From: an uncultured Selenomonadales bacterium
GTDB taxonomy: Bacteria; Bacillota; Negativicutes; Selenomonadales; Selenomonadaceae
Assembly: GCA_947307055.1 (NCBI GenBank)
Contig: CAMZHX010000002.1
Span: forward strand, 62,001 to 126,000
Reading direction: 5' to 3'
DNA length: 64,000 nucleotides
Positions 1-64,000 of the stretch are shown here, piece after piece; positions within the stretch are counted from its first letter, which is position 1; each line of letters begins with the position of its first letter. The translations under genes were made by a program, and so were the position numbers. The notes beneath the pieces were generated by a model. That model saw only the letters and a program-made list of their open reading frames with translations, made no database searches and was not told the origin of the DNA.

Positions 1-723
1 GATAAATTGCACCGACTTTAACTCGCTGCCCAAAATGTATTGCACGTACTCAATAAAAAATTTCTCCGCCGCGTCGAGCTGCTTCGATTTGAAATTTAAG
101 CGCGTGCCGTCCTTCCAATCGAAACTCAACATCAGCTCGAAAGTTTTCCGCAAAGCGTCGGGGTATGGTCGGCAGTCCCCAACGTAGTCAACGCAATTCA
201 TGCAAACCGCGCCGCCGTCCGTCAAACTTATTCCCGCGTCGCCTAAAATTTCCTCGCCGCAACGCACGCACCGACTAAAATTCAACTGCTCGCCGCTCGT
301 CTCCATAAATTGACACGCCCCGATAAGCGCGGCGACTTTCGGATTGCGTTCGCTCATAACCGGCAAAGAATTTTTCAGCAAATAAAATGTCTCCGCCGAT
401 TTCTCGTGCGGCAAAGTCATTCTGTTGACAATCTCGAAAAATAGCGACGCATAAGCCAGCCGCTCAAGGTCTTTCGTCAAGGCGTCGTAGAAATTCAAAA
501 TGTCGGCCTCGCGAATCGTATCGACCTGCGCGCCCCTACTCAATTCCGCCGAAATGTGATTGAACATCTGCATCGCGCCCGAAATAGGACTGCGCGACCT
601 TCGACAGCCATAAGCATTCGCCTCAAGCTTGCCGTATTCTTTCGTGTAGAGCGTGACGACTTTATTTGCGTCGCCGAAATTTTTCGTATCCAAAACGACC
701 GCTTCAATCCTAAAAGTTTCCAA
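1..723 (-). CDS. recO: DNA repair protein RecO (3' end outside window)
   Basis: RecO loads RecA onto SSB-coated single-stranded DNA in the RecFOR recombination pathway. The reverse strand is open from the window edge to a TTG start at 721-723, preceded by a GGAGA ribosome binding site; no ATG lies near this position, so TTG is chosen. The N-terminus (METFRIEAVVLDTKNFGD) is the OB-fold typical of RecO. Near residue 150 a zinc-binding CxxC (CVRC) and about 25 residues later a second CxxC (CMNC) match the RecO treble-clef zinc finger of Gram-positive members. 241 codons are visible and the frame is still open at base 1, so only the last few residues are missing. Confidence 0.88.
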   Translation of the reverse strand, partial: METFRIEAVVLDTKNFGDANKVVTLYTKEYGKLEANAYGCRRSRSPISGAMQMFNHISAELSRGAQVDTIREADILNFYDALTKDLERLAYASLFFEIVNRMTLPHEKSAETFYLLKNSLPVMSERNPKVAALIGACQFMETSGEQLNFSRCVRCGEEILGDAGISLTDGGAVCMNCVDYVGDCRPYPDALRKTFELMLSFDWKDGTRLNFKSKQLDAAEKFFIEYVQYILGSELKSVQFI

Positions 724-812
724 AATTTTTCTCCGATAATTTTAAACTAAATTAGAAATGGGCAACGTTCTGGCGCGGCGAAAACGTCCGAACTGTCGTA
801 ACGTCAGGCGCG

Positions 813-1460
813 TCAACTGGATGCAACGTCACGTTGCTTTTCCTTGAGTTCCGTTAAGCCTTTCGATAATCCCGCCGGCGAAATCGTCCCCGCTGTCAAG
901 ATGAATTGCAATGCGTCTTGCGGCATCATGTCCACGTAAATTACGTCCGACTTCTTGACGAAAAAATTCATGCCCGCCGTCATGTTCATGCTCCACGGCA
1001 TGTAAACGCAAACATATTCCTCGCCGAGTTTTTCGCGAACAGGTTCGGGCACTGTCAGCATTTGAAACGCCAGCACATACGATTTTTGATACGGAACGAG
1101 CACTACCCGTTTAAATGCCGAGTCCGACTCGAACAGGGCTTTCGATACCTGCTTGACCGAGCTATAAATAAATTTCACGATTGGGATTTTGCTGATTAGC
1201 CCGTCGAAGAACGCTAAAATTTTTTCGGAAAGGAAGTTGCCGCTCAATACGCCGATAATCCAAATCGATAGCAAAACAATCACGAGCCCTGTGCCCGGCA
1301 CATGCGAAGGGAAAACTTTTGTTATTAGACCTTCGGTTAGGTCGAAGAGCCATACGACGATAAAAATTGTTATGGCGGGCGGCACAATGATTAGCAAGCC
1401 CCTAAAGAAACTGCTTGAGATTTGCTCCATAAAGGATTTCGGTTTTTTATCCTCGTCCAT
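813..1460 (-). CDS. DUF502 family integral membrane protein
   Basis: Conserved membrane protein of unknown function, 215 residues. Two hydrophobic segments are visible near the N-terminus (about residues 20-45 and 55-75), followed by the conserved region SKIPIVKFIYSSVKQ and a soluble C-terminal half, the layout of the DUF502 family. The ATG at 1460 is preceded by GGAGCG and follows the aminotransferase stop by one base, so the two are probably co-transcribed. Its last seven codons and stop lie inside a 22-base sequence that recurs at 50525-50546, so the C-terminus (QRDVASS) is probably repeat-derived. Some plant DUF502 members have been linked to membrane processes; no bacterial role is inferred here. 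Confidence 0.8.
   Translation of the reverse strand: MDEDKKPKSFMEQISSSFFRGLLIIVPPAITIFIVVWLFDLTEGLITKVFPSHVPGTGLVIVLLSIWIIGVLSGNFLSEKILAFFDGLISKIPIVKFIYSSVKQVSKALFESDSAFKRVVLVPYQKSYVLAFQMLTVPEPVREKLGEEYVCVYMPWSMNMTAGMNFFVKKSDVIYVDMMPQDALQFILTAGTISPAGLSKGLTELKEKQRDVASS
816..837. repeat. 22-base palindromic repeat, copy 1
   Basis: This stretch is identical, in inverse orientation, to 50525-50546. It contains a perfect inverted repeat of seven bases around one central base (GCAACGT-N-ACGTTGC). Copy 1 overlaps the 3' end of the DUF502 gene; copy 2 lies in the gap after murC::ddl. The sequence just downstream (757-812) has several further ACGT-containing degenerate units. Function is unknown; it could be a protein-binding palindrome or a small mobile repeat. 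Confidence 0.7.
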
Positions 1461-1461
1461 G

Positions 1462-2748
1462 TTACTTGCGCTCCAAAATCATTTCAATCGCGTTCAACAC
1501 GTCGTCAATATCCTTTTCGGTGATGACCAGCGGCGGTTGGAAGGCCAAAACATTTCTGCCGACGCCATTTTTGCCGACGATAAAGCCGCGATTCTTCAAC
1601 TCCTCCAAAAGTTCGTCGAGCTCCTTGAAGGCGGGCGATTTATCAGCGTGAACGAATTCCGCGCCGACCATTAAACCAATCCCGCGCACGTCGCCGATTA
1701 TCGGGAATTTTTTCTGCAAAGTTTTTAAGCCGTTCATGAGTTGCGAGCCGCGAGCCTTAGCATTGTCCATTAGATTATTTTCCGCAATGTAATCGAGGAC
1801 AGCAAGCCCAGCCGTTGATGAAACTGGATTGCCGCCGAGAGTCGACGCGCCAGGACGGGTGTAAGTGTCGGCAATTTTTTTCGTCGAGATGAACGCGCTG
1901 ATTGGCTGACCATTGCCCAGAGCTTTGGCGACGCTCATAATGTCGGGCGTCACGTCGAAATTTTCAATCGCGAACATTTTGCCCGTGCGAGCAAAGCCGG
2001 TCTGAACTTCATCGGCGATAAGCAACGCGCCGTATTTAGCGAGAATTTCTTTGACGCGCTTGAAATAACCTTTGGGCGGGACGACGATACCGGCATTGCC
2101 CTGAATAGGTTCAGCGATAAGCGCGGCGGGTCGTCCGGAAGTCGCGCTTTGAATAATCGTTTCGATTTTGTTAGCGCATTCGAGGTCGCAAGCCGGATAA
2201 GTTTTGCCGAGCGGACAGCGATAGCAATAGGGATTGGGCGCGAAATTTATGCCGCCGACGGGTTGCGTGTCGGTGCGCCACATGCCAATTCCGGTCAAAC
2301 TCATTGTAAGTTTAGTTCGTCCATGCAAGCCGCTTTGCAACGCGATAAACTCCGAACTTTTGGTGTAAATCGACGCGAGCAGCAAAGAACCTTCATTAGC
2401 CTCCGTACCGGTCGAGCAGAAGAAACTTTTTTGCAAATCGCCCGGCGTGACTTCGGCGAGACGTTCAGCGAGGTTGACAAAGTTTTCAGTCAGATAAATA
2501 TTGCAGACGTGCTGGAGGGTTTTAATCTGCTCAATCATGCGCGACGTTATGAACGGGTTGCAATGCCCGCAATTTATGACAGAGACGCCCGCATAACAAT
2601 CAAGATATTTTTTGCCCGCGCTGTCGAAAAGATATTGCATATTGCCGCGCACGAATTGCGGCGGGTCGGAATAAAAATGTCCCAGACAGGGCATAATGTA
2701 TTCGCGCTTCTTCTCAATGATTTTTTTCGCGCCGATGTATTCTTTCAA
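1462..2748 (-). CDS. Class III pyridoxal-phosphate aminotransferase
   Basis: Fold-type I PLP enzyme of the 4-aminobutyrate/acetylornithine/alanine-glyoxylate aminotransferase group. Visible signatures are the glycine-rich SVINCGHCNP region, FCSTGTEANEGS, the cofactor-binding LLIADEVQTGFARTGKMF and the Schiff-base lysine in SVAKALGNGQP. The length of about 428 residues is normal for the group. The exact amino-donor specificity cannot be read from sequence. A GTG at 2757 is possible, but the GGAGTGAT ribosome binding site is correctly spaced from the TTG at 2748, so the latter is preferred. The cysteine-containing insertion YCYRCPLGKTYPACDLEC is typical of a subset annotated as aspartate aminotransferase family proteins. 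It is followed directly by the DUF502 gene. Confidence 0.85.
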   Translation of the reverse strand: MKEYIGAKKIIEKKREYIMPCLGHFYSDPPQFVRGNMQYLFDSAGKKYLDCYAGVSVINCGHCNPFITSRMIEQIKTLQHVCNIYLTENFVNLAERLAEVTPGDLQKSFFCSTGTEANEGSLLLASIYTKSSEFIALQSGLHGRTKLTMSLTGIGMWRTDTQPVGGINFAPNPYCYRCPLGKTYPACDLECANKIETIIQSATSGRPAALIAEPIQGNAGIVVPPKGYFKRVKEILAKYGALLIADEVQTGFARTGKMFAIENFDVTPDIMSVAKALGNGQPISAFISTKKIADTYTRPGASTLGGNPVSSTAGLAVLDYIAENNLMDNAKARGSQLMNGLKTLQKKFPIIGDVRGIGLMVGAEFVHADKSPAFKELDELLEELKNRGFIVGKNGVGRNVLAFQPPLVITEKDIDDVLNAIEMILERK

Positions 2749-2914
2749 GTCAATCACTCCATAATAAAAGTAACTTTTTTAAGATTAACAGATTGCGAAT
2801 CAAATAGCAAGTTGCACGGGCGACCAAAAATAATTAGAAACGAGTTTAAATCTAGTGAAAAATTGGAATTGCGTATTCCATGCGAGCGATTAAAAAATTT
2901 TGACGGCAATTTTT

Positions 2915-4282
2915 TTATGATTTAACGAGTTGCGCGACGCTTTCAACGTGCGAAGTGAATGGGAACATATCAACCGGCTGAATTTTTTTAGTCCGATAGC
3001 CCAGCTCGCCCAAAATTTTCAAATCGCGGGCTAAAGTCGCAGGGTTGCACGAGGCGTAGATAATTTTTTCAGGCTTCATAGCGGCGAAGGTCTCCAAAAC
3101 TTTTTTATCGCAACCTGCGCGGGGCGGGTCGACAATCACAATTTCCGCATAAATCCCGGCGTCAAAAAGTTTCGGGATAATTTTCACGGCGTCACCGACG
3201 ATGAATTCAGCGTTGCGAATATGATTTTGTCGCGCATTTTTAATCGCGTCGCTGATAGCCGAGCTGACAACCTCAATCCCGATGACTTTGCGAACTTTCT
3301 TCGCCATAAATAAAGAAATTGTCCCCGTGCCGCAGTAAGCGTCGATAATCAGTTCATTGCCGCGAATTTCGGCGAAGTCGAGCGCAGTTTTATATAAAAT
3401 TTGAGCCTGCGCGGTGTTGACTTGGAAAAATGACCGCGCCGAGATATTAAAAAGCAAATCGCCAATCTTGTCGTGGATTGTCGGCTTGCCGTACAAAATT
3501 TTCGTGTCGCGCCCTAAGATAACGTTGTTGTGGAAAGTCTGAACGTTTTGTTGAATACTGGTAACGTTAGGCAATTCTTTAACCAAAGCGCGGACAAAAT
3601 TTTTTTCGTTCGGGAAATTTTTAGTGGCGGTGACAAGGACAATCATAAATTCGCCGTTGCAACCGACGCGCCCCATAACATGCCGCAGAAAACCTTTGTG
3701 AGTGTCCTCGTTGTAGGGTTGCAGGTTGAATTTAGTAGCGACTTTGCGGACGGCGGTTAAGATTTCGTCGTTTTGAGCATTCTGAATCATGCAAGAGTTC
3801 GTATCAATAATTTTGTGACTGCCGCGAGCGTAGCAGCCGATTTGCAAATTTTTCCCTACGGGGAATTGCATTTTATTGCGGTAGCGCAAGGGATTGTCCA
3901 TGCCGAGCGCGTCAAAAATTTTAACGCCGTCAAGTTTGCCGATTCTCTCGACCGCATCGACGACTTGCTGACGTTTCCACCTCAACTGCGCGGGATAATT
4001 CAAATGTTGTAGCTGACAGCCGCCGCAATCTTTATACAGCGGGCAAAATGGCTCGGTGCGTTCGGGTGCAGGCTTCACGATTTCCAAAAGTTTTGCGACG
4101 GCGTAATTTTTTTTTCGCGTCACGACTTCGGCTAAAATTTCTTCGCTAGGCAACGCGCCTTCGACAAAAATAATAAGCTCATCGAGTTTGCCGACTCCTT
4201 CACCCGACGAGCCTAAGCTGTGAATTTTAATTCGTAATGAACTTTTCCCTTCTCCCATTTCCCTTGTCCCTTCAAATGGCAT
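2915..4282 (-). CDS. rlmD: 23S rRNA (uracil-C5)-methyltransferase RlmD/RumA family
   Basis: SAM-dependent enzyme that methylates C5 of a uridine in 23S rRNA (U1939 or U747 type); a tRNA m5U54 role is possible in this family. An N-terminal TRAM-like domain is followed by the iron-sulfur cysteines CPLYKDCGGC at about residues 80-89, the SAM-binding DAYCGTGTISLF, the VDPPRAGCD motif and the catalytic YASCNPATLARDL near the C-terminus. The start at 4282 overlaps the end of ribF by 11 bases and is preceded by GAGGA. The first 15 or so residues (PFEGTREMGEGKSSL) are encoded by a dispersed heptamer repeat and lie ahead of the conserved TRAM strand; an alternative ATG lies at codon 9. Confidence 0.9.
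   Translation of the reverse strand: MPFEGTREMGEGKSSLRIKIHSLGSSGEGVGKLDELIIFVEGALPSEEILAEVVTRKKNYAVAKLLEIVKPAPERTEPFCPLYKDCGGCQLQHLNYPAQLRWKRQQVVDAVERIGKLDGVKIFDALGMDNPLRYRNKMQFPVGKNLQIGCYARGSHKIIDTNSCMIQNAQNDEILTAVRKVATKFNLQPYNEDTHKGFLRHVMGRVGCNGEFMIVLVTATKNFPNEKNFVRALVKELPNVTSIQQNVQTFHNNVILGRDTKILYGKPTIHDKIGDLLFNISARSFFQVNTAQAQILYKTALDFAEIRGNELIIDAYCGTGTISLFMAKKVRKVIGIEVVSSAISDAIKNARQNHIRNAEFIVGDAVKIIPKLFDAGIYAEIVIVDPPRAGCDKKVLETFAAMKPEKIIYASCNPATLARDLKILGELGYRTKKIQPVDMFPFTSHVESVAQLVKS
4231..4280. repeat. Dispersed heptamer-type repeat (CCCATTT family) in rlmD start
   Basis: A C/T-rich tract built on degenerate TCCCATT/TCCCTTC units. Bases 4236-4263 are identical over 28 positions to 42434-42461 inside murE, and related tracts occur at 14134, 16262 and 23346. 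Here it covers the ribF/rlmD junction and encodes the N-terminus of RlmD. Confidence 0.75.
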
Positions 4283-5189
4283 TTCGCATAATCCTCAAGT
4301 CTTCGTTAAGTTGGGTTTTCAAATCGTCGACGGAGGCAAAAATTTTCTCGTCGCGCAACTTGCTGACGAAACTGATAAAAATTTCCTCGCCGTAAATATT
4401 TTCGTTGAAGTCGTCGATAAAAACTTCCAGCCGCCGCCGCGCAACTTTGAAAGTCGGATTGTCGCCGATGTTGGCAATGCCATTATAAAAATCGCCGCGA
4501 ACTTTGACGCGAACAATATACGCGCCGTTAGGGAGCATAGCCCGCCGGTCAGAAATTTCGAGATTAGCAGTCGGGAAGCCGATTTTGCGTCCGCGCCGGT
4601 CGCCGTTGACGACTTCGCCCGAATAAGTAAAATTTCTTCCGAGCAGCTGATTAGCGGAAATCAAATCGCCCGCCGCAATCAAAGCGCGGATTCTTGTACT
4701 GCTTACGATTTTTCTATCGACCGTGAAGCTTTGACAAACTTCCGCCTTAAAGCCGTAATTTTCGCCCTCGCGCAGGAGCAAACGACCATTACCGCGCCCG
4801 AATCGCCCAAAAGTATAATTCGGACCTGTGACGACGTAAGCAGGAGAAATTTTATCTTGCAGGAGCTCTAAAAATTCTTCGGGCGATTTTTTACTGAACT
4901 CTTTGGTGAACGGAATCTCAATCAGCACCTCGACGCCCATATCGGCAAAAATATCGCGGCGCAAATTTTTATTGCCAATCATGAGCGGGGCGTCGTTGGG
5001 CGCAATGACGGTTAGCGGGTGATTGGAAAATGTAAAAACAATGGCGGTGCCGTCGATTTCCCTAGCTTTGTCGATAGCGTGGCGGATAACGCTGGCGTGT
5101 CCCAAGTGGACGCCGTCGAACATGCCAAGCGCGACGACCGGTCGCTGATATTTTTTAGTGAGACCTGTAATTTTCTTGATGATTTCCAA
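4272..5189 (-). CDS. ribF: Bifunctional riboflavin kinase / FAD synthetase
   Basis: Converts riboflavin to FMN and then FAD in the cytoplasm. The N-terminal nucleotidyltransferase domain shows GMFDGVHLGH at about residues 22-31 and the STRIRALI motif (S/T-x-x-R region) near 165-175; the C-terminal flavokinase domain shows GRKIGFPTANLE and NIGDNPTF. The length of 305 is standard. The start is TTG at 5189 with an AAGGGA ribosome binding site. It overlaps rlmD by 11 bases. The other riboflavin genes of this window (ribD, ribE, ribBA, ribH) lie 28 kb away, so ribF is physically outside the FMN-riboswitch operon. Confidence 0.93.
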   Translation of the reverse strand: MEIIKKITGLTKKYQRPVVALGMFDGVHLGHASVIRHAIDKAREIDGTAIVFTFSNHPLTVIAPNDAPLMIGNKNLRRDIFADMGVEVLIEIPFTKEFSKKSPEEFLELLQDKISPAYVVTGPNYTFGRFGRGNGRLLLREGENYGFKAEVCQSFTVDRKIVSSTRIRALIAAGDLISANQLLGRNFTYSGEVVNGDRRGRKIGFPTANLEISDRRAMLPNGAYIVRVKVRGDFYNGIANIGDNPTFKVARRRLEVFIDDFNENIYGEEIFISFVSKLRDEKIFASVDDLKTQLNEDLRIMRNAI

Positions 5190-5202
5190 TTTCTTACGTC
5201 CC

Positions 5203-5694
5203 TTACTTTTTCTTACGCTTTTTGGATTTTTTAGGCGAGCGCGTGGCGTTAGCGAGTTTATTTTTCATTTTCTGTTCTTGTTCCTTTTGCTTATCGGTAG
5301 ATTTTTTATCGCGCTGCATTTTGGCGTACTCCGCGCCGAGCCCGGCAATTTTATGCTTGACGGTCATAATCGGGTGGCTAAGGAGCATTTTTTTCTGACC
5401 GCCCTTCATAATCGCGAGAAATTCATTGGTGTAGCGTTCGCCAAAACAAGGAGTTTCGCATTGTTCGCAAATGGGCTTGCCGATACCGTAGGGGCAGCGG
5501 CTGATTTTAATCATAACGGTCGAGAGGACGGCGGTACATTTGGCGCAAAGTTTGTTATCGGCAGTGCCGTGATTGGCGTTGCAATATTTGCCGAAAGTTT
5601 TGCGGATATTTTCTTTTTCGTTCGGGATATTATTTTTAAGTTCGGGCTCCTTGCGCTTGGGCAGGAGACTTTTAATTTTGTCGAGGATTCCCAT
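5203..5694 (-). CDS. YgbA-like nitrous-oxide-stimulated promoter family protein
   Basis: Small cysteine-rich cytoplasmic protein of the YgbA/PF11756 type. Visible family signatures are YCNANHG, LCAKCTAVL, RCPYGIGKPICEQCETPCF and the C-terminal SHPIMTVKHKI. The spaced cysteines suggest a metal or iron-sulfur site, but the biochemical role is unsettled; in enterobacteria the gene responds to nitric oxide. The last 40 residues are very lysine-rich (KKSKKRKKK end), which is an extension relative to the conserved core. The ATG at 5694 has GGAG seven bases upstream; the TTG two codons earlier is too close to it. It is separated from ribF by 13 bases. Confidence 0.75.
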   Translation of the reverse strand: MGILDKIKSLLPKRKEPELKNNIPNEKENIRKTFGKYCNANHGTADNKLCAKCTAVLSTVMIKISRCPYGIGKPICEQCETPCFGERYTNEFLAIMKGGQKKMLLSHPIMTVKHKIAGLGAEYAKMQRDKKSTDKQKEQEQKMKNKLANATRSPKKSKKRKKK

Positions 5695-5796
5695 TTTCAA
5701 GCTCCTTTCGAGTGGAATGGAATTATTTTAAATGCCGCGCAGGATAAAAGCAAGCCACTCAAGAATATTTATAAAATAACCAAGGTTTTGCATTAC

Positions 5797-5825
5797 TTGA
5801 CAGAGTTTAGCGGCTGTGGTAGACT
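5797..5825 (+). promoter_or_regulatory. Sigma-70-type promoter of infC-rpmI-rplT
   Basis: TTGACA at 5797-5802 and TAGACT at 5820-5825 are separated by 17 bases. The predicted transcript begins near 5832 and carries a leader of about 135 bases before infC. Confidence 0.75.
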
Positions 5826-5831
5826 TTGCAA

Positions 5832-5965
5832 CGTTAAGCAGGAGCCTGTGCTTCTCACCCGCCGACCTTCAATGAGTTGGCGCGGTTGTAAGTTTTTGTG
5901 GTGAGAATCGCGGGTGGCTTATGCCGCCTTTAATTTTTTAAACGCGCCGCAGGAGGTGTATTTCA
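5832..5965 (+). promoter_or_regulatory. infC-rpmI-rplT leader with attenuator (L20-leader-like)
   Basis: The leader can form a long stem TTCTCACC (5852-5859) with GGTGAGAA (5900-5907). Inside it is a second hairpin (CGCCGAC / GTTGGCG). Next comes a short GGTGGC-ttat-GCCGCC hairpin (5913-5928) followed by TTTAATTTTTT, which reads as an intrinsic terminator just before the infC ribosome binding site. The arrangement matches the autogenous attenuation known for infC-rpmI-rplT leaders in Firmicutes, where L20 binds the leader. Assignment to the L20-leader family is by position and architecture only. Confidence 0.6.
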
Positions 5966-6559
5966 ATTAGTAGGGAAACTTTGAGGATCAATGAGGAGAT
6001 TCGTATTCGCGAAGTGCGGGTAACCGACGCGAACGGCGAACAGCTCGGCGTTATGCTGACAAGGGACGCGCTTAAACTTGCTGAGGACAAACATCTCGAT
6101 TTGGTCGAGGTCGCGCCCAAAGCTAGACCGCCGGTTTGCCGCATTATGGATTTTGGCAAATATCGCTACGAACAGCAAAAGCGCGAAAAGGAAGTCCGCA
6201 AAAAGCAAAAGATAATCACGATTAAAGAAGTCAAACTCCGCCCGAACATCGAACAGCACGACTTTGAAGTCAAACTTAAGAACGCTCAACGCTTCGTCGA
6301 GGAGGGCAACAAAGTCAAAGTTACGATTATGTTTCGCGGGCGCGAGCTTTCACACCCCGAATTGGGTAGCGAAGTTTTGACCCGCCTCGCCAAAGCTCTG
6401 GAAGATGTCGTGACAGTCGAGCGCACCGCCAAACTTGAGGGCAAAAATATGACGATGATTCTCTCTCCTAAGGCACAAAAGGCGCAAAAGACTAAGAAAC
6501 CATCGACAAAAGGAGGGGACACCAGTGCCCAAAATCAAGACGCATCGCGCAGCAGCTAA
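5966..6559 (+). CDS. infC: Translation initiation factor IF-3
   Basis: IF-3 binds the 30S subunit and proofreads initiator tRNA and start codon. The start chosen is ATT at 5966, nine bases after AGGAGG (5951-5956), giving [18 protein letters not shown], which aligns with IF-3 N-termini; no ATG, GTG or closer TTG fits the ribosome binding site as well. Rare ATT starts are the known basis for IF-3 autoregulation. Signatures are [22 protein letters not shown] and the C-terminal [12 protein letters not shown]. The C-terminus has a non-conserved Lys/Ser/Gln tail of about 25 residues, part of which overlaps rpmI by 35 bases. Confidence 0.92.
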
Positions 6560-6722
6560 ACGCTTTCACTTGACCGGCAGCGGCGAATTCAAACGCAATA
6601 AAGCCTACAAAAGCCACATTTTGGAAAAGAAAACTCGTAAACGCAAGAGAAATCTCCGCAAAGCAACGCTCGCCTCGGCGGCGGATCGTGCTCGCGTCAG
6701 GAAAATGCTTCCTTACGCATGA
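6525..6722 (+). CDS. rpmI: 50S ribosomal protein L35
   Basis: 65-residue basic ribosomal protein; [13 protein letters not shown] and the [16 protein letters not shown] stretch are diagnostic. The start is GTG at 6525 after AAAGGAGG, inside the 3' end of infC in another frame, so the two are translationally coupled. The usual infC-rpmI-rplT order is kept. Confidence 0.95.
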
Positions 6723-6800
6723 AAAGCAATTAGAAATGCGTAATGCGCAATGAATTTCGCTTTCTAATTACGCATTACGCATTACGAATTACGCATTGAA
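6721..6800. repeat. Inverted heptamer repeat (GCATTAC family) between rpmI and rplT
   Basis: An ATTACGC-type tandem tract (6766-6797) is preceded by its own complement (GCGTAATGCGCAATG at 6738-6752), so the transcript can fold into a strong hairpin between two ribosomal protein genes. There is no T-run, so it looks like an mRNA stability or mobile hairpin rather than a terminator. The same units occur inside miaA at 12003-12038. Confidence 0.75.
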
Positions 6801-6815
6801 TTGGGGGAGATTATT

Positions 6816-7169
6816 TTGCCAAGAGTAAAAACCGGCGTCACAGCTCACAAACGCCATAAAAAAATTCTCAAGCTCGCCAAAGGTTATCGCGGCGCGAGGA
6901 GTAAACAATTCAAAAAAGCTAACGAATCAATCATGAAGGCGGGCCAGTACGCGCACCGCGACCGCAGAGTCAAAAAGCGCGAATTCCGTCGCCTGTGGAT
7001 TGCCAGAATAAATGCGGCAGCTCGTATCAACGGCATTTCCTACAGCAAATTGATTTGCGGCTTGACCAAAGCGGGCGTCGCCGTCGATAGGAAAATGATG
7101 GCGGAACTCGCAGTTAATGACGCGGCGGCTTTTGAAAAGCTCGTTGCTGTCGCCAAAGAAAATATTTAA
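6816..7169 (+). CDS. rplT: 50S ribosomal protein L20
   Basis: Assembly-initiating 23S rRNA-binding protein and the usual autoregulator of this operon. The start TTG at 6816 gives [25 protein letters not shown], exactly the family N-terminus after Met, with GGGGGAG seven bases upstream; a TTG at 6801 would add five residues from the repeat. The length of 117 residues is canonical. It is followed by a terminator at 7189. Confidence 0.95.
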
Positions 7170-7188
7170 CACGTCACACATAAAATAA

Positions 7189-7219
7189 AGCGGCTGGCTC
7201 AATCGCCGGTCGTTTTTTA
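7189..7219. terminator. Intrinsic terminator after rplT, copy 1 of a duplicated terminator
   Basis: Stem CGGCTGGC / GCCGGTCG (with G-U pairs), loop TCAATC, then TTTTTT. It is nearly identical to the terminator at 7602-7636; the core sequence of about 28 bases is shared. Confidence 0.8.
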
Positions 7220-7247
7220 TTGCAGTTACAAAAAATTTTGCTATAAT
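7220..7247 (+). promoter_or_regulatory. Promoter of the first micro-ORF
   Basis: TTGCAG at 7220-7225 and TATAAT at 7242-7247, 16 bases apart, begin directly after the rplT terminator. A GAGGAGGTG ribosome binding site follows at 7255-7263. Confidence 0.55.
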
Positions 7248-7269
7248 GTTATATGAGGAGGTGAAAGCT

Positions 7270-7419
7270 GTGGAGGATGATTTGTTCAACATCTTGAGCA
7301 AATTCGTTATATTGGCGGGTAGCATCGATTATGGCTTGAGATTGATAAAAATATTGCCGAAACTTTTCAAGGCTTTTAAAAATCTCAAAATACGACGTTT
7401 GTTTAAAAGAAAAAAGTGA
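7270..7419 (+). CDS. Hypothetical 49-residue amphipathic cationic peptide
   Basis: GTG start at 7270 with AGGAGG seven bases upstream and its own promoter. The peptide begins acidic (MEDDLFNILSKFVILAG), has a hydrophobic/amphipathic middle, and ends strongly basic (IRRLFKRKK). No family is recognised. The own promoter, good ribosome binding site and terminator-bounded location support expression. The amphipathic cationic character would fit a membrane-acting peptide such as a small toxin or holin-like peptide, but this is speculation. Confidence 0.5.
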   Translation: MEDDLFNILSKFVILAGSIDYGLRLIKILPKLFKAFKNLKIRRLFKRKK

Positions 7420-7444
7420 ATGTCAAATCTGCCACAGCAAAAAT

Positions 7445-7603
7445 ATGAAAACAAATATAATTTTTTTAGTCGTTCTGACGGTATGCATTATTTTTGGTAA
7501 TAATGTAATTGAAAGTTGGTGGAGTTTTTTTGGCGGCGCGGTGTTTGCATTAGTAGCACGAGAAGTCGGCGTAGCAATATTGCGGCGTGCAGGTTATCGA
7601 TAA
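7445..7603 (+). CDS. Hypothetical 52-residue small membrane protein
   Basis: ATG at 7445; the product has an N-terminal hydrophobic helix (KTNIIFLVVLTVCIIFG) and a second less hydrophobic segment (SFFGGAVFALVAREVGVAIL) ending RRAGYR, so one or two membrane spans are likely. There is no convincing ribosome binding site, so translation may depend on coupling to the preceding micro-ORF 26 bases upstream. The stop lies at the edge of the second copy of the duplicated terminator. No homology is recognised. Confidence 0.4.
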   Translation: MKTNIIFLVVLTVCIIFGNNVIESWWSFFGGAVFALVAREVGVAILRRAGYR

Positions 7604-7636
7604 AAAAAGCGGCTGGCTCAATCGCCGGTCGTTTTT
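7602..7636. terminator. Bidirectional terminator, copy 2, between micro-ORFs and rarA
   Basis: Same stem-loop as 7189-7219, flanked by A7 on the left and T5 on the right, so it can end transcription from both sides. The T-run overlaps the rarA stop codon at 7635-7637. Confidence 0.8.
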
Positions 7637-8891
7637 AATTTTGCCGGAGATTTTCAAGCCGCCGTTTGATATAAACTTCCGCGCCTTGCTCGGTCGGTTC
7701 GTAGTAGCGCGCTGAAATTTTATCGGGCAGATATTGCTGGCGGACGAAATGATTCGGGAAGTCGTGCGGATATTTGTAGCCGACGCCATGCCCAAAAGTT
7801 TTCGCGCCTTTGTAACTGGTATCGCGCAAATGCTTTGGGACTTCGGCTTGAGAATTTTTAACATCGGCGAGGGCTTTGTCAATCGCCAAATATGCCGCGT
7901 TAGACTTGGGAGCCCCCGCAATGTACGTGACGGCTTGCGCAAGAATTATTCGCGCTTCGGGCAGTCCGACGAATTGAGCCGCTTGCGCCGCCGCGTTTGC
8001 CAAAATCAAAGCTCGCGGGTCGGCGTTGCCAACGTCCTCCGCCGCGCAGATTACAATCCGCCGCGCAATAAATTTCAAATCCTCGCCGCCGTCAATCATC
8101 TTGGCAAGGTAGTAAATCGCCGCGTCGGGGTCGGAGCCGCGCATACTTTTTATGAACGCGCTGGCCGTGTCGTAGTGATTATCGCCCTTCTTGTCGTAGC
8201 GTCGAATTTTTTCGCCCAAAAGCTCGCCCAAAGTCTCGACGGAAATTTTTTCGCTGAACGACGCCTGCTCCAAAAGATTTAAAGCCATGCGGGCATCACC
8301 GTCGGCAAAGTCCGCGATTATATCCAAAGCTCGCTCCTCGACGACAAATTTTTCATTCTCGACTGCGCGGAGTAAAATTTGTTTAATATCAGTAGTCGAA
8401 AGTCTTTCAAGGCGAACAATTTTCACGCGACTAAGTAACGCGGCGTTGACCTCGAAGAATGGATTTTCAGTTGTCGCGCCGATTAAAATTATTCGCCCGT
8501 CCTCGACGTAGGGCAACAAAAAATCCTGCTGACCTTTATTGAAGCGGTGAATTTCGTCGATAAACAAAATCGTCTGCTTGCCGTAATATTTTCGTTGCTC
8601 CTCCGCCTCTTTGACAATTCCGCGCAGTTCGGCAATTCCGGACAAAGCCGCGTTGACTTTGACGAAATTGCTTTTGGTGGTGTTGGCTATGATTTTGGCG
8701 AGCGTCGTTTTGCCAGTACCTGGTGCGCCGAAAAAAATCAGTGACGGAGTTTGCCCTTCCGAAATCATTTTGCCGAGTGTGCCGCGCAAAATTTTTTCTT
8801 GCCCTGCGAAGTCTGATAACTTTTGCGGGCGCATTCTTTCGGCCAGCGGCTGATATTTTTTATCGTCATCAACATTGCTGAATAAATCCAT
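7635..8891 (-). CDS. rarA: Replication-associated recombination ATPase RarA (MgsA)
   Basis: AAA+ ATPase of the clamp-loader clade that acts at stalled replication forks. Walker A GAPGTGKT lies at about residues 55-62, Walker B ILFIDEIHRF near 108-117, sensor 1 LIGATTENPFFEV follows, and the C-terminal oligomerisation domain carries the conserved YKYPHDFPNHFV near residues 370-385. The length of 418 is standard. The ATG at 8891 is preceded by AGGAGGTCAA. The neighbouring AIPR locus is read in the same direction from upstream. Confidence 0.93.
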   Translation of the reverse strand: MDLFSNVDDDKKYQPLAERMRPQKLSDFAGQEKILRGTLGKMISEGQTPSLIFFGAPGTGKTTLAKIIANTTKSNFVKVNAALSGIAELRGIVKEAEEQRKYYGKQTILFIDEIHRFNKGQQDFLLPYVEDGRIILIGATTENPFFEVNAALLSRVKIVRLERLSTTDIKQILLRAVENEKFVVEERALDIIADFADGDARMALNLLEQASFSEKISVETLGELLGEKIRRYDKKGDNHYDTASAFIKSMRGSDPDAAIYYLAKMIDGGEDLKFIARRIVICAAEDVGNADPRALILANAAAQAAQFVGLPEARIILAQAVTYIAGAPKSNAAYLAIDKALADVKNSQAEVPKHLRDTSYKGAKTFGHGVGYKYPHDFPNHFVRQQYLPDKISARYYEPTEQGAEVYIKRRLENLRQN

Positions 8892-8899
8892 TTGACCTC

Positions 8900-10737
8900 C
8901 TATATTTCGGCGAAAATTTCATGAATCTCCCTTTTGAGCATTCGCCACTTTCTTTTTAGGATTTTGTAATAATTTCTGTCATCCTTAAAGAAATTTGTCT
9001 CCGTCACCTTTGACGAGGATTCTTTTGCGTCTGAATAAATATCCGTTCCGTTGTATATGAACGCTGTAAAAAGTTTATCCAATGCCGCGTCGTAAGCGTC
9101 CGTGTCAATTTTTATCGGCAAAAGCGTTTTCATGTTGCCGAGTTCGCGGAAAATTTTGGACAGATTATTTGAATCAGAATGATCAGAAGTTAATTCTGCC
9201 AAATTTTCATGAGTAATATTGCCTTGATAATATCTTGCGGCAAGGGCAACGAACGCAACACAAGTTCTTCTTGAAATGCTTGCAAAAGGAATTATATCCT
9301 TGTTATCGAGTTCATTTTCATTATCACGTTTAAACTTTGGAAGAAATTTTTTCAAAAAGTAATAGTCGATGTAGAGTAGCTCTCTTAAGATTTTGGCTAC
9401 CTACGTTTGGTGCTCTCGGTCTCCATTGAAAATTGGATTGTAATACGGTTTATCTTTTTTGTACGATACGGAAGGATTATTTCTACTTTTGCACGGCTCT
9501 TGAAATATCGCTGCCAAGCACAATTTGCCGACCACGTCCAATTTGGTATGCAAATAAGCTGAATGATATTTTTTGGGAATGTCTTCGCCGCGTTTGGTTT
9601 GATAAAAAATTCCAGCTTCTTCGAGTAAGACCTGTTTGAAACGACGTTGCTCCGGAGCATTTGCAATCAAATCCGCAGCTTTGATTGCTTTTTGAGAATT
9701 TGCAGCTTCAGCTATTTCCAAAATGAAATCATCTTTATCCTTTTCAGATTCTCTTACAATTTTTATAATTTTGCACGTAAGATAAAAATCGTGAGTATCA
9801 TCGATATTTTTGCTTATGGAAAGTTGATATGTAGTTTGCCCGCCATTGACGATTGAAAAATTGCGTAGCTTAACTTCCACTCCGTCAATTTCAAAATCTT
9901 CGCAGATTATCGTAATGCCGTTGTTTTTCAGCCAAAACGATTCGGAATCGTCTTTAATTGTTTTAGAAATAGCATCGTCAACTTTTTTTTCGTTCTGCCC
10001 TTTAATGTGATAACGAAGGTTGCGCGCGAGCAAAGTTTTACCGTGTTCGTTGTAAAGTTCTTTAATGGAACGAGCGGAAACATTGACAATCGCCGCATAA
10101 TCTTTGTAGAGCAGATAGTTATCTTTGTCGTCTATACGAATTTTTCCTTTTGGCACGATTTGCACTACGGATTCGGCAGCACTAATTTCATCGACTATAT
10201 CGTCAGCAAAAAGTATGGAAACTTCAATCGCGCTTGAATCGATAAATTGTTCTAAGAACTTTTTTTCAATGTCAGTCGTTTTGATACTTTTTTCTTTGGC
10301 GCACTTGTATAGAAAACGAAATGAATTTTTGATTCTTCGTCAACTTCGGAATACAAGGTAAGGAAACGACTTTTTACTTGCGAATTAAAGTTTTCGTAGT
10401 GTCCCGTCGTCATATCCTTGTAGAACCGTGACATTTTAAGCATTGCATTAAGCACTGTTTCAGAAGAAATGGTCTTATAAAATTTCGATTGCCCGATAAC
10501 AAGGTCAGAGCTTTCTGAGTTCGGGTCGTTCAAAAGAATATCTGCGCCGCCGTCATTGGAACCGTCAACAATAATTTCTGCTATGTCGTTTTCATTCAGA
10601 GGCTGATTTGAATTTTTAAAGAAGTGAACTTTGATACATAGAACTGAAAAAATATAATCGTCTGTCCGTGAACGAAGTGACGGATATTTTCCTTTTAATG
10701 TGTTAATTTTTCTGCATATTTCATCATAATTACTCAT
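8900..10737 (-). pseudogene. AIPR-family phage-resistance protein, disrupted by a frameshift and an amber stop
   Basis: Three open segments on the reverse strand together make one AIPR (abortive infection phage resistance, PF10592) protein of about 612 residues. Segment 1 (10737 to about 10290) has an N-terminal region with GSNDGGADILL and IGQSKFYK, resembling a PD-(D/E)xK nuclease core. Segment 2 (to 9404) has the AIPR hallmarks KNNGITIICEDF, SIVNGGQTTYQLS and EAANSQKAIKAADLIAN. Segment 3 (9400 to 8900) is the C-terminus. The break between 1 and 2 is a -1 shift at an A6 run (T6 at 10288-10293 on the plus strand); adding one A restores the frame. Segments 2 and 3 are in the same frame, separated by a single TAG at 9401-9403. 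The start ATG at 10737 has GGGGG upstream. Decay is most likely; homopolymer phase variation or sequencing error could explain the first lesion only. Confidence 0.8.
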
Positions 10738-10752
10738 ATACAATTCCCCCTG

Positions 10753-10805
10753 TTAAAAATCCCCCGTTGAACCGAATCGCCCGCGGTTACTTTTAAAAAG
10801 TAACC
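10753..10805. repeat. dut': Duplicated dut 3' end plus palindrome
   Basis: 10753-10785 matches the 3' end of dut (10866-10898) at 31 of 33 positions and encodes the same RGRFGSTGDF plus stop; both differences are synonymous third positions. The copy ends 15 bases before the AIPR start codon. Directly beside it (10785-10805) is a perfect palindrome GGTTACTTTT-A-AAAAGTAACC. The arrangement suggests the AIPR gene arrived together with the tail of a foreign dut, or by recombination at a dut-end attachment site. Confidence 0.75.
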
Positions 10806-10865
10806 AAACAGAGTACGCGCCGTGCCGCCCGATAATTTAAACGTTGTCGCCGCGTTTGAATTCGT

Positions 10866-11291
10866 TTAAAAATCTCCCGTCGAACCGAATCGCCCGCGCC
10901 TGACTTCTCCTACGCCGATTTTATCTCCGTCGACCGTCAAATATTTTTGGAAGAGCCCTTGCGCAATCCTCATTCCCTTTTTAATCTCGAAGTCGCCGTC
11001 CAAACTTACGACCGGCAAAATTATATGCCCACGATAATCCGCATCAATTACCCCGACGCCATTTGCTAAAATCAGATTGTGCTTGACGGCAAGACTTGAC
11101 CGCAAATAAATCAACAAGACCTCGTCGGCAGGAAAAAAGGCCTTGAGCCCCGTCGGCACCAACGAAATTTCTTTGCTCGTCACGAAAACATTTTCTGCCG
11201 CCTCCAGGTCGTAGCCCGCACTGAAAGCCGTTTTCCGTGTCGGAAGATTTATTCCGCTATAGCCTTCGAGAATCTCAAAGCCTCGAATCAT
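10866..11291 (-). CDS. dut: Deoxyuridine 5'-triphosphate nucleotidohydrolase
   Basis: Trimeric dUTPase that hydrolyses dUTP to dUMP and pyrophosphate, keeping uracil out of DNA. Motif 1 AGYDLEAAE, motif 2 LRSSLAVKHNL (usually RSGLA), motif 3 NGVGVIDADYRGHI with the catalytic aspartate, motif 4 MRIAQGLFQ and the flexible C-terminal motif 5 RGRFGSTG are all present; 141 residues is standard. The ATG at 11291 has GAGG upstream. The last 11 codons are duplicated 80 bases downstream. It lies between hfq and the AIPR locus. Confidence 0.93.
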   Translation of the reverse strand: MIRGFEILEGYSGINLPTRKTAFSAGYDLEAAENVFVTSKEISLVPTGLKAFFPADEVLLIYLRSSLAVKHNLILANGVGVIDADYRGHIILPVVSLDGDFEIKKGMRIAQGLFQKYLTVDGDKIGVGEVRRGRFGSTGDF

Positions 11292-11314
11292 TTTATTGCC
11301 TCGCCGAAAAATTT

Positions 11315-11629
11315 TTACTCAGCCTTTTCCTCAGCCGGTGCCGCCTCTGCCGGTTTAGCTTCTTCAGCCTTCTTAGCCTCTTCGGCCTTCTTGGGGTCTT
11401 GTGCTTGTGCTCCGAGCGGTCTTGCCGGCGTGATTGTCGAAATTGCATGTTTGAAAACCATCTGCTGGCGTCCCATCGAATCGATTACGACTGTGAATTG
11501 GTCAAAGCCGCGAATCATGCCCTTAATCTGGAAGCCGTTCATTAGATGAATCGTCACGGGGACATTTTCTTTGCGCGCTTGGTTTAAAAAATTTTCCTGC
11601 AGATTGATGATCGGTTTTGCTGTTGCCAT
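11315..11629 (-). CDS. hfq: RNA chaperone Hfq
   Basis: Sm-like hexameric RNA chaperone for small-RNA regulation. The Sm1 core ([39 protein letters not shown]) and the Sm2 signature FKHAIST are clear within the first 70 residues. A 35-residue low-complexity tail of Ala, Glu, Lys and Pro follows ([17 protein letters not shown]), longer than in Bacillus Hfq and acidic/alanine-rich as in disordered Hfq tails. The ATG at 11629 has AAGGAGAG upstream. The miaA-hfq order is widely conserved. Confidence 0.95.
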
Positions 11630-11654
11630 TTAAAAATCTCTCCTTTGCAAAGCA

Positions 11655-12467
11655 TTAAATTTTTAGCCACTGTATGTAGTGCATTCGCCGATACCAAGTG
11701 AGCTGGCGTTTAGCGAAATTTCTCGTGGCTTGACTGACTTTTGAAATAGTTTCTTCGAGCGTCGCGCCGCCCTGAAGATATTCTACCGTCTCTTTGTAAC
11801 CGATTCCGAGCATAGCTTGAGCCTTAGGACTTACGCCGCTTGCCAATAAATTTCTGACTTCGTCGACCAAACCGCTCGCGAACATTTTTTGAGTACGTTG
11901 ATTGATTCTGTCGTAAAGTTGAGCGCGGTCGGTGGTCAAGCCGTAAATCAGAGCGTCGTAGATAAGTTCGCCGGTCTTCTTGTAATGCGAAGACGAACTT
12001 TTCATTACGCATTGCGCATTACGCATTACGCATTGCATTTCATAGCCTTCGACAAGTGCTTGAATGTAAAGCCCCGTGCCGCCCGCGATGATTGGAATTT
12101 TCCCGCGCCGATTGAGTTCGGAAATAATCGGTCGCGCTCGCCTGACGAATTCCCCGACGCTGAATTTTTCTTCCGCGTCCAGAATGTTTATTAGATGATG
12201 CGGCACGAGTTGCAATTCGGCTTGAGTGGGCTTGGCCGTCCCGACGTTGAAATTTTTGTAGACCGCCATTGAGTCCGCCGAAATTATTTCCGTGTCGAAT
12301 TTTTGAGCGAGTTCCAACGCCAATGAACTTTTGCCTGTCGAAGTCGCGCCCAATATCACGACGAGTTTTTCTTGCGGCGAATCGGTCAAGTGCATTGATT
12401 GTACCGAATCAAAAATATTTGTCAAGCAAAACGGCGGCGCGTCGAAGTTTTTTATATAATTTTTCAT
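11655..12467 (-). CDS. miaA: tRNA dimethylallyltransferase MiaA with altered insertion domain
   Basis: Transfers a dimethylallyl group to A37 of tRNAs reading UNN codons. The P-loop GATSTGKSSLA, SADSMAVYKNFNVGTAKP, IAGGTGLYIQALVEGYE and the C-terminal GIGYKETVEYLQGG and FAKRQLTWYRR are conserved. Between GYE (about residue 141) and YDALIYGL (about 168), where MiaA normally has some 70-75 residues including the DPxAAxxIHxNDxRRxxRALE helix pair, there are only about 26, the first half being MQCVMRNAQCVMK from a GCATTAC repeat. Total length is 270 instead of about 310. The ATG at 12467 overlaps the previous stop (ATGA); Met26 is an alternative. A TTGACA-16-TACAAT sequence at 12398-12425 could be an internal promoter for hfq-dut. 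Confidence 0.85.
   Translation of the reverse strand: MKNYIKNFDAPPFCLTNIFDSVQSMHLTDSPQEKLVVILGATSTGKSSLALELAQKFDTEIISADSMAVYKNFNVGTAKPTQAELQLVPHHLINILDAEEKFSVGEFVRRARPIISELNRRGKIPIIAGGTGLYIQALVEGYEMQCVMRNAQCVMKSSSSHYKKTGELIYDALIYGLTTDRAQLYDRINQRTQKMFASGLVDEVRNLLASGVSPKAQAMLGIGYKETVEYLQGGATLEETISKVSQATRNFAKRQLTWYRRMHYIQWLKI
12003..12038. repeat. GCATTAC heptamer repeat inside miaA
   Basis: Four to five degenerate CATTACG/CATTGCG units in tandem, flanked on the left by GAACTTTT, the same flank seen next to the CCCATTT tracts at 4241 and 42438. It is read in frame within miaA, where it encodes MQCVMRNAQCVMK. Confidence 0.75.
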
Positions 12468-13123
12468 GCAAGCTCGATTGATTGACCGGGCTTGACGATG
12501 TGAACTTTCGCGCCCTTGACGAGTTTAACTAAGTCTTCGGGATTTTGTTCTATGACAGGCCAGGTGTTGTAGTGCAAAGGAATGACGTTGGCCGCGCCGA
12601 GAAGTTCAACCGCCTTAGCCGCGTCGACAGGATCCATAGTGTAATGGCCGCCGATTGGCAAAATGGCGTAGTCAATCTTGTCGCGCTCGCCGATAAATTT
12701 CATGCCGGCAAAAAGTGACGTGTCGCCCGCGAAGTAAATCACCTTGCCGCCGACGCCGATAACGTAGCCGCAAGCAATGCCGCCCGGAATCCCCGCACTA
12801 TGCATAGCCGGAACCATGCGCACAAAGCCAAAATCGGTTTTAACGGTGCCGCCTAAATTCATGCCGATTGTCTTAACGCGTTGCCCGCCAAAGTCGACAA
12901 TTTCGGGAATGCCAATGACAGTCGCGCCCGTCCTAACCGCAATGTTGGGAGCGTCGCCGATATGGTCGCCGTGCGCGTGCGTTATCAAAATATAATTCGC
13001 TTCAACGTCCTTGTCGCTGATTGACGCCTGCGGATTGCCCGTTAAGAACGGGTCGAAGAGGATTTTATTTTTGCCGTCGTCGAGCTGAAAGCAGGCGTGC
13101 CCGTAGTAATTGTAAGTCAACAT
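12464..13123 (-). CDS. UPF0173 metal-dependent hydrolase (metallo-beta-lactamase fold)
   Basis: Cytoplasmic metallo-hydrolase of the UPF0173/YtkL type, physiological substrate unknown. It begins with the family signature YNYYGHACFQL, followed by the metal-binding HAHGDHIGDA at about residues 50-59, MHSAGIPGGIACGYVI, YFAGDTSLF and LPIGGHYTMDP, and ends with HYNTWPVIEQNP. The length of 219 is typical. The ATG at 13123 is preceded by GGAGGCG. The stop overlaps the start of miaA by four bases, so translational coupling is likely. Confidence 0.9.
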   Translation of the reverse strand: MLTYNYYGHACFQLDDGKNKILFDPFLTGNPQASISDKDVEANYILITHAHGDHIGDAPNIAVRTGATVIGIPEIVDFGGQRVKTIGMNLGGTVKTDFGFVRMVPAMHSAGIPGGIACGYVIGVGGKVIYFAGDTSLFAGMKFIGERDKIDYAILPIGGHYTMDPVDAAKAVELLGAANVIPLHYNTWPVIEQNPEDLVKLVKGAKVHIVKPGQSIELA

Positions 13124-13192
13124 GGTGATTCGCCTCCGTTGTGAAATTTTCTTTGCCTATTCGCCGCAATGAGCGATAATCCCTGCAACGGC

Positions 13193-13221
13193 TTTAAAGG
13201 TTTGAATCTTTATGCTATACT
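13193..13221 (+). promoter_or_regulatory. Probable promoter of era
   Basis: TTTAAA at 13193-13198 and TATACT at 13216-13221 with 17 bases between them, 22 bases before the era start codon. The -35 is a weak match. Confidence 0.45.
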
Positions 13222-13243
13222 GACTTCACTTGGAGGGATTGAG

Positions 13244-14131
13244 ATGAATTACAAATCGGGATTCGTGGCGGTGATTGGCAGACCGAATGTCGGCAAGTCG
13301 ACGCTGATAAATAAAATTATCGGGCAGAAAATCGCGATAACCTCTGACAAGCCGCAGACCACGCGAAGTCGGATTCAATGCATTTTAACACAGGACGACG
13401 CGCAAATAATTTTCCTCGATACGCCCGGCATACATAAACCGAAATTCAAACTCGGCGAATACATGTTGAAGGCGGCGGAAGGGACGCTTCAGGAAGTCGA
13501 CGCGATTTTTTTTGTCATAGACGCGACCGAGAAATTTGGCGGCGGTGAGAAATATATTTTGGAGCGATTGAGCACGACGACTAAGCCCGTGATTTTGGTC
13601 GTGAATAAAGTTGATTTGATTGAGCGCGAAAAAATTTTGCCGATAATCGCGGAGTACTCGACGCGCAGAAATTTTGCGGCGGTCGTCCCGATAAGCGCGG
13701 CTGAAGGTATCAACGTCAACGAACTCATCAGCGAGGCGAAAAAATTTTTGCCTGAAGGCGTGCAATATTATCCCGCCGACATGGTGACTGACCAGCCTGA
13801 ACGCTTGATAATTGCTGAGCTGATTCGCGAAAAAATTTTGCACGCGACGCAAGATGAAGTTCCGCACTCAATCGCGGTCGACTTGGAAGAATTCACCGAG
13901 CGCGATAACGGCACAATTTTTATCCGCGCCACGATTTATGTTGAGCGCGACTCGCAGAAAAAAATTTTGATTGGCAAGGGCGGTTCTATGCTAAAGGGCA
14001 TTGGTCAGAGTGCTCGTCCTGAAATTGAAATGCTGCTCGGCGCGAAAGTTTTTCTGGACTTGTGGGTCAAAGTCAAAAAGGATTGGCGCAACTCAATCGG
14101 AGCTTTGCAAAGTTTCGGTCTAAAAGATTAA
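13244..14131 (+). CDS. era: GTPase Era
   Basis: GTPase required for 30S subunit maturation; binds the 3' end of 16S rRNA. The G1 motif GRPNVGKST lies at about residues 12-20, G3 DTPGIHKP, G4 NKVD, and a C-terminal KH domain with ILIGKGGSMLKGIG. The ATG at 13244 has GGAGGG seven bases upstream and gives MNYKSGFVAVIG, the canonical N-terminus; an upstream in-frame ATG at 13169 lies before the promoter. The length of 295 is standard. It is transcribed away from the UPF0173-miaA-hfq-dut operon. Confidence 0.95.
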   Translation: MNYKSGFVAVIGRPNVGKSTLINKIIGQKIAITSDKPQTTRSRIQCILTQDDAQIIFLDTPGIHKPKFKLGEYMLKAAEGTLQEVDAIFFVIDATEKFGGGEKYILERLSTTTKPVILVVNKVDLIEREKILPIIAEYSTRRNFAAVVPISAAEGINVNELISEAKKFLPEGVQYYPADMVTDQPERLIIAELIREKILHATQDEVPHSIAVDLEEFTERDNGTIFIRATIYVERDSQKKILIGKGGSMLKGIGQSARPEIEMLLGAKVFLDLWVKVKKDWRNSIGALQSFGLKD

Positions 14132-14133
14132 AA

Positions 14134-14172
14134 AGACTTTTCCCATTTCCCATTTCCCTTCCCCCTTTTCTG
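14134..14172. repeat. CCCATTT-family repeat after era
   Basis: Tandem TTTCCCA units followed by a C-rich and then T-rich stretch, three bases after the era stop. It has no clear hairpin of its own. The remainder of the 106-base gap contains nothing else recognisable. Confidence 0.6.
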
Positions 14173-14237
14173 CAGGGATTTATTTTTCGGCGTGGAATAG
14201 TTGAAAAAATTTCTAAATCGAAGAGAGGCGATTTAAT

Positions 14238-15551
14238 TTGAGAGCTGAGGGAGTTTTGCCGACAATCGGCAGCAAGCACGACCCTTTGACGGGGCTTTAC
14301 AATCGCGACGTTTTCTACACGGAAGCCCAACTGCTTTTGGGCGCACGCTACGATACAAAATATTCAATCGTCTGCATGGACATAAGTTGCTTTAAAATTA
14401 TCAACGACTTGTTTCACGTGGAGACCGGCAACGTTATTCTGCAAGCCGCCGGGAATTATTTAAAAGGAATTCTCAACCCGCGAACGTCATTAGGTTGCAG
14501 AGCCGACGCCGACCATTTTATTTTATGCATACCGAGCGCGGAACTCGACATCGAAAAAATTATTACCGACCTCGACGAGGTTATCAAGAATTTGCACATA
14601 AGCCACAACATTTTATTTTTCGCGGGCATTTACCCCGTCGACAATATCCACCTGCCGATTCATCAAATGTGCGACCGCGCAGGCATGGCATTGCGCCGAA
14701 TCAAGGGAAGTTACTTGACGCGCTACGCCTATTATGATTCAAAAATGCGCGACCAGATGATTGAGGAGCTTTTGATAACCGGCAATTTGGAAGTGGCGTT
14801 GAGGGAGCGGCAATTTACAATTTTCCTGCAACCGATTTTCGACCCGCATAAAAATACGGTCGTCAGTGCTGAAGCTTTAGTGCGTTGGTTCCACCCGATT
14901 CACGGCATGGTTTCGCCCGGCAAATTTGTTCCTGTCTGTGAGCGTAACGGCTTTATCGTCCGGCTTGATAGATTTGTTTGGGAGGAAGCTTGCCGACTGC
15001 AACGCAAACGCCTAGACGAAGGCAAGCCAATTGTCCCAATCTCGGTGAACTTGTCGCGCTTGAATTTCTACAGTTCCGATCTGACAGAATTTTTATCGCT
15101 ACTGCTTGAGAAATACGACTTGGAGCCGTGGATGTTGAAATTGGAAGTCACGGAGAGCGCGTACACCGATAATCAAGTCCAACTGCTCGACATGATTTCG
15201 ACGTTTAAAAAACTGGGCTTTTCGGTGCTCATGGACGATTTCGGGTCGGGCTATTCGTCGCTGAACATGCTAAAAGATATGCCGCTCGACACAATCAAAG
15301 TCGATATGGCATTTATCCGCGAGCTTGAGAAATCGCCGCGAGTCGCAACCATTTTGAAATTTATAGTTCAACTGACGAACGAATTAGGTATGGGTACGGT
15401 TGTTGAGGGCGTAGAGACGCAAACGCAAGCCGATTACGTCGCGAGCTTGGGAGATGTCGCGATTCAAGGCTATTACTTCTCGCGCCCGCTACCGATTAAG
15501 GACTACGAAAAACTTCTGGATAAATATCTTTTAAATAAGGAGGGCGATTGA
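14238..15551 (+). CDS. Cyclic-di-GMP phosphodiesterase: degenerate GGDEF plus active-type EAL domain
   Basis: Cytoplasmic protein with no membrane span. The N-terminal GGDEF-like domain (about residues 15-170, DPLTGLYNRDVFY) has lost the signature: the GGDEF position reads RADAD, so it should not make c-di-GMP but could bind GTP or regulate. The EAL domain keeps its key residues: EAL near 212, VNLSR, LEVTES, the loop-6 MDDFGSGYSSL near 333, IKVDMAFI, EGVETQTQ and GYYFSRP, as expected for c-di-GMP hydrolysis to pGpG. The start is TTG at 14238 after GAGAGGCG. The next gene starts two bases after the stop. Confidence 0.88.
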   Translation: MRAEGVLPTIGSKHDPLTGLYNRDVFYTEAQLLLGARYDTKYSIVCMDISCFKIINDLFHVETGNVILQAAGNYLKGILNPRTSLGCRADADHFILCIPSAELDIEKIITDLDEVIKNLHISHNILFFAGIYPVDNIHLPIHQMCDRAGMALRRIKGSYLTRYAYYDSKMRDQMIEELLITGNLEVALRERQFTIFLQPIFDPHKNTVVSAEALVRWFHPIHGMVSPGKFVPVCERNGFIVRLDRFVWEEACRLQRKRLDEGKPIVPISVNLSRLNFYSSDLTEFLSLLLEKYDLEPWMLKLEVTESAYTDNQVQLLDMISTFKKLGFSVLMDDFGSGYSSLNMLKDMPLDTIKVDMAFIRELEKSPRVATILKFIVQLTNELGMGTVVEGVETQTQADYVASLGDVAIQGYYFSRPLPIKDYEKLLDKYLLNKEGD

Positions 15552-15552
15552 T

Positions 15553-16263
15553 ATGCCGTCAATCAAAAAGGAAAGTGCAGGTAGCGCGACAATCTACACC
15601 ATGCGCAACACCAAAGGCAACGAACTCAAAGTTAGCAATCTCGGAGCGCGTGTCGTGTCAATGAGATTCCGCGACAAGGATTTTAAAAATCAGCTCTTGC
15701 TCAAAGACGACGCGGCGGCGGGTAATGTGTTCGTCGACGGCGGCGCGGATTTCGCTAAAATCATCTGGCAGGCTGAGGAGACCCTCGAAGGCGTGAAATT
15801 TTCCGCGCAAATCGGCGACAAGTCGACAGTCGTAACTTACAGCGTCTCCAACGACAACGAAATCAGCATCAAGTACGAGGCGAGCGGCGTCGAAGAAATT
15901 TCAACCGAAATGATTTTCGCCCTGCCCGATGCTGACTTCAGAGCTTGTCAAAAGGGCGCGGCTTGGGAGAAAATCGGCGGCGCGAAAACTTATCCTGTCA
16001 CCGAGCCCGCTGAAGTCGAAATGGAATTGGGCATGTTCGGCTACGATCCTGGCTGCCCGATTGATTATCTCGACGCGGGCTTGAAGAATGCGGCTAATAT
16101 TTCCTGCGCGGCGTTGAATATTGATTTGATTGTCTACGCGACGCAAAATGAAATTCAAGTTGAGACGGTCGAGGGCGGCTTTGCAGTCAAGACGAGCGGC
16201 TCAAATGCGGCCGACGGCAAAATCAAAGCGCAGACCGTTTACATGATTAAGAATAGGAAATAG
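15553..16263 (+). CDS. Aldose 1-epimerase (mutarotase)-like protein, short
   Basis: 236 residues with the N-terminal motif [21 protein letters not shown], which resembles the first strands of galactose mutarotase-fold proteins (GxxxxxxNxGAxxxSL). The family is usually about 340 residues, and the catalytic histidine and glutamate regions are not evident, so it may be a short or non-catalytic member of the superfamily. The start ATG at 15553 follows GGAGGGCG near the end of the EAL gene, implying co-transcription. Function is uncertain. Confidence 0.55.
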
Positions 16264-16342
16264 AGAAAAGGGAAAAGGGAAAAGGGAAAAGTCTTTTTAC
16301 CTACTTCTACCCTTCTCCCTTCTCCCATTTCCCTTCTCCCTT
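16262..16342. repeat. Inverted GGGAAAA / TTCTCCC heptamer hairpin between the mutarotase-like gene and sucC
   Basis: Four GGGAAAA units (16268-16290) face four TTCTCCC/TTTCCC units (16309-16341), making a long imperfect hairpin that ends immediately before the sucC ribosome binding site AGGAGGCG. It belongs to the same repeat family as 4231, 14134, 23346 and 42434. Confidence 0.75.
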
Positions 16343-16355
16343 AGGAGGCGATATT

Positions 16356-17540
16356 TTGAATATCCATGAGTATCAGAGCAAAGCGATTCTGCGCGGCTAC
16401 GGCGTCAATGTCCCCGACGGCGGCGCGGCATTCACCGTAGAAGAGGCCGTCAAGCAAGCGCAAACTCTCGGCGCAGATGTTACTGTTGTCAAAGCGCAGA
16501 TTCATGCTGGCGGACGCGGTAAGGCTGGCGGCGTCAAACTTGCTCGCAATCTCAACGAGGTTCGCCAATACGCTGAAGAACTTTTAGGCAAAACGCTTGT
16601 CACGCACCAGACCGGCCCCGAAGGTAAAGTAGTTAAGCGTCTCTTGATTGAGGCCGGCTCGAATATCAAAAAGGAATATTACTTGAGCTTTGTTGTCGAC
16701 AGGGCAACGGCTTGCGTCGTGATGATGGGTTCGGAGGAAGGCGGCGTAGAAATTGAGAAAGTTGCAGCCGAGACCCCCGAAAAAATTTTCAAGGAGTATA
16801 TTGACCCCGCTATCGGACTTGCGCCCTTCCAAGCCACGCGCCTTGCCTACAAAATGAATTTCCCTAAGGAAGTCATTCGCAAAGTCACAAAGCTCATGAT
16901 TAACTTGCACCGCGCATTTGTCAAAAAGGATTGCTCGCTGGCCGAAATAAATCCTTTGGTCGTGACGGAGGAAAATGACGTTATCGCGCTCGACGCCAAA
17001 TTGAATTTCGATGACAGCGCGATTTATCGTCACCCCGATATTGAATCGATGCGCGACGAGACTGAGGAAGACCCTAAAGAACTTCACGCCGCCAAACTTG
17101 GTTTGAATTACGTCAATTTGGGCGGCGATGTCGCTTGCATGGTCAACGGCGCGGGCTTAGCTATGGCGACTGTTGATATTCTTAAACACTTCGGCGGCTC
17201 GCCCGCAAATTTCCTCGACGTCGGCGGCGATTCTACGCCCGAAAAAATCGCTGAAGCTTTCCAGATTATGTTGGAGGGCGGGCAGGCTAAAGGAATTTTC
17301 GTGAACATTTTCGGCGGCATAAATAAATGCGACCTCGTAGCGCAAGGGATTGTCGACGCGGCAAAAATCATTTCGCCCGACGGCAAATCGATTCCGGTAC
17401 CGGTCGTGGTGCGCCTCGAAGGTACGAATGTCGAGCGCGGCAGAGAAATTCTCAAAGAATCACCGATTGCCAATGTCATAATGGCCGAGACTATGGAGGG
17501 CGGCGCGGAGGAAATTGTTCGCCTAGTCAAGTCGGCTTAA
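16356..17540 (+). CDS. sucC: Succinyl-CoA ligase, beta subunit (ATP-grasp)
   Basis: The beta subunit carries the nucleotide-binding ATP-grasp domain and works only with the alpha subunit SucD. It begins [16 protein letters not shown] and shows [52 protein letters not shown] and the C-terminal [10 protein letters not shown]; 394 residues is normal. The start is TTG at 16356 after AGGAGGCG. The next gene is hemW, and no sucD is visible anywhere in the window. In succinate/propionate-forming anaerobes the enzyme can run in either direction; partner and direction cannot be told here. Confidence 0.9.
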
Positions 17541-17595
17541 AAAGTAGGCAGGAAAATTTCAATCCTTCCCGAAAAATTTCAGCGGGAGGGATTTT

Positions 17596-18696
17596 TTGAT
17601 TTACATTCACATTCCTTTTTGCCAACGAAAATGCAACTACTGCGCGTTCAATTCCAAAATTGCTGACAGCTCCGAGAAAAATTTTTACGTCGACGCGCTG
17701 ATTAAAGAAATTGCCTTGCGCGGTGATGATTCTGCGGTCGAGACGATTTACTTTGGCGGCGGCACTCCAACGACTTTGACTTTGAATCAGCTTGAAAAAA
17801 TTATCTGCGCGGTCGGGAAATATTTTTCAATCGACGAACGCGCCGAAATTACAATCGAGGCGAACCCCGGCACCGTCAACGAAAATTATCTGCGCGGGCT
17901 GAAGTCGCTAGGCTTTAACCGGTTGAGCTTGGGCGTTCAAAGTTTCGACGACGAACTTTTGAAAATTCTGGGCAGGATTCACGATTCACGAACGGCGATT
18001 GAGACCGTCGAGCTTGCTAAAAAATTTTTTGATAATGTCAGTGTCGATTTAATGTACAGCTTGCCGAACCAGACTTTGAAAAAACTTCGCCGCGACCTTG
18101 AGCAAATAAAATTGCTTGAGCCGCAACACGTTTCGATTTACGGCTTGGAGATTGAAGAGGGCACAGAATTTTTTGCTTTGAGCCGCGCAGGTAAATTGCC
18201 CTTGCCCGCCGAAAATACTTGCGCCGATATGTACGACCTCATCACCGCGACTTTGCCGACGCTCGGATTCAATCGCTACGAAATTAGCAACTTCGCAAAA
18301 AAAAATTTCGAGAGCCGTCACAATCGCGGCTACTGGACAGGCAAAAAATATTTCGGCTTCGGGGCGGGCGCACACAGTTTCGACGGCAAAACTCGCACCT
18401 CAAACACTCGCGACGTTGCAACCTATATCAAAAATAATGCCGCAATCGTCGAAGAGATTGTAACTCGTCAGGCGGCTATGGAAGAATTTTGCTTTCTAGG
18501 CTTGCGGCTCGTCGAAGGTATTTCCGCGCAGGACTTTAAGAAAAAATTCGGCGTGAAAATTTCTGACGTGTTCGGCTTCGTCATAGAAAAAAATTGTCGG
18601 CGCGGTTTGCTAAAACTCAACGGCGATAAAATTTCTCTGACGGAACGCGGCATGGCATTGGGCAATGAAGTCTTCGCGGATTTTCTACTTAACTAG
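17596..18696 (+). CDS. hemW: Radical SAM heme chaperone HemW-like protein
   Basis: Radical SAM protein of the coproporphyrinogen III oxidase-like family. The cluster motif CQRKCNYC (C9, C13, C16) is followed by AFN rather than the fourth cysteine of true HemN, which points to HemW (heme trafficking) instead of oxidase. Further signatures are YFGGGTPTTL, EANPGTV, RLSLGVQSFDDELLKILGRIH and FGAGAHSF. The TTG start at 17596 after GGGAGGGA gives IYIHIPFCQRKC directly. The length of 366 is normal. The secreted peptidase gene follows 12 bases later. Confidence 0.9.
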   Translation: MIYIHIPFCQRKCNYCAFNSKIADSSEKNFYVDALIKEIALRGDDSAVETIYFGGGTPTTLTLNQLEKIICAVGKYFSIDERAEITIEANPGTVNENYLRGLKSLGFNRLSLGVQSFDDELLKILGRIHDSRTAIETVELAKKFFDNVSVDLMYSLPNQTLKKLRRDLEQIKLLEPQHVSIYGLEIEEGTEFFALSRAGKLPLPAENTCADMYDLITATLPTLGFNRYEISNFAKKNFESRHNRGYWTGKKYFGFGAGAHSFDGKTRTSNTRDVATYIKNNAAIVEEIVTRQAAMEEFCFLGLRLVEGISAQDFKKKFGVKISDVFGFVIEKNCRRGLLKLNGDKISLTERGMALGNEVFADFLLN

Positions 18697-18708
18697 GAGG
18701 TTAATAAC

Positions 18709-19593
18709 ATGAGGATTTTAATTATGGCGATTGCGCTGGCTTTTGCGATGATTCAACCGGCAAGCGCGGCAATTTATCAACAAGGCATCGTTTACGTTAT
18801 TTACGAGGATAACGTAATCAAGAACAAAGCCGACGTAAATTCAAACGACGTGCCCGATATTGTCGAGGACGTTGCCACGCAGGTTAATGCCGCTCGCGAA
18901 GCATTTGCCGCGTTCAATTTCCCCGACCCGCTCCAATCCGAACGCTATAAAAATGTTACGTCGATTGAAATTGACATCGAGGACAAGGCGATTATGAAAA
19001 ATAACGGGATAGCCTATGGTAGCGCGCGTAAGTCAAAGCATAATTCCGGCGAACGCGCATTGCACATAAAAGTTGCCAACACGGTCGACCCCCATAAAAA
19101 CCCGACGCCTACTCATGAATATTTTCATTTAGTTCAATATGGCACGACGTATTTTAAGAACGGCTGGTTTTTGGAGGGGACGGCAATTTGGTCGCAAGAT
19201 GCCGTCTCGAAGGTGCAAAATTATCCCGACGGTAAAGACATCCCTTCTCAGTTGAACAGCAAAGCAAAAGAGCAGGAAATTGTTAAAAGCAAATCTGGTT
19301 CGGTGCATGTCTTTTGGAGCCCCTTGACGGTGAACTTGCAGGACAAGGCGACGATACCCGACGAACTTTTGAAAAAATACAGATACACGGACGGCTCGGA
19401 AGTGTTTCATGACAACGTAATTTACGGGCCGAATGTTATACGCGAAGTGTTACTGACAATGAAAAGAAAAGAGGAAGTTGCAGCGATACCTTTCGGCGGA
19501 ATAAAAGAGTGGCGTAAAAACGGGCGGCGCGATGAACGTAACAATTCGGTCATAATGGATTGCGTGCGCGAAGTTTACAATTCTAAAAAATGA
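18709..19593 (+). CDS. Secreted zinc metallopeptidase of gluzincin type (unclassified)
   Basis: A Sec signal peptide is evident (RILIMAIALAFAMIQPASA, cleavage after ASA). The mature part has HEYFH in THEYFHLVQYG at about residue 128, a perfect HExxH zinc motif, and about 20 residues later GWFLEGTAIWSQD, whose glutamate could be the third zinc ligand, as in gluzincins. No specific MEROPS family is recognised; it could belong to uncharacterised secreted DUF peptidases. AGGAGG precedes the ATG. It overlaps yigZ by four bases, an unusual pairing of a secreted and a cytosolic protein. Confidence 0.65.
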   Translation: MRILIMAIALAFAMIQPASAAIYQQGIVYVIYEDNVIKNKADVNSNDVPDIVEDVATQVNAAREAFAAFNFPDPLQSERYKNVTSIEIDIEDKAIMKNNGIAYGSARKSKHNSGERALHIKVANTVDPHKNPTPTHEYFHLVQYGTTYFKNGWFLEGTAIWSQDAVSKVQNYPDGKDIPSQLNSKAKEQEIVKSKSGSVHVFWSPLTVNLQDKATIPDELLKKYRYTDGSEVFHDNVIYGPNVIREVLLTMKRKEEVAAIPFGGIKEWRKNGRRDERNNSVIMDCVREVYNSKK

Positions 19594-20234
19594 TGACGAC
19601 TAATTTCAAAACGGTTGCAGACGGAGAAATTTTTTCAGCGGCTTACGAGGTCAATAAGTCAAAATTTTTAGCGCATGTCAGTCACGTCGAGACGGAAGAG
19701 GCTGCTCGCGACTTTGTGCAGACGATTCGCAAAAAATATTTCGACGCAACGCATAATTGTTCGGCGTGGGTACTTGGTGAGCGCGGCGATAAACAAAAAT
19801 CAAATGACGACGGCGAACCGGGCGGCACTGCCGGCAATCCGATTCTTGAGGCGATTAAGAAAAACGAGCTGACAAATTGCGCAATCGTCGTAACGCGCTA
19901 TTTCGGCGGGATAAAGTTGGGCGCGGGCGGTCTAATCAGAGCCTACTCGCATACCGCCGCGCTCGGACTCGCCGCCGCTAAAATTGTGCAGATAACTCTG
20001 TTCAAAAAAATTTCCCTGACGCTCGAATATAATTTCCTGGCGACCGTCGAAAATTATCTGCGCAATAAAAAAATCCGCGTCGCCAATTCAGATTATGCTG
20101 ACGTCGTGACGCTGGAAGTTTTACTTTTGCCCGCGCAGGTCGAAACTTTTTTGACGGAGCTAAACGACTTGACCGCCGCAAATTTTTTACATGAAGAGCT
20201 CGGAGAAATTCTCCTGCCGCTCGAAATAAATTGA
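19590..20234 (+). CDS. yigZ: YigZ/IMPACT family protein
   Basis: Cytoplasmic protein related to eukaryotic IMPACT. Signatures are YEVNKSKFLAHVSHVETEEAARDF, ATHNCSAWVLGE, SNDDGEPGGTAGNPIL and the highly conserved VVTRYFGGIKLGAGGLIRAY; the C-terminal ferredoxin-like DUF1949 domain is shorter in conservation. The length is 214. It may modulate translation or act on a nucleotide, but its biochemical role is unsettled. The ATG overlaps the previous stop (ATGA). Confidence 0.9.
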   Translation: MMTTNFKTVADGEIFSAAYEVNKSKFLAHVSHVETEEAARDFVQTIRKKYFDATHNCSAWVLGERGDKQKSNDDGEPGGTAGNPILEAIKKNELTNCAIVVTRYFGGIKLGAGGLIRAYSHTAALGLAAAKIVQITLFKKISLTLEYNFLATVENYLRNKKIRVANSDYADVVTLEVLLLPAQVETFLTELNDLTAANFLHEELGEILLPLEIN

Positions 20235-20251
20235 TTAAGGAGCTGTTTATT

Positions 20252-21142
20252 ATGAAAGTTCGCAAAGCCGTAATCCCTGCCGCAGGTCTGGGCACAAGAT
20301 TTTTGCCCGCGACGAAGTCTCAACCAAAAGAAATGTTGCCAATCGTCGACAAGCCCACAATCCAATACATAATCGAGGAGGCGGCCGCCGCCGGCGTCGA
20401 AGATATAATCGTCGTGACGGGGCGCAATAAGCGTTCTATTGAAGACCACTTCGACCGCTCGATTGAACTTGAATTGGAGCTTGAGCGCACGGGCAAAGAA
20501 AAAATTCTGCAGATGGTCAAGGCAATCCCCGCGATAGCCAACATTCATTTTATCCGGCAAAAACAACCGCTCGGACTTGGTCACGCGGTCTTGACGGCAA
20601 GTCATTTTATCGGCGACGAACCTTTTGCCGTTCTGCTCGGTGATGATGTCGTCGTCTCGAAAAAACCCGTCCTTCAACAAATGGTCGAGGTCTTCAACGA
20701 ATATAAAACTTCGATTTTGGGCGTGCAGGAAGTTGCAGAAGAAGCCGTTCACAAATACGGCATAGTCGATTGCAAGCACGTTGACGAGGGCATTTTCAAA
20801 GTCAAAGATTTGGTCGAGAAACCTGCGCTTGAGGCGGCTCCTAGTCGCATTGCGATTTTAGGCAGATACATTTTGACGCCGGCAATTTTTTCCTATCTTG
20901 AGACGCAAGAACCTGGCGCGGGCGGAGAAATTCAGTTGACGGACGGGCTTAAGCGGCTTGCAAAAGATGAGGCGATGTACGCTTACATTTTCAAGGGGCA
21001 CCGCTACGATGTTGGGACGAAAATGGGATTTTTGCAGGCGAATATCGAATTTGCCCTGCGCAATCCCGAAACCGCCAACGACTTGAAAACTTATCTCGAC
21101 GCGCTTCACGAGAACATGGAGACTATGCTTGACTATGATTGA
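20252..21142 (+). CDS. galU: UTP-glucose-1-phosphate uridylyltransferase
   Basis: Makes UDP-glucose from UTP and glucose-1-phosphate for envelope polysaccharides. It starts KVRKAVIPAAGLGTRFLPATKSQPKEM, the nucleotidyltransferase signature with the GxGTRxLPxTK loop, and has VEKP and DVGTKMGFLQANIE near the C-terminus. The ATG at 20252 follows AAGGAG; an upstream TTG at 20231 would place the ribosome binding site inside the gene. 296 residues is normal. The stop overlaps the start of the ammonia-lyase gene. Confidence 0.95.
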   Translation: MKVRKAVIPAAGLGTRFLPATKSQPKEMLPIVDKPTIQYIIEEAAAAGVEDIIVVTGRNKRSIEDHFDRSIELELELERTGKEKILQMVKAIPAIANIHFIRQKQPLGLGHAVLTASHFIGDEPFAVLLGDDVVVSKKPVLQQMVEVFNEYKTSILGVQEVAEEAVHKYGIVDCKHVDEGIFKVKDLVEKPALEAAPSRIAILGRYILTPAIFSYLETQEPGAGGEIQLTDGLKRLAKDEAMYAYIFKGHRYDVGTKMGFLQANIEFALRNPETANDLKTYLDALHENMETMLDYD

Positions 21143-22262
21143 AATTATTCGGAATAACAATCGCGGCGGAGATGTCGACACGTCAGCCTACTCCTTCGCC
21201 GCGACTGAAAATATTCGCAAGTTGCATAAGTCGCTTGACGCTTACAAAGTTACGCCGCTTGTCGAGCTGAAAAATTTTAAGGGCGTCCGCTCGGTTTTGA
21301 TTAAGGACGAGGCGCAACGTTTCGGGCTCAAGGCGTTTAAAGGGCTCGGCGGAATTTGGGCGATTTATACTGTTATCAGTCGCGAACTCGGCTTGAATAA
21401 TCCGCCGCTCGAAGAAATTTTCAAACACCGCGACGAGCTCGCCAAAATGACTTTCATAACAACGACCGACGGTAATCACGGCAAGGGGGTAAGTTGGGCG
21501 GCGGGGCTGTTCGGTTGCAAATCCTACGTCTACATGCCAAAGGGCACCGTCGAGGTCAGGGCGCAAGCTATTCGCGACGCAGGCTCGGCGACCGTCGAAA
21601 TTACCGACATGCTTTATGATGATTGCGTCAAGTTCACAGCGGAGCTTGCCGCGAAAAATCATTGGCATTTGATTCAAGATACGTCTTGGGAAGGTTACGA
21701 AGACATTCCCGCGCAGATTATGCTTGGATATTCCACGCTGGCTTACGAGGCATTGGAGCAGATGAACTATCAGCGACCGACACATATTTTCCTGCAAGCG
21801 GGCGTAGGGTCAATGGCGGGCGCGATTGCCGCAGTGTTCGCCGAAGTTTTCAAGGACAAGCCGCCGCGAGTTACAATCGTTGAGCCGACCGAAGTCGCTT
21901 GCTTTTACGAGACGATGCGAATTGGCGACGGGAAAATTCACGCGACGACGGGCAATAGTCAGACGATGATGGCGGGCCTGAATTGCGCGACGCCTTGCGA
22001 GTTGGCTTGGAAAATTTTGCGCAGGTATGCTGCAGACGCCGCGACGATTTCTGATGACGTTGCCGTCGAAGCTATGCGCGAACTTGCTAGGCAGAAAATT
22101 ATTTCGGGGGAATCGGGCTGTGCGGGCTTTGCTTTGGCTAACGCCGCGCTTGATTCGGACGAATTGCGCCGCGCCCTCAAACTCGACGACCACTCAATTA
22201 TTTTTGTCATAAACACGAAGGGCGATACCGACCCCAGCAATTATAAAAGGTGGATAGGTTAA
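21135..22262 (+). CDS. dpaL: Diaminopropionate ammonia-lyase
   Basis: PLP fold-type II enzyme converting 2,3-diaminopropionate to pyruvate and two ammonia. Signatures are RFGLKAFKGLGG with the PLP lysine, TTTDGNHGKGVSWAA, YMPKGTVEVRAQAIRDAGA-like region, QDTSWEGYEDIP, LQAGVGSMAGAIAA and SGESGCAGFA. The ATG at 21135 is used; a TTG at 21129 is two codons earlier. The final codons (KRWIG) run into an octamer repeat. The downstream TAXI lipoprotein and glutamate symporter suggest an amino-acid uptake and catabolism group. Confidence 0.9.
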   Translation: MIEIIRNNNRGGDVDTSAYSFAATENIRKLHKSLDAYKVTPLVELKNFKGVRSVLIKDEAQRFGLKAFKGLGGIWAIYTVISRELGLNNPPLEEIFKHRDELAKMTFITTTDGNHGKGVSWAAGLFGCKSYVYMPKGTVEVRAQAIRDAGSATVEITDMLYDDCVKFTAELAAKNHWHLIQDTSWEGYEDIPAQIMLGYSTLAYEALEQMNYQRPTHIFLQAGVGSMAGAIAAVFAEVFKDKPPRVTIVEPTEVACFYETMRIGDGKIHATTGNSQTMMAGLNCATPCELAWKILRRYAADAATISDDVAVEAMRELARQKIISGESGCAGFALANAALDSDELRRALKLDDHSIIFVINTKGDTDPSNYKRWIG

Positions 22263-22318
22263 TAGGTGGATAGGTGGATAGTCTAACAACCTAACCACCT
22301 AACCACCTAACCACCTAA
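22249..22318. repeat. Inverted octamer repeat (GGTGGATA / CCACCTAA) after dpaL
   Basis: Three GGTGGATA units face four CCACCTAA units, giving a hairpin directly before AGGAG of the TAXI gene. The first unit encodes the dpaL C-terminus. The period is eight here instead of seven, but the design is the same as at 6721 and 16262. Confidence 0.75.
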
Positions 22319-22333
22319 AAAGGAGATTTCATC

Positions 22334-23338
22334 ATGAAGGCTTTCAAACTCTTACTGCTCCTGCCGATAATCGCGCTGATTGTCGGCTGCGGCGGCGGCG
22401 AAAAATCTGCCGGCAACGCCGTACGTTTCGGCACGGGCGGCACCGGCGGCATGTACTACGCTTACGGCTCCGAGCTTGCCAAGTTGATTCAAGCCGAGAA
22501 CAAAGGCCACGCGCTCGACGTAAAGACTACCGCAGGTTCCGCCGCTAACCTAAGACTTTTGCGCGAAAAATTCCTCGACGTCGCGATTGTCCAAAGCGAC
22601 ACCCTCTCCAACGCCATTAACGGTCGCGGAGTATTCGCGGCGGCAGGACCCGGCGTCGGCTATGCGGCTGTCGCAGGTCTTTACACCGAAGCTTGTCAAA
22701 TTATCGTCGCGAAAAATTCGGGCATTATGGAAGTCGGCGACCTTGTCGGCAAAAGAGTTTCGGTCGGCGAGCGCGAATCGGGCGTCCTGCAGGATGCCGA
22801 ACAAATTTTAATGTCGCACGGCTTGACTTTCGAGATGTTGGAGCCGAGTTATTTATCATTCTCCGATTCGGCGGCGGCTTTAGCTAAAGGGCAAATCGAC
22901 GCGTTCTTCATCACGGCGGGCGCACCTACTGCGGCTATCGCTGACCTCGCCACAAAAAAGGAAATTCAACTTCTGTCAATCGCTCCAGACGTTCAGAACA
23001 ATATGATGAAACTTTACAAGGGCTACACGCGCTGCACGATTCCCGCCAACACCTACGCCGGTCAGACTGAAGACGTTTCGACAATCGGCGTTAAAGCGGT
23101 TTTGGTCGCGAGCACCGATTTAAAGGACGACGAAGTTTCTTACCTTACCGAATTTGTTTTCAAGAATGCCGATAAGCTTCCGCACAACATGAGCGATAAG
23201 CTTACGAATGAATATGCCGTGCAGGATATTCCGTCGAGTTTTCATGCTGGCGCGGCGAAATTTTATGAGGCGCAGGGCGTCAAGGTCAATGTTTACAGCG
23301 GCAAATCTAGCGAGGGCGTCAAAGCCAGTCAAGACTAA
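22334..23338 (+). CDS. TAXI-family TRAP transporter solute-binding lipoprotein
   Basis: Extracytoplasmic substrate-binding protein of the TAXI subgroup. A lipoprotein signal peptide ends at LIVGC (lipobox, Cys at about residue 19). The mature part begins with the diagnostic VRFGTGGTGGMYYAYGSELAKLI and has TTAGSAANLRLL, VAIVQSDTL and a C-terminal domain with DAFFITAGAP. TAXI proteins usually sit beside a fused TRAP permease; none is here. The next gene instead encodes the sodium/glutamate symporter GltS. Glutamate and glutamine are known ligands of a characterised TAXI protein from Thermus, so glutamate is a reasonable guess. Confidence 0.88.
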   Translation: MKAFKLLLLLPIIALIVGCGGGEKSAGNAVRFGTGGTGGMYYAYGSELAKLIQAENKGHALDVKTTAGSAANLRLLREKFLDVAIVQSDTLSNAINGRGVFAAAGPGVGYAAVAGLYTEACQIIVAKNSGIMEVGDLVGKRVSVGERESGVLQDAEQILMSHGLTFEMLEPSYLSFSDSAAALAKGQIDAFFITAGAPTAAIADLATKKEIQLLSIAPDVQNNMMKLYKGYTRCTIPANTYAGQTEDVSTIGVKAVLVASTDLKDDEVSYLTEFVFKNADKLPHNMSDKLTNEYAVQDIPSSFHAGAAKFYEAQGVKVNVYSGKSSEGVKASQD

Positions 23339-23345
23339 CCCCTAC

Positions 23346-23385
23346 TTGTCCCATTTCCCATTTCCCATTTCCCTTAGAAAGGAAG
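23346..23385. repeat. CCCATTT heptamer tandem before gltS
   Basis: Three to four perfect TCCCATT units in tandem, ending at the ribosome binding site of gltS (AAAGGAAGTGA). Same family as 14134 and 42434; no inverted partner is visible here. Confidence 0.7.
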
Positions 23386-23392
23386 TGATTTT

Positions 23393-24583
23393 ATGTTTAC
23401 GCTCGAATTCAACATGTATCAAACGTTGGCGATAGCGGTCGTCATGCTCTACGTCGGCACCCTGCTAAAAAGACGTATCCAATTTCTCGAAACATTCTGT
23501 ATCCCGTCGCCGGTCGTAGGCGGTCTGCTCTTCGCTATTATCAGCTGTTTTCTTTATGTATCAGGCATTATCGGTTTTGCATTCGACGAGACGTTGAAGA
23601 CGGTTTGCATGGTCGCGTTCTTTACGTCGGTCGGCTTTCAAGCGAACGTAAAAGTTTTGAAGACGGGCGGCGTTAGTCTGCTGATTTTCTTAGGCTGTGT
23701 CTGCGCGCTGATTTTCTTTCAAAATATTTTAGCGGTTGCGCTGTCAAACGTCTTGAACATCAGCCCGTTTATCGGACTTTGCACGGGTTCAATTTCTATG
23801 GTTGGCGGTCACGGCACGGCGGGAGCATTCGGACCTGTCCTTGAAGACTTAGGGCTTGTCGGAGCTACGACGCTTTGCACGGCGGCGGCGACGTTCGGAT
23901 TAGTTGCGGGTTCTTTAATGGGCGGGCCTTTAGGCAGAAGATTGATTTTGGGCAAAGACTTATTAAAGACGGCAGTCAAAGCAGACGAAACACCGCTTGT
24001 CGAGGAAGAAAAGAAACACGAACGTTCGGTGAGCATGTACGCGCCGGCGGCTTATCAACTCGCGTTAGCAATGGGTATTGGGACGGTCGTATCAATGCTT
24101 TTGTCGAAAACGGGTATGACGTTTCCGATATATATCGGCGCAATGATAGTGGCAGCGATTATGCGCAACTGGAGCGAATTTACCGGCGCGTTCACAGTTC
24201 ACATCGGCGAGATAAATGACATTGGCGGCATATGCCTATCGTTATTCTTGGGCATCGCGATGATAACGTTAAAACTTTGGCAGCTGGCCGAACTTGCATT
24301 GCCGTTAGTCGTGTTATTGGTCGGGCAGACAGTTTTAATGTTCCTGTTCGCGTATCTGGTGATTTTCAACGTGTTAGGGCGAGACTACGACGCGGCGATA
24401 TTATCGGCGGGCAGTTGTGGCTTTGGCATGGGGGCGACCCCTAACGCTATGGCGAATATGCAAGTTCTTACTGCTAAATTCGCGCCGTCGGTCAAAGCTT
24501 ATATTTTAGTTCCGATTGTCGGTTCCATGTTCGCCGATTTCATCAACAGCTTGACGATTACATTTTTCATAAACTTTATCTAA
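23393..24583 (+). CDS. gltS: Sodium/glutamate symporter
   Basis: Inner-membrane secondary transporter of 396 residues with about ten to twelve hydrophobic segments. The paired re-entrant signatures GSISMVGGHGTAGAFGPVLED and GSCGFGMGATPNAMANMQ are diagnostic of GltS, which imports glutamate with sodium. The ATG at 23393 has AAAGGAAG upstream; Met at codon 8 is an alternative. It probably forms one transcript with the TAXI lipoprotein and the following small gene. Confidence 0.92.
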   Translation: MFTLEFNMYQTLAIAVVMLYVGTLLKRRIQFLETFCIPSPVVGGLLFAIISCFLYVSGIIGFAFDETLKTVCMVAFFTSVGFQANVKVLKTGGVSLLIFLGCVCALIFFQNILAVALSNVLNISPFIGLCTGSISMVGGHGTAGAFGPVLEDLGLVGATTLCTAAATFGLVAGSLMGGPLGRRLILGKDLLKTAVKADETPLVEEEKKHERSVSMYAPAAYQLALAMGIGTVVSMLLSKTGMTFPIYIGAMIVAAIMRNWSEFTGAFTVHIGEINDIGGICLSLFLGIAMITLKLWQLAELALPLVVLLVGQTVLMFLFAYLVIFNVLGRDYDAAILSAGSCGFGMGATPNAMANMQVLTAKFAPSVKAYILVPIVGSMFADFINSLTITFFINFI

Positions 24584-24600
24584 GGAAGGAAGTTTTATAA

Positions 24601-24846
24601 TTGTTTGACAGAGGAATGAGCAACGAGCAATTCAACTCGCACCTTGAGACTTTAGCGAAACTTATCGAGAAAACAGCCACGACAGTTGAGGAGGCCGCGC
24701 AGATTGTTCGCGACGCCAAAATTGACACGACTAAGGAAGAGCATGTTAATATGGCTTTGAACTTCGCGGCGGAGAATTTAGCTTTGCCTGAAGTGCACGT
24801 CGAAGAGAAACTCAAAGAGGAAATCGAGAAGCACAAAGACTTTTAA
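24601..24846 (+). CDS. Small acidic helical protein, unknown function
   Basis: 81 residues, predicted largely alpha-helical with heptad-like spacing (NSHLETLAKLIEKTATTVEEAAQIVRD) and a charged C-terminus (EEKLKEEIEKHKDF). There is no signal peptide or membrane span. TTG at 24601 is preceded by AAGGAAG at proper distance; ATG at 24616 lacks this. It is 17 bases after gltS and before a terminator, so it is the last gene of the operon. No family is recognised. Confidence 0.6.
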   Translation: MFDRGMSNEQFNSHLETLAKLIEKTATTVEEAAQIVRDAKIDTTKEEHVNMALNFAAENLALPEVHVEEKLKEEIEKHKDF

Positions 24847-24869
24847 AAGCAATTAGCAATTAGGAATGA

Positions 24870-24907
24870 AAAATCCCTCAGCGATTTTGCTGGGGGATAA
24901 TTTTTTT
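24870..24907 (+). terminator. Intrinsic terminator of the gltS operon
   Basis: Stem TCCCTCAGC / GCTGGGGGA with loop GATTTT followed by a T-rich run. The stem is preceded by an AATTAGCAATTAGGAATGA unit of the heptamer repeat family. Confidence 0.85.
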
Positions 24908-24918
24908 GTCAGCGTATC

Positions 24919-25230
24919 TTACATGCTATCATAGTTGACGAATTGATAGCCTTGCCTCTGCCATTTGTTTTTGAAAGTCTCTGCTTGCGCCGCCGAAATC
25001 TCGAATTTGCCATTGGAAGAATCTTTCATTTTGTTAACGTTTAAGGTTTTGCCTTCCGTGAAAAGCTCCTCGACGCCGCGCTTAGTCAAGCTGTAATTCG
25101 ACTTGACGCCGATAAAACTTTTGCCATTAAGTCCTATAGTTTCCTTAAAGTAAATGTAGCCGCCGCCGCCCGTGACATCGTCAAGTTCATCGTCCGACAT
25201 GATTTCATCTTTCAAAATTTCCTTCGACAT
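24919..25230 (-). CDS. GG-leader exported peptide (bacteriocin-type signal), 103 residues
   Basis: The N-terminus SKEILKDEIMSDDELDDVTGG is a double-glycine leader closely similar to that of the gene at 60630 (EILKDEIM, acidic residues, GG). Such leaders are cleaved by peptidase-containing ABC exporters. The mature part of about 80 residues (starting GGYIYFKETIGLNGK) has no cysteine and no membrane span, so it is not an obvious lanthipeptide or pore-former. The ATG at 25230 has GGAGG upstream. A promoter with TGTAAC lies at 25266-25292. No exporter or modification enzyme is adjacent. Confidence 0.65.
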   Translation of the reverse strand: MSKEILKDEIMSDDELDDVTGGGGYIYFKETIGLNGKSFIGVKSNYSLTKRGVEELFTEGKTLNVNKMKDSSNGKFEISAAQAETFKNKWQRQGYQFVNYDSM

Positions 25231-25265
25231 AGTTATCAGCCTCCAGTTTTATTTCATATTCATTG

Positions 25266-25292
25266 TACCATAATTTGTCAAGTTTTGTTACA
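25266..25292 (-). promoter_or_regulatory. TGTAAC-type promoter of the GG-leader gene
   Basis: On the reverse strand TGTAAC (25287-25292) is followed after 17 bases by GGTACAAT. This resembles, less perfectly, the TGTAAC-N16-CGTATAA elements at 60157, 60474 and 61072. A TTGACA-17-TATGAA overlaps it and is an alternative housekeeping promoter. Confidence 0.4.
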
Positions 25293-25294
25293 CG

Positions 25295-25323
25295 TTGCGA
25301 AAAAATTTTTTGACTGGTAGAAT
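25295..25323 (+). promoter_or_regulatory. Probable promoter of serC
   Basis: TTGCGA (25295-25300) and TAGAAT (25318-25323), 17 bases apart, diverge from the GG-leader promoter. AGGAGGAG precedes the serC ATG. Confidence 0.5.
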
Positions 25324-25349
25324 GGTGAAAAATTTTAGGAGGAGATTTT

Positions 25350-26465
25350 ATGAAGAGAGTTTACAATTTCAATCCAGGCCCGGCGACTTTGCCGCTTGAA
25401 GTTTTGCAGGAGGCGCAAGCTGAATTTCTGAACTTCGACAATTCTGGCATGTCGATTATCGAGATTAGCCATCGCAGTGCGCCCTACGAAAAAGTTCACA
25501 ATCAAGCGAAGGCTGACATTTTGGAGCTAATGGGGCTCGGCGACGATTACGAAGTTTTATTCATTCAAGGCGGCGCGTCGTTGCAATTCGCTATGATTCC
25601 TATGAACTTCGCCAGCAAGGAAAAGCCCGGCTCCTACGTTTTGAGCGGCACTTTTTCGAGCAACGCTTACAAAGAGGCGAAAAATTTGGGCGTCGGAGAA
25701 ATTGCCGCGTCGACTAAAGATGAAAATTTCCGGCGCGTCCCTCGCCAAGACGAGCTAAATATAAATCCCAACGCCGCTTATTTGCACGTCTGCTACAACA
25801 ACACGATTTACGGCACAGAATTTCATTACGTCCCCGAAGTTAATGTCCCGCTATTCGCCGATATGTCAAGCGATATGTTGAGCCGCCCCGTCGACTTCAA
25901 AAAGTTTTCGCTGATTTACGCGGGCGTTCAAAAAAATTTGGGACCGGCGGGCGTCGTGATTGTCGTTGCGCGGAAAAGCTTCATAGAGAAAAGTCCGGAG
26001 ACACTCCCGACTATGCTCCGCTACGACACGTTTTATAAAAAGAATTCGCTTTACAATACGCCGCCCGCGTTCAGCATTTACATTGTCGGCAAGGTCGCGG
26101 CGTGGATTAAAAATTGCGGCGGCTTAAAGGAAATGGCGCGGCGCAACTCGATTAAGGCAAAACTCCTCTACGACGCGATTGACAATTCAAACGGCTTCTA
26201 TCGCGGGCACGCCGAAAAAAATTCACGTTCGTTCATGAATGTAACTTTCCGCTTGCCGAGTGAAGACCTTGAGAAAAAATTTGTCGCCGAAGCTCTGGAA
26301 AAAAATTTGAGCGGCGTAAAAGGCCACCGCTCTGTTGGAGGTATGCGCGCCTCGATTTATAACGCTATGCCGATTGAGGGCGCGGAGGCTCTCGCCGATT
26401 TCATGAATCAATTCCGCAAAAACAACAGTGGGAGCGATAATAATGCCGATAAAAGCACAGAGTAA
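25350..26465 (+). CDS. serC: Phosphoserine aminotransferase
   Basis: PLP enzyme of the serine pathway, converting 3-phosphohydroxypyruvate to phosphoserine. It begins RVYNFNPGPATLPLEVLQEAQ, has EISHRSAPYE, FIQGGASLQFAMIPMN and the PLP lysine in LIYAGVQKNLGPAG, and ends with GHRSVGGMRASIYNAMP. The C-terminus is extended slightly beyond the family end (NNSGSDNNADKSTE) and overlaps the AAA gene by 23 bases. The ATG at 25350 follows AGGAGGAG. No serA is visible nearby. Confidence 0.93.
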   Translation: MKRVYNFNPGPATLPLEVLQEAQAEFLNFDNSGMSIIEISHRSAPYEKVHNQAKADILELMGLGDDYEVLFIQGGASLQFAMIPMNFASKEKPGSYVLSGTFSSNAYKEAKNLGVGEIAASTKDENFRRVPRQDELNINPNAAYLHVCYNNTIYGTEFHYVPEVNVPLFADMSSDMLSRPVDFKKFSLIYAGVQKNLGPAGVVIVVARKSFIEKSPETLPTMLRYDTFYKKNSLYNTPPAFSIYIVGKVAAWIKNCGGLKEMARRNSIKAKLLYDAIDNSNGFYRGHAEKNSRSFMNVTFRLPSEDLEKKFVAEALEKNLSGVKGHRSVGGMRASIYNAMPIEGAEALADFMNQFRKNNSGSDNNADKSTE

Positions 26466-27294
26466 TGAGGAATCAAGGGTTAGGAATGATTCGGTCGAAG
26501 AAATTTTCATTCCAGAAGAGCCTAAATGGTCGCTTGACGAAATTATTCTGCCCGAAGACGTTAAAAATCAGATTTTGGACGTCGCAACTTACGCTGATAA
26601 CTCGCACCGCGTTTTCGAGCTGTGGGGATTCAAAAAAACTCATAAATTTTCGCGCAGAATCGGAATAAATCTTTACGGCGCACCCGGTACCGGTAAAACT
26701 ATGGCGGCCCATGCAATCGCTAAAAATCTCGGCAGGAAAATTTTAATCGTCAATTATGCCGACATTGAATCGAAATTCGTAGGCGAAACTCCCAAAAATA
26801 TTCGTAAAGCATTCGAGGCGGCGCAAAAATCGAACAGCATTTTGTTTTTCGACGAAGCGGACGCGATTTTAAGCAAGCGCGTAACGAATATGACACAAGC
26901 CGTTGATGTCAGCGTCAATCAAACGCGCTCGGTTATGCTAATGCTCATGAACGAATTCCAAGACTTTATAATTTTCGCCACGAATTTTATTGAGAATTTC
27001 GACCCTGCCTTCATGCGCAGAATTTCTATCCATATAAAATTTACGTTGCCCGACGAAGCTTGCCGGAAAAAACTTTGGCGCATGTACACGCCGCCCGAAG
27101 TCCCCAATAACCTCGACTTCGACGAACTCGCTAAAAAATTCGACGGGATAAGCGGTTCGGACATTGCAAACGCTATGCTCAATGCCGCGTTCAAAGCCGC
27201 CCGCCTTAAACTCGACGAACTCGACAAAAATTTAGTTTTCGAGGCTGTGGAAAATATTCTGGTCAGCAAACGCGCTAACGCAGGTAATTCCTAA
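26443..27294 (+). CDS. Solitary AAA-family ATPase, unknown substrate
   Basis: 283 residues with one AAA module: Walker A GAPGTGKT, Walker B ILFFDEADAIL, sensor 1 IIFATNF and an arginine-finger region FMRRISIHI, followed by the small helical lid domain (SGSDIANAMLNAAFKAARL). It resembles the FtsH/proteasomal AAA lineage but has no protease or membrane segment. The first 30 residues (AQSNEESRVRNDSVEE) are low in conservation and partly encoded by a GAATGAGGAAT-like repeat unit. The ATG at 26443 has GGGAG upstream. Its last codons and stop lie in a CTAACTC heptamer tract (27286-27312). Confidence 0.8.
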   Translation: MPIKAQSNEESRVRNDSVEEIFIPEEPKWSLDEIILPEDVKNQILDVATYADNSHRVFELWGFKKTHKFSRRIGINLYGAPGTGKTMAAHAIAKNLGRKILIVNYADIESKFVGETPKNIRKAFEAAQKSNSILFFDEADAILSKRVTNMTQAVDVSVNQTRSVMLMLMNEFQDFIIFATNFIENFDPAFMRRISIHIKFTLPDEACRKKLWRMYTPPEVPNNLDFDELAKKFDGISGSDIANAMLNAAFKAARLKLDELDKNLVFEAVENILVSKRANAGNS

Positions 27295-27347
27295 CTCCTA
27301 ACTCCTAACTAAAAAACCCTCCGACAACCGCCGAAGGGATTTTTTAT
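27286..27347 (+). terminator. CTAACTC heptamer tract plus terminator after the AAA gene
   Basis: Three TCCTAAC units form the gene end, then AAAAAA, an imperfect stem CCCTCCG / CCGAAGGG and TTTTTT (27311-27347). The same stem sequence recurs in the terminators at 59639, 60214 and 60531. Confidence 0.7.
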
Positions 27348-27362
27348 TGTTTATTATTGATT

Positions 27363-27713
27363 TTACTTCTGAGCAAGAGTTTGCTGTTGAGTTTTGTTTT
27401 TATCCTTGTCATTACTGCCAAAAAATTTTTTAAATAAATATGCGCCGCCTGCTATTGCCGCCCCTGCGACCAATAATCCGAGACCACCGCTACCCGAAGA
27501 AGATTTTGTTTTTGGAGCCGGAGAACTGTCAAAAATTCCGCCTATCGCATCGCCGAGTGCATTAAATCCGTTTTGAGCACCTTCAACCCTTCTGTTAAAG
27601 AGATTTTGAGCGTTATTAATCCTTCTTAATTGGTCTTCGCTTGTTGCTCGCGCCCGCATTTTGTCAAATTGATTGTCTCCGTTATTTCTCATTCTGTTCC
27701 ATTGGTCGCCCAT
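27363..27713 (-). CDS. Small glycine-rich single-span membrane protein, unknown
   Basis: 116 residues. The first half is polar and asparagine/arginine-rich (GDQWNRMRNNGDNQFDKMR), then a Pro/Ser linker, then a glycine/alanine hydrophobic segment (GGLGLLVAGAAIAGGAYLF) that is a likely membrane span, and a polar tail rich in K, D and Q. No signal peptide is evident. No family is recognised. The ATG at 27713 has GGAGGAG upstream. It follows a 34-codon ORF by 14 bases, both behind the poly-T promoter. Confidence 0.55.
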   Translation of the reverse strand: MGDQWNRMRNNGDNQFDKMRARATSEDQLRRINNAQNLFNRRVEGAQNGFNALGDAIGGIFDSSPAPKTKSSSGSGGLGLLVAGAAIAGGAYLFKKFFGSNDKDKNKTQQQTLAQK

Positions 27714-27727
27714 AAAAACTCCTCCAA

Positions 27728-27832
27728 TTAATCATTTTGAAGACTGTTTCTTATTTTTCCGTCTAAAACTTTTAATATTCCGGCTTCTGTTTGGGATAAT
27801 CCTTCTTTTGCTTCTTTCTCCATTAAATCCAT
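27728..27832 (-). CDS. Hypothetical 34-residue peptide
   Basis: ATG at 27832 to TAA at 27728; the sequence starts MDLMEKEAKEGLSQTEAG and ends KIRNSLQND. It is charged and probably helical. The ribosome binding site is weak (GAGG at long distance). It is the first frame after the poly-T promoter and lies just upstream of the 116-residue membrane protein gene, so it may be a leader or a real small protein. Confidence 0.35.
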   Translation of the reverse strand: MDLMEKEAKEGLSQTEAGILKVLDGKIRNSLQND

Positions 27833-27849
27833 GTAAATTGTTGCCTCTT

Positions 27850-27878
27850 ATTATAAAAAAAAAAAAAACGCCTGTCAA
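27850..27878 (-). promoter_or_regulatory. Consensus promoter with a 14-base homopolymer in the spacer
   Basis: On the reverse strand TTGACA (27873-27878) and TATAAT (27850-27855) are both perfect and exactly 17 bases apart. Thirteen of the 17 spacer bases plus the first T of the -10 box are one run of 14 T. Slippage in such a tract changes spacer length and promoter strength, the known mechanism of phase-variable promoters. Confidence 0.75.
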
Positions 27879-27998
27879 GTCTGTAAAAAAATTTTCTCGC
27901 GGCAAGCCGTGTTTGCAAAAATCTAATATATTGGATTTTGTAAATTGAACGCTCAAATCTCGTTTCAAACTAAATCTGCAACATTTTCTCGCCCAAAA

Positions 27999-28028
27999 TT
28001 GATTTGTAACCCTAAAATCTGCTATAAT
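27999..28028 (+). promoter_or_regulatory. Promoter of proS-thiD
   Basis: TTGATT (27999-28004), 18-base spacer, TATAAT (28023-28028). The start codon of proS is 29 bases downstream; no T-box-like leader fits in this distance. Confidence 0.6.
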
Positions 28029-28056
28029 GAGCAAAATTTCATCAGAGGTGAAGAAT

Positions 28057-29769
28057 ATGAGAGCAAATCAGCTTTACGCGCCAACTTTACGCGAATCTCC
28101 TGCAGAAGCGGAGCTAATCAGCCATAAATTGATGTTCCGCGCAGGATTTATTCGCAAGGCGGCGGGCGGAATCTATTCGTATTTGCCGCTCGGTTGGCGC
28201 ACAATGAAAAAAATTATGCAAATCATTCGCGAAGAAATGGACGCTAAAGGCGGACAAGAAATAATGATGCCAATAACGCAACCCGCCGAACTTTGGAAAG
28301 AGTCGGGGCGGTGGGCGGTTTACGGCGATGAAATGATGCGCTTAAAAGACCGTCACGGCAGAGAATTCGCGCTCGGCCCGACTCACGAGGAAATGATTAC
28401 GACTTTAATCCGCGATGAAGTGCGTTCCTATAAACAACTGCCGTTAATGCTCTATCAAATCCAAAATAAGTATCGCGACGAGATTCGGCCGCGTTTTGGA
28501 CTAATGCGGAGCCGCGAATTTGTGATGAAAGACCTTTACTCGTTCGACCGCGACGTTGAAGGCATGAATATTTCATATCAGAAGATGTACGACGCTTACA
28601 GCAAAATTTTTGAGCGTTGCGGGCTGAAATTCCGCGCAGTAGAGGCGGATAACGGCGCAATCGGCGGCGGACATTCGCACGAATTCACAGTTTTGGCTCC
28701 TAATGGCGAAAGTAGCATTGCTTACTGCGAAAATTGCAATTTTGCCGCGTCCGACGAAAAAGCCGAACTTAAAATCATTCAAGCCGCGCCTGAAGAACTT
28801 AAACCGCTCGAAAAAGTCAAAACTCCCGCTTGCCATACCATTGAACTTGTCAAAAACTTTTTGAACGTGCCGATTGAAAAGACAATTAAGGCTGTGGCGT
28901 TCATGGACGACCAAGAACGGCTGATTTTGGCGTTTGTGCGCGGCGACCACGAAGTCAACGAGATAAAAGTTATAAATTCTGTCGAAAATGCGAATCATCT
29001 ATACATGGCGGGCGATAAATTGATTGAAAATGCCGGAACAGTCGCCGGATTCATGAGTCCGATTGGAATTTCAAATGCAATTATCGTTGTCGACCAAAGC
29101 GTAATGATGATGTCGAATGCTGTAGCCGGTGCGAACGAAATCGACGCGCATTTTATTAACGTGACGCCAAAAAGAGACTTCGACGCGGAAAAAATTATAA
29201 TTTCTGATATTCGCATGGTGCAGGAGGGCGATCCATGCCCGCATTGCGGCGCGAAATTGAAAATGACTCGCGGAATTGAAGTCGGACAAGTGTTTACGCT
29301 CGGCAAAAAGTATTCTGAGGCTTTAAACGCAAAATTCCTCGACGAAGACGGCACAAATAAATATTTTGAAATGGGTTGCTATGGAATCGGCGTCGGGCGG
29401 ACTATGGCGGCGGCGATTGAGCAAAATAACGACGCGGACGGAATCATTTGGAATAGAGCAATCGCGCCGTTTGAAGTTGTAATTGTACCTGTCAACGCGA
29501 AAGACGATAAACAGCTGGCATTTGCGGAAGAAATTTATAATGAGTTGCAAAAATCCGGCGTCGATGTGCTTTTGGACGATAGAAAAGAGCGCGCCGGAGT
29601 AAAATTTAAGGATTGCGATTTGATTGGCTATCCTTTGCGCGTGACGATTAGCCCGAAAACTTTAGACAGTGGCAATGTTGAAGTCAAAGTGCGTCGGAGT
29701 GGAGAATTTTTTAATTTCGACCGCGAAAATTGCGTAAAAAATATTTTGGAGCTGTTGGAGACGTTATAA
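28057..29769 (+). CDS. proS: Prolyl-tRNA synthetase
   Basis: Class II aminoacyl-tRNA synthetase charging tRNA-Pro. It begins [25 protein letters not shown], has motif 2 [21 protein letters not shown]-type sequence, an editing INS domain in the middle (about residues 230-390) as in bacterial-type ProRS, motif 3 [14 protein letters not shown], and the anticodon-binding domain at the C-terminus. The ATG at 28057 has AGAGGTGA upstream; an in-frame ATG at 28027 overlaps the promoter -10 and is rejected. About 570 residues. thiD starts directly after the stop. Confidence 0.95.
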
Positions 29770-30558
29770 ATGGAAATTTTCACAGCATTGACGGTAGCAG
29801 GCTCAGATAGTTCAGGCGGAGCAGGGATTCAAGCGGATTTGAAAACATTTTTAGCAAATGGCGTTTACGGAATGAGCGCGATAACGGCTTTGACGGCGCA
29901 AAATACGGTTGGAGTGCGAGCAGTGCTGAATTCGACGCCGGAATTTTTATCGGAGCAGCTCGACGCGATATTTGAGGACATATTCCCCGACGCGATAAAA
30001 ATCGGCATGGTATCATCATCGAAATTGATAAAAATCATATCGGAGCGGCTAAAATTCTACGGCGCGAAAAATATTGTAGTCGACCCGGTGATGATAGCGA
30101 CATCTGGCGCGAAATTGATAGACGAAGACGCGATTGAGACGTTAAAAGAGGAATTATTCCCTTTGGCGAGGGTTTTGACGCCGAATTTGCCGGAATTGGA
30201 GACGATAACGGCGACAAATGATATGGAACACGGCGCAAAGAAAATTTTTGAGCAATACGGCTGCGCAGTTTTAGCTAAAGGCGGTCACGGGCATAATGAT
30301 GCCAATGATTATTTATTTGACGGCGCGGGGCAATGGTTTTACGGTCGGCGAATTGACACGGAGAACACGCACGGCACCGGCTGCACGTTGAGTTCAGCGA
30401 TTGCGGCGAATCTTGCCAAAGGTTTTGACTTAAAAACTGCGGTTGGGCGTGCGAAAAGTTATTTGACTAGCGCGTTGTCGACGGATTTTAATCTTGGCAA
30501 AGGTTCCGGCCCTCTGAATCACGGATTTAATCTGCGTGGAGCCGATTTTAACGAATGA
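29770..30558 (+). CDS. thiD: Hydroxymethylpyrimidine/phosphomethylpyrimidine kinase
   Basis: Ribokinase-fold kinase for thiamine pyrimidine synthesis or salvage. It begins TALTVAGSDSSGGAGIQADLKTF, with the conserved ITALTAQNT, DAIKIGMVSS, VVDPVMIATSG and the C-terminal anion-hole motif NTHGTGCTLSSAIAA. Members of this family can also phosphorylate pyridoxal. 262 residues. The ATG abuts the proS TAA. No other thiamine gene is nearby. Confidence 0.9.
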   Translation: MEIFTALTVAGSDSSGGAGIQADLKTFLANGVYGMSAITALTAQNTVGVRAVLNSTPEFLSEQLDAIFEDIFPDAIKIGMVSSSKLIKIISERLKFYGAKNIVVDPVMIATSGAKLIDEDAIETLKEELFPLARVLTPNLPELETITATNDMEHGAKKIFEQYGCAVLAKGGHGHNDANDYLFDGAGQWFYGRRIDTENTHGTGCTLSSAIAANLAKGFDLKTAVGRAKSYLTSALSTDFNLGKGSGPLNHGFNLRGADFNE

Positions 30559-30561
30559 AAT

Positions 30562-30601
30562 AAAAAAAATCCTGCTGTTCGATAGAGCGGCGGGATTTTT
30601 T
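30562..30601 (+). terminator. Terminator of proS-thiD
   Basis: Nine-pair stem ATCCTGCTG / CGGCGGGAT with a ten-base loop, followed by TTTTT. The promoter -10 of the next gene (TATAAT at 30608) begins only a few bases later. Confidence 0.85.
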
Positions 30602-30639
30602 GTGTGGTATAATGTGTAAAAAGTTTTGGAGGCGGTTTT

Positions 30640-33021
30640 GTGACGAAAATTATTAGCGGCGTGAAGATTTCGGAGGAAGATTTAAAGATTTTGGGTGCGG
30701 AGGATAAAAATTTCGCTGAACGGCTGAAAAATTTCCTGTTGACTTGCGATAACGTCCGCGCAGGTCTCGACCCTTACGACGAAAACATTTTATTCGACCC
30801 GAATCGCGGACATTGGGATTTATGGGATTTAGACCAAGACGGCGGCGCGGAATTCAGTTTGGAGGAAAATTTTGTGGCTCGCGACCCAGCCGACGACGTT
30901 TCAAGCGGCATTGTAGCGATAGATTTTGGCACGAGCCGTACTGTTGTCGTTTACGAGAACGAATACTCGCAAATTTTGCCGTTAAAGGTTGGAAGTGGCA
31001 CATATCGCGGCGATTTTAACGCTTCTGACTATGAAAATCCGACCGTGATTCAATTTATTGACATAGAAAATTTTTTGACGGCGTATTATTGGCGGGAAGG
31101 GCGGCCTTTTACCAAATGGAGCGACGTAAAAGTTTCGCACGAGGCGTTTGAAAATATGATTAAAGGCGGTTCGGAGAAATTTTATTCGTTTTTGACGGAT
31201 TTAAAGTACTGGTGCGGCTCTAAAACGCAATTTATGTTGCGCGACGAGAAAAATTTCCTTACGCAACTTGCGCCGTTCGCAGATTTAGCGGAAGATGAGA
31301 TAAATCCGCTGGAAATTTACGCATATTATTTAGGACTTTATATCAACAACATGCAACAGGAGCGGCATATCTTTTTGAACTATATTTTATCGTTTCCGGT
31401 GACTTATGAGCGAGAAATTCGGGAAAAAATGCGGCTTTCGTTTGAAAAAGGACTAAAAAAATCATTTCCGACGGCTTTATTAGCGAACGAAGCGATTATG
31501 AAGAAATTTTCGGTGCAGGAAGGTATAAGCGAGGCGGCGGCGTATGCGATAACGGCATTGCAAGAATACGGCTTTGACCCTGAGGGCGAGGAAGAAAATT
31601 ATTATGCGGTATTTGACTTTGGCGGCGGCACGACGGACTTTGATTTTGGATTTTTGCGCGAATCGTCGAGTGATAGGTATGATTATTTGCTGATTCACTT
31701 TGGCGAGAACGGCGACCGGACTTTAGGCGGTGAAAATCTATTAAAATTGCTAGCGTTTGAGCTTTTTAAGGCAAATCAGGAGAAATTGATAGTTGAAGGC
31801 GGAAAAATTCCGTTTACATGGGCAGCGGATAAGAAAAATTTTGCAGGTTCGGAGGGTTTAATAAAGGATTCACAAGAGGCACATGCAAATATGCACGCGT
31901 TAATAGAAAAAATTCGCCCGATATGGGAAAATCCCGACTCTGAAGACGCAAAAATAATTTTGACGGAAAAAAATATTGCGGTAAATCTTTTTCGCGACGA
32001 CGGGCAAATTTTGGAGAATTTTAGCTTAGAAATTACGATTGATTTGGAAAAAATTCTTCGCGAGCGCATTAAAGAGGGGATAAATAACTTTTTTATCTCG
32101 ATGAAAGAGGCATTCGAGAAAAATAGCAAGAATTCACTTCGGAAAATAAAATCACTCGGCGAAATCGACGAAATTTCTATTTTTTTAGCAGGTAATTCGT
32201 CAAAATCGCCAATTGTCAACGAAATTTTTACAGAATTTATTTCGCCGACGGAAGATACGAGCCTTGCCGATGATGAAAATCCTTTCGCAAATGGGCGATT
32301 GAAACAAGGTTACGAGCTAAAAGGCGATTATTTTATGCAGAAAGGTAGCATTTATAGGCGAAATTATAACGGATTAGAAGTTTGGTTAGGCGATATGGAT
32401 AATTCAAATGACCAAATAGTTTTGAGCGAGGCGGTAAAAAAAATCCCGACAAATAGCACTTCCGAAAAGTCTCCAGTCGATATTTTGTTTGGATTTGACG
32501 ATAATAACGCGCCGAAATTCAAAATTTATCCCGCATTGGGCACAAAAGAGGCTAAAGAACTCCAAAAAACTCGCGGAATTGAAATTCGCAACGATTTAAC
32601 CGCTCCGACCGGTAAAACGGGCGTTGCCTTCGGACTTTTGCTCAGTCGTGCAGGCGGATTGATTCAAACTAAACACATTACGCCAGATTCCTCTAAAATT
32701 CCGTTCAGTTTTTACGTCGGCAGGAATAAAAAACGTAAATTCAAGCCGATTATCGACCGAAATACAAAATTTAACGTGTGGTATCCTTTTATTGACGCGG
32801 GCGATAATTTTGATATTTTTTATACGAATTTGCCCGAAGCGGTTTCAAATCAAATGAATATTCAAAAGGCAAAACGAATTACAATTCAAATTTCCGAGCC
32901 CGATTCAGAAAAAATAGTTTTTATTCGCGCCGTGAAGTCAAATGTGATTGAATATCGAATCGCGCGGAATGAAAGCGAACTTTCTGACGAAAATATTTCA
33001 GAAAAAATCGAGTTGAATTAA
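30640..33021 (+). CDS. Large Hsp70/actin-fold ATPase, uncharacterised
   Basis: 793 residues. After an 88-residue acidic N-terminal extension comes an Hsp70-type nucleotide-binding fold: phosphate-1 IVAIDFGTSRTVVVYE, phosphate-2 AVFDFGGGTTDFDF, and adenosine-type ISIFLAGNSSKSPIV. Insertions and a C-terminal region of about 240 residues do not resemble the DnaK substrate domain (SBD). It is cytoplasmic, with no signal or span. The GTG at 30640 has GGAGG upstream and TATAAT at 30608-30613. It stands between the thiD terminator and ribD. Function unknown; homologous large DnaK-like proteins exist in several Firmicutes, but no substrate can be named. Confidence 0.72.
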   Translation: MTKIISGVKISEEDLKILGAEDKNFAERLKNFLLTCDNVRAGLDPYDENILFDPNRGHWDLWDLDQDGGAEFSLEENFVARDPADDVSSGIVAIDFGTSRTVVVYENEYSQILPLKVGSGTYRGDFNASDYENPTVIQFIDIENFLTAYYWREGRPFTKWSDVKVSHEAFENMIKGGSEKFYSFLTDLKYWCGSKTQFMLRDEKNFLTQLAPFADLAEDEINPLEIYAYYLGLYINNMQQERHIFLNYILSFPVTYEREIREKMRLSFEKGLKKSFPTALLANEAIMKKFSVQEGISEAAAYAITALQEYGFDPEGEEENYYAVFDFGGGTTDFDFGFLRESSSDRYDYLLIHFGENGDRTLGGENLLKLLAFELFKANQEKLIVEGGKIPFTWAADKKNFAGSEGLIKDSQEAHANMHALIEKIRPIWENPDSEDAKIILTEKNIAVNLFRDDGQILENFSLEITIDLEKILRERIKEGINNFFISMKEAFEKNSKNSLRKIKSLGEIDEISIFLAGNSSKSPIVNEIFTEFISPTEDTSLADDENPFANGRLKQGYELKGDYFMQKGSIYRRNYNGLEVWLGDMDNSNDQIVLSEAVKKIPTNSTSEKSPVDILFGFDDNNAPKFKIYPALGTKEAKELQKTRGIEIRNDLTAPTGKTGVAFGLLLSRAGGLIQTKHITPDSSKIPFSFYVGRNKKRKFKPIIDRNTKFNVWYPFIDAGDNFDIFYTNLPEAVSNQMNIQKAKRITIQISEPDSEKIVFIRAVKSNVIEYRIARNESELSDENISEKIELN

Positions 33022-33040
33022 ATTTTTGGAGGAAAAAGCC

Positions 33041-34417
33041 TTGAATGACGAAATTTTTATGCGAGAGGCATTGAGAATCGCGAAAAATGCGGAAGGCAGA
33101 ACATCGCCAAATCCGCTGGTTGGCGCGGTAATCGTCAAAGACGAAAAAATAATCGCGGAAGGTTGGCACAGACAAGCCGGAACGCCTCACGCGGAAATTC
33201 ACGCGCTGAATATGGCGGGCGAACTCGCAAAAGGCGCAACTTTATACGTAACTTTGGAACCGTGCTCGCATTTCGGAAGAACGCCGCCTTGCGTCAACAA
33301 AATCATCGAATCAGGCATAAAAAAAGTCGTCGCGGCAATGAAAGACCCAAATCCAAAAGTTGCAGGTCGCGGCTTTGAAATTTTAAAAAATGCAGGGATT
33401 GAAGTCGAAATCGGGCTTTTAGAGGCGGAATCATGCAAATTAAACGAGGTTTTCTTAAAATTTATCACTAAAAAATTACCGTTCGTAACTTTAAAATTTG
33501 CAAGCTCGCTAGACGGGAAAATTGCAACTTTTAGCGGCGAATCTCAATGGATTTCCTGCGAAGAATCACGAAAATTTACTCATCACTTGCGCGATATTAA
33601 CGACGCAATTTTAGTCGGCGTCGGTACAGTTTTGGCGGATAATCCCAGCTTGACGACGCGACTTGTTGAGGGGAAAAATCCTATTCGCGTGATTGTCGAC
33701 AGCAATTTAAGGACGCCGCTTGATTCAAAAGTCGTGACAGATAAATCTGCAAAAACTATAATTGCAACGACTAAAAACGCTCCAAATGAAAAAATTTCGG
33801 AATTAAAAGCTCGCGACATTGAAATTTTGACTTGCGGCAAGGAAAAACAAGTTGATTTAAGGATTTTAATGGAAAAACTCGCCGAACGCGAAATAACTTC
33901 AATTTTGATCGAAGGCGGCGGGAAAATTCATTTTTCAATGCTAAAATCAGGGCTAGTCGATAAAATTTATGCATTTATCGCGCCTAAAATCATCGGCGGC
34001 GCAAATTCTCTTACTCCCGTCGAGGGAATCGGCTTTGAAAAATTATCGGAAGCAATTACGTTAGAAAACTTTAATTCGGAGCGAATTGGCGAAGATTTTT
34101 TGCTTAGCGGCTACGTTAAAGAGGATTTTCCTTGTGATAAATGCGGCTTGTGTTGCAAAAATATCAGATTTTCAACGTTGTCAGCAGATTTGGATAGGGG
34201 CGACGGCGTTTGCAAGCATTTAAAAAATAATTTGTGCGAAATTTATTCCCAACGACCAATTTTTTGCAACGTCAACGCTTATTACGAGAAATTTTTAGCG
34301 AAAACTATCAGCCGCGAAGAATTTTATAAACAGAATCTCGAAGTGTGCCAGCGATTAAAAAAATTGACAGCAAGCAGAAAAAGTGATATTTTATTCGCGA
34401 AACTTGGGGCGGAGTGA
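33041..34417 (+). CDS. ribD: RibD deaminase/reductase fused to a YkgJ-type CxxCxxCC domain
   Basis: Bifunctional riboflavin enzyme: residues 1-145 are the deaminase with HAEIHAL and the zinc site PCSHFGRTPPC, residues about 147-360 the reductase (TLKFASSLDGKIA, IEGGGKIHFSMLKSGLVDKI). Unusually, the protein continues for about 95 residues with DFPCDKCGLCCKNIRF, a CxxCxxCC cluster, then CKHLKNNLCEIYSQRPIFC, the signature of the YkgJ/UPF0153 metal-cluster family. Normal RibD is about 365 residues; this is 458. The TTG at 33041 with GGAGG eight bases upstream is preferred to the TTG at 33026. The stop codon lies inside the FMN riboswitch. Confidence 0.9.
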   Translation: MNDEIFMREALRIAKNAEGRTSPNPLVGAVIVKDEKIIAEGWHRQAGTPHAEIHALNMAGELAKGATLYVTLEPCSHFGRTPPCVNKIIESGIKKVVAAMKDPNPKVAGRGFEILKNAGIEVEIGLLEAESCKLNEVFLKFITKKLPFVTLKFASSLDGKIATFSGESQWISCEESRKFTHHLRDINDAILVGVGTVLADNPSLTTRLVEGKNPIRVIVDSNLRTPLDSKVVTDKSAKTIIATTKNAPNEKISELKARDIEILTCGKEKQVDLRILMEKLAEREITSILIEGGGKIHFSMLKSGLVDKIYAFIAPKIIGGANSLTPVEGIGFEKLSEAITLENFNSERIGEDFLLSGYVKEDFPCDKCGLCCKNIRFSTLSADLDRGDGVCKHLKNNLCEIYSQRPIFCNVNAYYEKFLAKTISREEFYKQNLEVCQRLKKLTASRKSDILFAKLGAE

Positions 34418-34556
34418 AAATCTCCACCGGCGGTGACAGTCCGCGAGCTTTAAGCACGATTCGGCGAAATTCCGAAACCGACGGTAATAGTCCGGAAGAG
34501 AAAGTTTTAAATAAGTTGAATTTACCCGCCCGAAGTACCAGGCGGCTTAATTTTTT
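34401..34556 (+). promoter_or_regulatory. FMN riboswitch (RFN element) with terminator platform, upstream of ribE
   Basis: The aptamer spans about 34401-34506: P1 AACTT / AAGTT, then the conserved GGGGCGGAGTGAAAATCTCC, ACCGGCGGTGACAGTCCGCGAGC-type region and GATTCGGCGAAATTCCGAAACC followed by GACGGTAATAGTCCGGA. A hairpin CCGCC / GGCGG (34526-34545) followed by TTAATTTTTT reads as the FMN-dependent terminator, just before the GGAGGAG of ribE. FMN should therefore turn off ribE-ribBA-ribH but not ribD, whose last codons overlap the aptamer. Confidence 0.92.
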
Positions 34557-34566
34557 GGAGGAGAAA

Positions 34567-35181
34567 ATGTTCACCGGAATAATTGAAGAAATCGGGCGGC
34601 TCAAAAGTTTCGACGGCAATAAAATCGAAATCGCTTGCGAAAAAATCCTGTCAGATATAAAAATCGGCGACAGCATCTCAACGAACGGCATTTGCTTAAC
34701 CGTCGTCGAGTTCGGTAAAAATTTTTTCGCGGCGGACGTTATGCCCGAAACTTACAGGAAAACTTCGCTCGCTGATAAAAATTTCAACCTCGAACGCGCT
34801 TTGAAAGTCGGCGATAGGCTCGGCGGGCACATCGTCAGCGGTCATATCGACGGCGTCGGCAAAATTACAAAAATCGTCGCCGAAGGGAACGCCCTTTTAA
34901 TCGACGTGGCGGCAGAAAATTCTTTGCTTAAACAAATCGCCCCGAAAGGTTCTGTCGCGCTCGACGGCATAAGTTTAACCGTCGTCGACGCTAAAACGCA
35001 AAATTTCTCGGTCTCCCTGATTCCTCACACCCGCGAAGTCACTAATTTTAAATTTAAGCGCGTCGGCTCGCTCGTCAACATCGAAACCGATATTCTTGCC
35101 AAATACGTCAAGCGATTGATAAATTTCAAAACGGAATCGACTATTACTCAAAACTTTTTGCTTGAAAACGGATTCATTTGA
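34567..35181 (+). CDS. ribE: Riboflavin synthase alpha chain
   Basis: Dismutates two 6,7-dimethyl-8-ribityllumazine molecules to riboflavin. Two tandem lumazine-binding repeats are visible: MFTGIIEEIGRL with STNGICLTVVEF, and GGHIVSGHIDGVGKI with LDGISLTVVDA. The ATG at 34567 with GGAGGAG upstream gives the canonical MFTGIIE start; the open frame upstream is riboswitch sequence. The length of 204 is standard. First gene of the riboswitch-controlled part. Confidence 0.95.
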   Translation: MFTGIIEEIGRLKSFDGNKIEIACEKILSDIKIGDSISTNGICLTVVEFGKNFFAADVMPETYRKTSLADKNFNLERALKVGDRLGGHIVSGHIDGVGKITKIVAEGNALLIDVAAENSLLKQIAPKGSVALDGISLTVVDAKTQNFSVSLIPHTREVTNFKFKRVGSLVNIETDILAKYVKRLINFKTESTITQNFLLENGFI

Positions 35182-35193
35182 GGAGGGGAATTT

Positions 35194-36405
35194 ATGAGCG
35201 AATTTGCGACTGTTGAGCAGGCGATTGCGGATATTCGGCGCGGGAAAATGATTGTCGTAATCGACGACGAAGACCGCGAGAACGAAGGCGATTTGATTAT
35301 TGCTGCCGAGACCGTCACGCCCGCCGATATAAATTTCATGGCGACTTACGCTAAAGGCTTGATTTGCACGCCCATTGACGGCAAAAGGCTCGACGAATTG
35401 GGAATCGGGCAAATGGTTTCAAATAACACCGACAATCACGAGACCGCGTTCACCGTTTCGATTGACGCCTACGATACCGACACCGGCATTTCCGCTTACG
35501 AACGATGCCATACTATTAAATTGCTCCTCGATAAAAATTCTAAGCCCTCTACTTTCAGGAAGCCCGGTCACGTCTTCCCGCTACGTTCCGTTGAAGGCGG
35601 CGTTTTGCGTCGAGCTGGTCACACCGAGACCGCTACCGATTTAGCGCGACTTGCTGGCTTTTATCCCGCCGGTTTATGTTGCGAAATTATGGACGACGAC
35701 GGCCACATGATGCGCACCGAAAAGCTTAAAAAATTCGCAATTCGTCATGGGCTTAATATTATAACCGTCCGCTCGCTGATTGAATATCGCAAGCACAACG
35801 AAAAATTTGTCAAGATGATTGCCGATGTCGACTTCCCCAGCAAGTACGGACGTTTTCGGCTCAAGGCTTACGAGAGCACGATTGACGGCAAATGTCATCT
35901 GGCGATTGTCAAAGGCAACGTCGCGGGCAAGGAAAATGTTTTAGTTCGCGTGCATTCCGAATGCTTGACCGGCGATGCGCTTGGAAGTTTGCGTTGCGAT
36001 TGCGGCGACCAACTCGCGACCGCTCTTAAGAAAATCGACGCGGCTGGCGAAGGCGTTTTGCTTTACATGCGGCAGGAAGGACGCGGTATCGGGCTTGCAA
36101 ATAAAATTCGGGCGTATGCTCTGCAGGACGAAGGCAAAGATACCGTCGAGGCAAATATTCTGCTCGGCTTTAAACCCGACCTTCGCGACTACGGAATTGG
36201 TGCGCAAATCTTATCTGACTTGGGACTTACTACGATAAAATTACTGACAAATAATCCGTCGAAACGCGCAGGGCTCGAAGGGCACGGCTTGAAAATAGTA
36301 GAGCGCGTCCCGATAGTCATTGCGCCGACGAAATTTGATAGAAAATATCTGACCGTCAAGAAAGTCAAAATGGGTCACGTATTCGACAAGGAGGAAATTA
36401 AATGA
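35194..36405 (+). CDS. ribBA: Bifunctional DHBP synthase / GTP cyclohydrolase II
   Basis: The N-terminal DHBP synthase (about residues 1-200) shows [28 protein letters not shown] and [13 protein letters not shown]; the C-terminal GTP cyclohydrolase II shows the zinc-binding [31 protein letters not shown] and [16 protein letters not shown]. Together they make both precursors of riboflavin from ribulose-5-phosphate and GTP. 403 residues. The ATG at 35194 follows GAGGAGGGG. The stop overlaps ribH by four bases. Confidence 0.96.
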
Positions 36406-36935
36406 ACATTTACGAAGGCAACATCAGCGGCAAGAATTTTAAATTTGCTGTCGTGGTGGCGAGATTCAACAGCTTTATCACGAGCAAACTTTTGGACGGA
36501 GCACTTGACGCCCTGAAACGTAACGAGACGCCCGACGAAAATATTTCGGTCGTATGGGTGCCGGGCGCGTTTGAAATTCCGGTTATCGCTAAGAAATTGG
36601 CGGCGACTAAAAAATTCCACGCGATAATTTGTCTTGGCGCAGTGATTCGCGGCGCAACCACTCATTACGATTACGTTTGCAACGAGGTTTCTAAAGGCAT
36701 TGCGCAAGTCGGACTTCAAAGCGGCGTCCCGACCATTTTTGGCATCGTCACTACGGAAAATATTCAGCAGGCGATTGAACGCGCCGGAACCAAATCGGGC
36801 AACAAAGGCTTCGACGCGGCAATTTCGGCTATGGAAATGGCTAATCTTTTGAAGGCTCTGCCCGATGACCCGACCTCGACCGATCCGCCTAAAAGAAGAG
36901 GTCGCCGCCCGAAATCTCCTGATATCGAACTTTAA
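36402..36935 (+). CDS. ribH: 6,7-dimethyl-8-ribityllumazine synthase with basic C-terminal tail
   Basis: Condenses the pyrimidine and DHBP into ribityllumazine. Signatures: [91 protein letters not shown]. The core ends near residue 152; an extra 22-residue tail contains [11 protein letters not shown], which resembles an AT-hook and is not part of the usual enzyme. The ATG overlaps the ribBA stop (ATGA). Confidence 0.95.
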
Positions 36936-37023
36936 TCCATAAATCGTCCCCTGCCATATTTCGGCAACGATTTTACTCGCGCTGTTGTTCGCGGCATTAC
37001 TGACTATTACGCCGAACAAAAAA

Positions 37024-37060
37024 TCAAGCCTTTTCCTACTCGGAAGAGGCTATTTTTTTG
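37024..37060 (+). terminator. Terminator of the rib operon
   Basis: Stem AGCCTTTTCC / GGAAGAGGCT, loop TACTC, then TTTTTTT. The stretch 36936-37023 before it holds no recognisable gene. Confidence 0.85.
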
Positions 37061-37081
37061 TCTTTATAGTATATCGATAAT

Positions 37082-37345
37082 TTACGCGGTGCGAGACTTC
37101 AAAACCTCGTCGATAGCGATAGAAAGTTGGTCGCCGCAAGAAGTCCCGCGCCCGCCGCAGTCATTTCCGCGCAAAATGTCGGCGATTTCCTTAGCGTCCT
37201 TGCCCTCGACTAATTTTCCAATCGCTTGCAAATTTCCGGGGCAACCGCCGGTAAATTTGACTTCGTGCAGGCGGTTTTCGTCGTCCAAAGCAAAATCAAT
37301 GCGCTTTGAGCAAACTCTCTGCGGTCTGAAGCTGTAATTTTCCAT
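37082..37345 (-). CDS. TSCPD-domain protein (TIGR03905 type)
   Basis: 87-residue protein of the small TSCPD family, related to the C-terminal domain of vitamin-B12-dependent ribonucleotide reductase. Signatures are YSFRPQRVCSKRIDFAL, VKFTGGCPGNLQAIGKLVEGK and the C-terminal CGGRGTSCGDQL giving the TSCPD-like motif TSCGDQLS. Role unknown, probably metal or nucleotide related. The ATG at 37345 shares its first base with the kptA stop, so the pair is coupled. Confidence 0.85.
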   Translation of the reverse strand: MENYSFRPQRVCSKRIDFALDDENRLHEVKFTGGCPGNLQAIGKLVEGKDAKEIADILRGNDCGGRGTSCGDQLSIAIDEVLKSRTA

Positions 37346-37866
37346 TAAAATCTCTCCTTTAAGTATTTCGCGGGGACATGTTCAGTCAGCCACACGCCGT
37401 TGACCGAACGATAGAATTTAAAGCCGTCGACGAACATTTTGCCGCTTTCCACGACGAAAATTTTTGGCTTGCCGCGCCGTCGCCCGACTTTTTCCGCCGT
37501 TTCAACGTCGCTGGACAAGTGCACATATAAGCGCGACATTTTTTTAAGACCTTGTGCAATAATTGCCGAACCAAAACTTTCGCACGTGCCGTGATATAAA
37601 ATTTCGGGCGGCTTAAGCTCTGCAAGCTCCAAATCGACCGGGATTGAGTGCCCTTGATTGGCGCGAATCAATTTCCCGTCCGCGCTGAAGGAATAACGCT
37701 GTTTTTCGTCCGCCGCGACGATTTTTTCAAGCTTTGCGCGGTCTAAACCTTTAACACGGCAAACCAATTCGTCAACTTCAGCCCAACCGTGCTCATCTAG
37801 TTGCAAGCCGACAATTTGCGGCTTGTGGCGAAGAATTAGGCTTAAAAATTTGCTCGTTGACTTCAA
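37345..37866 (-). CDS. kptA: RNA 2'-phosphotransferase (Tpt1/KptA family)
   Basis: Transfers a 2'-phosphate from RNA to NAD+, forming ADP-ribose 1'',2''-cyclic phosphate; in bacteria the natural substrate is unknown. Signatures are SKFLSLILRHKP, the winged-helix-like GWAEVDELV, IRANQGHSIPVDLEL, ILYHGT and SRLYVHLSSD with the conserved catalytic R/H/R residues. The TTG at 37866 is preferred because AGGAG abuts the upstream ATG at 37875 without any spacer but is nine bases from the TTG. About 173 residues. Confidence 0.87.
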   Translation of the reverse strand: MKSTSKFLSLILRHKPQIVGLQLDEHGWAEVDELVCRVKGLDRAKLEKIVAADEKQRYSFSADGKLIRANQGHSIPVDLELAELKPPEILYHGTCESFGSAIIAQGLKKMSRLYVHLSSDVETAEKVGRRRGKPKIFVVESGKMFVDGFKFYRSVNGVWLTEHVPAKYLKERF

Positions 37867-38017
37867 AATCCACATCTCCTGCGAAATTTTTTAAATCCTA
37901 TTCCAAATCTGCGCGGGTGTCAATAAAATTTTTTCAAAGTTGCAGTTAGCTCCACGATAGACAGCAGAAAATTTTTGCCGTAAACTTTGCGCGAAATTTT
38001 TTTTGGAGGTTTGAAGT

Positions 38018-39556
38018 ATGAATAGTTGGAGCGAGGGTTATTTCACCGATTCGACGTACACTTACGGCTATTATCGGGAGTTGTCGCCAAATTTTATGCG
38101 TTGGTGCCTGTTGCTCAATGGAATAGTTGCGCCGGAGTCGACCGAAGAGAGTTTTCATTGCGAATTGGGCTTTGGACAGGGCATTTCTGCGAATATACAT
38201 GCTGCGGCGACGCCTGGAAAGTATTTTGGAACGGATTTTAATCCTGCGCACGCAAATTTAGCGAATGAATTGGCAAAGGCGTCAGAATCCGGAGCAAAAT
38301 TCTTTGAAGACAGTTTCGAGGAATTTTCGGAGCGCGAAGACTTGCCGCAATTTGATTCGATAGGCTTGCATGGGATATGGAGTTGGATAAGCGCGGAAAA
38401 TCGCAAACATATTATGGAAATAGCGCGACGGCATTTGAAATCGGGTGGAATGTTGTATAATAGTTATAATTGCCTACCTGGCTGGGCACCTGCGGCACCA
38501 CTTCGCGAACTTTTATCGATTTACGACCGATATTCCGGCAAAAGCGGCGCGGCGAGTGGGCGAGTTGAACCGGCATTAAAATTTGTCGAGGAAATGATTA
38601 ACGCCAAGCCCGCGTACCTAAATTTGGCTCCGAATTTCGCCAAAACGTTCGAGAACATAAAAAAACACAATCCGGATTACTTAGCGCACGAATATTTGAA
38701 TCTGGATTGGGATTTGATGTATTTTGCGGACGTGGTGGAGATTTCGCAGGAATTTAAATTAGATTTTGCGGCGACGGCTTCACCGCTTGAAATTGTTGAT
38801 AGATTAAATTTTTCCGCGCAGGCGATAGAATTTTTGCGGAAAATTGACAATCCGATCATAAAAGAGCAAACGCGGGATTATTTTATCAATCGGCAGTTCC
38901 GCAAAGATATATTTGTTCGCGGAATACGGAGAATCACAGCTATCGAGCGGTTGGAAAAAATTTTGGAAATGCGCTACGTTCTGCTTTATCCTCCGGAAAA
39001 TATCCCGCTTAAATTTCCGTCGCCGCTCGGCGAAGTTCAACTCGCAGAGGAGGCTTATCGCCCGATTTTGGAATTTTTAGCGGAAGATAGTTACCGCCCG
39101 AAAACTTTCGGCGAATATCTAAAACTCAATCCGCGTAAAAACGCCAACAATATTTTGGAAGTGGTAATTATTTTGGTCAACGGCAATCACATTATGCCCT
39201 GTCAAAGCGAGGCGGCGGTTAAGCTCGTGAAAAAACCTTGCGAGCGGCTCAACGCGCACATTTGCGAGCGGTCAAAGTTTGAAGACACGATAAATTTCTT
39301 AGCAAGCCCTGTGACGGGCGGCGGCATCAACGTCAATCTTTTCAATCGGATATTTTTAGCGCAGTACAAAGCCGGAAACAAGACTGCGGCGAAAATTGCG
39401 GCGGAGTCATGGAAAATTTTTTCGCGGCAAGGTCAGAAACTAATTCGCGACGGAAAAGCGATTGAAACGCCCGAAGAAAATTTAGCATACATGGAAAAGT
39501 TAGCAGAAAATTTTTTGACAAAGCAGTTGCCGATTTTCAAAGCACTTGCGCTCTAA
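38018..39556 (+). CDS. SAM-dependent methyltransferase with methyltransferase regulatory domain
   Basis: 512 residues. The N-terminal class I methyltransferase has a SAM site in FHCELGFGQGISANIHAAA and GTDFNPAHANLA, with DSIGLHGIWSWI as the acidic-loop region; the middle contains the methyltransferase regulatory domain (PF10119 type) and a C-terminal helical part. Relatives occur near surface-polysaccharide and glycosylation genes; the acceptor is unknown. The ATG at 38018 follows GGAGG. It converges on fbp and overlaps it by four bases. Confidence 0.8.
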   Translation: MNSWSEGYFTDSTYTYGYYRELSPNFMRWCLLLNGIVAPESTEESFHCELGFGQGISANIHAAATPGKYFGTDFNPAHANLANELAKASESGAKFFEDSFEEFSEREDLPQFDSIGLHGIWSWISAENRKHIMEIARRHLKSGGMLYNSYNCLPGWAPAAPLRELLSIYDRYSGKSGAASGRVEPALKFVEEMINAKPAYLNLAPNFAKTFENIKKHNPDYLAHEYLNLDWDLMYFADVVEISQEFKLDFAATASPLEIVDRLNFSAQAIEFLRKIDNPIIKEQTRDYFINRQFRKDIFVRGIRRITAIERLEKILEMRYVLLYPPENIPLKFPSPLGEVQLAEEAYRPILEFLAEDSYRPKTFGEYLKLNPRKNANNILEVVIILVNGNHIMPCQSEAAVKLVKKPCERLNAHICERSKFEDTINFLASPVTGGGINVNLFNRIFLAQYKAGNKTAAKIAAESWKIFSRQGQKLIRDGKAIETPEENLAYMEKLAENFLTKQLPIFKALAL

Positions 39557-41445
39557 GCTTTCGGTTGAATCGTCCCGCTTTGATACGCCTCCAAAAGTTT
39601 ATTTAAGCCGACGATTTCTTGACGAATGCCTTGCCCGTGATCTGTGTCGCCGATTGTCATGCGCCGCGATAAAATTTCAACCGTCTCGACCGTCGATTCA
39701 ATGTCTTTATTTTCGGCGAGCGCAAGTTTCACGTCGGCAATTTTCTGGTGACGCAAAAGCCTAAGCCCGCGCGAGTTGGAAACGAGAGTATAACCTGAAA
39801 TGCCGGTCTTTTCATGATAGGGCGTGCTGAATCCGCCGTCAATGACAAGAGCTTTGCCGCCCGCTTTGATTGGAGTTTCGCCCTTGCGCACGCGAACCGG
39901 AACATGACCGTTTATGATATGCCCGCTCGAATCTAGCCCGAACTCCGTCAAAATTTTGTCGCAAATTGCCTCGTCGTCAATCAAATTGTAATACGGGTCG
40001 GCGGGTTCCTTCCAAGTCGCTTTGTCCTCGATGAACGCCCGCTCAAAAGTTCGGAACTCCCTGCCCGCAATTGGCGACAACAAACCGCACCATAAAAAAT
40101 ACATAAAATCTAAATCTTCCTGCCGTCTCTCGTAGTAAGCTCGCCGCGCTCTTTTGTCTACGTAGTCGAAATAATTTTTCCCGCTATAAGTCGCGCCGCC
40201 AAAAGTAATCTCTTTGAACGCGCCGTCCTCGTCAAGCGGCACGTTTGCATGGAAAAGCAAATTGCCATTGTGGCAGGTGTAGACGCCGCCCTTTTTGTAG
40301 AGGAAATCGACATGCGCTTGAAAGTTCGCACTCTCCAAAAAATTGCCGCGCAGATTTGAAATAATTTCCTGCTCGGCGTCGCTTAGGGCGCAAGGGTCTT
40401 CGCGATTGACCGTCGGGAAAATTCCGTTGAGCTTGTGACTTTGCCCGCCGATTTGAATCGTGCCGTCGTCGAAATTAACTTTGTCTAGCAAAAGGCGCGA
40501 GTCCATTTTGAAATCGGGATTGCGTTTGATAAGTTGCCATTCGAGCTTGAACATAATCATTTGACTTGCGAGCTCGGCGGCGCGGATAGGATTTTCTTCG
40601 GGGTAGAGGCTTGACGCAAAAATTGTCAGAGGGCGAAGACTAATTCCGTAACCGCGCTCCAAAACGTCGGTATTATTGTAGTGCAGGGAATTTTTTACAA
40701 CAGCCGCGATACAAACTTCGCTGCCCAAAGCCGCGCCCATCCATAAAACATCGTGATTGCCCCATTGAATGTCGACTTCGGCAGGATAATTCATCAGCAG
40801 ATTTAAAATTGCGTCGGGGCGGTCGCCTCTATCGAAGAAATCGCCGACCAAGTGCAAGCGGTGAATCGCGAGCCGTTTTATAAAAGCGGTCAGCGCGTGA
40901 ATAAAATCTTCGCCGCTCTGAATCTCCACAATCGAATTCAAAAGTTTTTCGTAGTAAATTTTTTGGGCTTCATCGGCGGTCGGGTGCGTGTTGAGCAGTT
41001 CCAAAATTACGGTCTCGTAACTGTTCGGGATTAAATCGCGCATTTTGAACGACGGATACTTATAACTCATGAACTTCGACAGCTTAACCAGTCGCGCCAA
41101 ATTTATTCGGTACCAGGCGGGCGTCGCTCGACCTTGCGATTTTATTTGCGCGATTTTTTCTTTGGGATAGTAAATCAGCGTGCAGAACTCCGCAATTTCC
41201 TCCGCGCCGAGCATGTCGCCGAAAACGTAGTCGACTTTCTCGCGAATGACGCCCGAACAATTATTGATTATGTGCAGAAATAAATCATACTCGCCGTGCA
41301 AATCGCTCATGAAATGTTCAGTGCCCTTCGGCAAGTACAAGCGCGATTGCAAATAAATCAGCTTTTCGTAGATTGATTCTTTCGTCGGATATTTTTCGGA
41401 AAGAATGCGCATCAAGCTCGCCGCAAAATCGTAATCGTTCGCCAT
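39553..41445 (-). CDS. fbp: Fructose-1,6-bisphosphatase, class III
   Basis: Gluconeogenic phosphatase of the Firmicute-specific class III, a metallophosphoesterase fold of about 630-670 residues (630 here). Metal-binding motifs are visible: FMSDLHGEYD, VGDFFDRGDRPD, WGNHDVLWMGA and HIINGHVPVR, plus the C-terminal DGGFSTPYHEKTGISGYTLV. The ATG at 41445 follows AAAGGAGTTGAC. Its 3' end overlaps that of the methyltransferase gene. Confidence 0.95.
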   Translation of the reverse strand: MANDYDFAASLMRILSEKYPTKESIYEKLIYLQSRLYLPKGTEHFMSDLHGEYDLFLHIINNCSGVIREKVDYVFGDMLGAEEIAEFCTLIYYPKEKIAQIKSQGRATPAWYRINLARLVKLSKFMSYKYPSFKMRDLIPNSYETVILELLNTHPTADEAQKIYYEKLLNSIVEIQSGEDFIHALTAFIKRLAIHRLHLVGDFFDRGDRPDAILNLLMNYPAEVDIQWGNHDVLWMGAALGSEVCIAAVVKNSLHYNNTDVLERGYGISLRPLTIFASSLYPEENPIRAAELASQMIMFKLEWQLIKRNPDFKMDSRLLLDKVNFDDGTIQIGGQSHKLNGIFPTVNREDPCALSDAEQEIISNLRGNFLESANFQAHVDFLYKKGGVYTCHNGNLLFHANVPLDEDGAFKEITFGGATYSGKNYFDYVDKRARRAYYERRQEDLDFMYFLWCGLLSPIAGREFRTFERAFIEDKATWKEPADPYYNLIDDEAICDKILTEFGLDSSGHIINGHVPVRVRKGETPIKAGGKALVIDGGFSTPYHEKTGISGYTLVSNSRGLRLLRHQKIADVKLALAENKDIESTVETVEILSRRMTIGDTDHGQGIRQEIVGLNKLLEAYQSGTIQPKA

Positions 41446-41533
41446 AATGTCAACTCCTTTTGTTTTGGCATATTTTATATCGCAATGAAGAATCTAAACT
41501 GAAAAAAATGCTGCAAGAAATTTTTCTGCGGCA

Positions 41534-41563
41534 TTGTTTTTTCATGCAAAGTTCAATTATAAT
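41534..41563 (+). promoter_or_regulatory. Promoter of the murE-led cell-wall cluster
   Basis: TTGTTT (41534-41539), 18-base spacer, TATAAT (41558-41563), 29 bases before the murE start codon. Confidence 0.55.
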
Positions 41564-41591
41564 TGACGGCAAACAGGAAGGAGGCGAGACC

Positions 41592-43061
41592 TTGATAAAA
41601 AAACTCAGCGAATTGGTGTTGCTGATTCCCGACGCGAAAATTATCGGCGAGGACGTTTCAATCAGCGGCATTGAACACGACTCGCGCAAGGTCACGACAA
41701 GAAATTTATTCGTGTGCATGGAAGGCGCGCACGTTGACGGACATAATTTCATTGGGCAGGCAAAAGAGTTGGGCGCAGTTGCCGTCCTGACGACCAAAAA
41801 AAATTTCGTGCCGCCCGAAAATATTTCCGCGCTGATTGTTCCGGATATGCTCGACGCTTTGGCGGTTATCGTCCCGTATTTTTATAATTATCCTGCGCGG
41901 AAAATGCGCGTTATTGGAATCACCGGTACGAACGGCAAAACTACGACGACTTATCTGCTCCGAGAAATTTTTACCTGCGCGGGCTTCAAGGTCGGGTTGA
42001 TTGGCACGATTCAAAATCTTATCGGCGATGAAAAATTTCCCGTCCGCAACACGACCCCTAATGTCATCGACTTGCAGAAAATTTTAGTCGAGATGGTCGC
42101 GAAAAATGTTGACGTTGTAGTTATGGAAGTGTCGAGCCATGCGCTTGCGGAAAATCGAGTGGCGGGCGTCGAGTTCGATACCGCGATTTTCACGAACCTC
42201 ACGCAAGACCACTTAGATTTTCACGGGACTATGGAAAATTATTTGCGGGCGAAGTCCAAACTTTTCGACATGGTATCGCGGCGCGGGCGCAAACAAAATA
42301 AAACTGCCGTCATAAACGTTGACGACGAGGCGAGCGCGGAAATTTTAAAGCATTGCCTTTGCAAAACGATTACTTACGGCTTGAGAAGTTCTGCCGACCT
42401 GCGAGCTACTGAACTCAACATTCGCTCCGACGGAATGAACTTTTCCCTTCTCCCATTTCCCATTTCCCTTAGCCTGCATTTAACGGGGATTTTCAATGTC
42501 TACAACGTGTTGGCGGCGAGCGGCGCGGCTCTTGCCGAAAACATTTCGCCCGAAGTCATCAAACGCGCTCTGGAAAATTTTAGGAGCGTGCCAGGACGTT
42601 TCGAGCGGATTTTTTCTGCGGCTCCCTTTGAAGTCATCGTCGACTACGCGCACACCCCCGACGGCGTCAAAAATGTTTTGGAGACCGCCGCGCAGATTGC
42701 TACCGGAAAAATTATAACGGTGATAGGCTGCGGCGGCGACCGCGACCATAAAAAACGCCCGATAATGGGCAGGATTGCTGCAGAGTTCAGCGACGTTGTA
42801 ATTGCTACTTCCGATAACCCGCGAACCGAAGACCCCGAAAAAATTCTGGACGATTTGGAAAGCGGGATTGGGCAAAAAAATCACGAACGCATTACCGATA
42901 GGCGAGCGGCTATCTTTAGGGCAATTGAGCTTGCCGACGCGGGCGATATTGTTTTAATTCTCGGCAAAGGTCACGAGAACTATCAGATTTTGAACACAGG
43001 GAAAATTCACTTCGACGATAAAGAGATTGCGCGGGAGGCAATAGAGAAATGGAAAAATTGA
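41592..43061 (+). CDS. murE: UDP-MurNAc-tripeptide synthetase, meso-diaminopimelate type
   Basis: Adds the third amino acid to the peptidoglycan stem peptide. Signatures: SGIEHDSRKV, ITGTNGKTTTTYLL (ATP site), MEVSSHALAENRV, FTNLTQDHLDFHGTMENY, VDYAHTPDGV and TSDNPRTEDP; DNPR marks diaminopimelate specificity. The TTG at 41592 with GGAGG seven bases upstream is the start, since the frame before it is promoter sequence. In the loop after NIRSDGM about 12 residues (NFSLLPFPISLS) come from a dispersed CCCATTT repeat. Length 489, normal. It overlaps murF by 13 bases. Confidence 0.95.
   Translation: MIKKLSELVLLIPDAKIIGEDVSISGIEHDSRKVTTRNLFVCMEGAHVDGHNFIGQAKELGAVAVLTTKKNFVPPENISALIVPDMLDALAVIVPYFYNYPARKMRVIGITGTNGKTTTTYLLREIFTCAGFKVGLIGTIQNLIGDEKFPVRNTTPNVIDLQKILVEMVAKNVDVVVMEVSSHALAENRVAGVEFDTAIFTNLTQDHLDFHGTMENYLRAKSKLFDMVSRRGRKQNKTAVINVDDEASAEILKHCLCKTITYGLRSSADLRATELNIRSDGMNFSLLPFPISLSLHLTGIFNVYNVLAASGAALAENISPEVIKRALENFRSVPGRFERIFSAAPFEVIVDYAHTPDGVKNVLETAAQIATGKIITVIGCGGDRDHKKRPIMGRIAAEFSDVVIATSDNPRTEDPEKILDDLESGIGQKNHERITDRRAAIFRAIELADAGDIVLILGKGHENYQILNTGKIHFDDKEIAREAIEKWKN
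42434..42470. repeat. CCCATTT-family repeat inside murE
   Basis: 28 bases (42434-42461) are identical to 4236-4263 at the ribF/rlmD junction. In frame it encodes MNFSLLPFPISL in a surface-type loop of the MurE middle domain. Confidence 0.8.
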
Positions 43062-44407
43062 GTTTGGCGGAAGTCGTGCAAGTCACGGGCGCAGAGAAAA
43101 ATTCTGACGCGGAAATTTATTTCGAGAACATAACGACCGATAGCAGAAAAATTACGAGCGGTGAATTATTCGTCGCGATTAAAGGCGAAATTTTCAACGG
43201 CGAAGACTTCGCGGAGGATGCTCTCAAAAAAGGCGCGGCGGCCGTCCTCGTCAGCAAAAATTTTGATAAGGAACTCGACGGCATTGTTATAAAGGTTGAC
43301 GACACGTTGAAGGCTTACGGGCAAATCGCGGGCGCGTGGCGAAATCGCTTTGATATTCCGATTGTCGCTGTGACCGGCTCCAATGGCAAAACTACCACTA
43401 AAGATTTAACCGCTGCGGCTTTGAGCGGCTTGGGCAATGTCCAAAAAACTTCCGGCAATTTTAATAACGAAATCGGCGTCCCGATGACTTTGCTAGGACT
43501 CAACGAGAAAAATAAAGCCGCCGTCGTCGAAATCGGTATGCGCGGGCTGGGGCAAATCGAATCGCTCGCCGAAGTCGTCAAGCCCACGATTGGCATTGTC
43601 ACCAACGTCAGCGAAACTCACATTGAACTTTTAGGTTCGATAGAGAATATTGCGCGGGCGAAAGGCGAATTGGTCGAGGCGATTGAAGCGGGCGGCACCA
43701 TTATTTTGAACGCCGATAACATTCACACCGCCGCGATGAAAAATTTGGCGAAACCTGGCGTAAACGTCGTGACTTACAGCTTGGAGGGCGCAGCCGATTT
43801 GGTCGCGAAGGATATTTTAATCGGGAGCGTCGCGACTGAATTTACATTGAGTTACGGCGGCGCGGATTACGATTTTGAAATTCCGATGATTGGTCGGCAT
43901 AACGTCTCGAATGCATTGGCGGCAATCGCGGCGGGCTTGACGGTCGGCTTGAGCGTCGAGGAAATTCAGCGCGGCATCTCGACTTTGACGACAACTAAAA
44001 TGCGTTTCGAGGTGATTCGGCGCGATGGCTTGACGATTGTAAACGACGCTTACAACGCAAGTCCGGCGTCAATGCGCGTGGCGATTAAAACGATGTCTGA
44101 AGTTTACGGCGGGCGACTGATTGCGGTTTTGGGCGACATGTTGGAACTCGGCGACATTTCCGAGCGCGTCCACAAAGAGATTGGCGCGGAGCTCGTCGAG
44201 AATAAATTCGACACGCTGATAACTTTGGGCGAATTAGGGAAATTTATTGCTCAAGGTGCTCGCGAGGCGGGTTTGGAAAACGTTTACAGCTTCGACACGC
44301 ACGAGGCCGCCGCTAAAAAAATTTTGGAGCTCGTCCGCGTCGGCGACACGATTTTATTCAAAGCTTCGCACGTCATGCACATGGAAAAAATTATCGAGCT
44401 GATTTGA
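43049..44407 (+). CDS. murF: UDP-MurNAc-tripeptide-D-alanyl-D-alanine ligase
   Basis: Adds D-Ala-D-Ala to the UDP-MurNAc-tripeptide in the cytoplasm. Signatures: ITTDSRKITSGELFVAIKGE, VTGSNGKTTTKDLTAAAL, VVEIGMRGLGQIESLAEVVKP, GRHNVSNALAAIAAGL and NDAYNASPASMRVAI. Length 452. The ATG at 43049 lies inside the end of murE. It is followed by mraY after 12 bases. Confidence 0.96.
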   Translation: MEKLSLAEVVQVTGAEKNSDAEIYFENITTDSRKITSGELFVAIKGEIFNGEDFAEDALKKGAAAVLVSKNFDKELDGIVIKVDDTLKAYGQIAGAWRNRFDIPIVAVTGSNGKTTTKDLTAAALSGLGNVQKTSGNFNNEIGVPMTLLGLNEKNKAAVVEIGMRGLGQIESLAEVVKPTIGIVTNVSETHIELLGSIENIARAKGELVEAIEAGGTIILNADNIHTAAMKNLAKPGVNVVTYSLEGAADLVAKDILIGSVATEFTLSYGGADYDFEIPMIGRHNVSNALAAIAAGLTVGLSVEEIQRGISTLTTTKMRFEVIRRDGLTIVNDAYNASPASMRVAIKTMSEVYGGRLIAVLGDMLELGDISERVHKEIGAELVENKFDTLITLGELGKFIAQGAREAGLENVYSFDTHEAAAKKILELVRVGDTILFKASHVMHMEKIIELI

Positions 44408-44419
44408 GGTAATCTTTTA

Positions 44420-45373
44420 ATGGAAAAACTTTTAATAGCGGGCGCAATTTCGGCGGGCGTCGTTATCATGCTTGCGCCGATTTGCATACCGATTTTGCAC
44501 CGATTGAAATTCGGTCAGAGCATACGCGAGGAAGGGCCTAAAAGTCATCAGAAGAAGAGCGGCACGCCGACTATGGGCGGAATATTTTTAATCGCGGGCA
44601 TTGTCGCGGCGACGCTGATTCAAGCCGAATGGAATCCGGAAATATTCCTCGCGCTGTTCATACTGCTCGGACATTTCATTTTAGGTTTCGTCGACGATTA
44701 TTTAAAAGTCGTCCGCAAAAAAAATCAAGGATTGCTAGCACGCTACAAACTCGCGGGACAGATTTTAATCGCGGCCGTGACGACTTTTGTAGCGAGTGAA
44801 CTTTTGCTCGACTTCAACCCGACAATTTGGATACCCATACTCAACGAGACGATTGACGCGGGCATTTTGTATTTGCCGTTCATGTTCGTTGTAATGGTCG
44901 GGGCGTCGAACGCGGTCAACTTGACGGACGGGCTTGACGGCTTGGCATCGGGTTGCGTGGCGATTGCGTCGAGTTGTTACGCGGTGATTTGCTTGCTGAC
45001 GGGGCACGAAGACTTAGCGATATTTTGTGCGGCGACGGTCGGGGCTTGCGTAGGCTTTTTGAAATTCAACTTCCACCCGGCCAAAGTTTTCATGGGCGAT
45101 ACCGGCTCGCTAGCTTTAGGCGGAGCATTCGCGGCAGTCGGCATTTTGACGCGCACTGAAATTTTGTTAGCGGTTGTAGGGTTCGTGTTTGTGTGCGAGG
45201 CGTTGTCGGTTATCCTGCAAGTTATCTCGTTCAAGTCGACCGGCAAAAGAATTTTCCGCATGAGCCCGATACATCATCACTTCGAGCTGGGCGGCTGGTC
45301 GGAAGTCAAAGTAGTTCTTGTGTTCTGGACGGTCGGACTAATCGCGGGCATAATCGGTCTATCAATGTTATGA
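44420..45373 (+). CDS. mraY: Phospho-MurNAc-pentapeptide transferase MraY
   Basis: Ten-span membrane enzyme that attaches phospho-MurNAc-pentapeptide to undecaprenyl phosphate (lipid I). Signatures: EEGPKSHQKKSGTPTMGGI, GFVDDYLKVVRKKNQGL with the catalytic aspartates, NLTDGLDGLASG and the histidine motif MSPIHHHFELGGWSE. Length 317. The ATG at 44420 follows a weak GAGGT; coupling with murF is likely. Confidence 0.96.
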   Translation: MEKLLIAGAISAGVVIMLAPICIPILHRLKFGQSIREEGPKSHQKKSGTPTMGGIFLIAGIVAATLIQAEWNPEIFLALFILLGHFILGFVDDYLKVVRKKNQGLLARYKLAGQILIAAVTTFVASELLLDFNPTIWIPILNETIDAGILYLPFMFVVMVGASNAVNLTDGLDGLASGCVAIASSCYAVICLLTGHEDLAIFCAATVGACVGFLKFNFHPAKVFMGDTGSLALGGAFAAVGILTRTEILLAVVGFVFVCEALSVILQVISFKSTGKRIFRMSPIHHHFELGGWSEVKVVLVFWTVGLIAGIIGLSML

Positions 45374-45385
45374 GGAGTCTTGTAA

Positions 45386-46726
45386 ATGGATTTGGCAAAT
45401 AAAAAAGTTTTAGTAATCGGCGCGGCTCGTAGTGGAATCGCGGCGGCGAAGATTGCAAAAAATTTGGGCGCGACCGTGATTCTCAGCGACGCCAAAGAAA
45501 ATCTCGACGTAAAAATTTCGGGCGTAGAAATTCGGCTCGGCAAGCAGTCGGAAGAACTTTTGCGCGGCGTTGATTTGATAATCGTATCGCCCGCCGTCCC
45601 GATTAAAATTCCGGTGCTAAGGGCGGCGGCTCAAAAAAATATCCCTATAATTAGCGAGGTTGAACTTGCCTACGATTTGGCGAGGTCGCCACTCTGCGCG
45701 GTGACCGGTACCAACGGCAAGACGACCACTGTAACTTTGCTCGGATTGCTCTTGAAGGAAAAATTTCCAAAGGCGGCAGTCGGCGGGAATATCGGCTTTC
45801 CGCTTAGCGAGGTCGCGTTGGAAGTCGGCGCGGGCGGCTACATTGCGGCGGAAATTTCTAGCTATCAAATGGAGGCGACAAAAAATTTTAAGCCGCACAT
45901 TTCAGCTATTTTGAACGTTACGCCCGACCACTTGAAGCGGCACGGCTCTATGGAAGTTTATCAGGCGATGAAGGAGAAAATTTTCGCTCAACAGACCGCC
46001 GACGACTTTTTGATTTTGAACTACGACGACAAAATTACTCGCGCTATGATTAGCCGCGCCGCGTGTAAAGTGCTTTACTTCAGTCGACAAGTTGAGCTCA
46101 ATGAGGGCGCATTTCTCAAAAATGATTCGCTCGTCATAAAGTTCAGCGGTGAAACTTATAATCTGTGCACGGTCGACGAACTCGGCATAAAGGGCGGGCA
46201 TAATGTCGAGAACGCTTTAGCCGCGTCGCTTATGGCGTTTATTGCCGGCGTCGAAGTCGATAAAATTTCCAAAGTGCTCAAAAGTTTTCAAGGCGTCGAG
46301 CACAGGATAGAATTCGTGCGCGAACTCGACGGCGTGAAATATTACAACGACAGCAAGGCGACTAACACCGATTCGGCGATTAAAGCTCTGGAGACTTTCG
46401 CGGGGCATATAGTTTTGATTGCGGGCGGCGACGATAAGGGCACCGACCTTTCCGACTTTTTAAAGCTGGTCAATGAGCGCGTTGATTATCTGATTTTAAT
46501 CGGTGACGCGGCGGCGAGGTTCAAAACTTGTGCGCTTGATAAAAATTTCCCTGCCGATAGAATTTTGGAGGCGGGCTACTCAATGGAAAAGGCCGTTGAG
46601 CTTGCTAAAAAAATTTCACGTCCGCCGCAAGTCGTGTTGCTTAGTCCAGCCTGCGCAAGTTTCGACATGTACAGCGACTTCGAGGAGCGCGGCAGAGACT
46701 TCAAACGCATTGTCAATGGTCTTTGA
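45386..46726 (+). CDS. murD: UDP-MurNAc-L-alanine-D-glutamate ligase
   Basis: Adds D-glutamate to UDP-MurNAc-L-Ala. Signatures: VLVIGAARSGIAAAKIAKNLG, CAVTGTNGKTTTVTLLGLL, NVTPDHLKRHGSMEVY, KGGHNVENALAAS and YNDSKATNTDSAIKAL; ends with LSPACASFDMYSDFEERG, diagnostic for MurD. Length 446. The ATG follows GAGGAG. Downstream, where ftsW usually stands, is a small multidrug-resistance gene. Confidence 0.96.
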   Translation: MDLANKKVLVIGAARSGIAAAKIAKNLGATVILSDAKENLDVKISGVEIRLGKQSEELLRGVDLIIVSPAVPIKIPVLRAAAQKNIPIISEVELAYDLARSPLCAVTGTNGKTTTVTLLGLLLKEKFPKAAVGGNIGFPLSEVALEVGAGGYIAAEISSYQMEATKNFKPHISAILNVTPDHLKRHGSMEVYQAMKEKIFAQQTADDFLILNYDDKITRAMISRAACKVLYFSRQVELNEGAFLKNDSLVIKFSGETYNLCTVDELGIKGGHNVENALAASLMAFIAGVEVDKISKVLKSFQGVEHRIEFVRELDGVKYYNDSKATNTDSAIKALETFAGHIVLIAGGDDKGTDLSDFLKLVNERVDYLILIGDAAARFKTCALDKNFPADRILEAGYSMEKAVELAKKISRPPQVVLLSPACASFDMYSDFEERGRDFKRIVNGL

Positions 46727-46727
46727 T

Positions 46728-47051
46728 ATGGGCTATGTTTATCTGGCGTTGGCGATAGTTTTGGAATTATGCGGCACGACTTGCATGAAATTATCGGACG
46801 GTTTCGCTAACAAAATTTTTGCGGCGTCGACGCTGACTTTCTACGGCTTATGTCTTTATTTCTTCGCGTTGTCGCTCAAAAGTGTTCAACTAAATATAGC
46901 TTACGCGACTTGGGGCGGCTTGGGCGTCGTACTCGCGGCGGCTGTCGCCAAAATATTTTTTCACGAAAGCATTTCGACGCCGGGCTTTATCGGAATAATT
47001 TTGATAGTTATCGGCGTGGTGTTGTGTAATTTTTTTGGAGCAACTAAATGA
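46728..47051 (+). CDS. Small multidrug resistance (SMR/EmrE-type) transporter
   Basis: 107 residues with four membrane spans. The N-terminus GYVYLALAIVLELCGTTCMKLSDGF matches EmrE/Qac proteins, with the essential glutamate in span 1 (LALAIVLE) and span 3 SVQLNIAYATWGGLGVVLAA, span 4 GFIGIILIVIGVVLC. It exports cationic compounds by proton antiport or, in SugE/Gdx members, guanidinium. ATG 46728 fits family N-termini; 46716 would overlap murD. The stop overlaps murG by four bases, so it is embedded in the cell-wall operon. Confidence 0.85.
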   Translation: MGYVYLALAIVLELCGTTCMKLSDGFANKIFAASTLTFYGLCLYFFALSLKSVQLNIAYATWGGLGVVLAAAVAKIFFHESISTPGFIGIILIVIGVVLCNFFGATK

Positions 47052-48139
47052 AAATAATCGTATCTGGCGGCGGCACGGGCGGCCACATTTACCCCGCGCT
47101 CACGCTCATAAATGCAATCAAGGCTAAGCGACCCGACGCCGAATTTCTCTACGTCGGCACCGAAAAGGGTTTGGAGGCCGACATTGTCCCGAAAGCTGGC
47201 ATAAATTTTACCGCGCTCAACTTGGAGGGCGGGCTGGAACGTCGTTTCACGCTGGAAAATATTTCTCGCGCCGCCAATGCCATTTGGAGCATAAAACGCG
47301 CCGCCGACATCGTCAAAGAGTTCAAACCAAATGTAGTCGTCGGGACGGGCGGCTACGTTTGCGGACCGATTCTCCTTGCCGCAAGCCTCTTGAAAGTCCC
47401 GACGCTGATTCAAGAACAAAATGCCGTTGCGGGCGTCACGAATAAAATCCTGTCAAAGTTCGTTGATAAAATTGCGGTCGGCACTCGCGACGCGCTGAAA
47501 AATTTCCCCGCGAAAAAAACGACTTACACCGGCAATCCGATTCGCGCCGAAGTCCTCGCCGCTAAAAAGGAAGACGGCCTCCGCGAATTCAATTTCACTG
47601 CCGATAAGCCCATTGTTTTAATATCGGGCGGCAGTCGCGGCGCAAGGAGTATCAACAACGCTATGATTGACGTTTTGAAAGTCGCGGCGCAAAAAAATTC
47701 CGCGCAATTCCTACATGTCACCGGCAAGGGCGAATTTGAATCCGTCACGAAAAAATTGTCCGACCTCGACGCGCCAAATATTAGGGTCGTGCCTTACCTC
47801 TACAACATGCCGCGAGCTATGGCTATGGCTGACCTCGCAATCTTCCGCGCAGGCGCGACAGGCCTTGCCGAACTCACAGCGCGAGGCGTCCCCGCAATTT
47901 TAATCCCATATCCCTACGCAGCGGAAAATCATCAAGAATTCAACGCGCGGACTTTGGTCGAGGCGGGCGCGGCTCGCATGATTCTCAACAAAGATTTGAC
48001 AGCAGAACTTTTGCAGGAAAATCTCGACGAACTTTTAGCATCGCCACAAACACTTAAACAAATGGCGGCGGCAAGTTTATCGCTCGGCAAGCCCAATGCC
48101 GCTGACGAAATCGCCAATTTGATTCTAAGTTTAACTTGA
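47048..48139 (+). CDS. murG: Lipid II synthase MurG
   Basis: Membrane-associated GT28 glycosyltransferase that adds GlcNAc to lipid I. Signatures: IIVSGGGTGGHIYPALTLI, FKPNVVVGTGGYVCGPILLAA, HEQNAV-like IQEQNAVAGVTNKIL, ISGGSRGARSINNAM, RAGATGLAELTARGVPAILIPYP and AAENHQEFNA. Length 363. The ATG overlaps the SMR stop (ATGA). Confidence 0.96.
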   Translation: MKIIVSGGGTGGHIYPALTLINAIKAKRPDAEFLYVGTEKGLEADIVPKAGINFTALNLEGGLERRFTLENISRAANAIWSIKRAADIVKEFKPNVVVGTGGYVCGPILLAASLLKVPTLIQEQNAVAGVTNKILSKFVDKIAVGTRDALKNFPAKKTTYTGNPIRAEVLAAKKEDGLREFNFTADKPIVLISGGSRGARSINNAMIDVLKVAAQKNSAQFLHVTGKGEFESVTKKLSDLDAPNIRVVPYLYNMPRAMAMADLAIFRAGATGLAELTARGVPAILIPYPYAAENHQEFNARTLVEAGAARMILNKDLTAELLQENLDELLASPQTLKQMAAASLSLGKPNAADEIANLILSLT

Positions 48140-48153
48140 GGAGGAAAACTAAT

Positions 48154-50475
48154 TTGAAACTCGACGGCTTGAAAAAATATCATTTCATAGGGATTGGCGG
48201 CGTAGGTATGAGTGCGCTCGCCAAAATTTTAATTGAGCTCGGTTGCGAAATCAGCGGCTCGGACGCGAAAGACTCCCCGACGCTCGATATGCTCAAAAGT
48301 CTCGGCGCAAGAATTTTCGTCGGACATAAGGCCAAAAATATCCTCGACGATAACGGTAATCCGGTCGAAGCTATCGTTTGCTCGTCGGCTATCCCCGCCG
48401 ATAACCCCGAAGTCGTCGCCGCCAGCAAGTTCAAAATTCCTAAGCTTCACCGCTCCGACATCAACGCTTACCTTTTGAACTCGCGCAAGGGTATCGCAAT
48501 TTCCGGCTCGCACGGCAAAACTACTACAACTTCCATGATTGGCTACGTATTGCACAGCGCGAACGTCGACCCAACTATAATTATCGGCGGCGAATCAACC
48601 GACTTAGGCACCGGCGCGATTTTGGGAAAAAGTGATTGGCTCGTCACTGAGGCCGATGAAAGCGACGGTTCCTTCCTGACGCTCAAGCCCGCTATCGCCG
48701 TCGTGACCAATGTTGAGGACGACCACCTTGACCACTACGGCACGATGGATAGACTTCGCGCCGCGTTCAAAATTTTTATCGAGAACGTCAACCGCGAATC
48801 GGGCGTCGCTATCCTCTGCTTTGATAACGATAACTTGCGCGAACTCGCTAAGGAAGTCGACCGCAAAATCATTTCCTACGCTATCGACCACGACGCCGAT
48901 TTCACCGCGCGAAATATTCGCACTATGCCTAAGGGGATTAATTTTGAGGTCGTGCACGGCGGCGAAGTTCTCGGAAAAATTCAGCTCGCGATTTACGGGC
49001 GGCATAACGTCCTGAATGCTCTGGCGACTATTGCGACGGCTCTCGAAGTCGGCGTACCCTTTGACAAAATCGCTGAGGGCTTGAATCACTTTCACGGCGC
49101 GAAAAGACGTTTCCAGACTAAAGGCCGCGCCAGAAATATTTTAATCGTCGACGACTACGCGCACCACCCGACCGAAATCGCCGCGACCTTGAGAGCCGCT
49201 CGCGAGACTAAGCCTCATAAAATTTTCTGCATCTTCCAACCTCATCGCTACAGCCGCACGCAACTTTTGCTCAAAGAATTCGGCGGCGCGTTCAAAGAGG
49301 CTGACAATTTAATTTTGACCGACATTTACTCGGCGGGCGAAGAAAAAATTTCGGGCGTCAGCGGCACCTCGATTTTGCAGGAAGTTTTGAGCACGACCAA
49401 TCAAGCCGTCAGCTACATTCCCAAGCGCGAGGACATCGCCGCCGCTATCAAAAATCAGCTGTCGCCAGGCGATTTGGTTATCACTATGGGCGCGGGCGAT
49501 ATCTACAAAACCGGCGAGGAACTCTTAGCACTGCTCAAAGATTTGCGCGATAAAAAAATCGTCGTCGTATGCGGCGGCACCTCGACTGAAGCGGAAGTTT
49601 CAAGGCGCACTGGCAAGGCGATTGCTGACGCGCTCAAGTCCAAAGATTACAACGTCGAATTGCTCGAACTCAATCCGCAGACCTTTGCGCAGACCATTCG
49701 CGAAAAAAATTGCGGCATAGTCTTTAACGCGGTTCACGGCAAATACGGCGAGGACGGTTTGATTCAAGGCACGCTCGATATGCTCAAAATCCCCTACACC
49801 GGCTCCGATGTCCTGGCCGCCGCGCTCACTATGGATAAGGTCGCCACTAAACATTTCCTCAACTCCGCGCAACTTTCTACGCCGCGTTTCGCTATTTATA
49901 GAGAAGTCGACCGCCGCGACGAACTCGCCAGCGAAATCGAAAAGCAATTCGGACTGCCCGTCGTGATTAAGGCCGCGGCACAAGGTTCAAGTATCGGCGT
50001 TACTATCGTCGAAAAATCTTCCGAGCTCGATGAGGCCATTGACATTGCCTTTGCTTACGGCGATGAAATTTTGGTCGAGGAATTCATTAAGGGTCGCGAG
50101 TTGACCGTTGCAGTTATGGGCAACGAGGACGACGCCGAAGCCCTGCCCGTCATCGAAATCACTACCACCACCGGCCGCTACGATTATAAATCCAAATACA
50201 CTAAGGGTTTGTCTACGCACATTTGCCCCGCTCAACTCCCCGACGAACTCACAGCAAAAGTTCAAAAGCTCTCGATTGACGCCTTTAAAATTTGCAAGTG
50301 CGCCGGCGTCGCTCGCGTCGACCTCATGCTTTCCGAAGATAATATTCCTTACGTCATCGAAGTCAACTCGGTGCCCGGCATGACCGAAACTTCCCTTGTG
50401 CCCGACGCCGCTCGCGCTGCCGGTATCGACTTCCCAGAACTTTGCGAAAAAATTTTGTCGCTCGCCGACTTCTAA
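48154..50475 (+). CDS. murC-ddl: MurC-Ddl fusion: UDP-MurNAc-L-alanine ligase / D-alanine-D-alanine ligase
   Basis: One 773-residue protein with two peptidoglycan enzymes. Residues 1 to about 460 are MurC (KKYHFIGIGGVGMSALAKIL, ISGSHGKTTTTSMIGYVL, TEADESDGSFL, VDDYAHHPTEIAATL). After LLALLKDLRDKK begins Ddl: VVVCGGTSTEAEVSRRTG, NAVHGKYGEDGLIQGTLDMLKIPYTGS, LPVVIKAAAQGSSIGV, EEFIKGRELTVAV and YVIEVNSVPGMTETSLVP. No stop or restart occurs between the halves. A similar fusion is known in Chlamydia. The TTG at 48154 with GAGGAGG nine bases upstream is preferred to that at 48136, which overlaps murG. Confidence 0.95.
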   Translation: MKLDGLKKYHFIGIGGVGMSALAKILIELGCEISGSDAKDSPTLDMLKSLGARIFVGHKAKNILDDNGNPVEAIVCSSAIPADNPEVVAASKFKIPKLHRSDINAYLLNSRKGIAISGSHGKTTTTSMIGYVLHSANVDPTIIIGGESTDLGTGAILGKSDWLVTEADESDGSFLTLKPAIAVVTNVEDDHLDHYGTMDRLRAAFKIFIENVNRESGVAILCFDNDNLRELAKEVDRKIISYAIDHDADFTARNIRTMPKGINFEVVHGGEVLGKIQLAIYGRHNVLNALATIATALEVGVPFDKIAEGLNHFHGAKRRFQTKGRARNILIVDDYAHHPTEIAATLRAARETKPHKIFCIFQPHRYSRTQLLLKEFGGAFKEADNLILTDIYSAGEEKISGVSGTSILQEVLSTTNQAVSYIPKREDIAAAIKNQLSPGDLVITMGAGDIYKTGEELLALLKDLRDKKIVVVCGGTSTEAEVSRRTGKAIADALKSKDYNVELLELNPQTFAQTIREKNCGIVFNAVHGKYGEDGLIQGTLDMLKIPYTGSDVLAAALTMDKVATKHFLNSAQLSTPRFAIYREVDRRDELASEIEKQFGLPVVIKAAAQGSSIGVTIVEKSSELDEAIDIAFAYGDEILVEEFIKGRELTVAVMGNEDDAEALPVIEITTTTGRYDYKSKYTKGLSTHICPAQLPDELTAKVQKLSIDAFKICKCAGVARVDLMLSEDNIPYVIEVNSVPGMTETSLVPDAARAAGIDFPELCEKILSLADF

Positions 50476-50524
50476 AGGACAATTAGGAATGAAGAAAACG
50501 TAATGGGAAGTGAAAAACCGGCCG

Positions 50525-50546
50525 GCAACGTGACGTTGCATCCAGT
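50525..50546. repeat. 22-base palindromic repeat, copy 2
   Basis: Identical (inverse) to 816-837. It lies in the 168-base gap between murC::ddl and the truncated methyltransferase, close to an AATTAGGAATGA unit (50480) of the heptamer family and to the following hairpin. The gap looks like an accumulation of repeat debris. Confidence 0.7.
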
Positions 50547-50566
50547 GGGTGCGCCCTCACTGTTCC

Positions 50567-50589
50567 CCCGCTTTTAAAGCGGGTCTTTT
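50567..50589 (+). terminator. Hairpin after murC::ddl, possible terminator
   Basis: Perfect stem CCCGCTTT-T-AAAGCGGG followed by TCTTTT. The T-run is short, so termination may be partial; ftsQ lies beyond. Confidence 0.5.
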
Positions 50590-50643
50590 GGGCGCAGCAA
50601 AAGAAAAGTTTGTATAACACGCTTTGGCAAAGAGGGGGCAACT

Positions 50644-51594
50644 ATGGTTAAGCTCTACGACACAACCGGCTCCGGCTATATCGAAGTCGAGGTCGCTCAA
50701 TTCTATTCCAACGACTTCCCGATTTTCTTCGCTAAAACCGGCAAGGATTCTTACCTGCGCGACTTCGCCGAACCTTTTTACACCGTGCCCGAAATGATTA
50801 CAGGTAATCGTCCTGCCGACGGCGGACATTTAATCATTGAGGCGAAAGATTTAAACGACTTCATAACCCGCGAGCCTCGCGCCAAAAAATATATCAAGCG
50901 GCTTATCGGCTCCAAAGAATTTATACACAATCTCCCGCGCTATTGTTTATGGCTTGTCGATTGCCCGCCCAATGAAATTCGCAAAATGCCTTTGGTTTAT
51001 GAGCGCGTCAAAGCTTGCAAGGAAGACCGATTGAAAGGCGCGCCCGACCGTCAAAAACTTGCCGCAACGCCCTGGCTTTTTCGCGAAATTCAAAACCCTA
51101 AACAATGTCTTGTTATTCCGAAAGTCAGTGGTGAACGTCGAGATTATATCCCAATGGATTTTGTTGGCGATAACGTTATTTTGACAGATTTATTATTTAT
51201 GGTTCCCGACGCAATGTTTTGGCACTTCGGGGTGCTGACGAGTTTTCCGCACATGGCTTGGATGCGAATGGTTTGCGGGCGTTTGAAAAGTGATTATCGC
51301 TATTCGGCGCAGATTGTGTATAATAATTTTCCGTGGCCGCCGTTTTGGCGAGAGGTCGAATTGACAGCGGCAAAAATTTTGATGGCGCGGAGGAATTATC
51401 CGGAGGCGAGTTTTGCCGACCTTTACGACCCGTTGCTTATGCCAAAAGATTTGCGGCGAGCGCACGAGGAAAATGACCGCGCAGTTATGGCGGCGTACGA
51501 CTTCCCGAAAAATATGAACGAGGAGCAAATGCAAAAAGCCTTTCTGAAAATGTATGAGGCATTGCGGAACACGGAGGAAATTTTTTATAGATAG
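50644..51594 (+). CDS. C-terminal fragment of an MmeI-type DNA methyltransferase (target-recognition part)
   Basis: 316 residues matching only the last third of class I SAM-dependent DNA methyltransferases of the MmeI/type IIG group: VPEMITGNRPADGGHLIIEA, EPRAKKYIKRLIGSKEFI, PRYCLWLVDCPP, SFPHMAWMRMVCGRLKSDYRYS, VYNNFPWPPF and LYDPLLMPKDLRRAH. The SAM-binding and catalytic NPPF/NPPY motifs and the nuclease domain are absent. It has an ATG with GAGGGGG upstream and an intact frame, so it may be translated, but alone it can hardly methylate. It is inserted between murC::ddl and ftsQ and is probably a remnant of a mobile restriction gene. Confidence 0.75.
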   Translation: MVKLYDTTGSGYIEVEVAQFYSNDFPIFFAKTGKDSYLRDFAEPFYTVPEMITGNRPADGGHLIIEAKDLNDFITREPRAKKYIKRLIGSKEFIHNLPRYCLWLVDCPPNEIRKMPLVYERVKACKEDRLKGAPDRQKLAATPWLFREIQNPKQCLVIPKVSGERRDYIPMDFVGDNVILTDLLFMVPDAMFWHFGVLTSFPHMAWMRMVCGRLKSDYRYSAQIVYNNFPWPPFWREVELTAAKILMARRNYPEASFADLYDPLLMPKDLRRAHEENDRAVMAAYDFPKNMNEEQMQKAFLKMYEALRNTEEIFYR

Positions 51595-51605
51595 GCGGTG
51601 ATGAA

Positions 51606-52346
51606 ATGGCAAAAATCCGGCGGCGACGACGAACCTTTGGACGGCTATTCAGAGGGATAATATTTCTTGCGGTGAGCGCGGCGGTCTTAGGGTTTTTCGT
51701 GTACGTGCCGTTTTTCACGCTGAGCGAATTGAAACTAATCGGCGTGAAGTACTTGACGCAAGAAGACATCTTGAAGGCGGGAAATATTTACATGGGCGAG
51801 CCGCTATTCAAATTGAAGACGGACGTAGTACAAAGCCGCCTGTCAAAAGATTTGCGGATAGAGGAAGTGAGCGTGCGTCGAAAATTACCGCACACATTGG
51901 AAATAAAAATCAAGGAGCGGCGACCTTTGGCAACGGTTAATTGCAATTACGGCTATCTCGACCTAGACCGCAACGGCGTAGTCCTCGACAGCTACAAGAG
52001 CTTAAAGACAATGCAAATCCCGATGATAACAGGCGCGGCGGTTCACGACCTGTATATCGGCGACGAGATAGAAGACGAACTTGTCAAACAAATTTTAGAC
52101 TTCTTGAACCGGCTCGACGAGGAGACATTGAATCGGCTGTCGGAGGTGGCGATAATCGAAGCGGATTATATCGTCATGTACAGCGCGACGGAACGACCGG
52201 TACAGATACGGCTTGGGAAATTGGAGCGGCTCGACGAAAAGGCGCGGCTCACGGAAGATTTTTTGAAAGACTTGGCGACGAATCCTCACCCTGTCGAGTA
52301 CGTCGACTTCAATTACACGACGCCCTTTATAAAACTCGCGCAATAA
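51606..52346 (+). CDS. ftsQ: Cell division protein FtsQ/DivIB
   Basis: Bitopic division protein linking the FtsBL complex in the septum. It has a basic cytoplasmic start (AKIRRRRRTFGRLFRG), one span (about residues 16-37, IIFLAVSAAVLGFFVYVPFF), a POTRA domain (LSELKLIGVKYLTQEDILKAG) and the beta domain (VRRKLPHTLEIKIKERRPLATV). 246 residues. The ATG at 51606 has GGCGGTGA upstream and lies 12 bases after the methyltransferase fragment. No ftsA or ftsZ follows, unlike standard clusters. Confidence 0.88.
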   Translation: MAKIRRRRRTFGRLFRGIIFLAVSAAVLGFFVYVPFFTLSELKLIGVKYLTQEDILKAGNIYMGEPLFKLKTDVVQSRLSKDLRIEEVSVRRKLPHTLEIKIKERRPLATVNCNYGYLDLDRNGVVLDSYKSLKTMQIPMITGAAVHDLYIGDEIEDELVKQILDFLNRLDEETLNRLSEVAIIEADYIVMYSATERPVQIRLGKLERLDEKARLTEDFLKDLATNPHPVEYVDFNYTTPFIKLAQ

Positions 52347-52368
52347 AAAATGGGGGTCAATCCCCCAA
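52345..52368. terminator. Hairpin between ftsQ and the convergent gene
   Basis: Stem TGGGGG / CCCCCA with loop TCAAT, flanked by AAAAAA on the left, so it works as a terminator for the reverse strand. It includes the stop codon of the convergent gene at 52357. Confidence 0.65.
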
Positions 52369-52983
52369 TGCGTCGCGTATCGTTGAAATTTCCTGCGCGG
52401 TGAACAATCCTTCGGGCGACTCGCGAATCATTATGTCGCGGAGTTTTAGTTTCAAATTTTCCAGCTCGACCGGCGGAGCGGCTACCTTTGCTGATAAGCT
52501 TATTGTTTTTGTTTGTGCGTCGACGTACTTTTGAGTTTTGCGGATTACGAGTTCGACAAGCTCGCGATTTTCTATGCCGAGTTTTGACGGCGCGGCGAGC
52601 ATATGAATTTTGAGCTGCTCCTCAATCGAATCCTGTTCCAAATCCAAAAGCCGCATATGAAAAGCTTCGGCGTTGAAATTTTGCGCGTCAACCGATTTCA
52701 AGCCGTCAATAATATTGTGATACGATTGCCAATTTCGGTCGAGGCGGTCAATATCTTTTTGATAAGCCGCGTACCAATCGCCGAAAATTTTTTGTTGTTC
52801 GAGTAATTCTTCAAGTTGTGCCCGCGAAAGTTTTTCATGTTGTTGCCGCTCGCTGACTAAAACGCTCGTGACGAAGACTGCGACCAATCCCGCGCAGATT
52901 ATCACGAAAATTTTTCTGGACGGCGCAAATTTGTAGAGCAGAGCTAGCGTCACGACTGCCGCCGCTAAAATAAGATAAATCAT
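52357..52983 (-). CDS. Membrane-anchored coiled-coil protein, unknown function
   Basis: 208 residues. Two N-terminal hydrophobic segments (IYLILAAAVVTLALLYKFA and IFVIICAGLVAVFVTSVLV) separated by a short basic loop, then a long charged region with coiled-coil character (ERQQHEKLSRAQLEELLEQQ) and further helices. No known domain is recognised. The ATG at 52983 overlaps the stop of the flavoprotein gene (ATGA); the longer frame from 53025 would run through that gene's end. Probably co-expressed with the flavoprotein. Confidence 0.6.
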   Translation of the reverse strand: MIYLILAAAVVTLALLYKFAPSRKIFVIICAGLVAVFVTSVLVSERQQHEKLSRAQLEELLEQQKIFGDWYAAYQKDIDRLDRNWQSYHNIIDGLKSVDAQNFNAEAFHMRLLDLEQDSIEEQLKIHMLAAPSKLGIENRELVELVIRKTQKYVDAQTKTISLSAKVAAPPVELENLKLKLRDIMIRESPEGLFTAQEISTIRDALGD

Positions 52984-53627
52984 TTCAAGATTAGGTCGCG
53001 CCCGATTTCGTAAGCCGCTTTGCAATCTTCCGGGAAATGTTTTTCGCGGTAGGCAAATTTTTCTTCGGGGTCGAAAATCGAACTTTCGTAGCGCGAATAG
53101 TCTTTGAATTGCACAGTATCGTAGGCGCGAAGAATTTTCGGAGTGACGCCCAAAATCCTTTTCGTGAAAAGTTCGTACATGCCGAGGCGTTCTTTCATGC
53201 CGAATTGCTCGAAGTGTTTTTCGGTCATGTTCATGGTGTAGATAAATGCGCTCGGAAGTTTTTTCGGGAACACGGTCGGGATTTCGTCGCTGTAAATGTA
53301 ATTGGAAAAGAACAGCCGCTCGATAAACGCAATCATGCCCGCCGAGAGATTCATAAAGTAAATTGGCGTGCCGAAAATGATAGCGTCGGCGGCTTTGACT
53401 TTCTCCAAGACGGGCGAGAGGTCATCTTTCATAGCGCAGGAGCCGTGCGGACGGCTTTTAAGTTTGCAAGCGAAACAGCTCGTGCAACCTTTGAAGTTCA
53501 GCGCGTAGAGATTAACCATTTCGGCTGACGCGCCGGCATCTTGTGCGCCCTGCATAGCGTGCTGCAAAAGTTGCGCGGTATTCCAGTTGCGGCGCGGGCT
53601 TCCGTTAATCGCGATTAAGTTTTTCAT
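52980..53627 (-). CDS. Flavodoxin-fold NAD(P)H-dependent oxidoreductase
   Basis: FMN-binding protein of the iron-sulfur flavoprotein/NADPH-dependent FMN reductase group. It shows the phosphate loop LIAINGSPRRNWNTAQLL, then NFKGCTSCFACKLK with the compact cysteine motif (CxxCxxC) of iron-sulfur flavoproteins, GSCAMKDDL and the FMN loop FGTPIYFMNLSAGMIAFIERL. Length about 215. AGGAGG precedes the paired ATG codons at 53630 and 53627; the second has the better spacing. Role probably redox or quinone reduction. Confidence 0.85.
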   Translation of the reverse strand: MKNLIAINGSPRRNWNTAQLLQHAMQGAQDAGASAEMVNLYALNFKGCTSCFACKLKSRPHGSCAMKDDLSPVLEKVKAADAIIFGTPIYFMNLSAGMIAFIERLFFSNYIYSDEIPTVFPKKLPSAFIYTMNMTEKHFEQFGMKERLGMYELFTKRILGVTPKILRAYDTVQFKDYSRYESSIFDPEEKFAYREKHFPEDCKAAYEIGRDLILK

Positions 53628-53681
53628 CATAAATCCTCCTAAAATCAATGTTCAAAGATACAAGTCGTTGGATATTAAATA

Positions 53682-54131
53682 CTACCAACGCAATTTCCTC
53701 TGCCACGCGAGCAAATCTTTCCTGCCAAGCGGCAAGTCAATCGATTGCCCGTTGTCGTAGAAAAATTTTATGCGAATCTCCTTCGCCAAAAGTAAATCCT
53801 TTAAGCTCGACTTCGGGAAGTGTAGAAAAAATTTGTTCTCGTTGAGTAAGCCTTTCTGCGTCTGCTTCGTGACCGCTTCAATTTCCCAAGGCGCACCGTC
53901 CGTGAAAACTACAACTGTATTGAGGAGCCGCGCCTTGTCGTAACGATAATCCCAAAGACTTAGCGTCGCGCTCTCCCAATTCCCGTCAATATCCCTGCCG
54001 ACTTGAAAATCCGTCGCCGCGTATTTGTCCAGAGTCTCAACCTCGCGGTGATCGTGATGCCAAGTGTAACTCGCACCGAAAATTCCCAGGAGAATCAATA
54101 AAACTCCGACTCCCATTAAAATTTTTTGCAT
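53682..54131 (-). CDS. Small membrane-anchored or exported protein, unknown function
   Basis: 149 residues with an N-terminal hydrophobic segment (ILMGVGVLLILLGIFGASYTW), no obvious cleavage site, and an otherwise soluble, basic domain (RDIDGNWESATLSLWDYRYDKARLL, IKFFYDNGQSIDLPLG). Probably anchored with its domain outside the cytoplasm. No family is recognised. GGAGGT precedes the ATG at 54131. Confidence 0.55.
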   Translation of the reverse strand: MQKILMGVGVLLILLGIFGASYTWHHDHREVETLDKYAATDFQVGRDIDGNWESATLSLWDYRYDKARLLNTVVVFTDGAPWEIEAVTKQTQKGLLNENKFFLHFPKSSLKDLLLAKEIRIKFFYDNGQSIDLPLGRKDLLAWQRKLRW

Positions 54132-54225
54132 AGTCGACCTCCGCTTTTACTTTACATTTTGCTTGCGCTTATAGTACAATATCTGCGCTACATTTTTCAA
54201 TAAATTTTTTCGGGGGGAATTCTGT

Positions 54226-54603
54226 ATGCTCAGACCGCGTTTTGAAGACGAAGACGAATATATTCCAGAAATTGGCGGCGATGATGAAGATTATAACGTC
54301 CACGACCGAATCCCGCACTCGAACGCCGGCATTGCACTGGGCTGGTCGGCTCTGGAACAGCAAATGTTTGATATGCTCCTTTTGAATCGTTTTGCCGCCG
54401 ACGATCAAGAATTGCTCGACGAGACGGCCCGCACCATCTCCAGATTAGTCGAAACTTTCGAGGCGCACGAAATCGCTAGGATTATGGCGGTCGCTATGAT
54501 GTCTTTCCAACTTGCCGCCGCAGAGGATAAATCTTTTGAAGACGAATACAACAAATACCGCGAATATATCAAAAAACATCCCGAAGATTTGGAAGAAATT
54601 TAA
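54226..54603 (+). CDS. Acidic helical protein, unknown function
   Basis: 125 residues; very acidic N-terminus (RFEDEDEYIPEIGGDDEDY), then a helical region (ALEQQMFDMLLLNRFAADDQELLDE) and a charged end. Cytoplasmic by lack of any signal. The ATG at 54226 has GGGGGG upstream. It is 69 bases before the Nudix gene and may be co-transcribed. No homology is recognised. Confidence 0.55.
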   Translation: MLRPRFEDEDEYIPEIGGDDEDYNVHDRIPHSNAGIALGWSALEQQMFDMLLLNRFAADDQELLDETARTISRLVETFEAHEIARIMAVAMMSFQLAAAEDKSFEDEYNKYREYIKKHPEDLEEI

Positions 54604-54672
54604 ACGCAAGAAATTTTGACAGGAGGTCGCTGAAATTTTCGGCGGCTAATTTTTTTGAAGGAGCGATTTTAA

Positions 54673-55239
54673 ATGTTGATTGATAACGATGATAAAAATT
54701 TGGTCGAGAAAACTATTTCTAGCGAATCTGTCTTCGATGGCGTCCTTTTGCACGTCAAAAAAGATGAAGTCGAGCTCCCAAACGGTCATAAATCCGTTCG
54801 CGAGTGGATTAAACACCCTGGAGCCTCCGCAATCATTCCTTTGCTGCCCGATAATCAAATTATCCTCGTCAGGCAATTCCGTTACCCCGTCGGCAAAGTT
54901 ACGCTCGAAGTCCCCGCCGGTAAGCTTGATATTGTGGGCGAAGACCCTATCGAATGCGCTAAACGCGAACTTTCTGAGGAAACCGGCTACACCGCAGGCA
55001 AACTTTGGAAACTCACCACGATTGCTACGACCGTCGGCTTTTCTAACGAATATATTCACCTTTACGCCGCCAGCGACCTCACGCCCGGCAAAATTCACCC
55101 CGATTCCGACGAATTTATTAACGTAGTCAAAATTCCGCTGACTGCCGCCGTAAAAATGGTCGAGAGCGGCAAAATTTTCGACGCAAAGTCCGCAATTTCA
55201 ATTTTGCTCCTCGCCAAACAAGTTTTCCTCAAAAAATGA
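54673..55239 (+). CDS. Nudix hydrolase, ADP-ribose pyrophosphatase type
   Basis: Hydrolyses ADP-ribose to AMP and ribose-5-phosphate. The sequence shows the family start KTISSESVFDGVLLHVKKDEVELPNG, ILVRQFRYPVGKVTLEVPAGKLD and the Nudix box ECAKRELSEETGYTA with its metal-binding REL-EE residues. Length 188. The ATG follows GAAGGAGCG. The stop is 15 bases before the membrane protein gene. Confidence 0.9.
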   Translation: MLIDNDDKNLVEKTISSESVFDGVLLHVKKDEVELPNGHKSVREWIKHPGASAIIPLLPDNQIILVRQFRYPVGKVTLEVPAGKLDIVGEDPIECAKRELSEETGYTAGKLWKLTTIATTVGFSNEYIHLYAASDLTPGKIHPDSDEFINVVKIPLTAAVKMVESGKIFDAKSAISILLLAKQVFLKK

Positions 55240-55254
55240 CTCGGAATCGACTAA

Positions 55255-57138
55255 ATGAAAACTTTCGCCATAAATTTTATTCGAGCTAACAGAGCTTTGC
55301 AAGTGTTGCTGATATTTATCGGGCTAATCGCGCTCGCCGCACTGCTCGGAAAAATTTTCCCGACATTCGCGGGCGTAATTCTCTGTCTGCTCTTGCTCGG
55401 CGGCTATTACGGCGTGTTACTCCGTTGCTTGAAGTTTTGCGACGTAAAATTTCTCGACGAGTTGATAAGCGACTTGCCGAAAATTTTATTGGCGGGCGCG
55501 ATTGGCACAGCCGTTATAATTTTCGTGATAAGCTCGCAAAAAACAATTTACGTAGGCGATTCGCTGGAAACTTGGGAGCCCGCGATAAAATGCGTTGAAA
55601 CGACTTTCGCCGACCCGCTCGAAGCCTTAAAAGACTTGCGCCGCTCGATAAACCACAGAGATTATAACAATTTCCTTCCGATGTTGATAACTTTGCCGCT
55701 TTATGTCTTCGGGAAAAGTTTTTTATGCTACGCGCTTTGCGTCTGGCTGATGTTCGGCTTGCCCGCGATTTTTTTAGCGTCGGCGACTTTCAAAAACATT
55801 TTGGATAAAGTTGGCGTCAAAAATTTCTCGTGCTCGGCGATTATGGCAATTTTAATGCTCTTGCCCGTGCTCGAAATCCCAATTTTTATCGGCTACGCTA
55901 ATATTTCAATCCTTTTGCCCGCCGCAATCCTCTTAGCTATGCTTTTGAGCTTAGAAACCGGAAAATTACAGCGCGAACGCCTAATTTTTATCGCCGCGCT
56001 ATGTGTTTTCGCAGTTTTCCAAGCGCGGACGGCGGTCTACATGATTTTTGGAATGTTTTTCGGCTACACACTCTACATAATCCTTTCCGGCGCACAAAAA
56101 AATACTCTTCAACGCGATTTCGTCCTGCTGTGTAAAAAATTTCTATACATTGGCGCGTTCGGACTGATTATAACGTTGCCGCTGTTCTTCACCTTCATTA
56201 AACACGCCATAACCTACGACATTGGCACCGCTTATTCGGCTTATCAACTCGGATTGGCGTTTTCGGAAAGATTTTTTCAGCACGTCAACTATTTGGGCGG
56301 CGCAATGTACGGATTTTTTATAATCGGCGCGCTTGTGAGCCTCCGCAATAAAAAATTCCTTCCATACGCGGCATTTTTCGCGACGTGGTTCTTCACAACG
56401 GAAATTTTAATCTGTCGCGTGCAACTCATCGACCGCCAACACAATTACACTATGATTTTGCCGTTCGCGTTCATAATCGCGGCACTTATCGCCTTTGTTT
56501 GGACGAATCGCAAAAAAATCTGCGCGGCTTTGCTCATAATTTTAACTTTTAACTTCTGCCAAGCCTATTCAACTGCGCTGAACGTCCCGAAAATTTTTAA
56601 TACCGCCTACATAATCCCTGTCAGGCGCGATATTGACGACTTGAAAAATTTTGTGGACGAAATGAACGCTTTGACGGCGAACGGGCGGAAAATTTTCATT
56701 TTATCGGACAGCGATTTATATAAAGGGCACACGCTAACGAAAATTCGCGTCCCGGAAAGCCATAATGCTTTGCCAAACTTAGTCGGCGCGGGCGATGTTG
56801 ATTTGCGCGACGGCTTTCAAGTCAGTTTTTTCGACGCGGATTACATTATCGCGCCCGAACCTTTGCAAATTCATCTGCGCGCCGAATCTCAAGCGATTAT
56901 CGTCAAACCTTACGAGCTTATAACGAATCCTTCGCCGATTTCTAAACATTTCAAGCAAATTTGCGAGTATACTTTCAACGCGACGGGTGAACCTGTAACT
57001 TTTAAAGTCTACGAAAAAATTTCGCCCTACCAGAAGTCGGACATTGATTTTGTGGAGAAAATTTTTGTCGAACTCTATCCAAATCAGCCCGAACTTTTTA
57101 AAAATCGCTTTGAAGAGTACAAGCGCGAAAATTTTTAA
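55255..57138 (+). CDS. Polytopic membrane protein, GT-C glycosyltransferase-like
   Basis: 627 residues with about eleven to twelve membrane spans in the first 440, then a soluble C-terminal domain of 180 residues. The DSLETWEP motif in the first large loop (about residue 102) has the acidic character of GT-C transferases (DxE-like), and the context with a GtrB-type glycosyltransferase four codons downstream fits a lipid-linked sugar transferase acting outside the membrane. No closer family can be named. The ATG at 55255 follows GACTC with no strong ribosome binding site. Confidence 0.6.
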   Translation: MKTFAINFIRANRALQVLLIFIGLIALAALLGKIFPTFAGVILCLLLLGGYYGVLLRCLKFCDVKFLDELISDLPKILLAGAIGTAVIIFVISSQKTIYVGDSLETWEPAIKCVETTFADPLEALKDLRRSINHRDYNNFLPMLITLPLYVFGKSFLCYALCVWLMFGLPAIFLASATFKNILDKVGVKNFSCSAIMAILMLLPVLEIPIFIGYANISILLPAAILLAMLLSLETGKLQRERLIFIAALCVFAVFQARTAVYMIFGMFFGYTLYIILSGAQKNTLQRDFVLLCKKFLYIGAFGLIITLPLFFTFIKHAITYDIGTAYSAYQLGLAFSERFFQHVNYLGGAMYGFFIIGALVSLRNKKFLPYAAFFATWFFTTEILICRVQLIDRQHNYTMILPFAFIIAALIAFVWTNRKKICAALLIILTFNFCQAYSTALNVPKIFNTAYIIPVRRDIDDLKNFVDEMNALTANGRKIFILSDSDLYKGHTLTKIRVPESHNALPNLVGAGDVDLRDGFQVSFFDADYIIAPEPLQIHLRAESQAIIVKPYELITNPSPISKHFKQICEYTFNATGEPVTFKVYEKISPYQKSDIDFVEKIFVELYPNQPELFKNRFEEYKRENF

Positions 57139-57147
57139 GGAATAATC

Positions 57148-58107
57148 ATGAGCGATATTTTATATGTTGTGATTCCGTGTTACAATGAACAGGAAGTTTT
57201 GCGCGAAACTGCTAAGAGATTGCGCGAAAAGTTGCGAACGCTCATTGCGTTGAAGATTATTTCGGAAAAAAGCCGCATAGTTTTTGTAAATGACGGCTCG
57301 AAAGACGCGACGTGGGAAATAATTCGCTCTTTGCACGCGCAAGACAAAATTTTTTCGGGAATAAACCTTTCGCGCAATCGCGGTCATCAAAATGCCTTGC
57401 TCGCGGGGCTTATGACCGTAAAAAACTGCGCGGACTTGGTAATTTCGATGGATGCCGACCTGCAAGACGATATTAACGCCGTCGACGAGATGATTAGCAA
57501 ATATAAGGCGGGTTTCGACGTTGTTTACGGCGTGCGTAGCAAGCGCGAGACCGATACTTTTTTTAAACGGTTCACGGCGGAAGGTTTTTATAAATTTATA
57601 CGATTTTTGGGCGCAGATGTCGTAAATAATCACGCCGACTACCGTTTAATGAGCAAACGCGCCTTAAATGGGCTGGAACAATTCGGCGAAGTCAATTTAT
57701 TTCTGCGCGGGCTTGTTCCGATGATTGGTTACCCCTCAACGAAAGTTTTTTACGAACGGGCAGAGCGATTCGCCGGCAAAAGTAAATATCCGCTCAAAAA
57801 AATGATATTTTTCGCGTTGCAGGGGATAACTTCGCTGACAATCGAGCCAATTCGCATGATTACAACTTTGGGCGTCGCGATGTCCTCAATCAGTTTCCTG
57901 ATTATCCTTTGGACGCTGTATGAATACTTTTTCGGGTACACGGTGCGCGGTTGGACAAGTATGTTGGCGTCGCTGTGGTTTATCGGCGGGCTGATTCTCT
58001 TGTCGATTGGGATTGTCGGCGAATACGTCGGGAAAATTTATCTTGAAACCAAAAAACGCCCGCGATTTATCGTGAGCGAATTTTTAAATGACTCGGAGGC
58101 GATTTAA
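57148..58107 (+). CDS. GtrB/DPM1-like polyprenyl-phosphate glycosyltransferase
   Basis: GT2 enzyme that loads a sugar onto undecaprenyl phosphate on the cytoplasmic face. Signatures: YVVIPCYNEQEVLRETAKRL, FVNDGSKDATWEII, NLSRNRGHQNALLAGL, SMDADLQDD and two C-terminal spans (VAMSSISFLIILWTLYEYF, LWFIGGLILLSIGIVGEYVG). Length 319. Likely to supply lipid-linked sugar to the preceding GT-C-like protein, together adding a surface decoration. The ATG follows AAGGAAT. It shares one base with the S2P gene. Confidence 0.9.
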   Translation: MSDILYVVIPCYNEQEVLRETAKRLREKLRTLIALKIISEKSRIVFVNDGSKDATWEIIRSLHAQDKIFSGINLSRNRGHQNALLAGLMTVKNCADLVISMDADLQDDINAVDEMISKYKAGFDVVYGVRSKRETDTFFKRFTAEGFYKFIRFLGADVVNNHADYRLMSKRALNGLEQFGEVNLFLRGLVPMIGYPSTKVFYERAERFAGKSKYPLKKMIFFALQGITSLTIEPIRMITTLGVAMSSISFLIILWTLYEYFFGYTVRGWTSMLASLWFIGGLILLSIGIVGEYVGKIYLETKKRPRFIVSEFLNDSEAI

Positions 58108-58742
58108 TGTTTGATGATATTGGCGGATTCCTAATGGAAGTGATTGCGGGCTTGCCAGGCCTCGTTATTGCTATGGTTATTCATGAATATTCACATGCTC
58201 GCGTTGCTTACGCGCTCGGCGATTACACTCCGCGCATGCAAGGGCGTTTGACACTCAATCCCGCCGCGCACGTCGACCCTATCGGGCTTTTAATGCTTTT
58301 CGTCGCGCATTTCGGCTGGGCTAAACCCGTTCAGATAAATCCTATGAACTTTTCCAACCCGCGCCGCGATGATATTCTAGTTTCGCTCGCCGGGCCCGCC
58401 TCAAATTTAATTGTCGCGTTCGTCGCGCTGATTATTCTGGTTTTAATGGCGAAATTTGATTTCCCGCTGTCTGAAGGGCTGCTCGTCGTCTTCAACCTCA
58501 TAATAATCTACAATATCAACTTCGCAATCTTCAATATGCTACCAATTCCGCCGCTCGACGGCTCGCATATCCTCAGAAATCTTTTGCCCTACGAACTCGC
58601 GCGCGCTTATGAAGGTCTAGAACGCTACAGTTTCATTTTCCTAATCCTAATCATCGCGACGCCCATTCTTCATTACGTCTTCGTGCCCTTGCAACGCTTC
58701 ATCTTCGGCATTTTCCAATCTATCGTCAATATTTTGCTTTAA
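58107..58742 (+). CDS. Site-2-protease-type membrane metalloprotease (M50)
   Basis: 211 residues with about five spans. The zinc site HEYSH (VIHEYSHARVAYALGD) lies in the first span and the second signature NMLPIPPLDGSHILRNLLP follows near residue 145. The absence of a PDZ domain places it in the compact rhomboid-like M50B group of Firmicutes, whose targets are mostly unknown; a role in releasing an anti-sigma factor is conceivable given the ECF-like promoters 2 kb away, but unproven. Start ATG 58107. Confidence 0.87.
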   Translation: MFDDIGGFLMEVIAGLPGLVIAMVIHEYSHARVAYALGDYTPRMQGRLTLNPAAHVDPIGLLMLFVAHFGWAKPVQINPMNFSNPRRDDILVSLAGPASNLIVAFVALIILVLMAKFDFPLSEGLLVVFNLIIIYNINFAIFNMLPIPPLDGSHILRNLLPYELARAYEGLERYSFIFLILIIATPILHYVFVPLQRFIFGIFQSIVNILL

Positions 58743-59617
58743 TGAAAACGGTCGCCGGTGTCGAAGTCGTAAAGCGATTCGGCTACTGTGATAATTTCTT
58801 CAAAATCTTTACGCGCAGAATATTTTTTGACGTTGCGATAAAAATTTTCCCTGTGAATCACGACCGAACGAATAAACGCGCCGGCGTAATCCGCGAAAAT
58901 TCCTTGCGCGTCGAGCAGTCGCCAAAAATTTTTAACGCTGTCTTCGGTGTCAATGTCGTATTCGATTCTGTGGAGGATTCGTGATAAATCTGCGCGAATT
59001 TCCGGTGTGAACAGCGATTTTATCAGTGAAAGTTCCGCCATCGACCGATTCGCCCTTACAAGCCAAAATTCTGCTTGCAAATCGTCTTCAAAGTTGTCAA
59101 ATCCCGCATTTATCAGCCTATCAAGCAATTCCGGCGGCGCATTTCGTTTCAACGGCAAAATTTGCACCTCTTTATAGAACGACGCGTATAAAAGCCGCTC
59201 AAATTCCGTTCGCGTGTACATTCTCGATACGATTCCGCCAAATACTCCGCGCATTAGCTTTTCCAATACCTTCCAATGCCGAATATTTCTAAAACTCGTC
59301 AGCCAACTGCCCGTTTGCTTTAAAAATGTCGAAAATCCCGCCGCTATGTCTTGCGGATTCGTCACGACTTCCAATGTCAAGTCGCCGATGATTAAATCGA
59401 AAAATTCTTCATCAAATGGCAGCCGTTCTTCCCGATAATTCAAATAAATCGTGTTTTTGTAGCTCAAATCCTCGTCCGTCGTCACAAAATATATTTCCGC
59501 CGCAGGAAATCTTTTGCGCAACGGCTCAATGTATGCAAAACTCTCCACGACCAATATTTTTTTGAAAAAATCGTCGCCATTTACCATTTCAAGCAAGCTC
59601 GGTTTAATTTCTTCCAT
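58739..59617 (-). CDS. Class I SAM-dependent methyltransferase-like protein
   Basis: 292 residues. The N-terminal half has the order of a methyltransferase fold (ILVVESFAYIEPLRKRFP, IYFVTTDEDLSY, LPFDEEFFDLIIGDLTLEVV), but the glycine-rich SAM loop is weak (VVESFAY), so it may be inactive or divergent. The C-terminal half is helical (SRILHRIEYDIDTEDSVKNFW). It overlaps the S2P gene tail by four bases. AGGAGG precedes the ATG at 59617. Function unknown. Confidence 0.6.
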   Translation of the reverse strand: MEEIKPSLLEMVNGDDFFKKILVVESFAYIEPLRKRFPAAEIYFVTTDEDLSYKNTIYLNYREERLPFDEEFFDLIIGDLTLEVVTNPQDIAAGFSTFLKQTGSWLTSFRNIRHWKVLEKLMRGVFGGIVSRMYTRTEFERLLYASFYKEVQILPLKRNAPPELLDRLINAGFDNFEDDLQAEFWLVRANRSMAELSLIKSLFTPEIRADLSRILHRIEYDIDTEDSVKNFWRLLDAQGIFADYAGAFIRSVVIHRENFYRNVKKYSARKDFEEIITVAESLYDFDTGDRFH

Positions 59618-59638
59618 AAATTTTCCTCCTTTTAATCG

Positions 59639-59677
59639 AAAAAACCCCTCGACGAGCCTCCGAAGGGCTTTTTTTGC
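59639..59677 (-). terminator. Terminator of exported-protein module 1
   Basis: Reverse-strand stem CCCTTCGGAGG with CGAGGGG, ending in TTTTTT; A/T-rich on both sides, so possibly bidirectional. Same CCGAAGGG motif as at 60214 and 60531. Confidence 0.75.
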
Positions 59678-59687
59678 TTGCTAAATG

Positions 59688-60119
59688 TCATTTCAAACTA
59701 TTTTCGACAAAACTCCAAACTTTTGGCCATGCACTATCTTTTCCATCCATATTTATTGGAACAATTTCGCTTTCTTTAGCCGAATATTTCGTGTCTCCGT
59801 CGTAATCGTCCAGTAGGCAATAAATTTTCTTGCCGTTTTCCTCATAAAAGCTAACTAGAGACACAATATCACTCATTTCAAATAGCGTTGATTGAAATTC
59901 TACCTTAACTATTGCGCTAAATCCGTCTCTTCGGTTGAATTTTGGATATTGTTTCGAGTCGGTGCCGCGTTTTATCGAATTTTTATCGACGTACGTTATA
60001 AGTTTTACCTTATCTTTTGTTTCTCTTATGTCTATTTGCTCCCAATTTGCCGCTGACGCTTCACCGCTTATAAATATCGACATTATCAACGCCATTGCTA
60101 TCGAAAATACTTTCTTCAT
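59688..60119 (-). CDS. Secreted small protein (module 1), Sec signal peptide
   Basis: 143 residues with a clear Sec signal (KKVFSIAMALIMSIFISGEASA, cleavage after ASA) and a mature domain ANWEQIDIRETKDKVKLITYVDK-type that resembles the surface-adhesin-E-like family of small secreted proteins (W near the start, YVDKNSI segment). One cysteine only. Start: ATG at 60119, eight bases after AGGAGG; the frame upstream is promoter. It is transcribed from the TGTAAC-N16-CGTA promoter at 60157-60182 and ends at its own terminator. Confidence 0.65.
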   Translation of the reverse strand: MKKVFSIAMALIMSIFISGEASAANWEQIDIRETKDKVKLITYVDKNSIKRGTDSKQYPKFNRRDGFSAIVKVEFQSTLFEMSDIVSLVSFYEENGKKIYCLLDDYDGDTKYSAKESEIVPINMDGKDSAWPKVWSFVENSLK

Positions 60120-60156
60120 TATCATTTCCTCCTTAAATTGTTCTTTCTTTCCATTA

Positions 60157-60182
60157 TACGTTAAAAATCCGATTTTGTTACA
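60157..60182 (-). promoter_or_regulatory. ECF-sigma-like promoter of module 1
   Basis: Reverse strand: TGTAAC (60177-60182), 16 bases, CGTA (60157-60160) within CGTATAATGG. The spacer AAAATCGGATTTTTAA is nearly the same as in modules 2 and 3, and upstream AGCTAAACTC is also shared. Confidence 0.65.
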
Positions 60183-60213
60183 GAGTTTAGCTAAATTTTT
60201 TAGTTCAGTCAAT

Positions 60214-60248
60214 GAAAAAACCCTCCGACAGGTGCCGAAGGGCTTTTG
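60214..60248 (-). terminator. Terminator of module 2
   Basis: Reverse strand: CCCTTCGGCACCTGTCGGAGGG followed by TTTTTT; separates module 2 from the module 1 promoter. Confidence 0.75.
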
Positions 60249-60264
60249 TTAGCTTGTTTCGCGT

Positions 60265-60432
60265 TTACCTAACATGAAGTATCCGACCTTGATTATCAAT
60301 ATTTACGTCCGGTTTAACATTGTCCACGTTAGAACGAGCATAAAAGCCGCCCGCGACCTTTTCGAGTTCCTCATCGCTCAATTTTTCCAGCGCGTCATTG
60401 ATTTTTTTCAAGTTTTCCTCACGTGTTGTCAT
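60265..60432 (-). CDS. GG-leader exported peptide (module 2), 55 residues
   Basis: Leader TTREENLKKINDALEKLSDEELEKVAGG: an acidic helix ending in the double glycine after LSDEELEKV, typical of bacteriocin-type or Nif11-like leaders. The mature peptide would be 26 residues starting FYARSNVDNVKPDVN, without cysteine. The ATG at 60432 with AAGGAG upstream is chosen; the frame before it is promoter. No lantibiotic-type enzyme or exporter is adjacent. Confidence 0.65.
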   Translation of the reverse strand: MTTREENLKKINDALEKLSDEELEKVAGGFYARSNVDNVKPDVNIDNQGRILHVR

Positions 60433-60473
60433 TTTTATCAGTCTCCTTTGATTAAATTTTTTTCTGTCCCTTA

Positions 60474-60499
60474 TACGTTGAAAATCCGTTTTCGTTACA
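60474..60499 (-). promoter_or_regulatory. ECF-sigma-like promoter of module 2
   Basis: Reverse strand: TGTAAC (60494-60499), 16 bases, CGTA (60474-60477) in CGTATAAGGG; about 42 bases upstream of the start codon. Confidence 0.65.
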
Positions 60500-60530
60500 G
60501 AGTTTAGCAAAAAAATTTTATCCAGTCAAT

Positions 60531-60568
60531 GAAAAAACCCCTCAGCAGCTTGCCGAAGGGCTTTTTTT
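60531..60568 (-). terminator. Terminator of module 3
   Basis: Reverse strand: GCCCTTCGGCAAGCTGCTGAGGGG followed by TTTTTT. The stretch 60569-60629 between it and the gene holds nothing recognisable. Confidence 0.75.
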
Positions 60569-60629
60569 GTTCAGATTGCGACCGTAATGCCGAATTATCG
60601 ACGAGCCGCGTTTTTGAGCCTAAATTGTT

Positions 60630-60977
60630 TTAGATTTGGAACTGTTTGGGATCCATGTCATGGTAGCCAGCCTGATTAAGTGCCATTTCAACTGCCTGGT
60701 TGCGCGAAATCGGTTGACCGCTCTTTGTGAAATATTCGCTTGCTCCAAAATCATTGTACTTAACTTTAATTCCGAGCTTGCTGTAGAGCGAAGTAACTCT
60801 TGCCGCAATTCCGTTGACGTTATTGTTGGTGATTTGGTAGAGATCATATGCCTCCATTCTCCCGCCCATTGCGTTGAAGAGTTTCGTGTCGAGTGACAAT
60901 TCATCGCGGTTGCCGCCGGCGACCTTTTCCAGTTCCTCTTCATTCATGATTTCGTCCTTCAAGATTTCGTTTGCCAT
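60630..60977 (-). CDS. GG-leader exported protein (module 3), 115 residues
   Basis: Leader ANEILKDEIMNEEELEKVAGG closely matches the one at 25230 (shared EILKDEIM and GG). The mature part of about 93 residues (NRDELSLDTKLFNAMGGRM onwards) is soluble, has no cysteine, and contains an EF-like acidic/asparagine-rich stretch (YQITNNNVNGIAAR). The ATG at 60977 has AAGGAG with the same GGAGACTGATAAAAATG context as module 2. Likely exported by a peptidase-containing ABC transporter encoded elsewhere. Confidence 0.65.
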   Translation of the reverse strand: MANEILKDEIMNEEELEKVAGGNRDELSLDTKLFNAMGGRMEAYDLYQITNNNVNGIAARVTSLYSKLGIKVKYNDFGASEYFTKSGQPISRNQAVEMALNQAGYHDMDPKQFQI

Positions 60978-61071
60978 TTTTATCAGTCTCCTTTTAAAAT
61001 TGTTTGATATTTTTTCTTTGCTGTCGATTCAGCTTGTCCTTTGCGGCTCTATTTTTTCTTTCTGTCCCTTA

Positions 61072-61097
61072 TACGTTCAAAATCCGATTTCGTTACA
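61072..61097 (-). promoter_or_regulatory. ECF-sigma-like promoter of module 3
   Basis: Reverse strand: TGTAAC (61092-61097), 16 bases, CGTA (61072-61075) in CGTATAAGGG. The element is almost identical to that of module 2 over about 40 bases. Confidence 0.65.
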
Positions 61098-61137
61098 AAG
61101 TTTAGCAAAAAATTTTCTGCCGTCAAAGAATTGCGGC

Positions 61138-61821
61138 TTAAACTTCAGGATTAAGCTCCGCGCCGTATTCTTGCAGGAAAATTTTCTGATAGCGGCGATA
61201 TTTTGGGTCGAGCGGCTTTTCTTTCGGGCAATGTATGCACCAAAAATCATTTTCTTGATTCGGCACGACAATTTTATAACCTGCGCGGCTCATTTCCTTA
61301 CAAAGCGACGTATCGTAGAGGTGCCAGCCGTCAAATAAATCCTCGCGCCAATTTAAATCGTATTGAGTAGCCAAAAAAAAGCCGTCAACCGACTCGACCT
61401 CTTGATAATTGCCTTCCGGCTCGCTGCAATGCGAATCAACGACGCTTTCCGGCTCGCAAGCGTGCAAAACTCTGCCGTAAGTGCGCAAACCGTCCCACCA
61501 AACGCCAGTTGCAGGCAAATTCATGCAACCAATCATTCCGACGACGCCAATCGATTTATCCGCGAAAATTTTGAGCAAATCGGCGACCAAATTTTTATTT
61601 ACAACCAAAGTATCTTGATGAAGATAAATTTTGTATTTAGCGTCGGAATTTTTCATAGCGCGATTGTAGCCGGAAGTCATTGAGGCGGCATTTCTTATAT
61701 CGATGAATTCAGCGGTCATATTTTCAGGGATTTTAAGATGTTTAAGGTACAAAAGGCATTCGGAATACCACCAATCGCTATTTACGCAGGTTATAAAGGC
61801 AATTTTTTTATCATCAAGCAA
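61138..61821 (-). CDS. Glycosyltransferase-like protein (GT2, Glyco_tranf_2_5 type)
   Basis: 227 residues: IAFITCVNSDWWYSECLLYL at the N-terminus, a nucleotide-sugar region with SGYNRAMKNSDAKYKIYLHQDTL (the HQD motif in place of DxD), GMIGCMNLPATGVWWDG, VDGFFLATQYDL and LYDTSLCKEMSRAGYKI. These match cytosolic GT2-fold proteins of the PF13712 group; sugar and acceptor unknown. The start is TTG at 61821 after GGAGGGG, overlapping the acetyltransferase stop. Located next to the GG-peptide modules; a link to peptide glycosylation is possible but only positional. Confidence 0.75.
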   Translation of the reverse strand: MLDDKKIAFITCVNSDWWYSECLLYLKHLKIPENMTAEFIDIRNAASMTSGYNRAMKNSDAKYKIYLHQDTLVVNKNLVADLLKIFADKSIGVVGMIGCMNLPATGVWWDGLRTYGRVLHACEPESVVDSHCSEPEGNYQEVESVDGFFLATQYDLNWREDLFDGWHLYDTSLCKEMSRAGYKIVVPNQENDFWCIHCPKEKPLDPKYRRYQKIFLQEYGAELNPEV

Positions 61822-62320
61822 AATTTTTCCCCTCCAAGTTCAAAAGCATAACGAATTCCAATTCAGTTTCGCCTAAAACCTCGCCGACGACTTTAAATCC
61901 GAGCCGCTCATAAAATTTTTTAGTTTTAGGGATAGATTTTTGAACGGACAGCGAAACTTGCTTAAAATTTTTATTTACGAGCCGCGCCAGCATTTTTTTG
62001 ATAAGTTTAGAGCCGATACCGTGTCCGCAAAAATCAGGATAGAGCGCGATGACTAAAGAAGGAGTTTTGTCGTCGATATGGCTGAAATCGTTCATGATGC
62101 GAACCCAACACGCTCCGACGACTTTTCCAGCGACTTCGACAGCAAGGCAATCGTCAGCAGGTTGAGTTCCGAAATTTTTAGTATAAAGTTGTAGTTCTGG
62201 GAGATTTAGAATATCCCGCGAGTGTTTGACGCCACCTTCTGGCGCGTGAATCGCCTCGTATAAAAAATTTTCGAGTTCGCAGTATTCATTGGGGCGCATT
62301 TCGCGAATTTTATAGTCCAA
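61814..62320 (-). CDS. GNAT-family N-acetyltransferase
   Basis: 168 residues. The acetyl-CoA site is in LVIALYPDFCGHGIGSKLIKKML (motif A with Q/RxxGxG replaced by CGHGIG) followed by SLSVQKSIPKTKKFYERLGFKVVGE, the usual motif B. Substrate unknown. The TTG at 62320 with GGAAGGTGAT upstream is the start; the longer frame lacks a ribosome binding site. Coupled to the glycosyltransferase gene by overlap. Confidence 0.8.
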   Translation of the reverse strand: MDYKIREMRPNEYCELENFLYEAIHAPEGGVKHSRDILNLPELQLYTKNFGTQPADDCLAVEVAGKVVGACWVRIMNDFSHIDDKTPSLVIALYPDFCGHGIGSKLIKKMLARLVNKNFKQVSLSVQKSIPKTKKFYERLGFKVVGEVLGETELEFVMLLNLEGKNFA

Positions 62321-62416
62321 AGTAATCACCTTCCGGAGAAAGTTTATCACAAGTCGACAGGAAAATAAATCGCAAAGCAGAATCAACTATTAAATTGAAT
62401 TTAAGGAGTAATTTTG

Positions 62417-62977
62417 ATGAGTGAATTGACATTGGAGCGCGCGAAAGAAATTTTGCGCAAACACGTAACGGAGCCGCATTTATTTGTACACGCGGCGGCG
62501 GTAAGCGGTGCAATGGGCGCGATGGCGGAACATTTCGGCGAAAATAAGGAGCATTGGTCGGCAATCGGCTATTTGCATGATGTTGACTTTGAAAAATTCC
62601 CTGAAGAGCATTGCCAACACGTTCGCGAGCTTTTGGAGCCGGAAGGAATCAGCGAAGACGACATTAAAACGATAATTTCGCACGGCTACGGCTTGACGGG
62701 CGCGGAAATTAAGCCGGAAACGCCATGTCAGAAGAGTTTATTTGCGGTCGACGAGCTGACAGGGATTGTGCATGCTTACGCGCTAATGCGTCCTGAAAAA
62801 ATGGACGGAATGTCGGTTAAGAGCTTGAAAAAGAAGTTTAAGGACAAAAGATTTGCGGCGAAATGCAATCGGGAAGTTATACAGCGCGGCGCGGACGATT
62901 TAGGCATGGATTTGGGCGTTTTAATGGAGCTTTGCATAAAAGGAATGGCGGAACGCGCCGATGAACTGCAATTTTAA
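62417..62977 (+). CDS. HD-domain hydrolase-like protein
   Basis: 186 residues of the HDIG/HD superfamily: HLFVHAAAVSGAMGAMA gives the first histidine, WSAIGYLHDVDFEKFP the metal-binding HD pair, and ISHGYG a later histidine. Probably a metal-dependent phosphohydrolase; substrate unknown. The ATG at 62417 follows AAGGAGTAA. gltX starts 12 bases after the stop. Confidence 0.82.
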   Translation: MSELTLERAKEILRKHVTEPHLFVHAAAVSGAMGAMAEHFGENKEHWSAIGYLHDVDFEKFPEEHCQHVRELLEPEGISEDDIKTIISHGYGLTGAEIKPETPCQKSLFAVDELTGIVHAYALMRPEKMDGMSVKSLKKKFKDKRFAAKCNREVIQRGADDLGMDLGVLMELCIKGMAERADELQF

Positions 62978-62989
62978 GGAGGAAATGTT

Positions 62990-64000
62990 TTGGACAGAGT
63001 AAGAACAAGATTTGCGCCCAGTCCTACGGGTTACATGCACATAGGGAACCTTAGGACGGCACTTTATGCGTATTTATTTGCTAAATCGCAGGGCGGCGAC
63101 TTCATTTTGAGGATAGAGGACACTGACCGCGCAAGATACGTAGCCGACGCGGTAGAATTTATCGAAAAGACGCTAGCGGCGGCGAAAATTATTCCAGACG
63201 AGGGCCCGCATCACGGCGGAGCGTTTGCACCCTACGTTCAAAGCGAGCGCATGGACATTTATAAGAAATATGCCGAGCAGTTGGTTGCGGACGGGCACGC
63301 TTATTACGAGGAAAGCGAAAATGGCGTCGCGATTCGTCAGAAAATGCCGCGAGTGGGCGAAACGACATTTTTTGACGTATTGCACGGCAATATAACGATA
63401 GCAAATGCGGAATTGGAAGACCAAGTGCTTTTGAAAAGCGACGGAATGCCGACATACAATTTTGCGAACGTAATCGACGACCATTTAATGGAAATTTCGC
63501 ACATAATACGCGGCACGGAGTTTATCACGTCGACGCCGAAGCACGTTTTGTTATATGAATATTTCGGTTGGGAGTTGCCGACGTTCATACACCTTGCGCC
63601 GGTCATGGGCAAAGCTGAAGACGGCACAATTTCAAAGTTAAGCAAACGTCATGGCGCAACGAGCTTTAACGATTTAATAGAAATGGGCTATTTAGCGGAA
63701 GCGATAACGAATTACGTAGCGTTATTGGGTTGGAGCCCGAAAAATTCTTGCCAAGAGCTATTTTCAATGGAAGAGCTGATTAAAAATTTCAGTTTGGACG
63801 GTTTGAGCAAGTCGCCGGCGGTATTTGACTATGCAAAGCTTGATTGGATGAGCGGCGAATATTTCAAAGCTATGAGCGACGCCGATTTTGCCTGCGCGGC
63901 TGAAAAATATCTTACTGACTTCGACGAATCGCGGAAAATTTTCTTATCGAGCCTGTTGAAGACGCGAATAGCGAAACTTTCTGACATACCGGCGATGATT
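62990..64000 (+). CDS. gltX: Glutamyl-tRNA synthetase (3' end outside window)
   Basis: Class I synthetase charging tRNA-Glu. The start is TTG at 62990 after AAGGAGGAAATG; the ATG at 62985 is out of frame. It opens DRVRTRFAPSPTGYMHIGNLRTALY with the HIGH-type motif MHIG, then LRIEDTDRARYV, IRGTEFITSTPKHVLLYE and the KMSKS-type KLSKRHGA. 337 codons are seen and the frame is open at the window end; the anticodon-binding domain is cut off. Confidence 0.95.
   Translation, partial: MDRVRTRFAPSPTGYMHIGNLRTALYAYLFAKSQGGDFILRIEDTDRARYVADAVEFIEKTLAAAKIIPDEGPHHGGAFAPYVQSERMDIYKKYAEQLVADGHAYYEESENGVAIRQKMPRVGETTFFDVLHGNITIANAELEDQVLLKSDGMPTYNFANVIDDHLMEISHIIRGTEFITSTPKHVLLYEYFGWELPTFIHLAPVMGKAEDGTISKLSKRHGATSFNDLIEMGYLAEAITNYVALLGWSPKNSCQELFSMEELIKNFSLDGLSKSPAVFDYAKLDWMSGEYFKAMSDADFACAAEKYLTDFDESRKIFLSSLLKTRIAKLSDIPAMI

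Follow-up and report, generated by a model that had tools for sequence, protein, structure and literature searches.

In a 64,000-nucleotide stretch of DNA from an uncultured Selenomonadales bacterium (the window, analysed here at its full length), three consecutive minus-strand genes between positions 59639 and 61097 raise the question of what transcribes them and to what end. They had been predicted to be separate modules, each with the same promoter and its own terminator, and the window bears this out. An exact TGTAAC-N16-CGTATAA is located upstream of all three genes on the minus strand, at 61069-61097 (module 1), 60471-60499 (module 2) and 60154-60182 (module 3), and a terminator with a CCGAAGGG stem is located downstream of each. 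The terminator regions, folded on the minus strand, gave -21.8 kcal/mol (z -4.9) at 60524-60574 for module 1, -19.7 kcal/mol (z -5.0) at 60214-60256 for module 2 and -17.3 kcal/mol (z -2.3) at 59636-59680 for module 3. A simple terminator scan listed only one candidate, on the plus strand, with 1.6 expected by chance.

The products of modules 1 and 2 carry double-glycine leaders, both ending in EELEKVAGG, and the product of module 3 shows a Sec-type signal by eye, as originally proposed. The module 1 gene (60630-60977, minus strand) is an open reading frame with a ribosome-binding site; it encodes 115 aa and belongs by family alignment (A2) to the globular family of the regulon. Its predicted model reached a pLDDT of 77, and no clear PDB match was found for the predicted structure. 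The module 2 gene (60265-60432, minus strand), likewise an open reading frame with a ribosome-binding site, encodes 55 aa with a 26-residue core, FYARSN...GRILHVR; similar cores were found behind motif copies in three other genomes (G001, G007 and G051). Both products can be assigned to the double-glycine-leader type by a GG-ended leader with a conserved hydrophobic and acidic pattern, and are predicted to be processed by a C39 peptidase. In a 28-member alignment of the double-glycine family, G21 was invariant and G22 was conserved in at least 90%. None of the module products matched a Pfam bacteriocin model at cut-off. The module 2 product scored 14.8 with the bacteriocin leader model TIGR01847 (cut-off 15.7), and with the Nif11/NHLP leader models it scored 16.3 against a cut-off of 32.3 (TIGR03798) and 12.6 against 50.9 (TIGR03793), while the module 1 product matched neither of the latter two models at E up to 1. 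One regulon member of genome G001 exceeded the Nif11/NHLP leader cut-off, with 35.4 bits against 32.3.

The module 3 gene (59688-60119, minus strand) encodes 143 aa, and its protein is possibly Adhesin_E-like (Pfam PF16747). A paralogue on contig C8 of the same genome is 69% identical and has the same promoter. Among the 15 of 20 homologues examined for the motif (L249-L253 were left out), it was present at four full-length homologues of at least 62% identity, the window gene included, and absent from the other 11, ten of which are about 42% identical or less and one of which is broken. A further double-glycine-leader gene of the window, 103 aa, was found at 24919-25230 on the minus strand by profile match (E 4e-6) and by sequence. 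Its promoter appears by eye to have decayed to TGTAAC-N17-GGTACAA at about 25263-25292, and a similar protein in G001 (contig C34) is preceded by an intact motif.

Searching the window with up to two mismatches gave four matches, the fourth being a two-mismatch site at 59163. Shuffled windows gave a mean of 1.05 matches at this setting and reached four in 2 of 100 shuffles; the statistical strength of the motif in the window is the exactness of its copies. The genome-wide search that had been proposed as a check was carried out on the genome of the window (2.46 Mb in 56 contigs, 88% complete), and yielded 13 exact copies and two with one mismatch, with no exact copy of the reversed pattern. 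These counts are the profile of a selected site. With up to three mismatches, no enrichment was seen across the whole genome (421 matches versus 970 for the reversed control). Among 66 congeneric genomes, 378 exact copies were found in 37 genomes, compared with nine reversed copies (hand-summed). When any spacer from N8 to N24 was allowed, the 66 genomes gave 412 copies, with 110 for the reversed control; since the other 16 spacings together add only 34 copies, the N16 spacing is rigid.

The sites were also compared by their flanks, reduced to 39 that were non-redundant at 55% identity. Conserved in these, apart from the two fixed blocks, were an A/T-rich tract at about -20 to -9, RAA just after the -35 block, and an RCARAAA block 4-10 nt past the -10 block, where the transcription start would lie. 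It might be supposed that the motif is a mere relic of recent cassette duplication with no regulatory role, as many copies are arranged in tandem with similar flanks and 46 same-strand neighbouring pairs lie no more than 1.3 kb apart. We regard this as very improbable, because the 39 non-redundant flanks hold both blocks, unrelated gene types share the motif, and a TGTAAT form of it, with different spacers, occurs in a second genus of the family. A family-wide search of 189 genomes found at least one TGTAAY copy in 10 of 30 genera. In 5 of the 16 genomes of genus g3, which has the same motif copies as loci L176 and L177, 2-11 sites were counted, most of them TGTAAT, and outside genera g1 and g3 no genome in this search had more than four sites.

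The genes behind the motif were classified by an automatic start and leader pattern, in which some leaders end in GA, GS or SG; four leaders were added and ten Sec-type calls were made by eye. In the genome of the window, the 13 sites precede eight double-glycine-leader genes, two paralogous Sec-type genes, a protein of about 64 aa behind an ECF sigma factor gene, and a 1681-aa RTX-like protein; one is without a clear gene. Altogether 144 of the 378 exact sites were read, comprising 102 of 103 in G000 (the genome of the window), G001, G003, G004, G007, G008 and G014, all nine of G002, and 1-4 each from 23 more genomes. These sites, two pairs of which share one downstream gene, precede 114 double-glycine-leader genes, nine genes of the ~64-aa protein, ten encoding Sec, lipoprotein or transmembrane products, one RTX-like gene, and ten that are other or none. 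The motif was not equally common before housekeeping genes: at all but 10 of the 144 sites, the product is plausibly exported or leader-like. Its placement mostly before double-glycine or Sec-type genes upholds the idea of a regulon of exported proteins, each with its own promoter.

A profile of the double-glycine family gave 12 matches at E up to 1 in the genome of the window. The canonical promoter was present at eight of these, and it was the promoter that had brought seven of the eight into the profile. A ninth match is the gene at 24919-25230 with its degraded promoter, another comes second after a gene with a promoter and neighbours a radical-SAM gene, and two further matches are weak. 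At locus L003:2976-5149 (G000:C3), a motif-driven GG gene is followed by a second GG-leader gene, with the ten-residue core RHFAGCFRGW, and then by a radical SAM/SPASM-like enzyme, which scored below every curated cut-off in the 25 families shown. This may be a new modified-peptide system. At L004 (G000:C3:165673), a full promoter and a downstream terminator were recognised by eye with no recognisable gene between them; this may be what is left of a cassette, or a small RNA.

According to PMC8103513, ECF factors contain only sigma2 and sigma4 domains joined by a linker of less than 50 residues, and their target promoters have AAC in the -35 and CGT in the -10 element. Six sigma-70 region 2 matches were found in the genome of the window. 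One of them is a compact ECF factor of 181 aa, encoded by the only intact ECF sigma gene of the genome (C1:123483-124025, outside the window); the remaining ones are probably RpoD-, FliA- and SigH-like, judging from length and neighbours. The C1 protein scored 128.7 bits with the sigma70-ECF model (cut-off 42.9) and has Sigma70_r2 at 23-87 and Sigma70_r4_2 at 122-174, and thus shows the hallmark architecture of the two domains with a linker below 50 residues. TGTAAC-N16-CGTATAA fits the AAC and CGT boxes, is linked to the ECF gene and co-occurs with it.

The linkage is a physical overlap. In the genome of the window, the stop codon TAA of the ECF gene sits inside the TGTAAC (-35) of a motif copy, and in 17 of the 30 best-scoring orthologue loci, the window's genome included, TGTAAC-N15-17-CGTAT begins two bases before the ECF stop codon, 13 of the 17 being the exact motif. 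The other 13 loci had the motif within 150 nt downstream in five cases and none there in eight. Upstream of the ECF gene, no exact motif was found within 500 nt in any of the 30 loci over the stretch for which sequence was available; in L047 an exact motif is located about 520 nt upstream. At L046 (G014:C141), a 29-nt tandem repeat (GTCGTCGATTTAGCTAGCAAAACTAACCG) starts shortly after the ECF gene, and the contig ends about 130 nt past the gene. Of the 27 genomes with an ECF match of at least 259 bits, 24 had five or more sites, against 5 of the 39 others (Fisher p 5e-10, with the cut chosen post hoc and phylogeny uncorrected), and these 39 include seven with a more diverged ECF orthologue. In the seven genomes whose best ECF protein was 58-65% identical, exact sites numbered zero in G009, G010, G012 and G042, and one, three and four in G035, G029 and G028, respectively. 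Against the ECF reading, besides these low counts and the lack of an exact motif before the ECF gene, G018, G021, G051, G053 and G062 have 9-18 sites with no ECF orthologue detected, possibly owing to assembly loss in G018 and G062, and G056 and G059 have a close ECF orthologue and one site each.

Two further explanations for the motif were weighed. The first is that the housekeeping sigma factor reads the genes from TTGACT-N17-TAAACT, and that TGTAAC...CGTATAA, lying in the 5′ leader, acts as an operator, with AAATCGGATTT as its palindromic spacer, or as an RNA element. The original prediction did not weigh the fact that a sigma-70-like TTGAC[TG]-N16/17-TAAACT ends just upstream of the motif in all three modules, and such a hexamer pair (at least 9 of 12 positions) was found just upstream at 66 of 143 sites read and at 7 of 13 in the genome of the window. 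It was present, however, at only 5 of the 39 non-redundant sites, and the sites at the 3′ end of the ECF gene, on contigs C16 and C6, at C3:143164, at the RTX-like gene and at the gene-less C3:165673 matched the hexamers at no more than 7 of 12. The palindromic spacer is lost in divergent copies, in which both blocks and the 16-nt spacing are kept, as the search itself imposes. The base after CGTATAA is variable in the 39 non-redundant sites, unlike sigma-70 TATAAT; the -10 block of module 3 does read TATAAT, and 26 of the 144 sites read have a T directly after CGTATAA. Transcription from the housekeeping promoter is therefore considered unlikely.

The second, which formed part of the original prediction and was not supported, is that of an envelope-stress regulon like those of SigW and SigX in Bacillus. 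In its favour, the consensus of SigW-like promoters has AAC- and CGT-type boxes as in the motif. These boxes are hallmarks of ECF promoters (PMC8103513). The C1 protein remained below the cut-offs of the NCBIfam models for SigW (87.0 against 209 and 81 against 243.1) and SigX (75.4 against 260), no zf-HC2 domain (PF13490), the sole anti-sigma family searched, was found in the 88%-complete genome, and the motif precedes genes for exported peptides and not genes of envelope maintenance. An envelope-stress regulon is thus unsupported and improbable, as the sigma factor fails both models and its relatives sit with NHLM peptide exporters, a context of peptide secretion. The ECF-type promoter itself is sustained by a two-block motif of rigid spacing in 37 of 66 congeneric genomes that is tied to one ECF gene, and motif counts, gene content, the overlap with the ECF stop codon, co-occurrence and the exporter context all support an ECF-type regulon of exported proteins. 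We consider it quite probable that the three modules are members of one regulon, that of the C1 factor, which would drive exported-peptide cassettes.

NHLM exporters are linked to the NHLP/Nif11 precursor families. Two NHLM ABC1/ABC2 pairs in the genome of the window exceeded the equivalog cut-offs (ABC1, 970.8 and 988.2 against 853.3; ABC2, 743.1 and 714.0 against 709.4). The pair on contig C7 is adjoined by an NHLM HlyD gene (231.2 against 156.2) and has a TolC-family gene next to it, which is under its cut-off (132 against 225). The motif was not found in the loci of the exporter operons, which also speaks against the ECF reading. The NHLM exporters would handle the motif-driven GG-leader substrates. 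Among relatives, of which the best 80 of 178 were kept and 13 viewed closely, Anaerovibrio slackiae (L177) and a congener (L176) have the ECF gene directly behind NHLM ABC1/ABC2 genes; ABC2 scored 777 and 774 bits against 709, and the ABC1 frames are truncated where the locus ends. In both, TGTAAT-N16-CGTATAA follows the ECF gene, and then a GG-leader or small-protein gene. In a Schwartzia MAG, the ECF gene and a TolC-family gene (148 bits against a cut-off of 225) overlap, and GG-leader genes come after the ECF gene, with no exact motif there. In the genome of the window, L225 (G000:C45:109-4539) shows by eye an apparent broken third NHLM-type exporter followed by the remnant of an ECF gene, an order that matches the intact Anaerovibrio locus.

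The ~64-aa frame follows the ECF gene in 23 of 30 orthologue loci, two of them seen only in part. The protein was matched in 46 of the 66 genomes, with a single match in 42 of these. It has a leader-like end, ...LDEVAAAG; conservation is strong as far as AAAG and the tail beyond it varies, which would be more in keeping with a regulator or signal than with an effector. In G018 and G062 its gene is located behind a motif copy near a gene that by eye is pyk-like, away from any ECF gene; the same placement was seen in G014 and G061, which have an ECF gene on other contigs. In two relatives without the motif here (L166 and L168), a protein of the ~64-aa type with the tail ...AAAG is located upstream of the ECF gene and not downstream. 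The protein may be the control peptide of the regulon, either an anti-sigma factor or a signal. A more specific proposal takes the protein for a soluble anti-sigma factor whose tail resembles a leader and which the NHLM exporter removes from the cell; this seems doubtful. Export of FlgM gates flagellin genes in a comparable way. If the proposal were true, secreted peptides would be made only while export capacity is free, by way of a peptide-secretion ABC exporter.

Under the preferred reading, RNA polymerase with the C1 ECF factor would recognise TGTAAC-N16-CGTATAA before each cassette, and the cassettes, mostly single-gene and separately terminated, would be transcribed one by one. Most of them code for peptides or small proteins that bear a double-glycine leader, which NHLM-type C39-peptidase ABC exporters would cleave off while secreting the products; a minority of products would leave by Sec or type I secretion. 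The promoter that overlaps the 3′ end of the sigma gene would yield the ~64-aa control peptide. The motif and its spacing, the gene content, the ECF linkage and the presence of exporters are apparent from the DNA, and from these we infer that the C1 factor recognises the motif, how the products are exported and what the ~64-aa protein does. Most likely the products act on neighbouring cells or on the surface in a bacteriocin- or effector-like manner, which is the weakest step of the scheme.

TcdR/UviA-type sigma factors, which control toxin and bacteriocin genes of Clostridium and form a different sigma subgroup, resemble the proposed system as dedicated alternative sigma factors for secreted effector-like proteins. 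That ECF factors control ribosomal peptides is already known from MibX/MibW, which regulate the lantibiotic microbisporicin through several ECF promoters, and as with MibX an ECF factor would here drive production and export of a ribosomal peptide (PMC4973701). As described there, the MibX system comprises one gene cluster, the membrane anti-sigma factor MibW and the motif GAACC-N15-GCTAC, which the mibX promoter itself carries. Here, by contrast, the cassettes are unlinked, no anti-sigma factor was recognised, and the motif is located after the ECF gene and not before it. ECF factors typically, not universally, have a co-transcribed cognate anti-sigma factor and positive autoregulation (PMC8103513). 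As in the NHLP/Nif11 families (PMC2887384), leader-bearing ribosomal precursors are present here. NHLM_micro_ABC1/ABC2 exporters above the model cut-offs are a further likeness; unlike those families, the module 1 and 2 products fall below the Nif11/NHLP leader models. The word sigma is absent from the main text of PMC2887384. A dispersed cassette regulon, a promoter on the sigma stop codon and a Selenomonadaceae setting were not found in the literature searched. Neither bacteriocin nor promoter is mentioned in the main text of the genome paper on Quinella, where sigma appears only as a supplier name.

Quinella is an uncultured rumen genus that was found to be enriched in some low-methane sheep (PMC9585023). 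In relatives of Quinella (a label taken from the congeners), the searchable promoter exposes up to 27 exact sites in one genome, mostly before unnamed secreted peptides. A small repeat in one window is apparently part of a genome-wide secretion programme, and it offers a tractable case in which one ECF factor apparently runs dispersed and diverse double-glycine peptides without a recognised anti-sigma factor.
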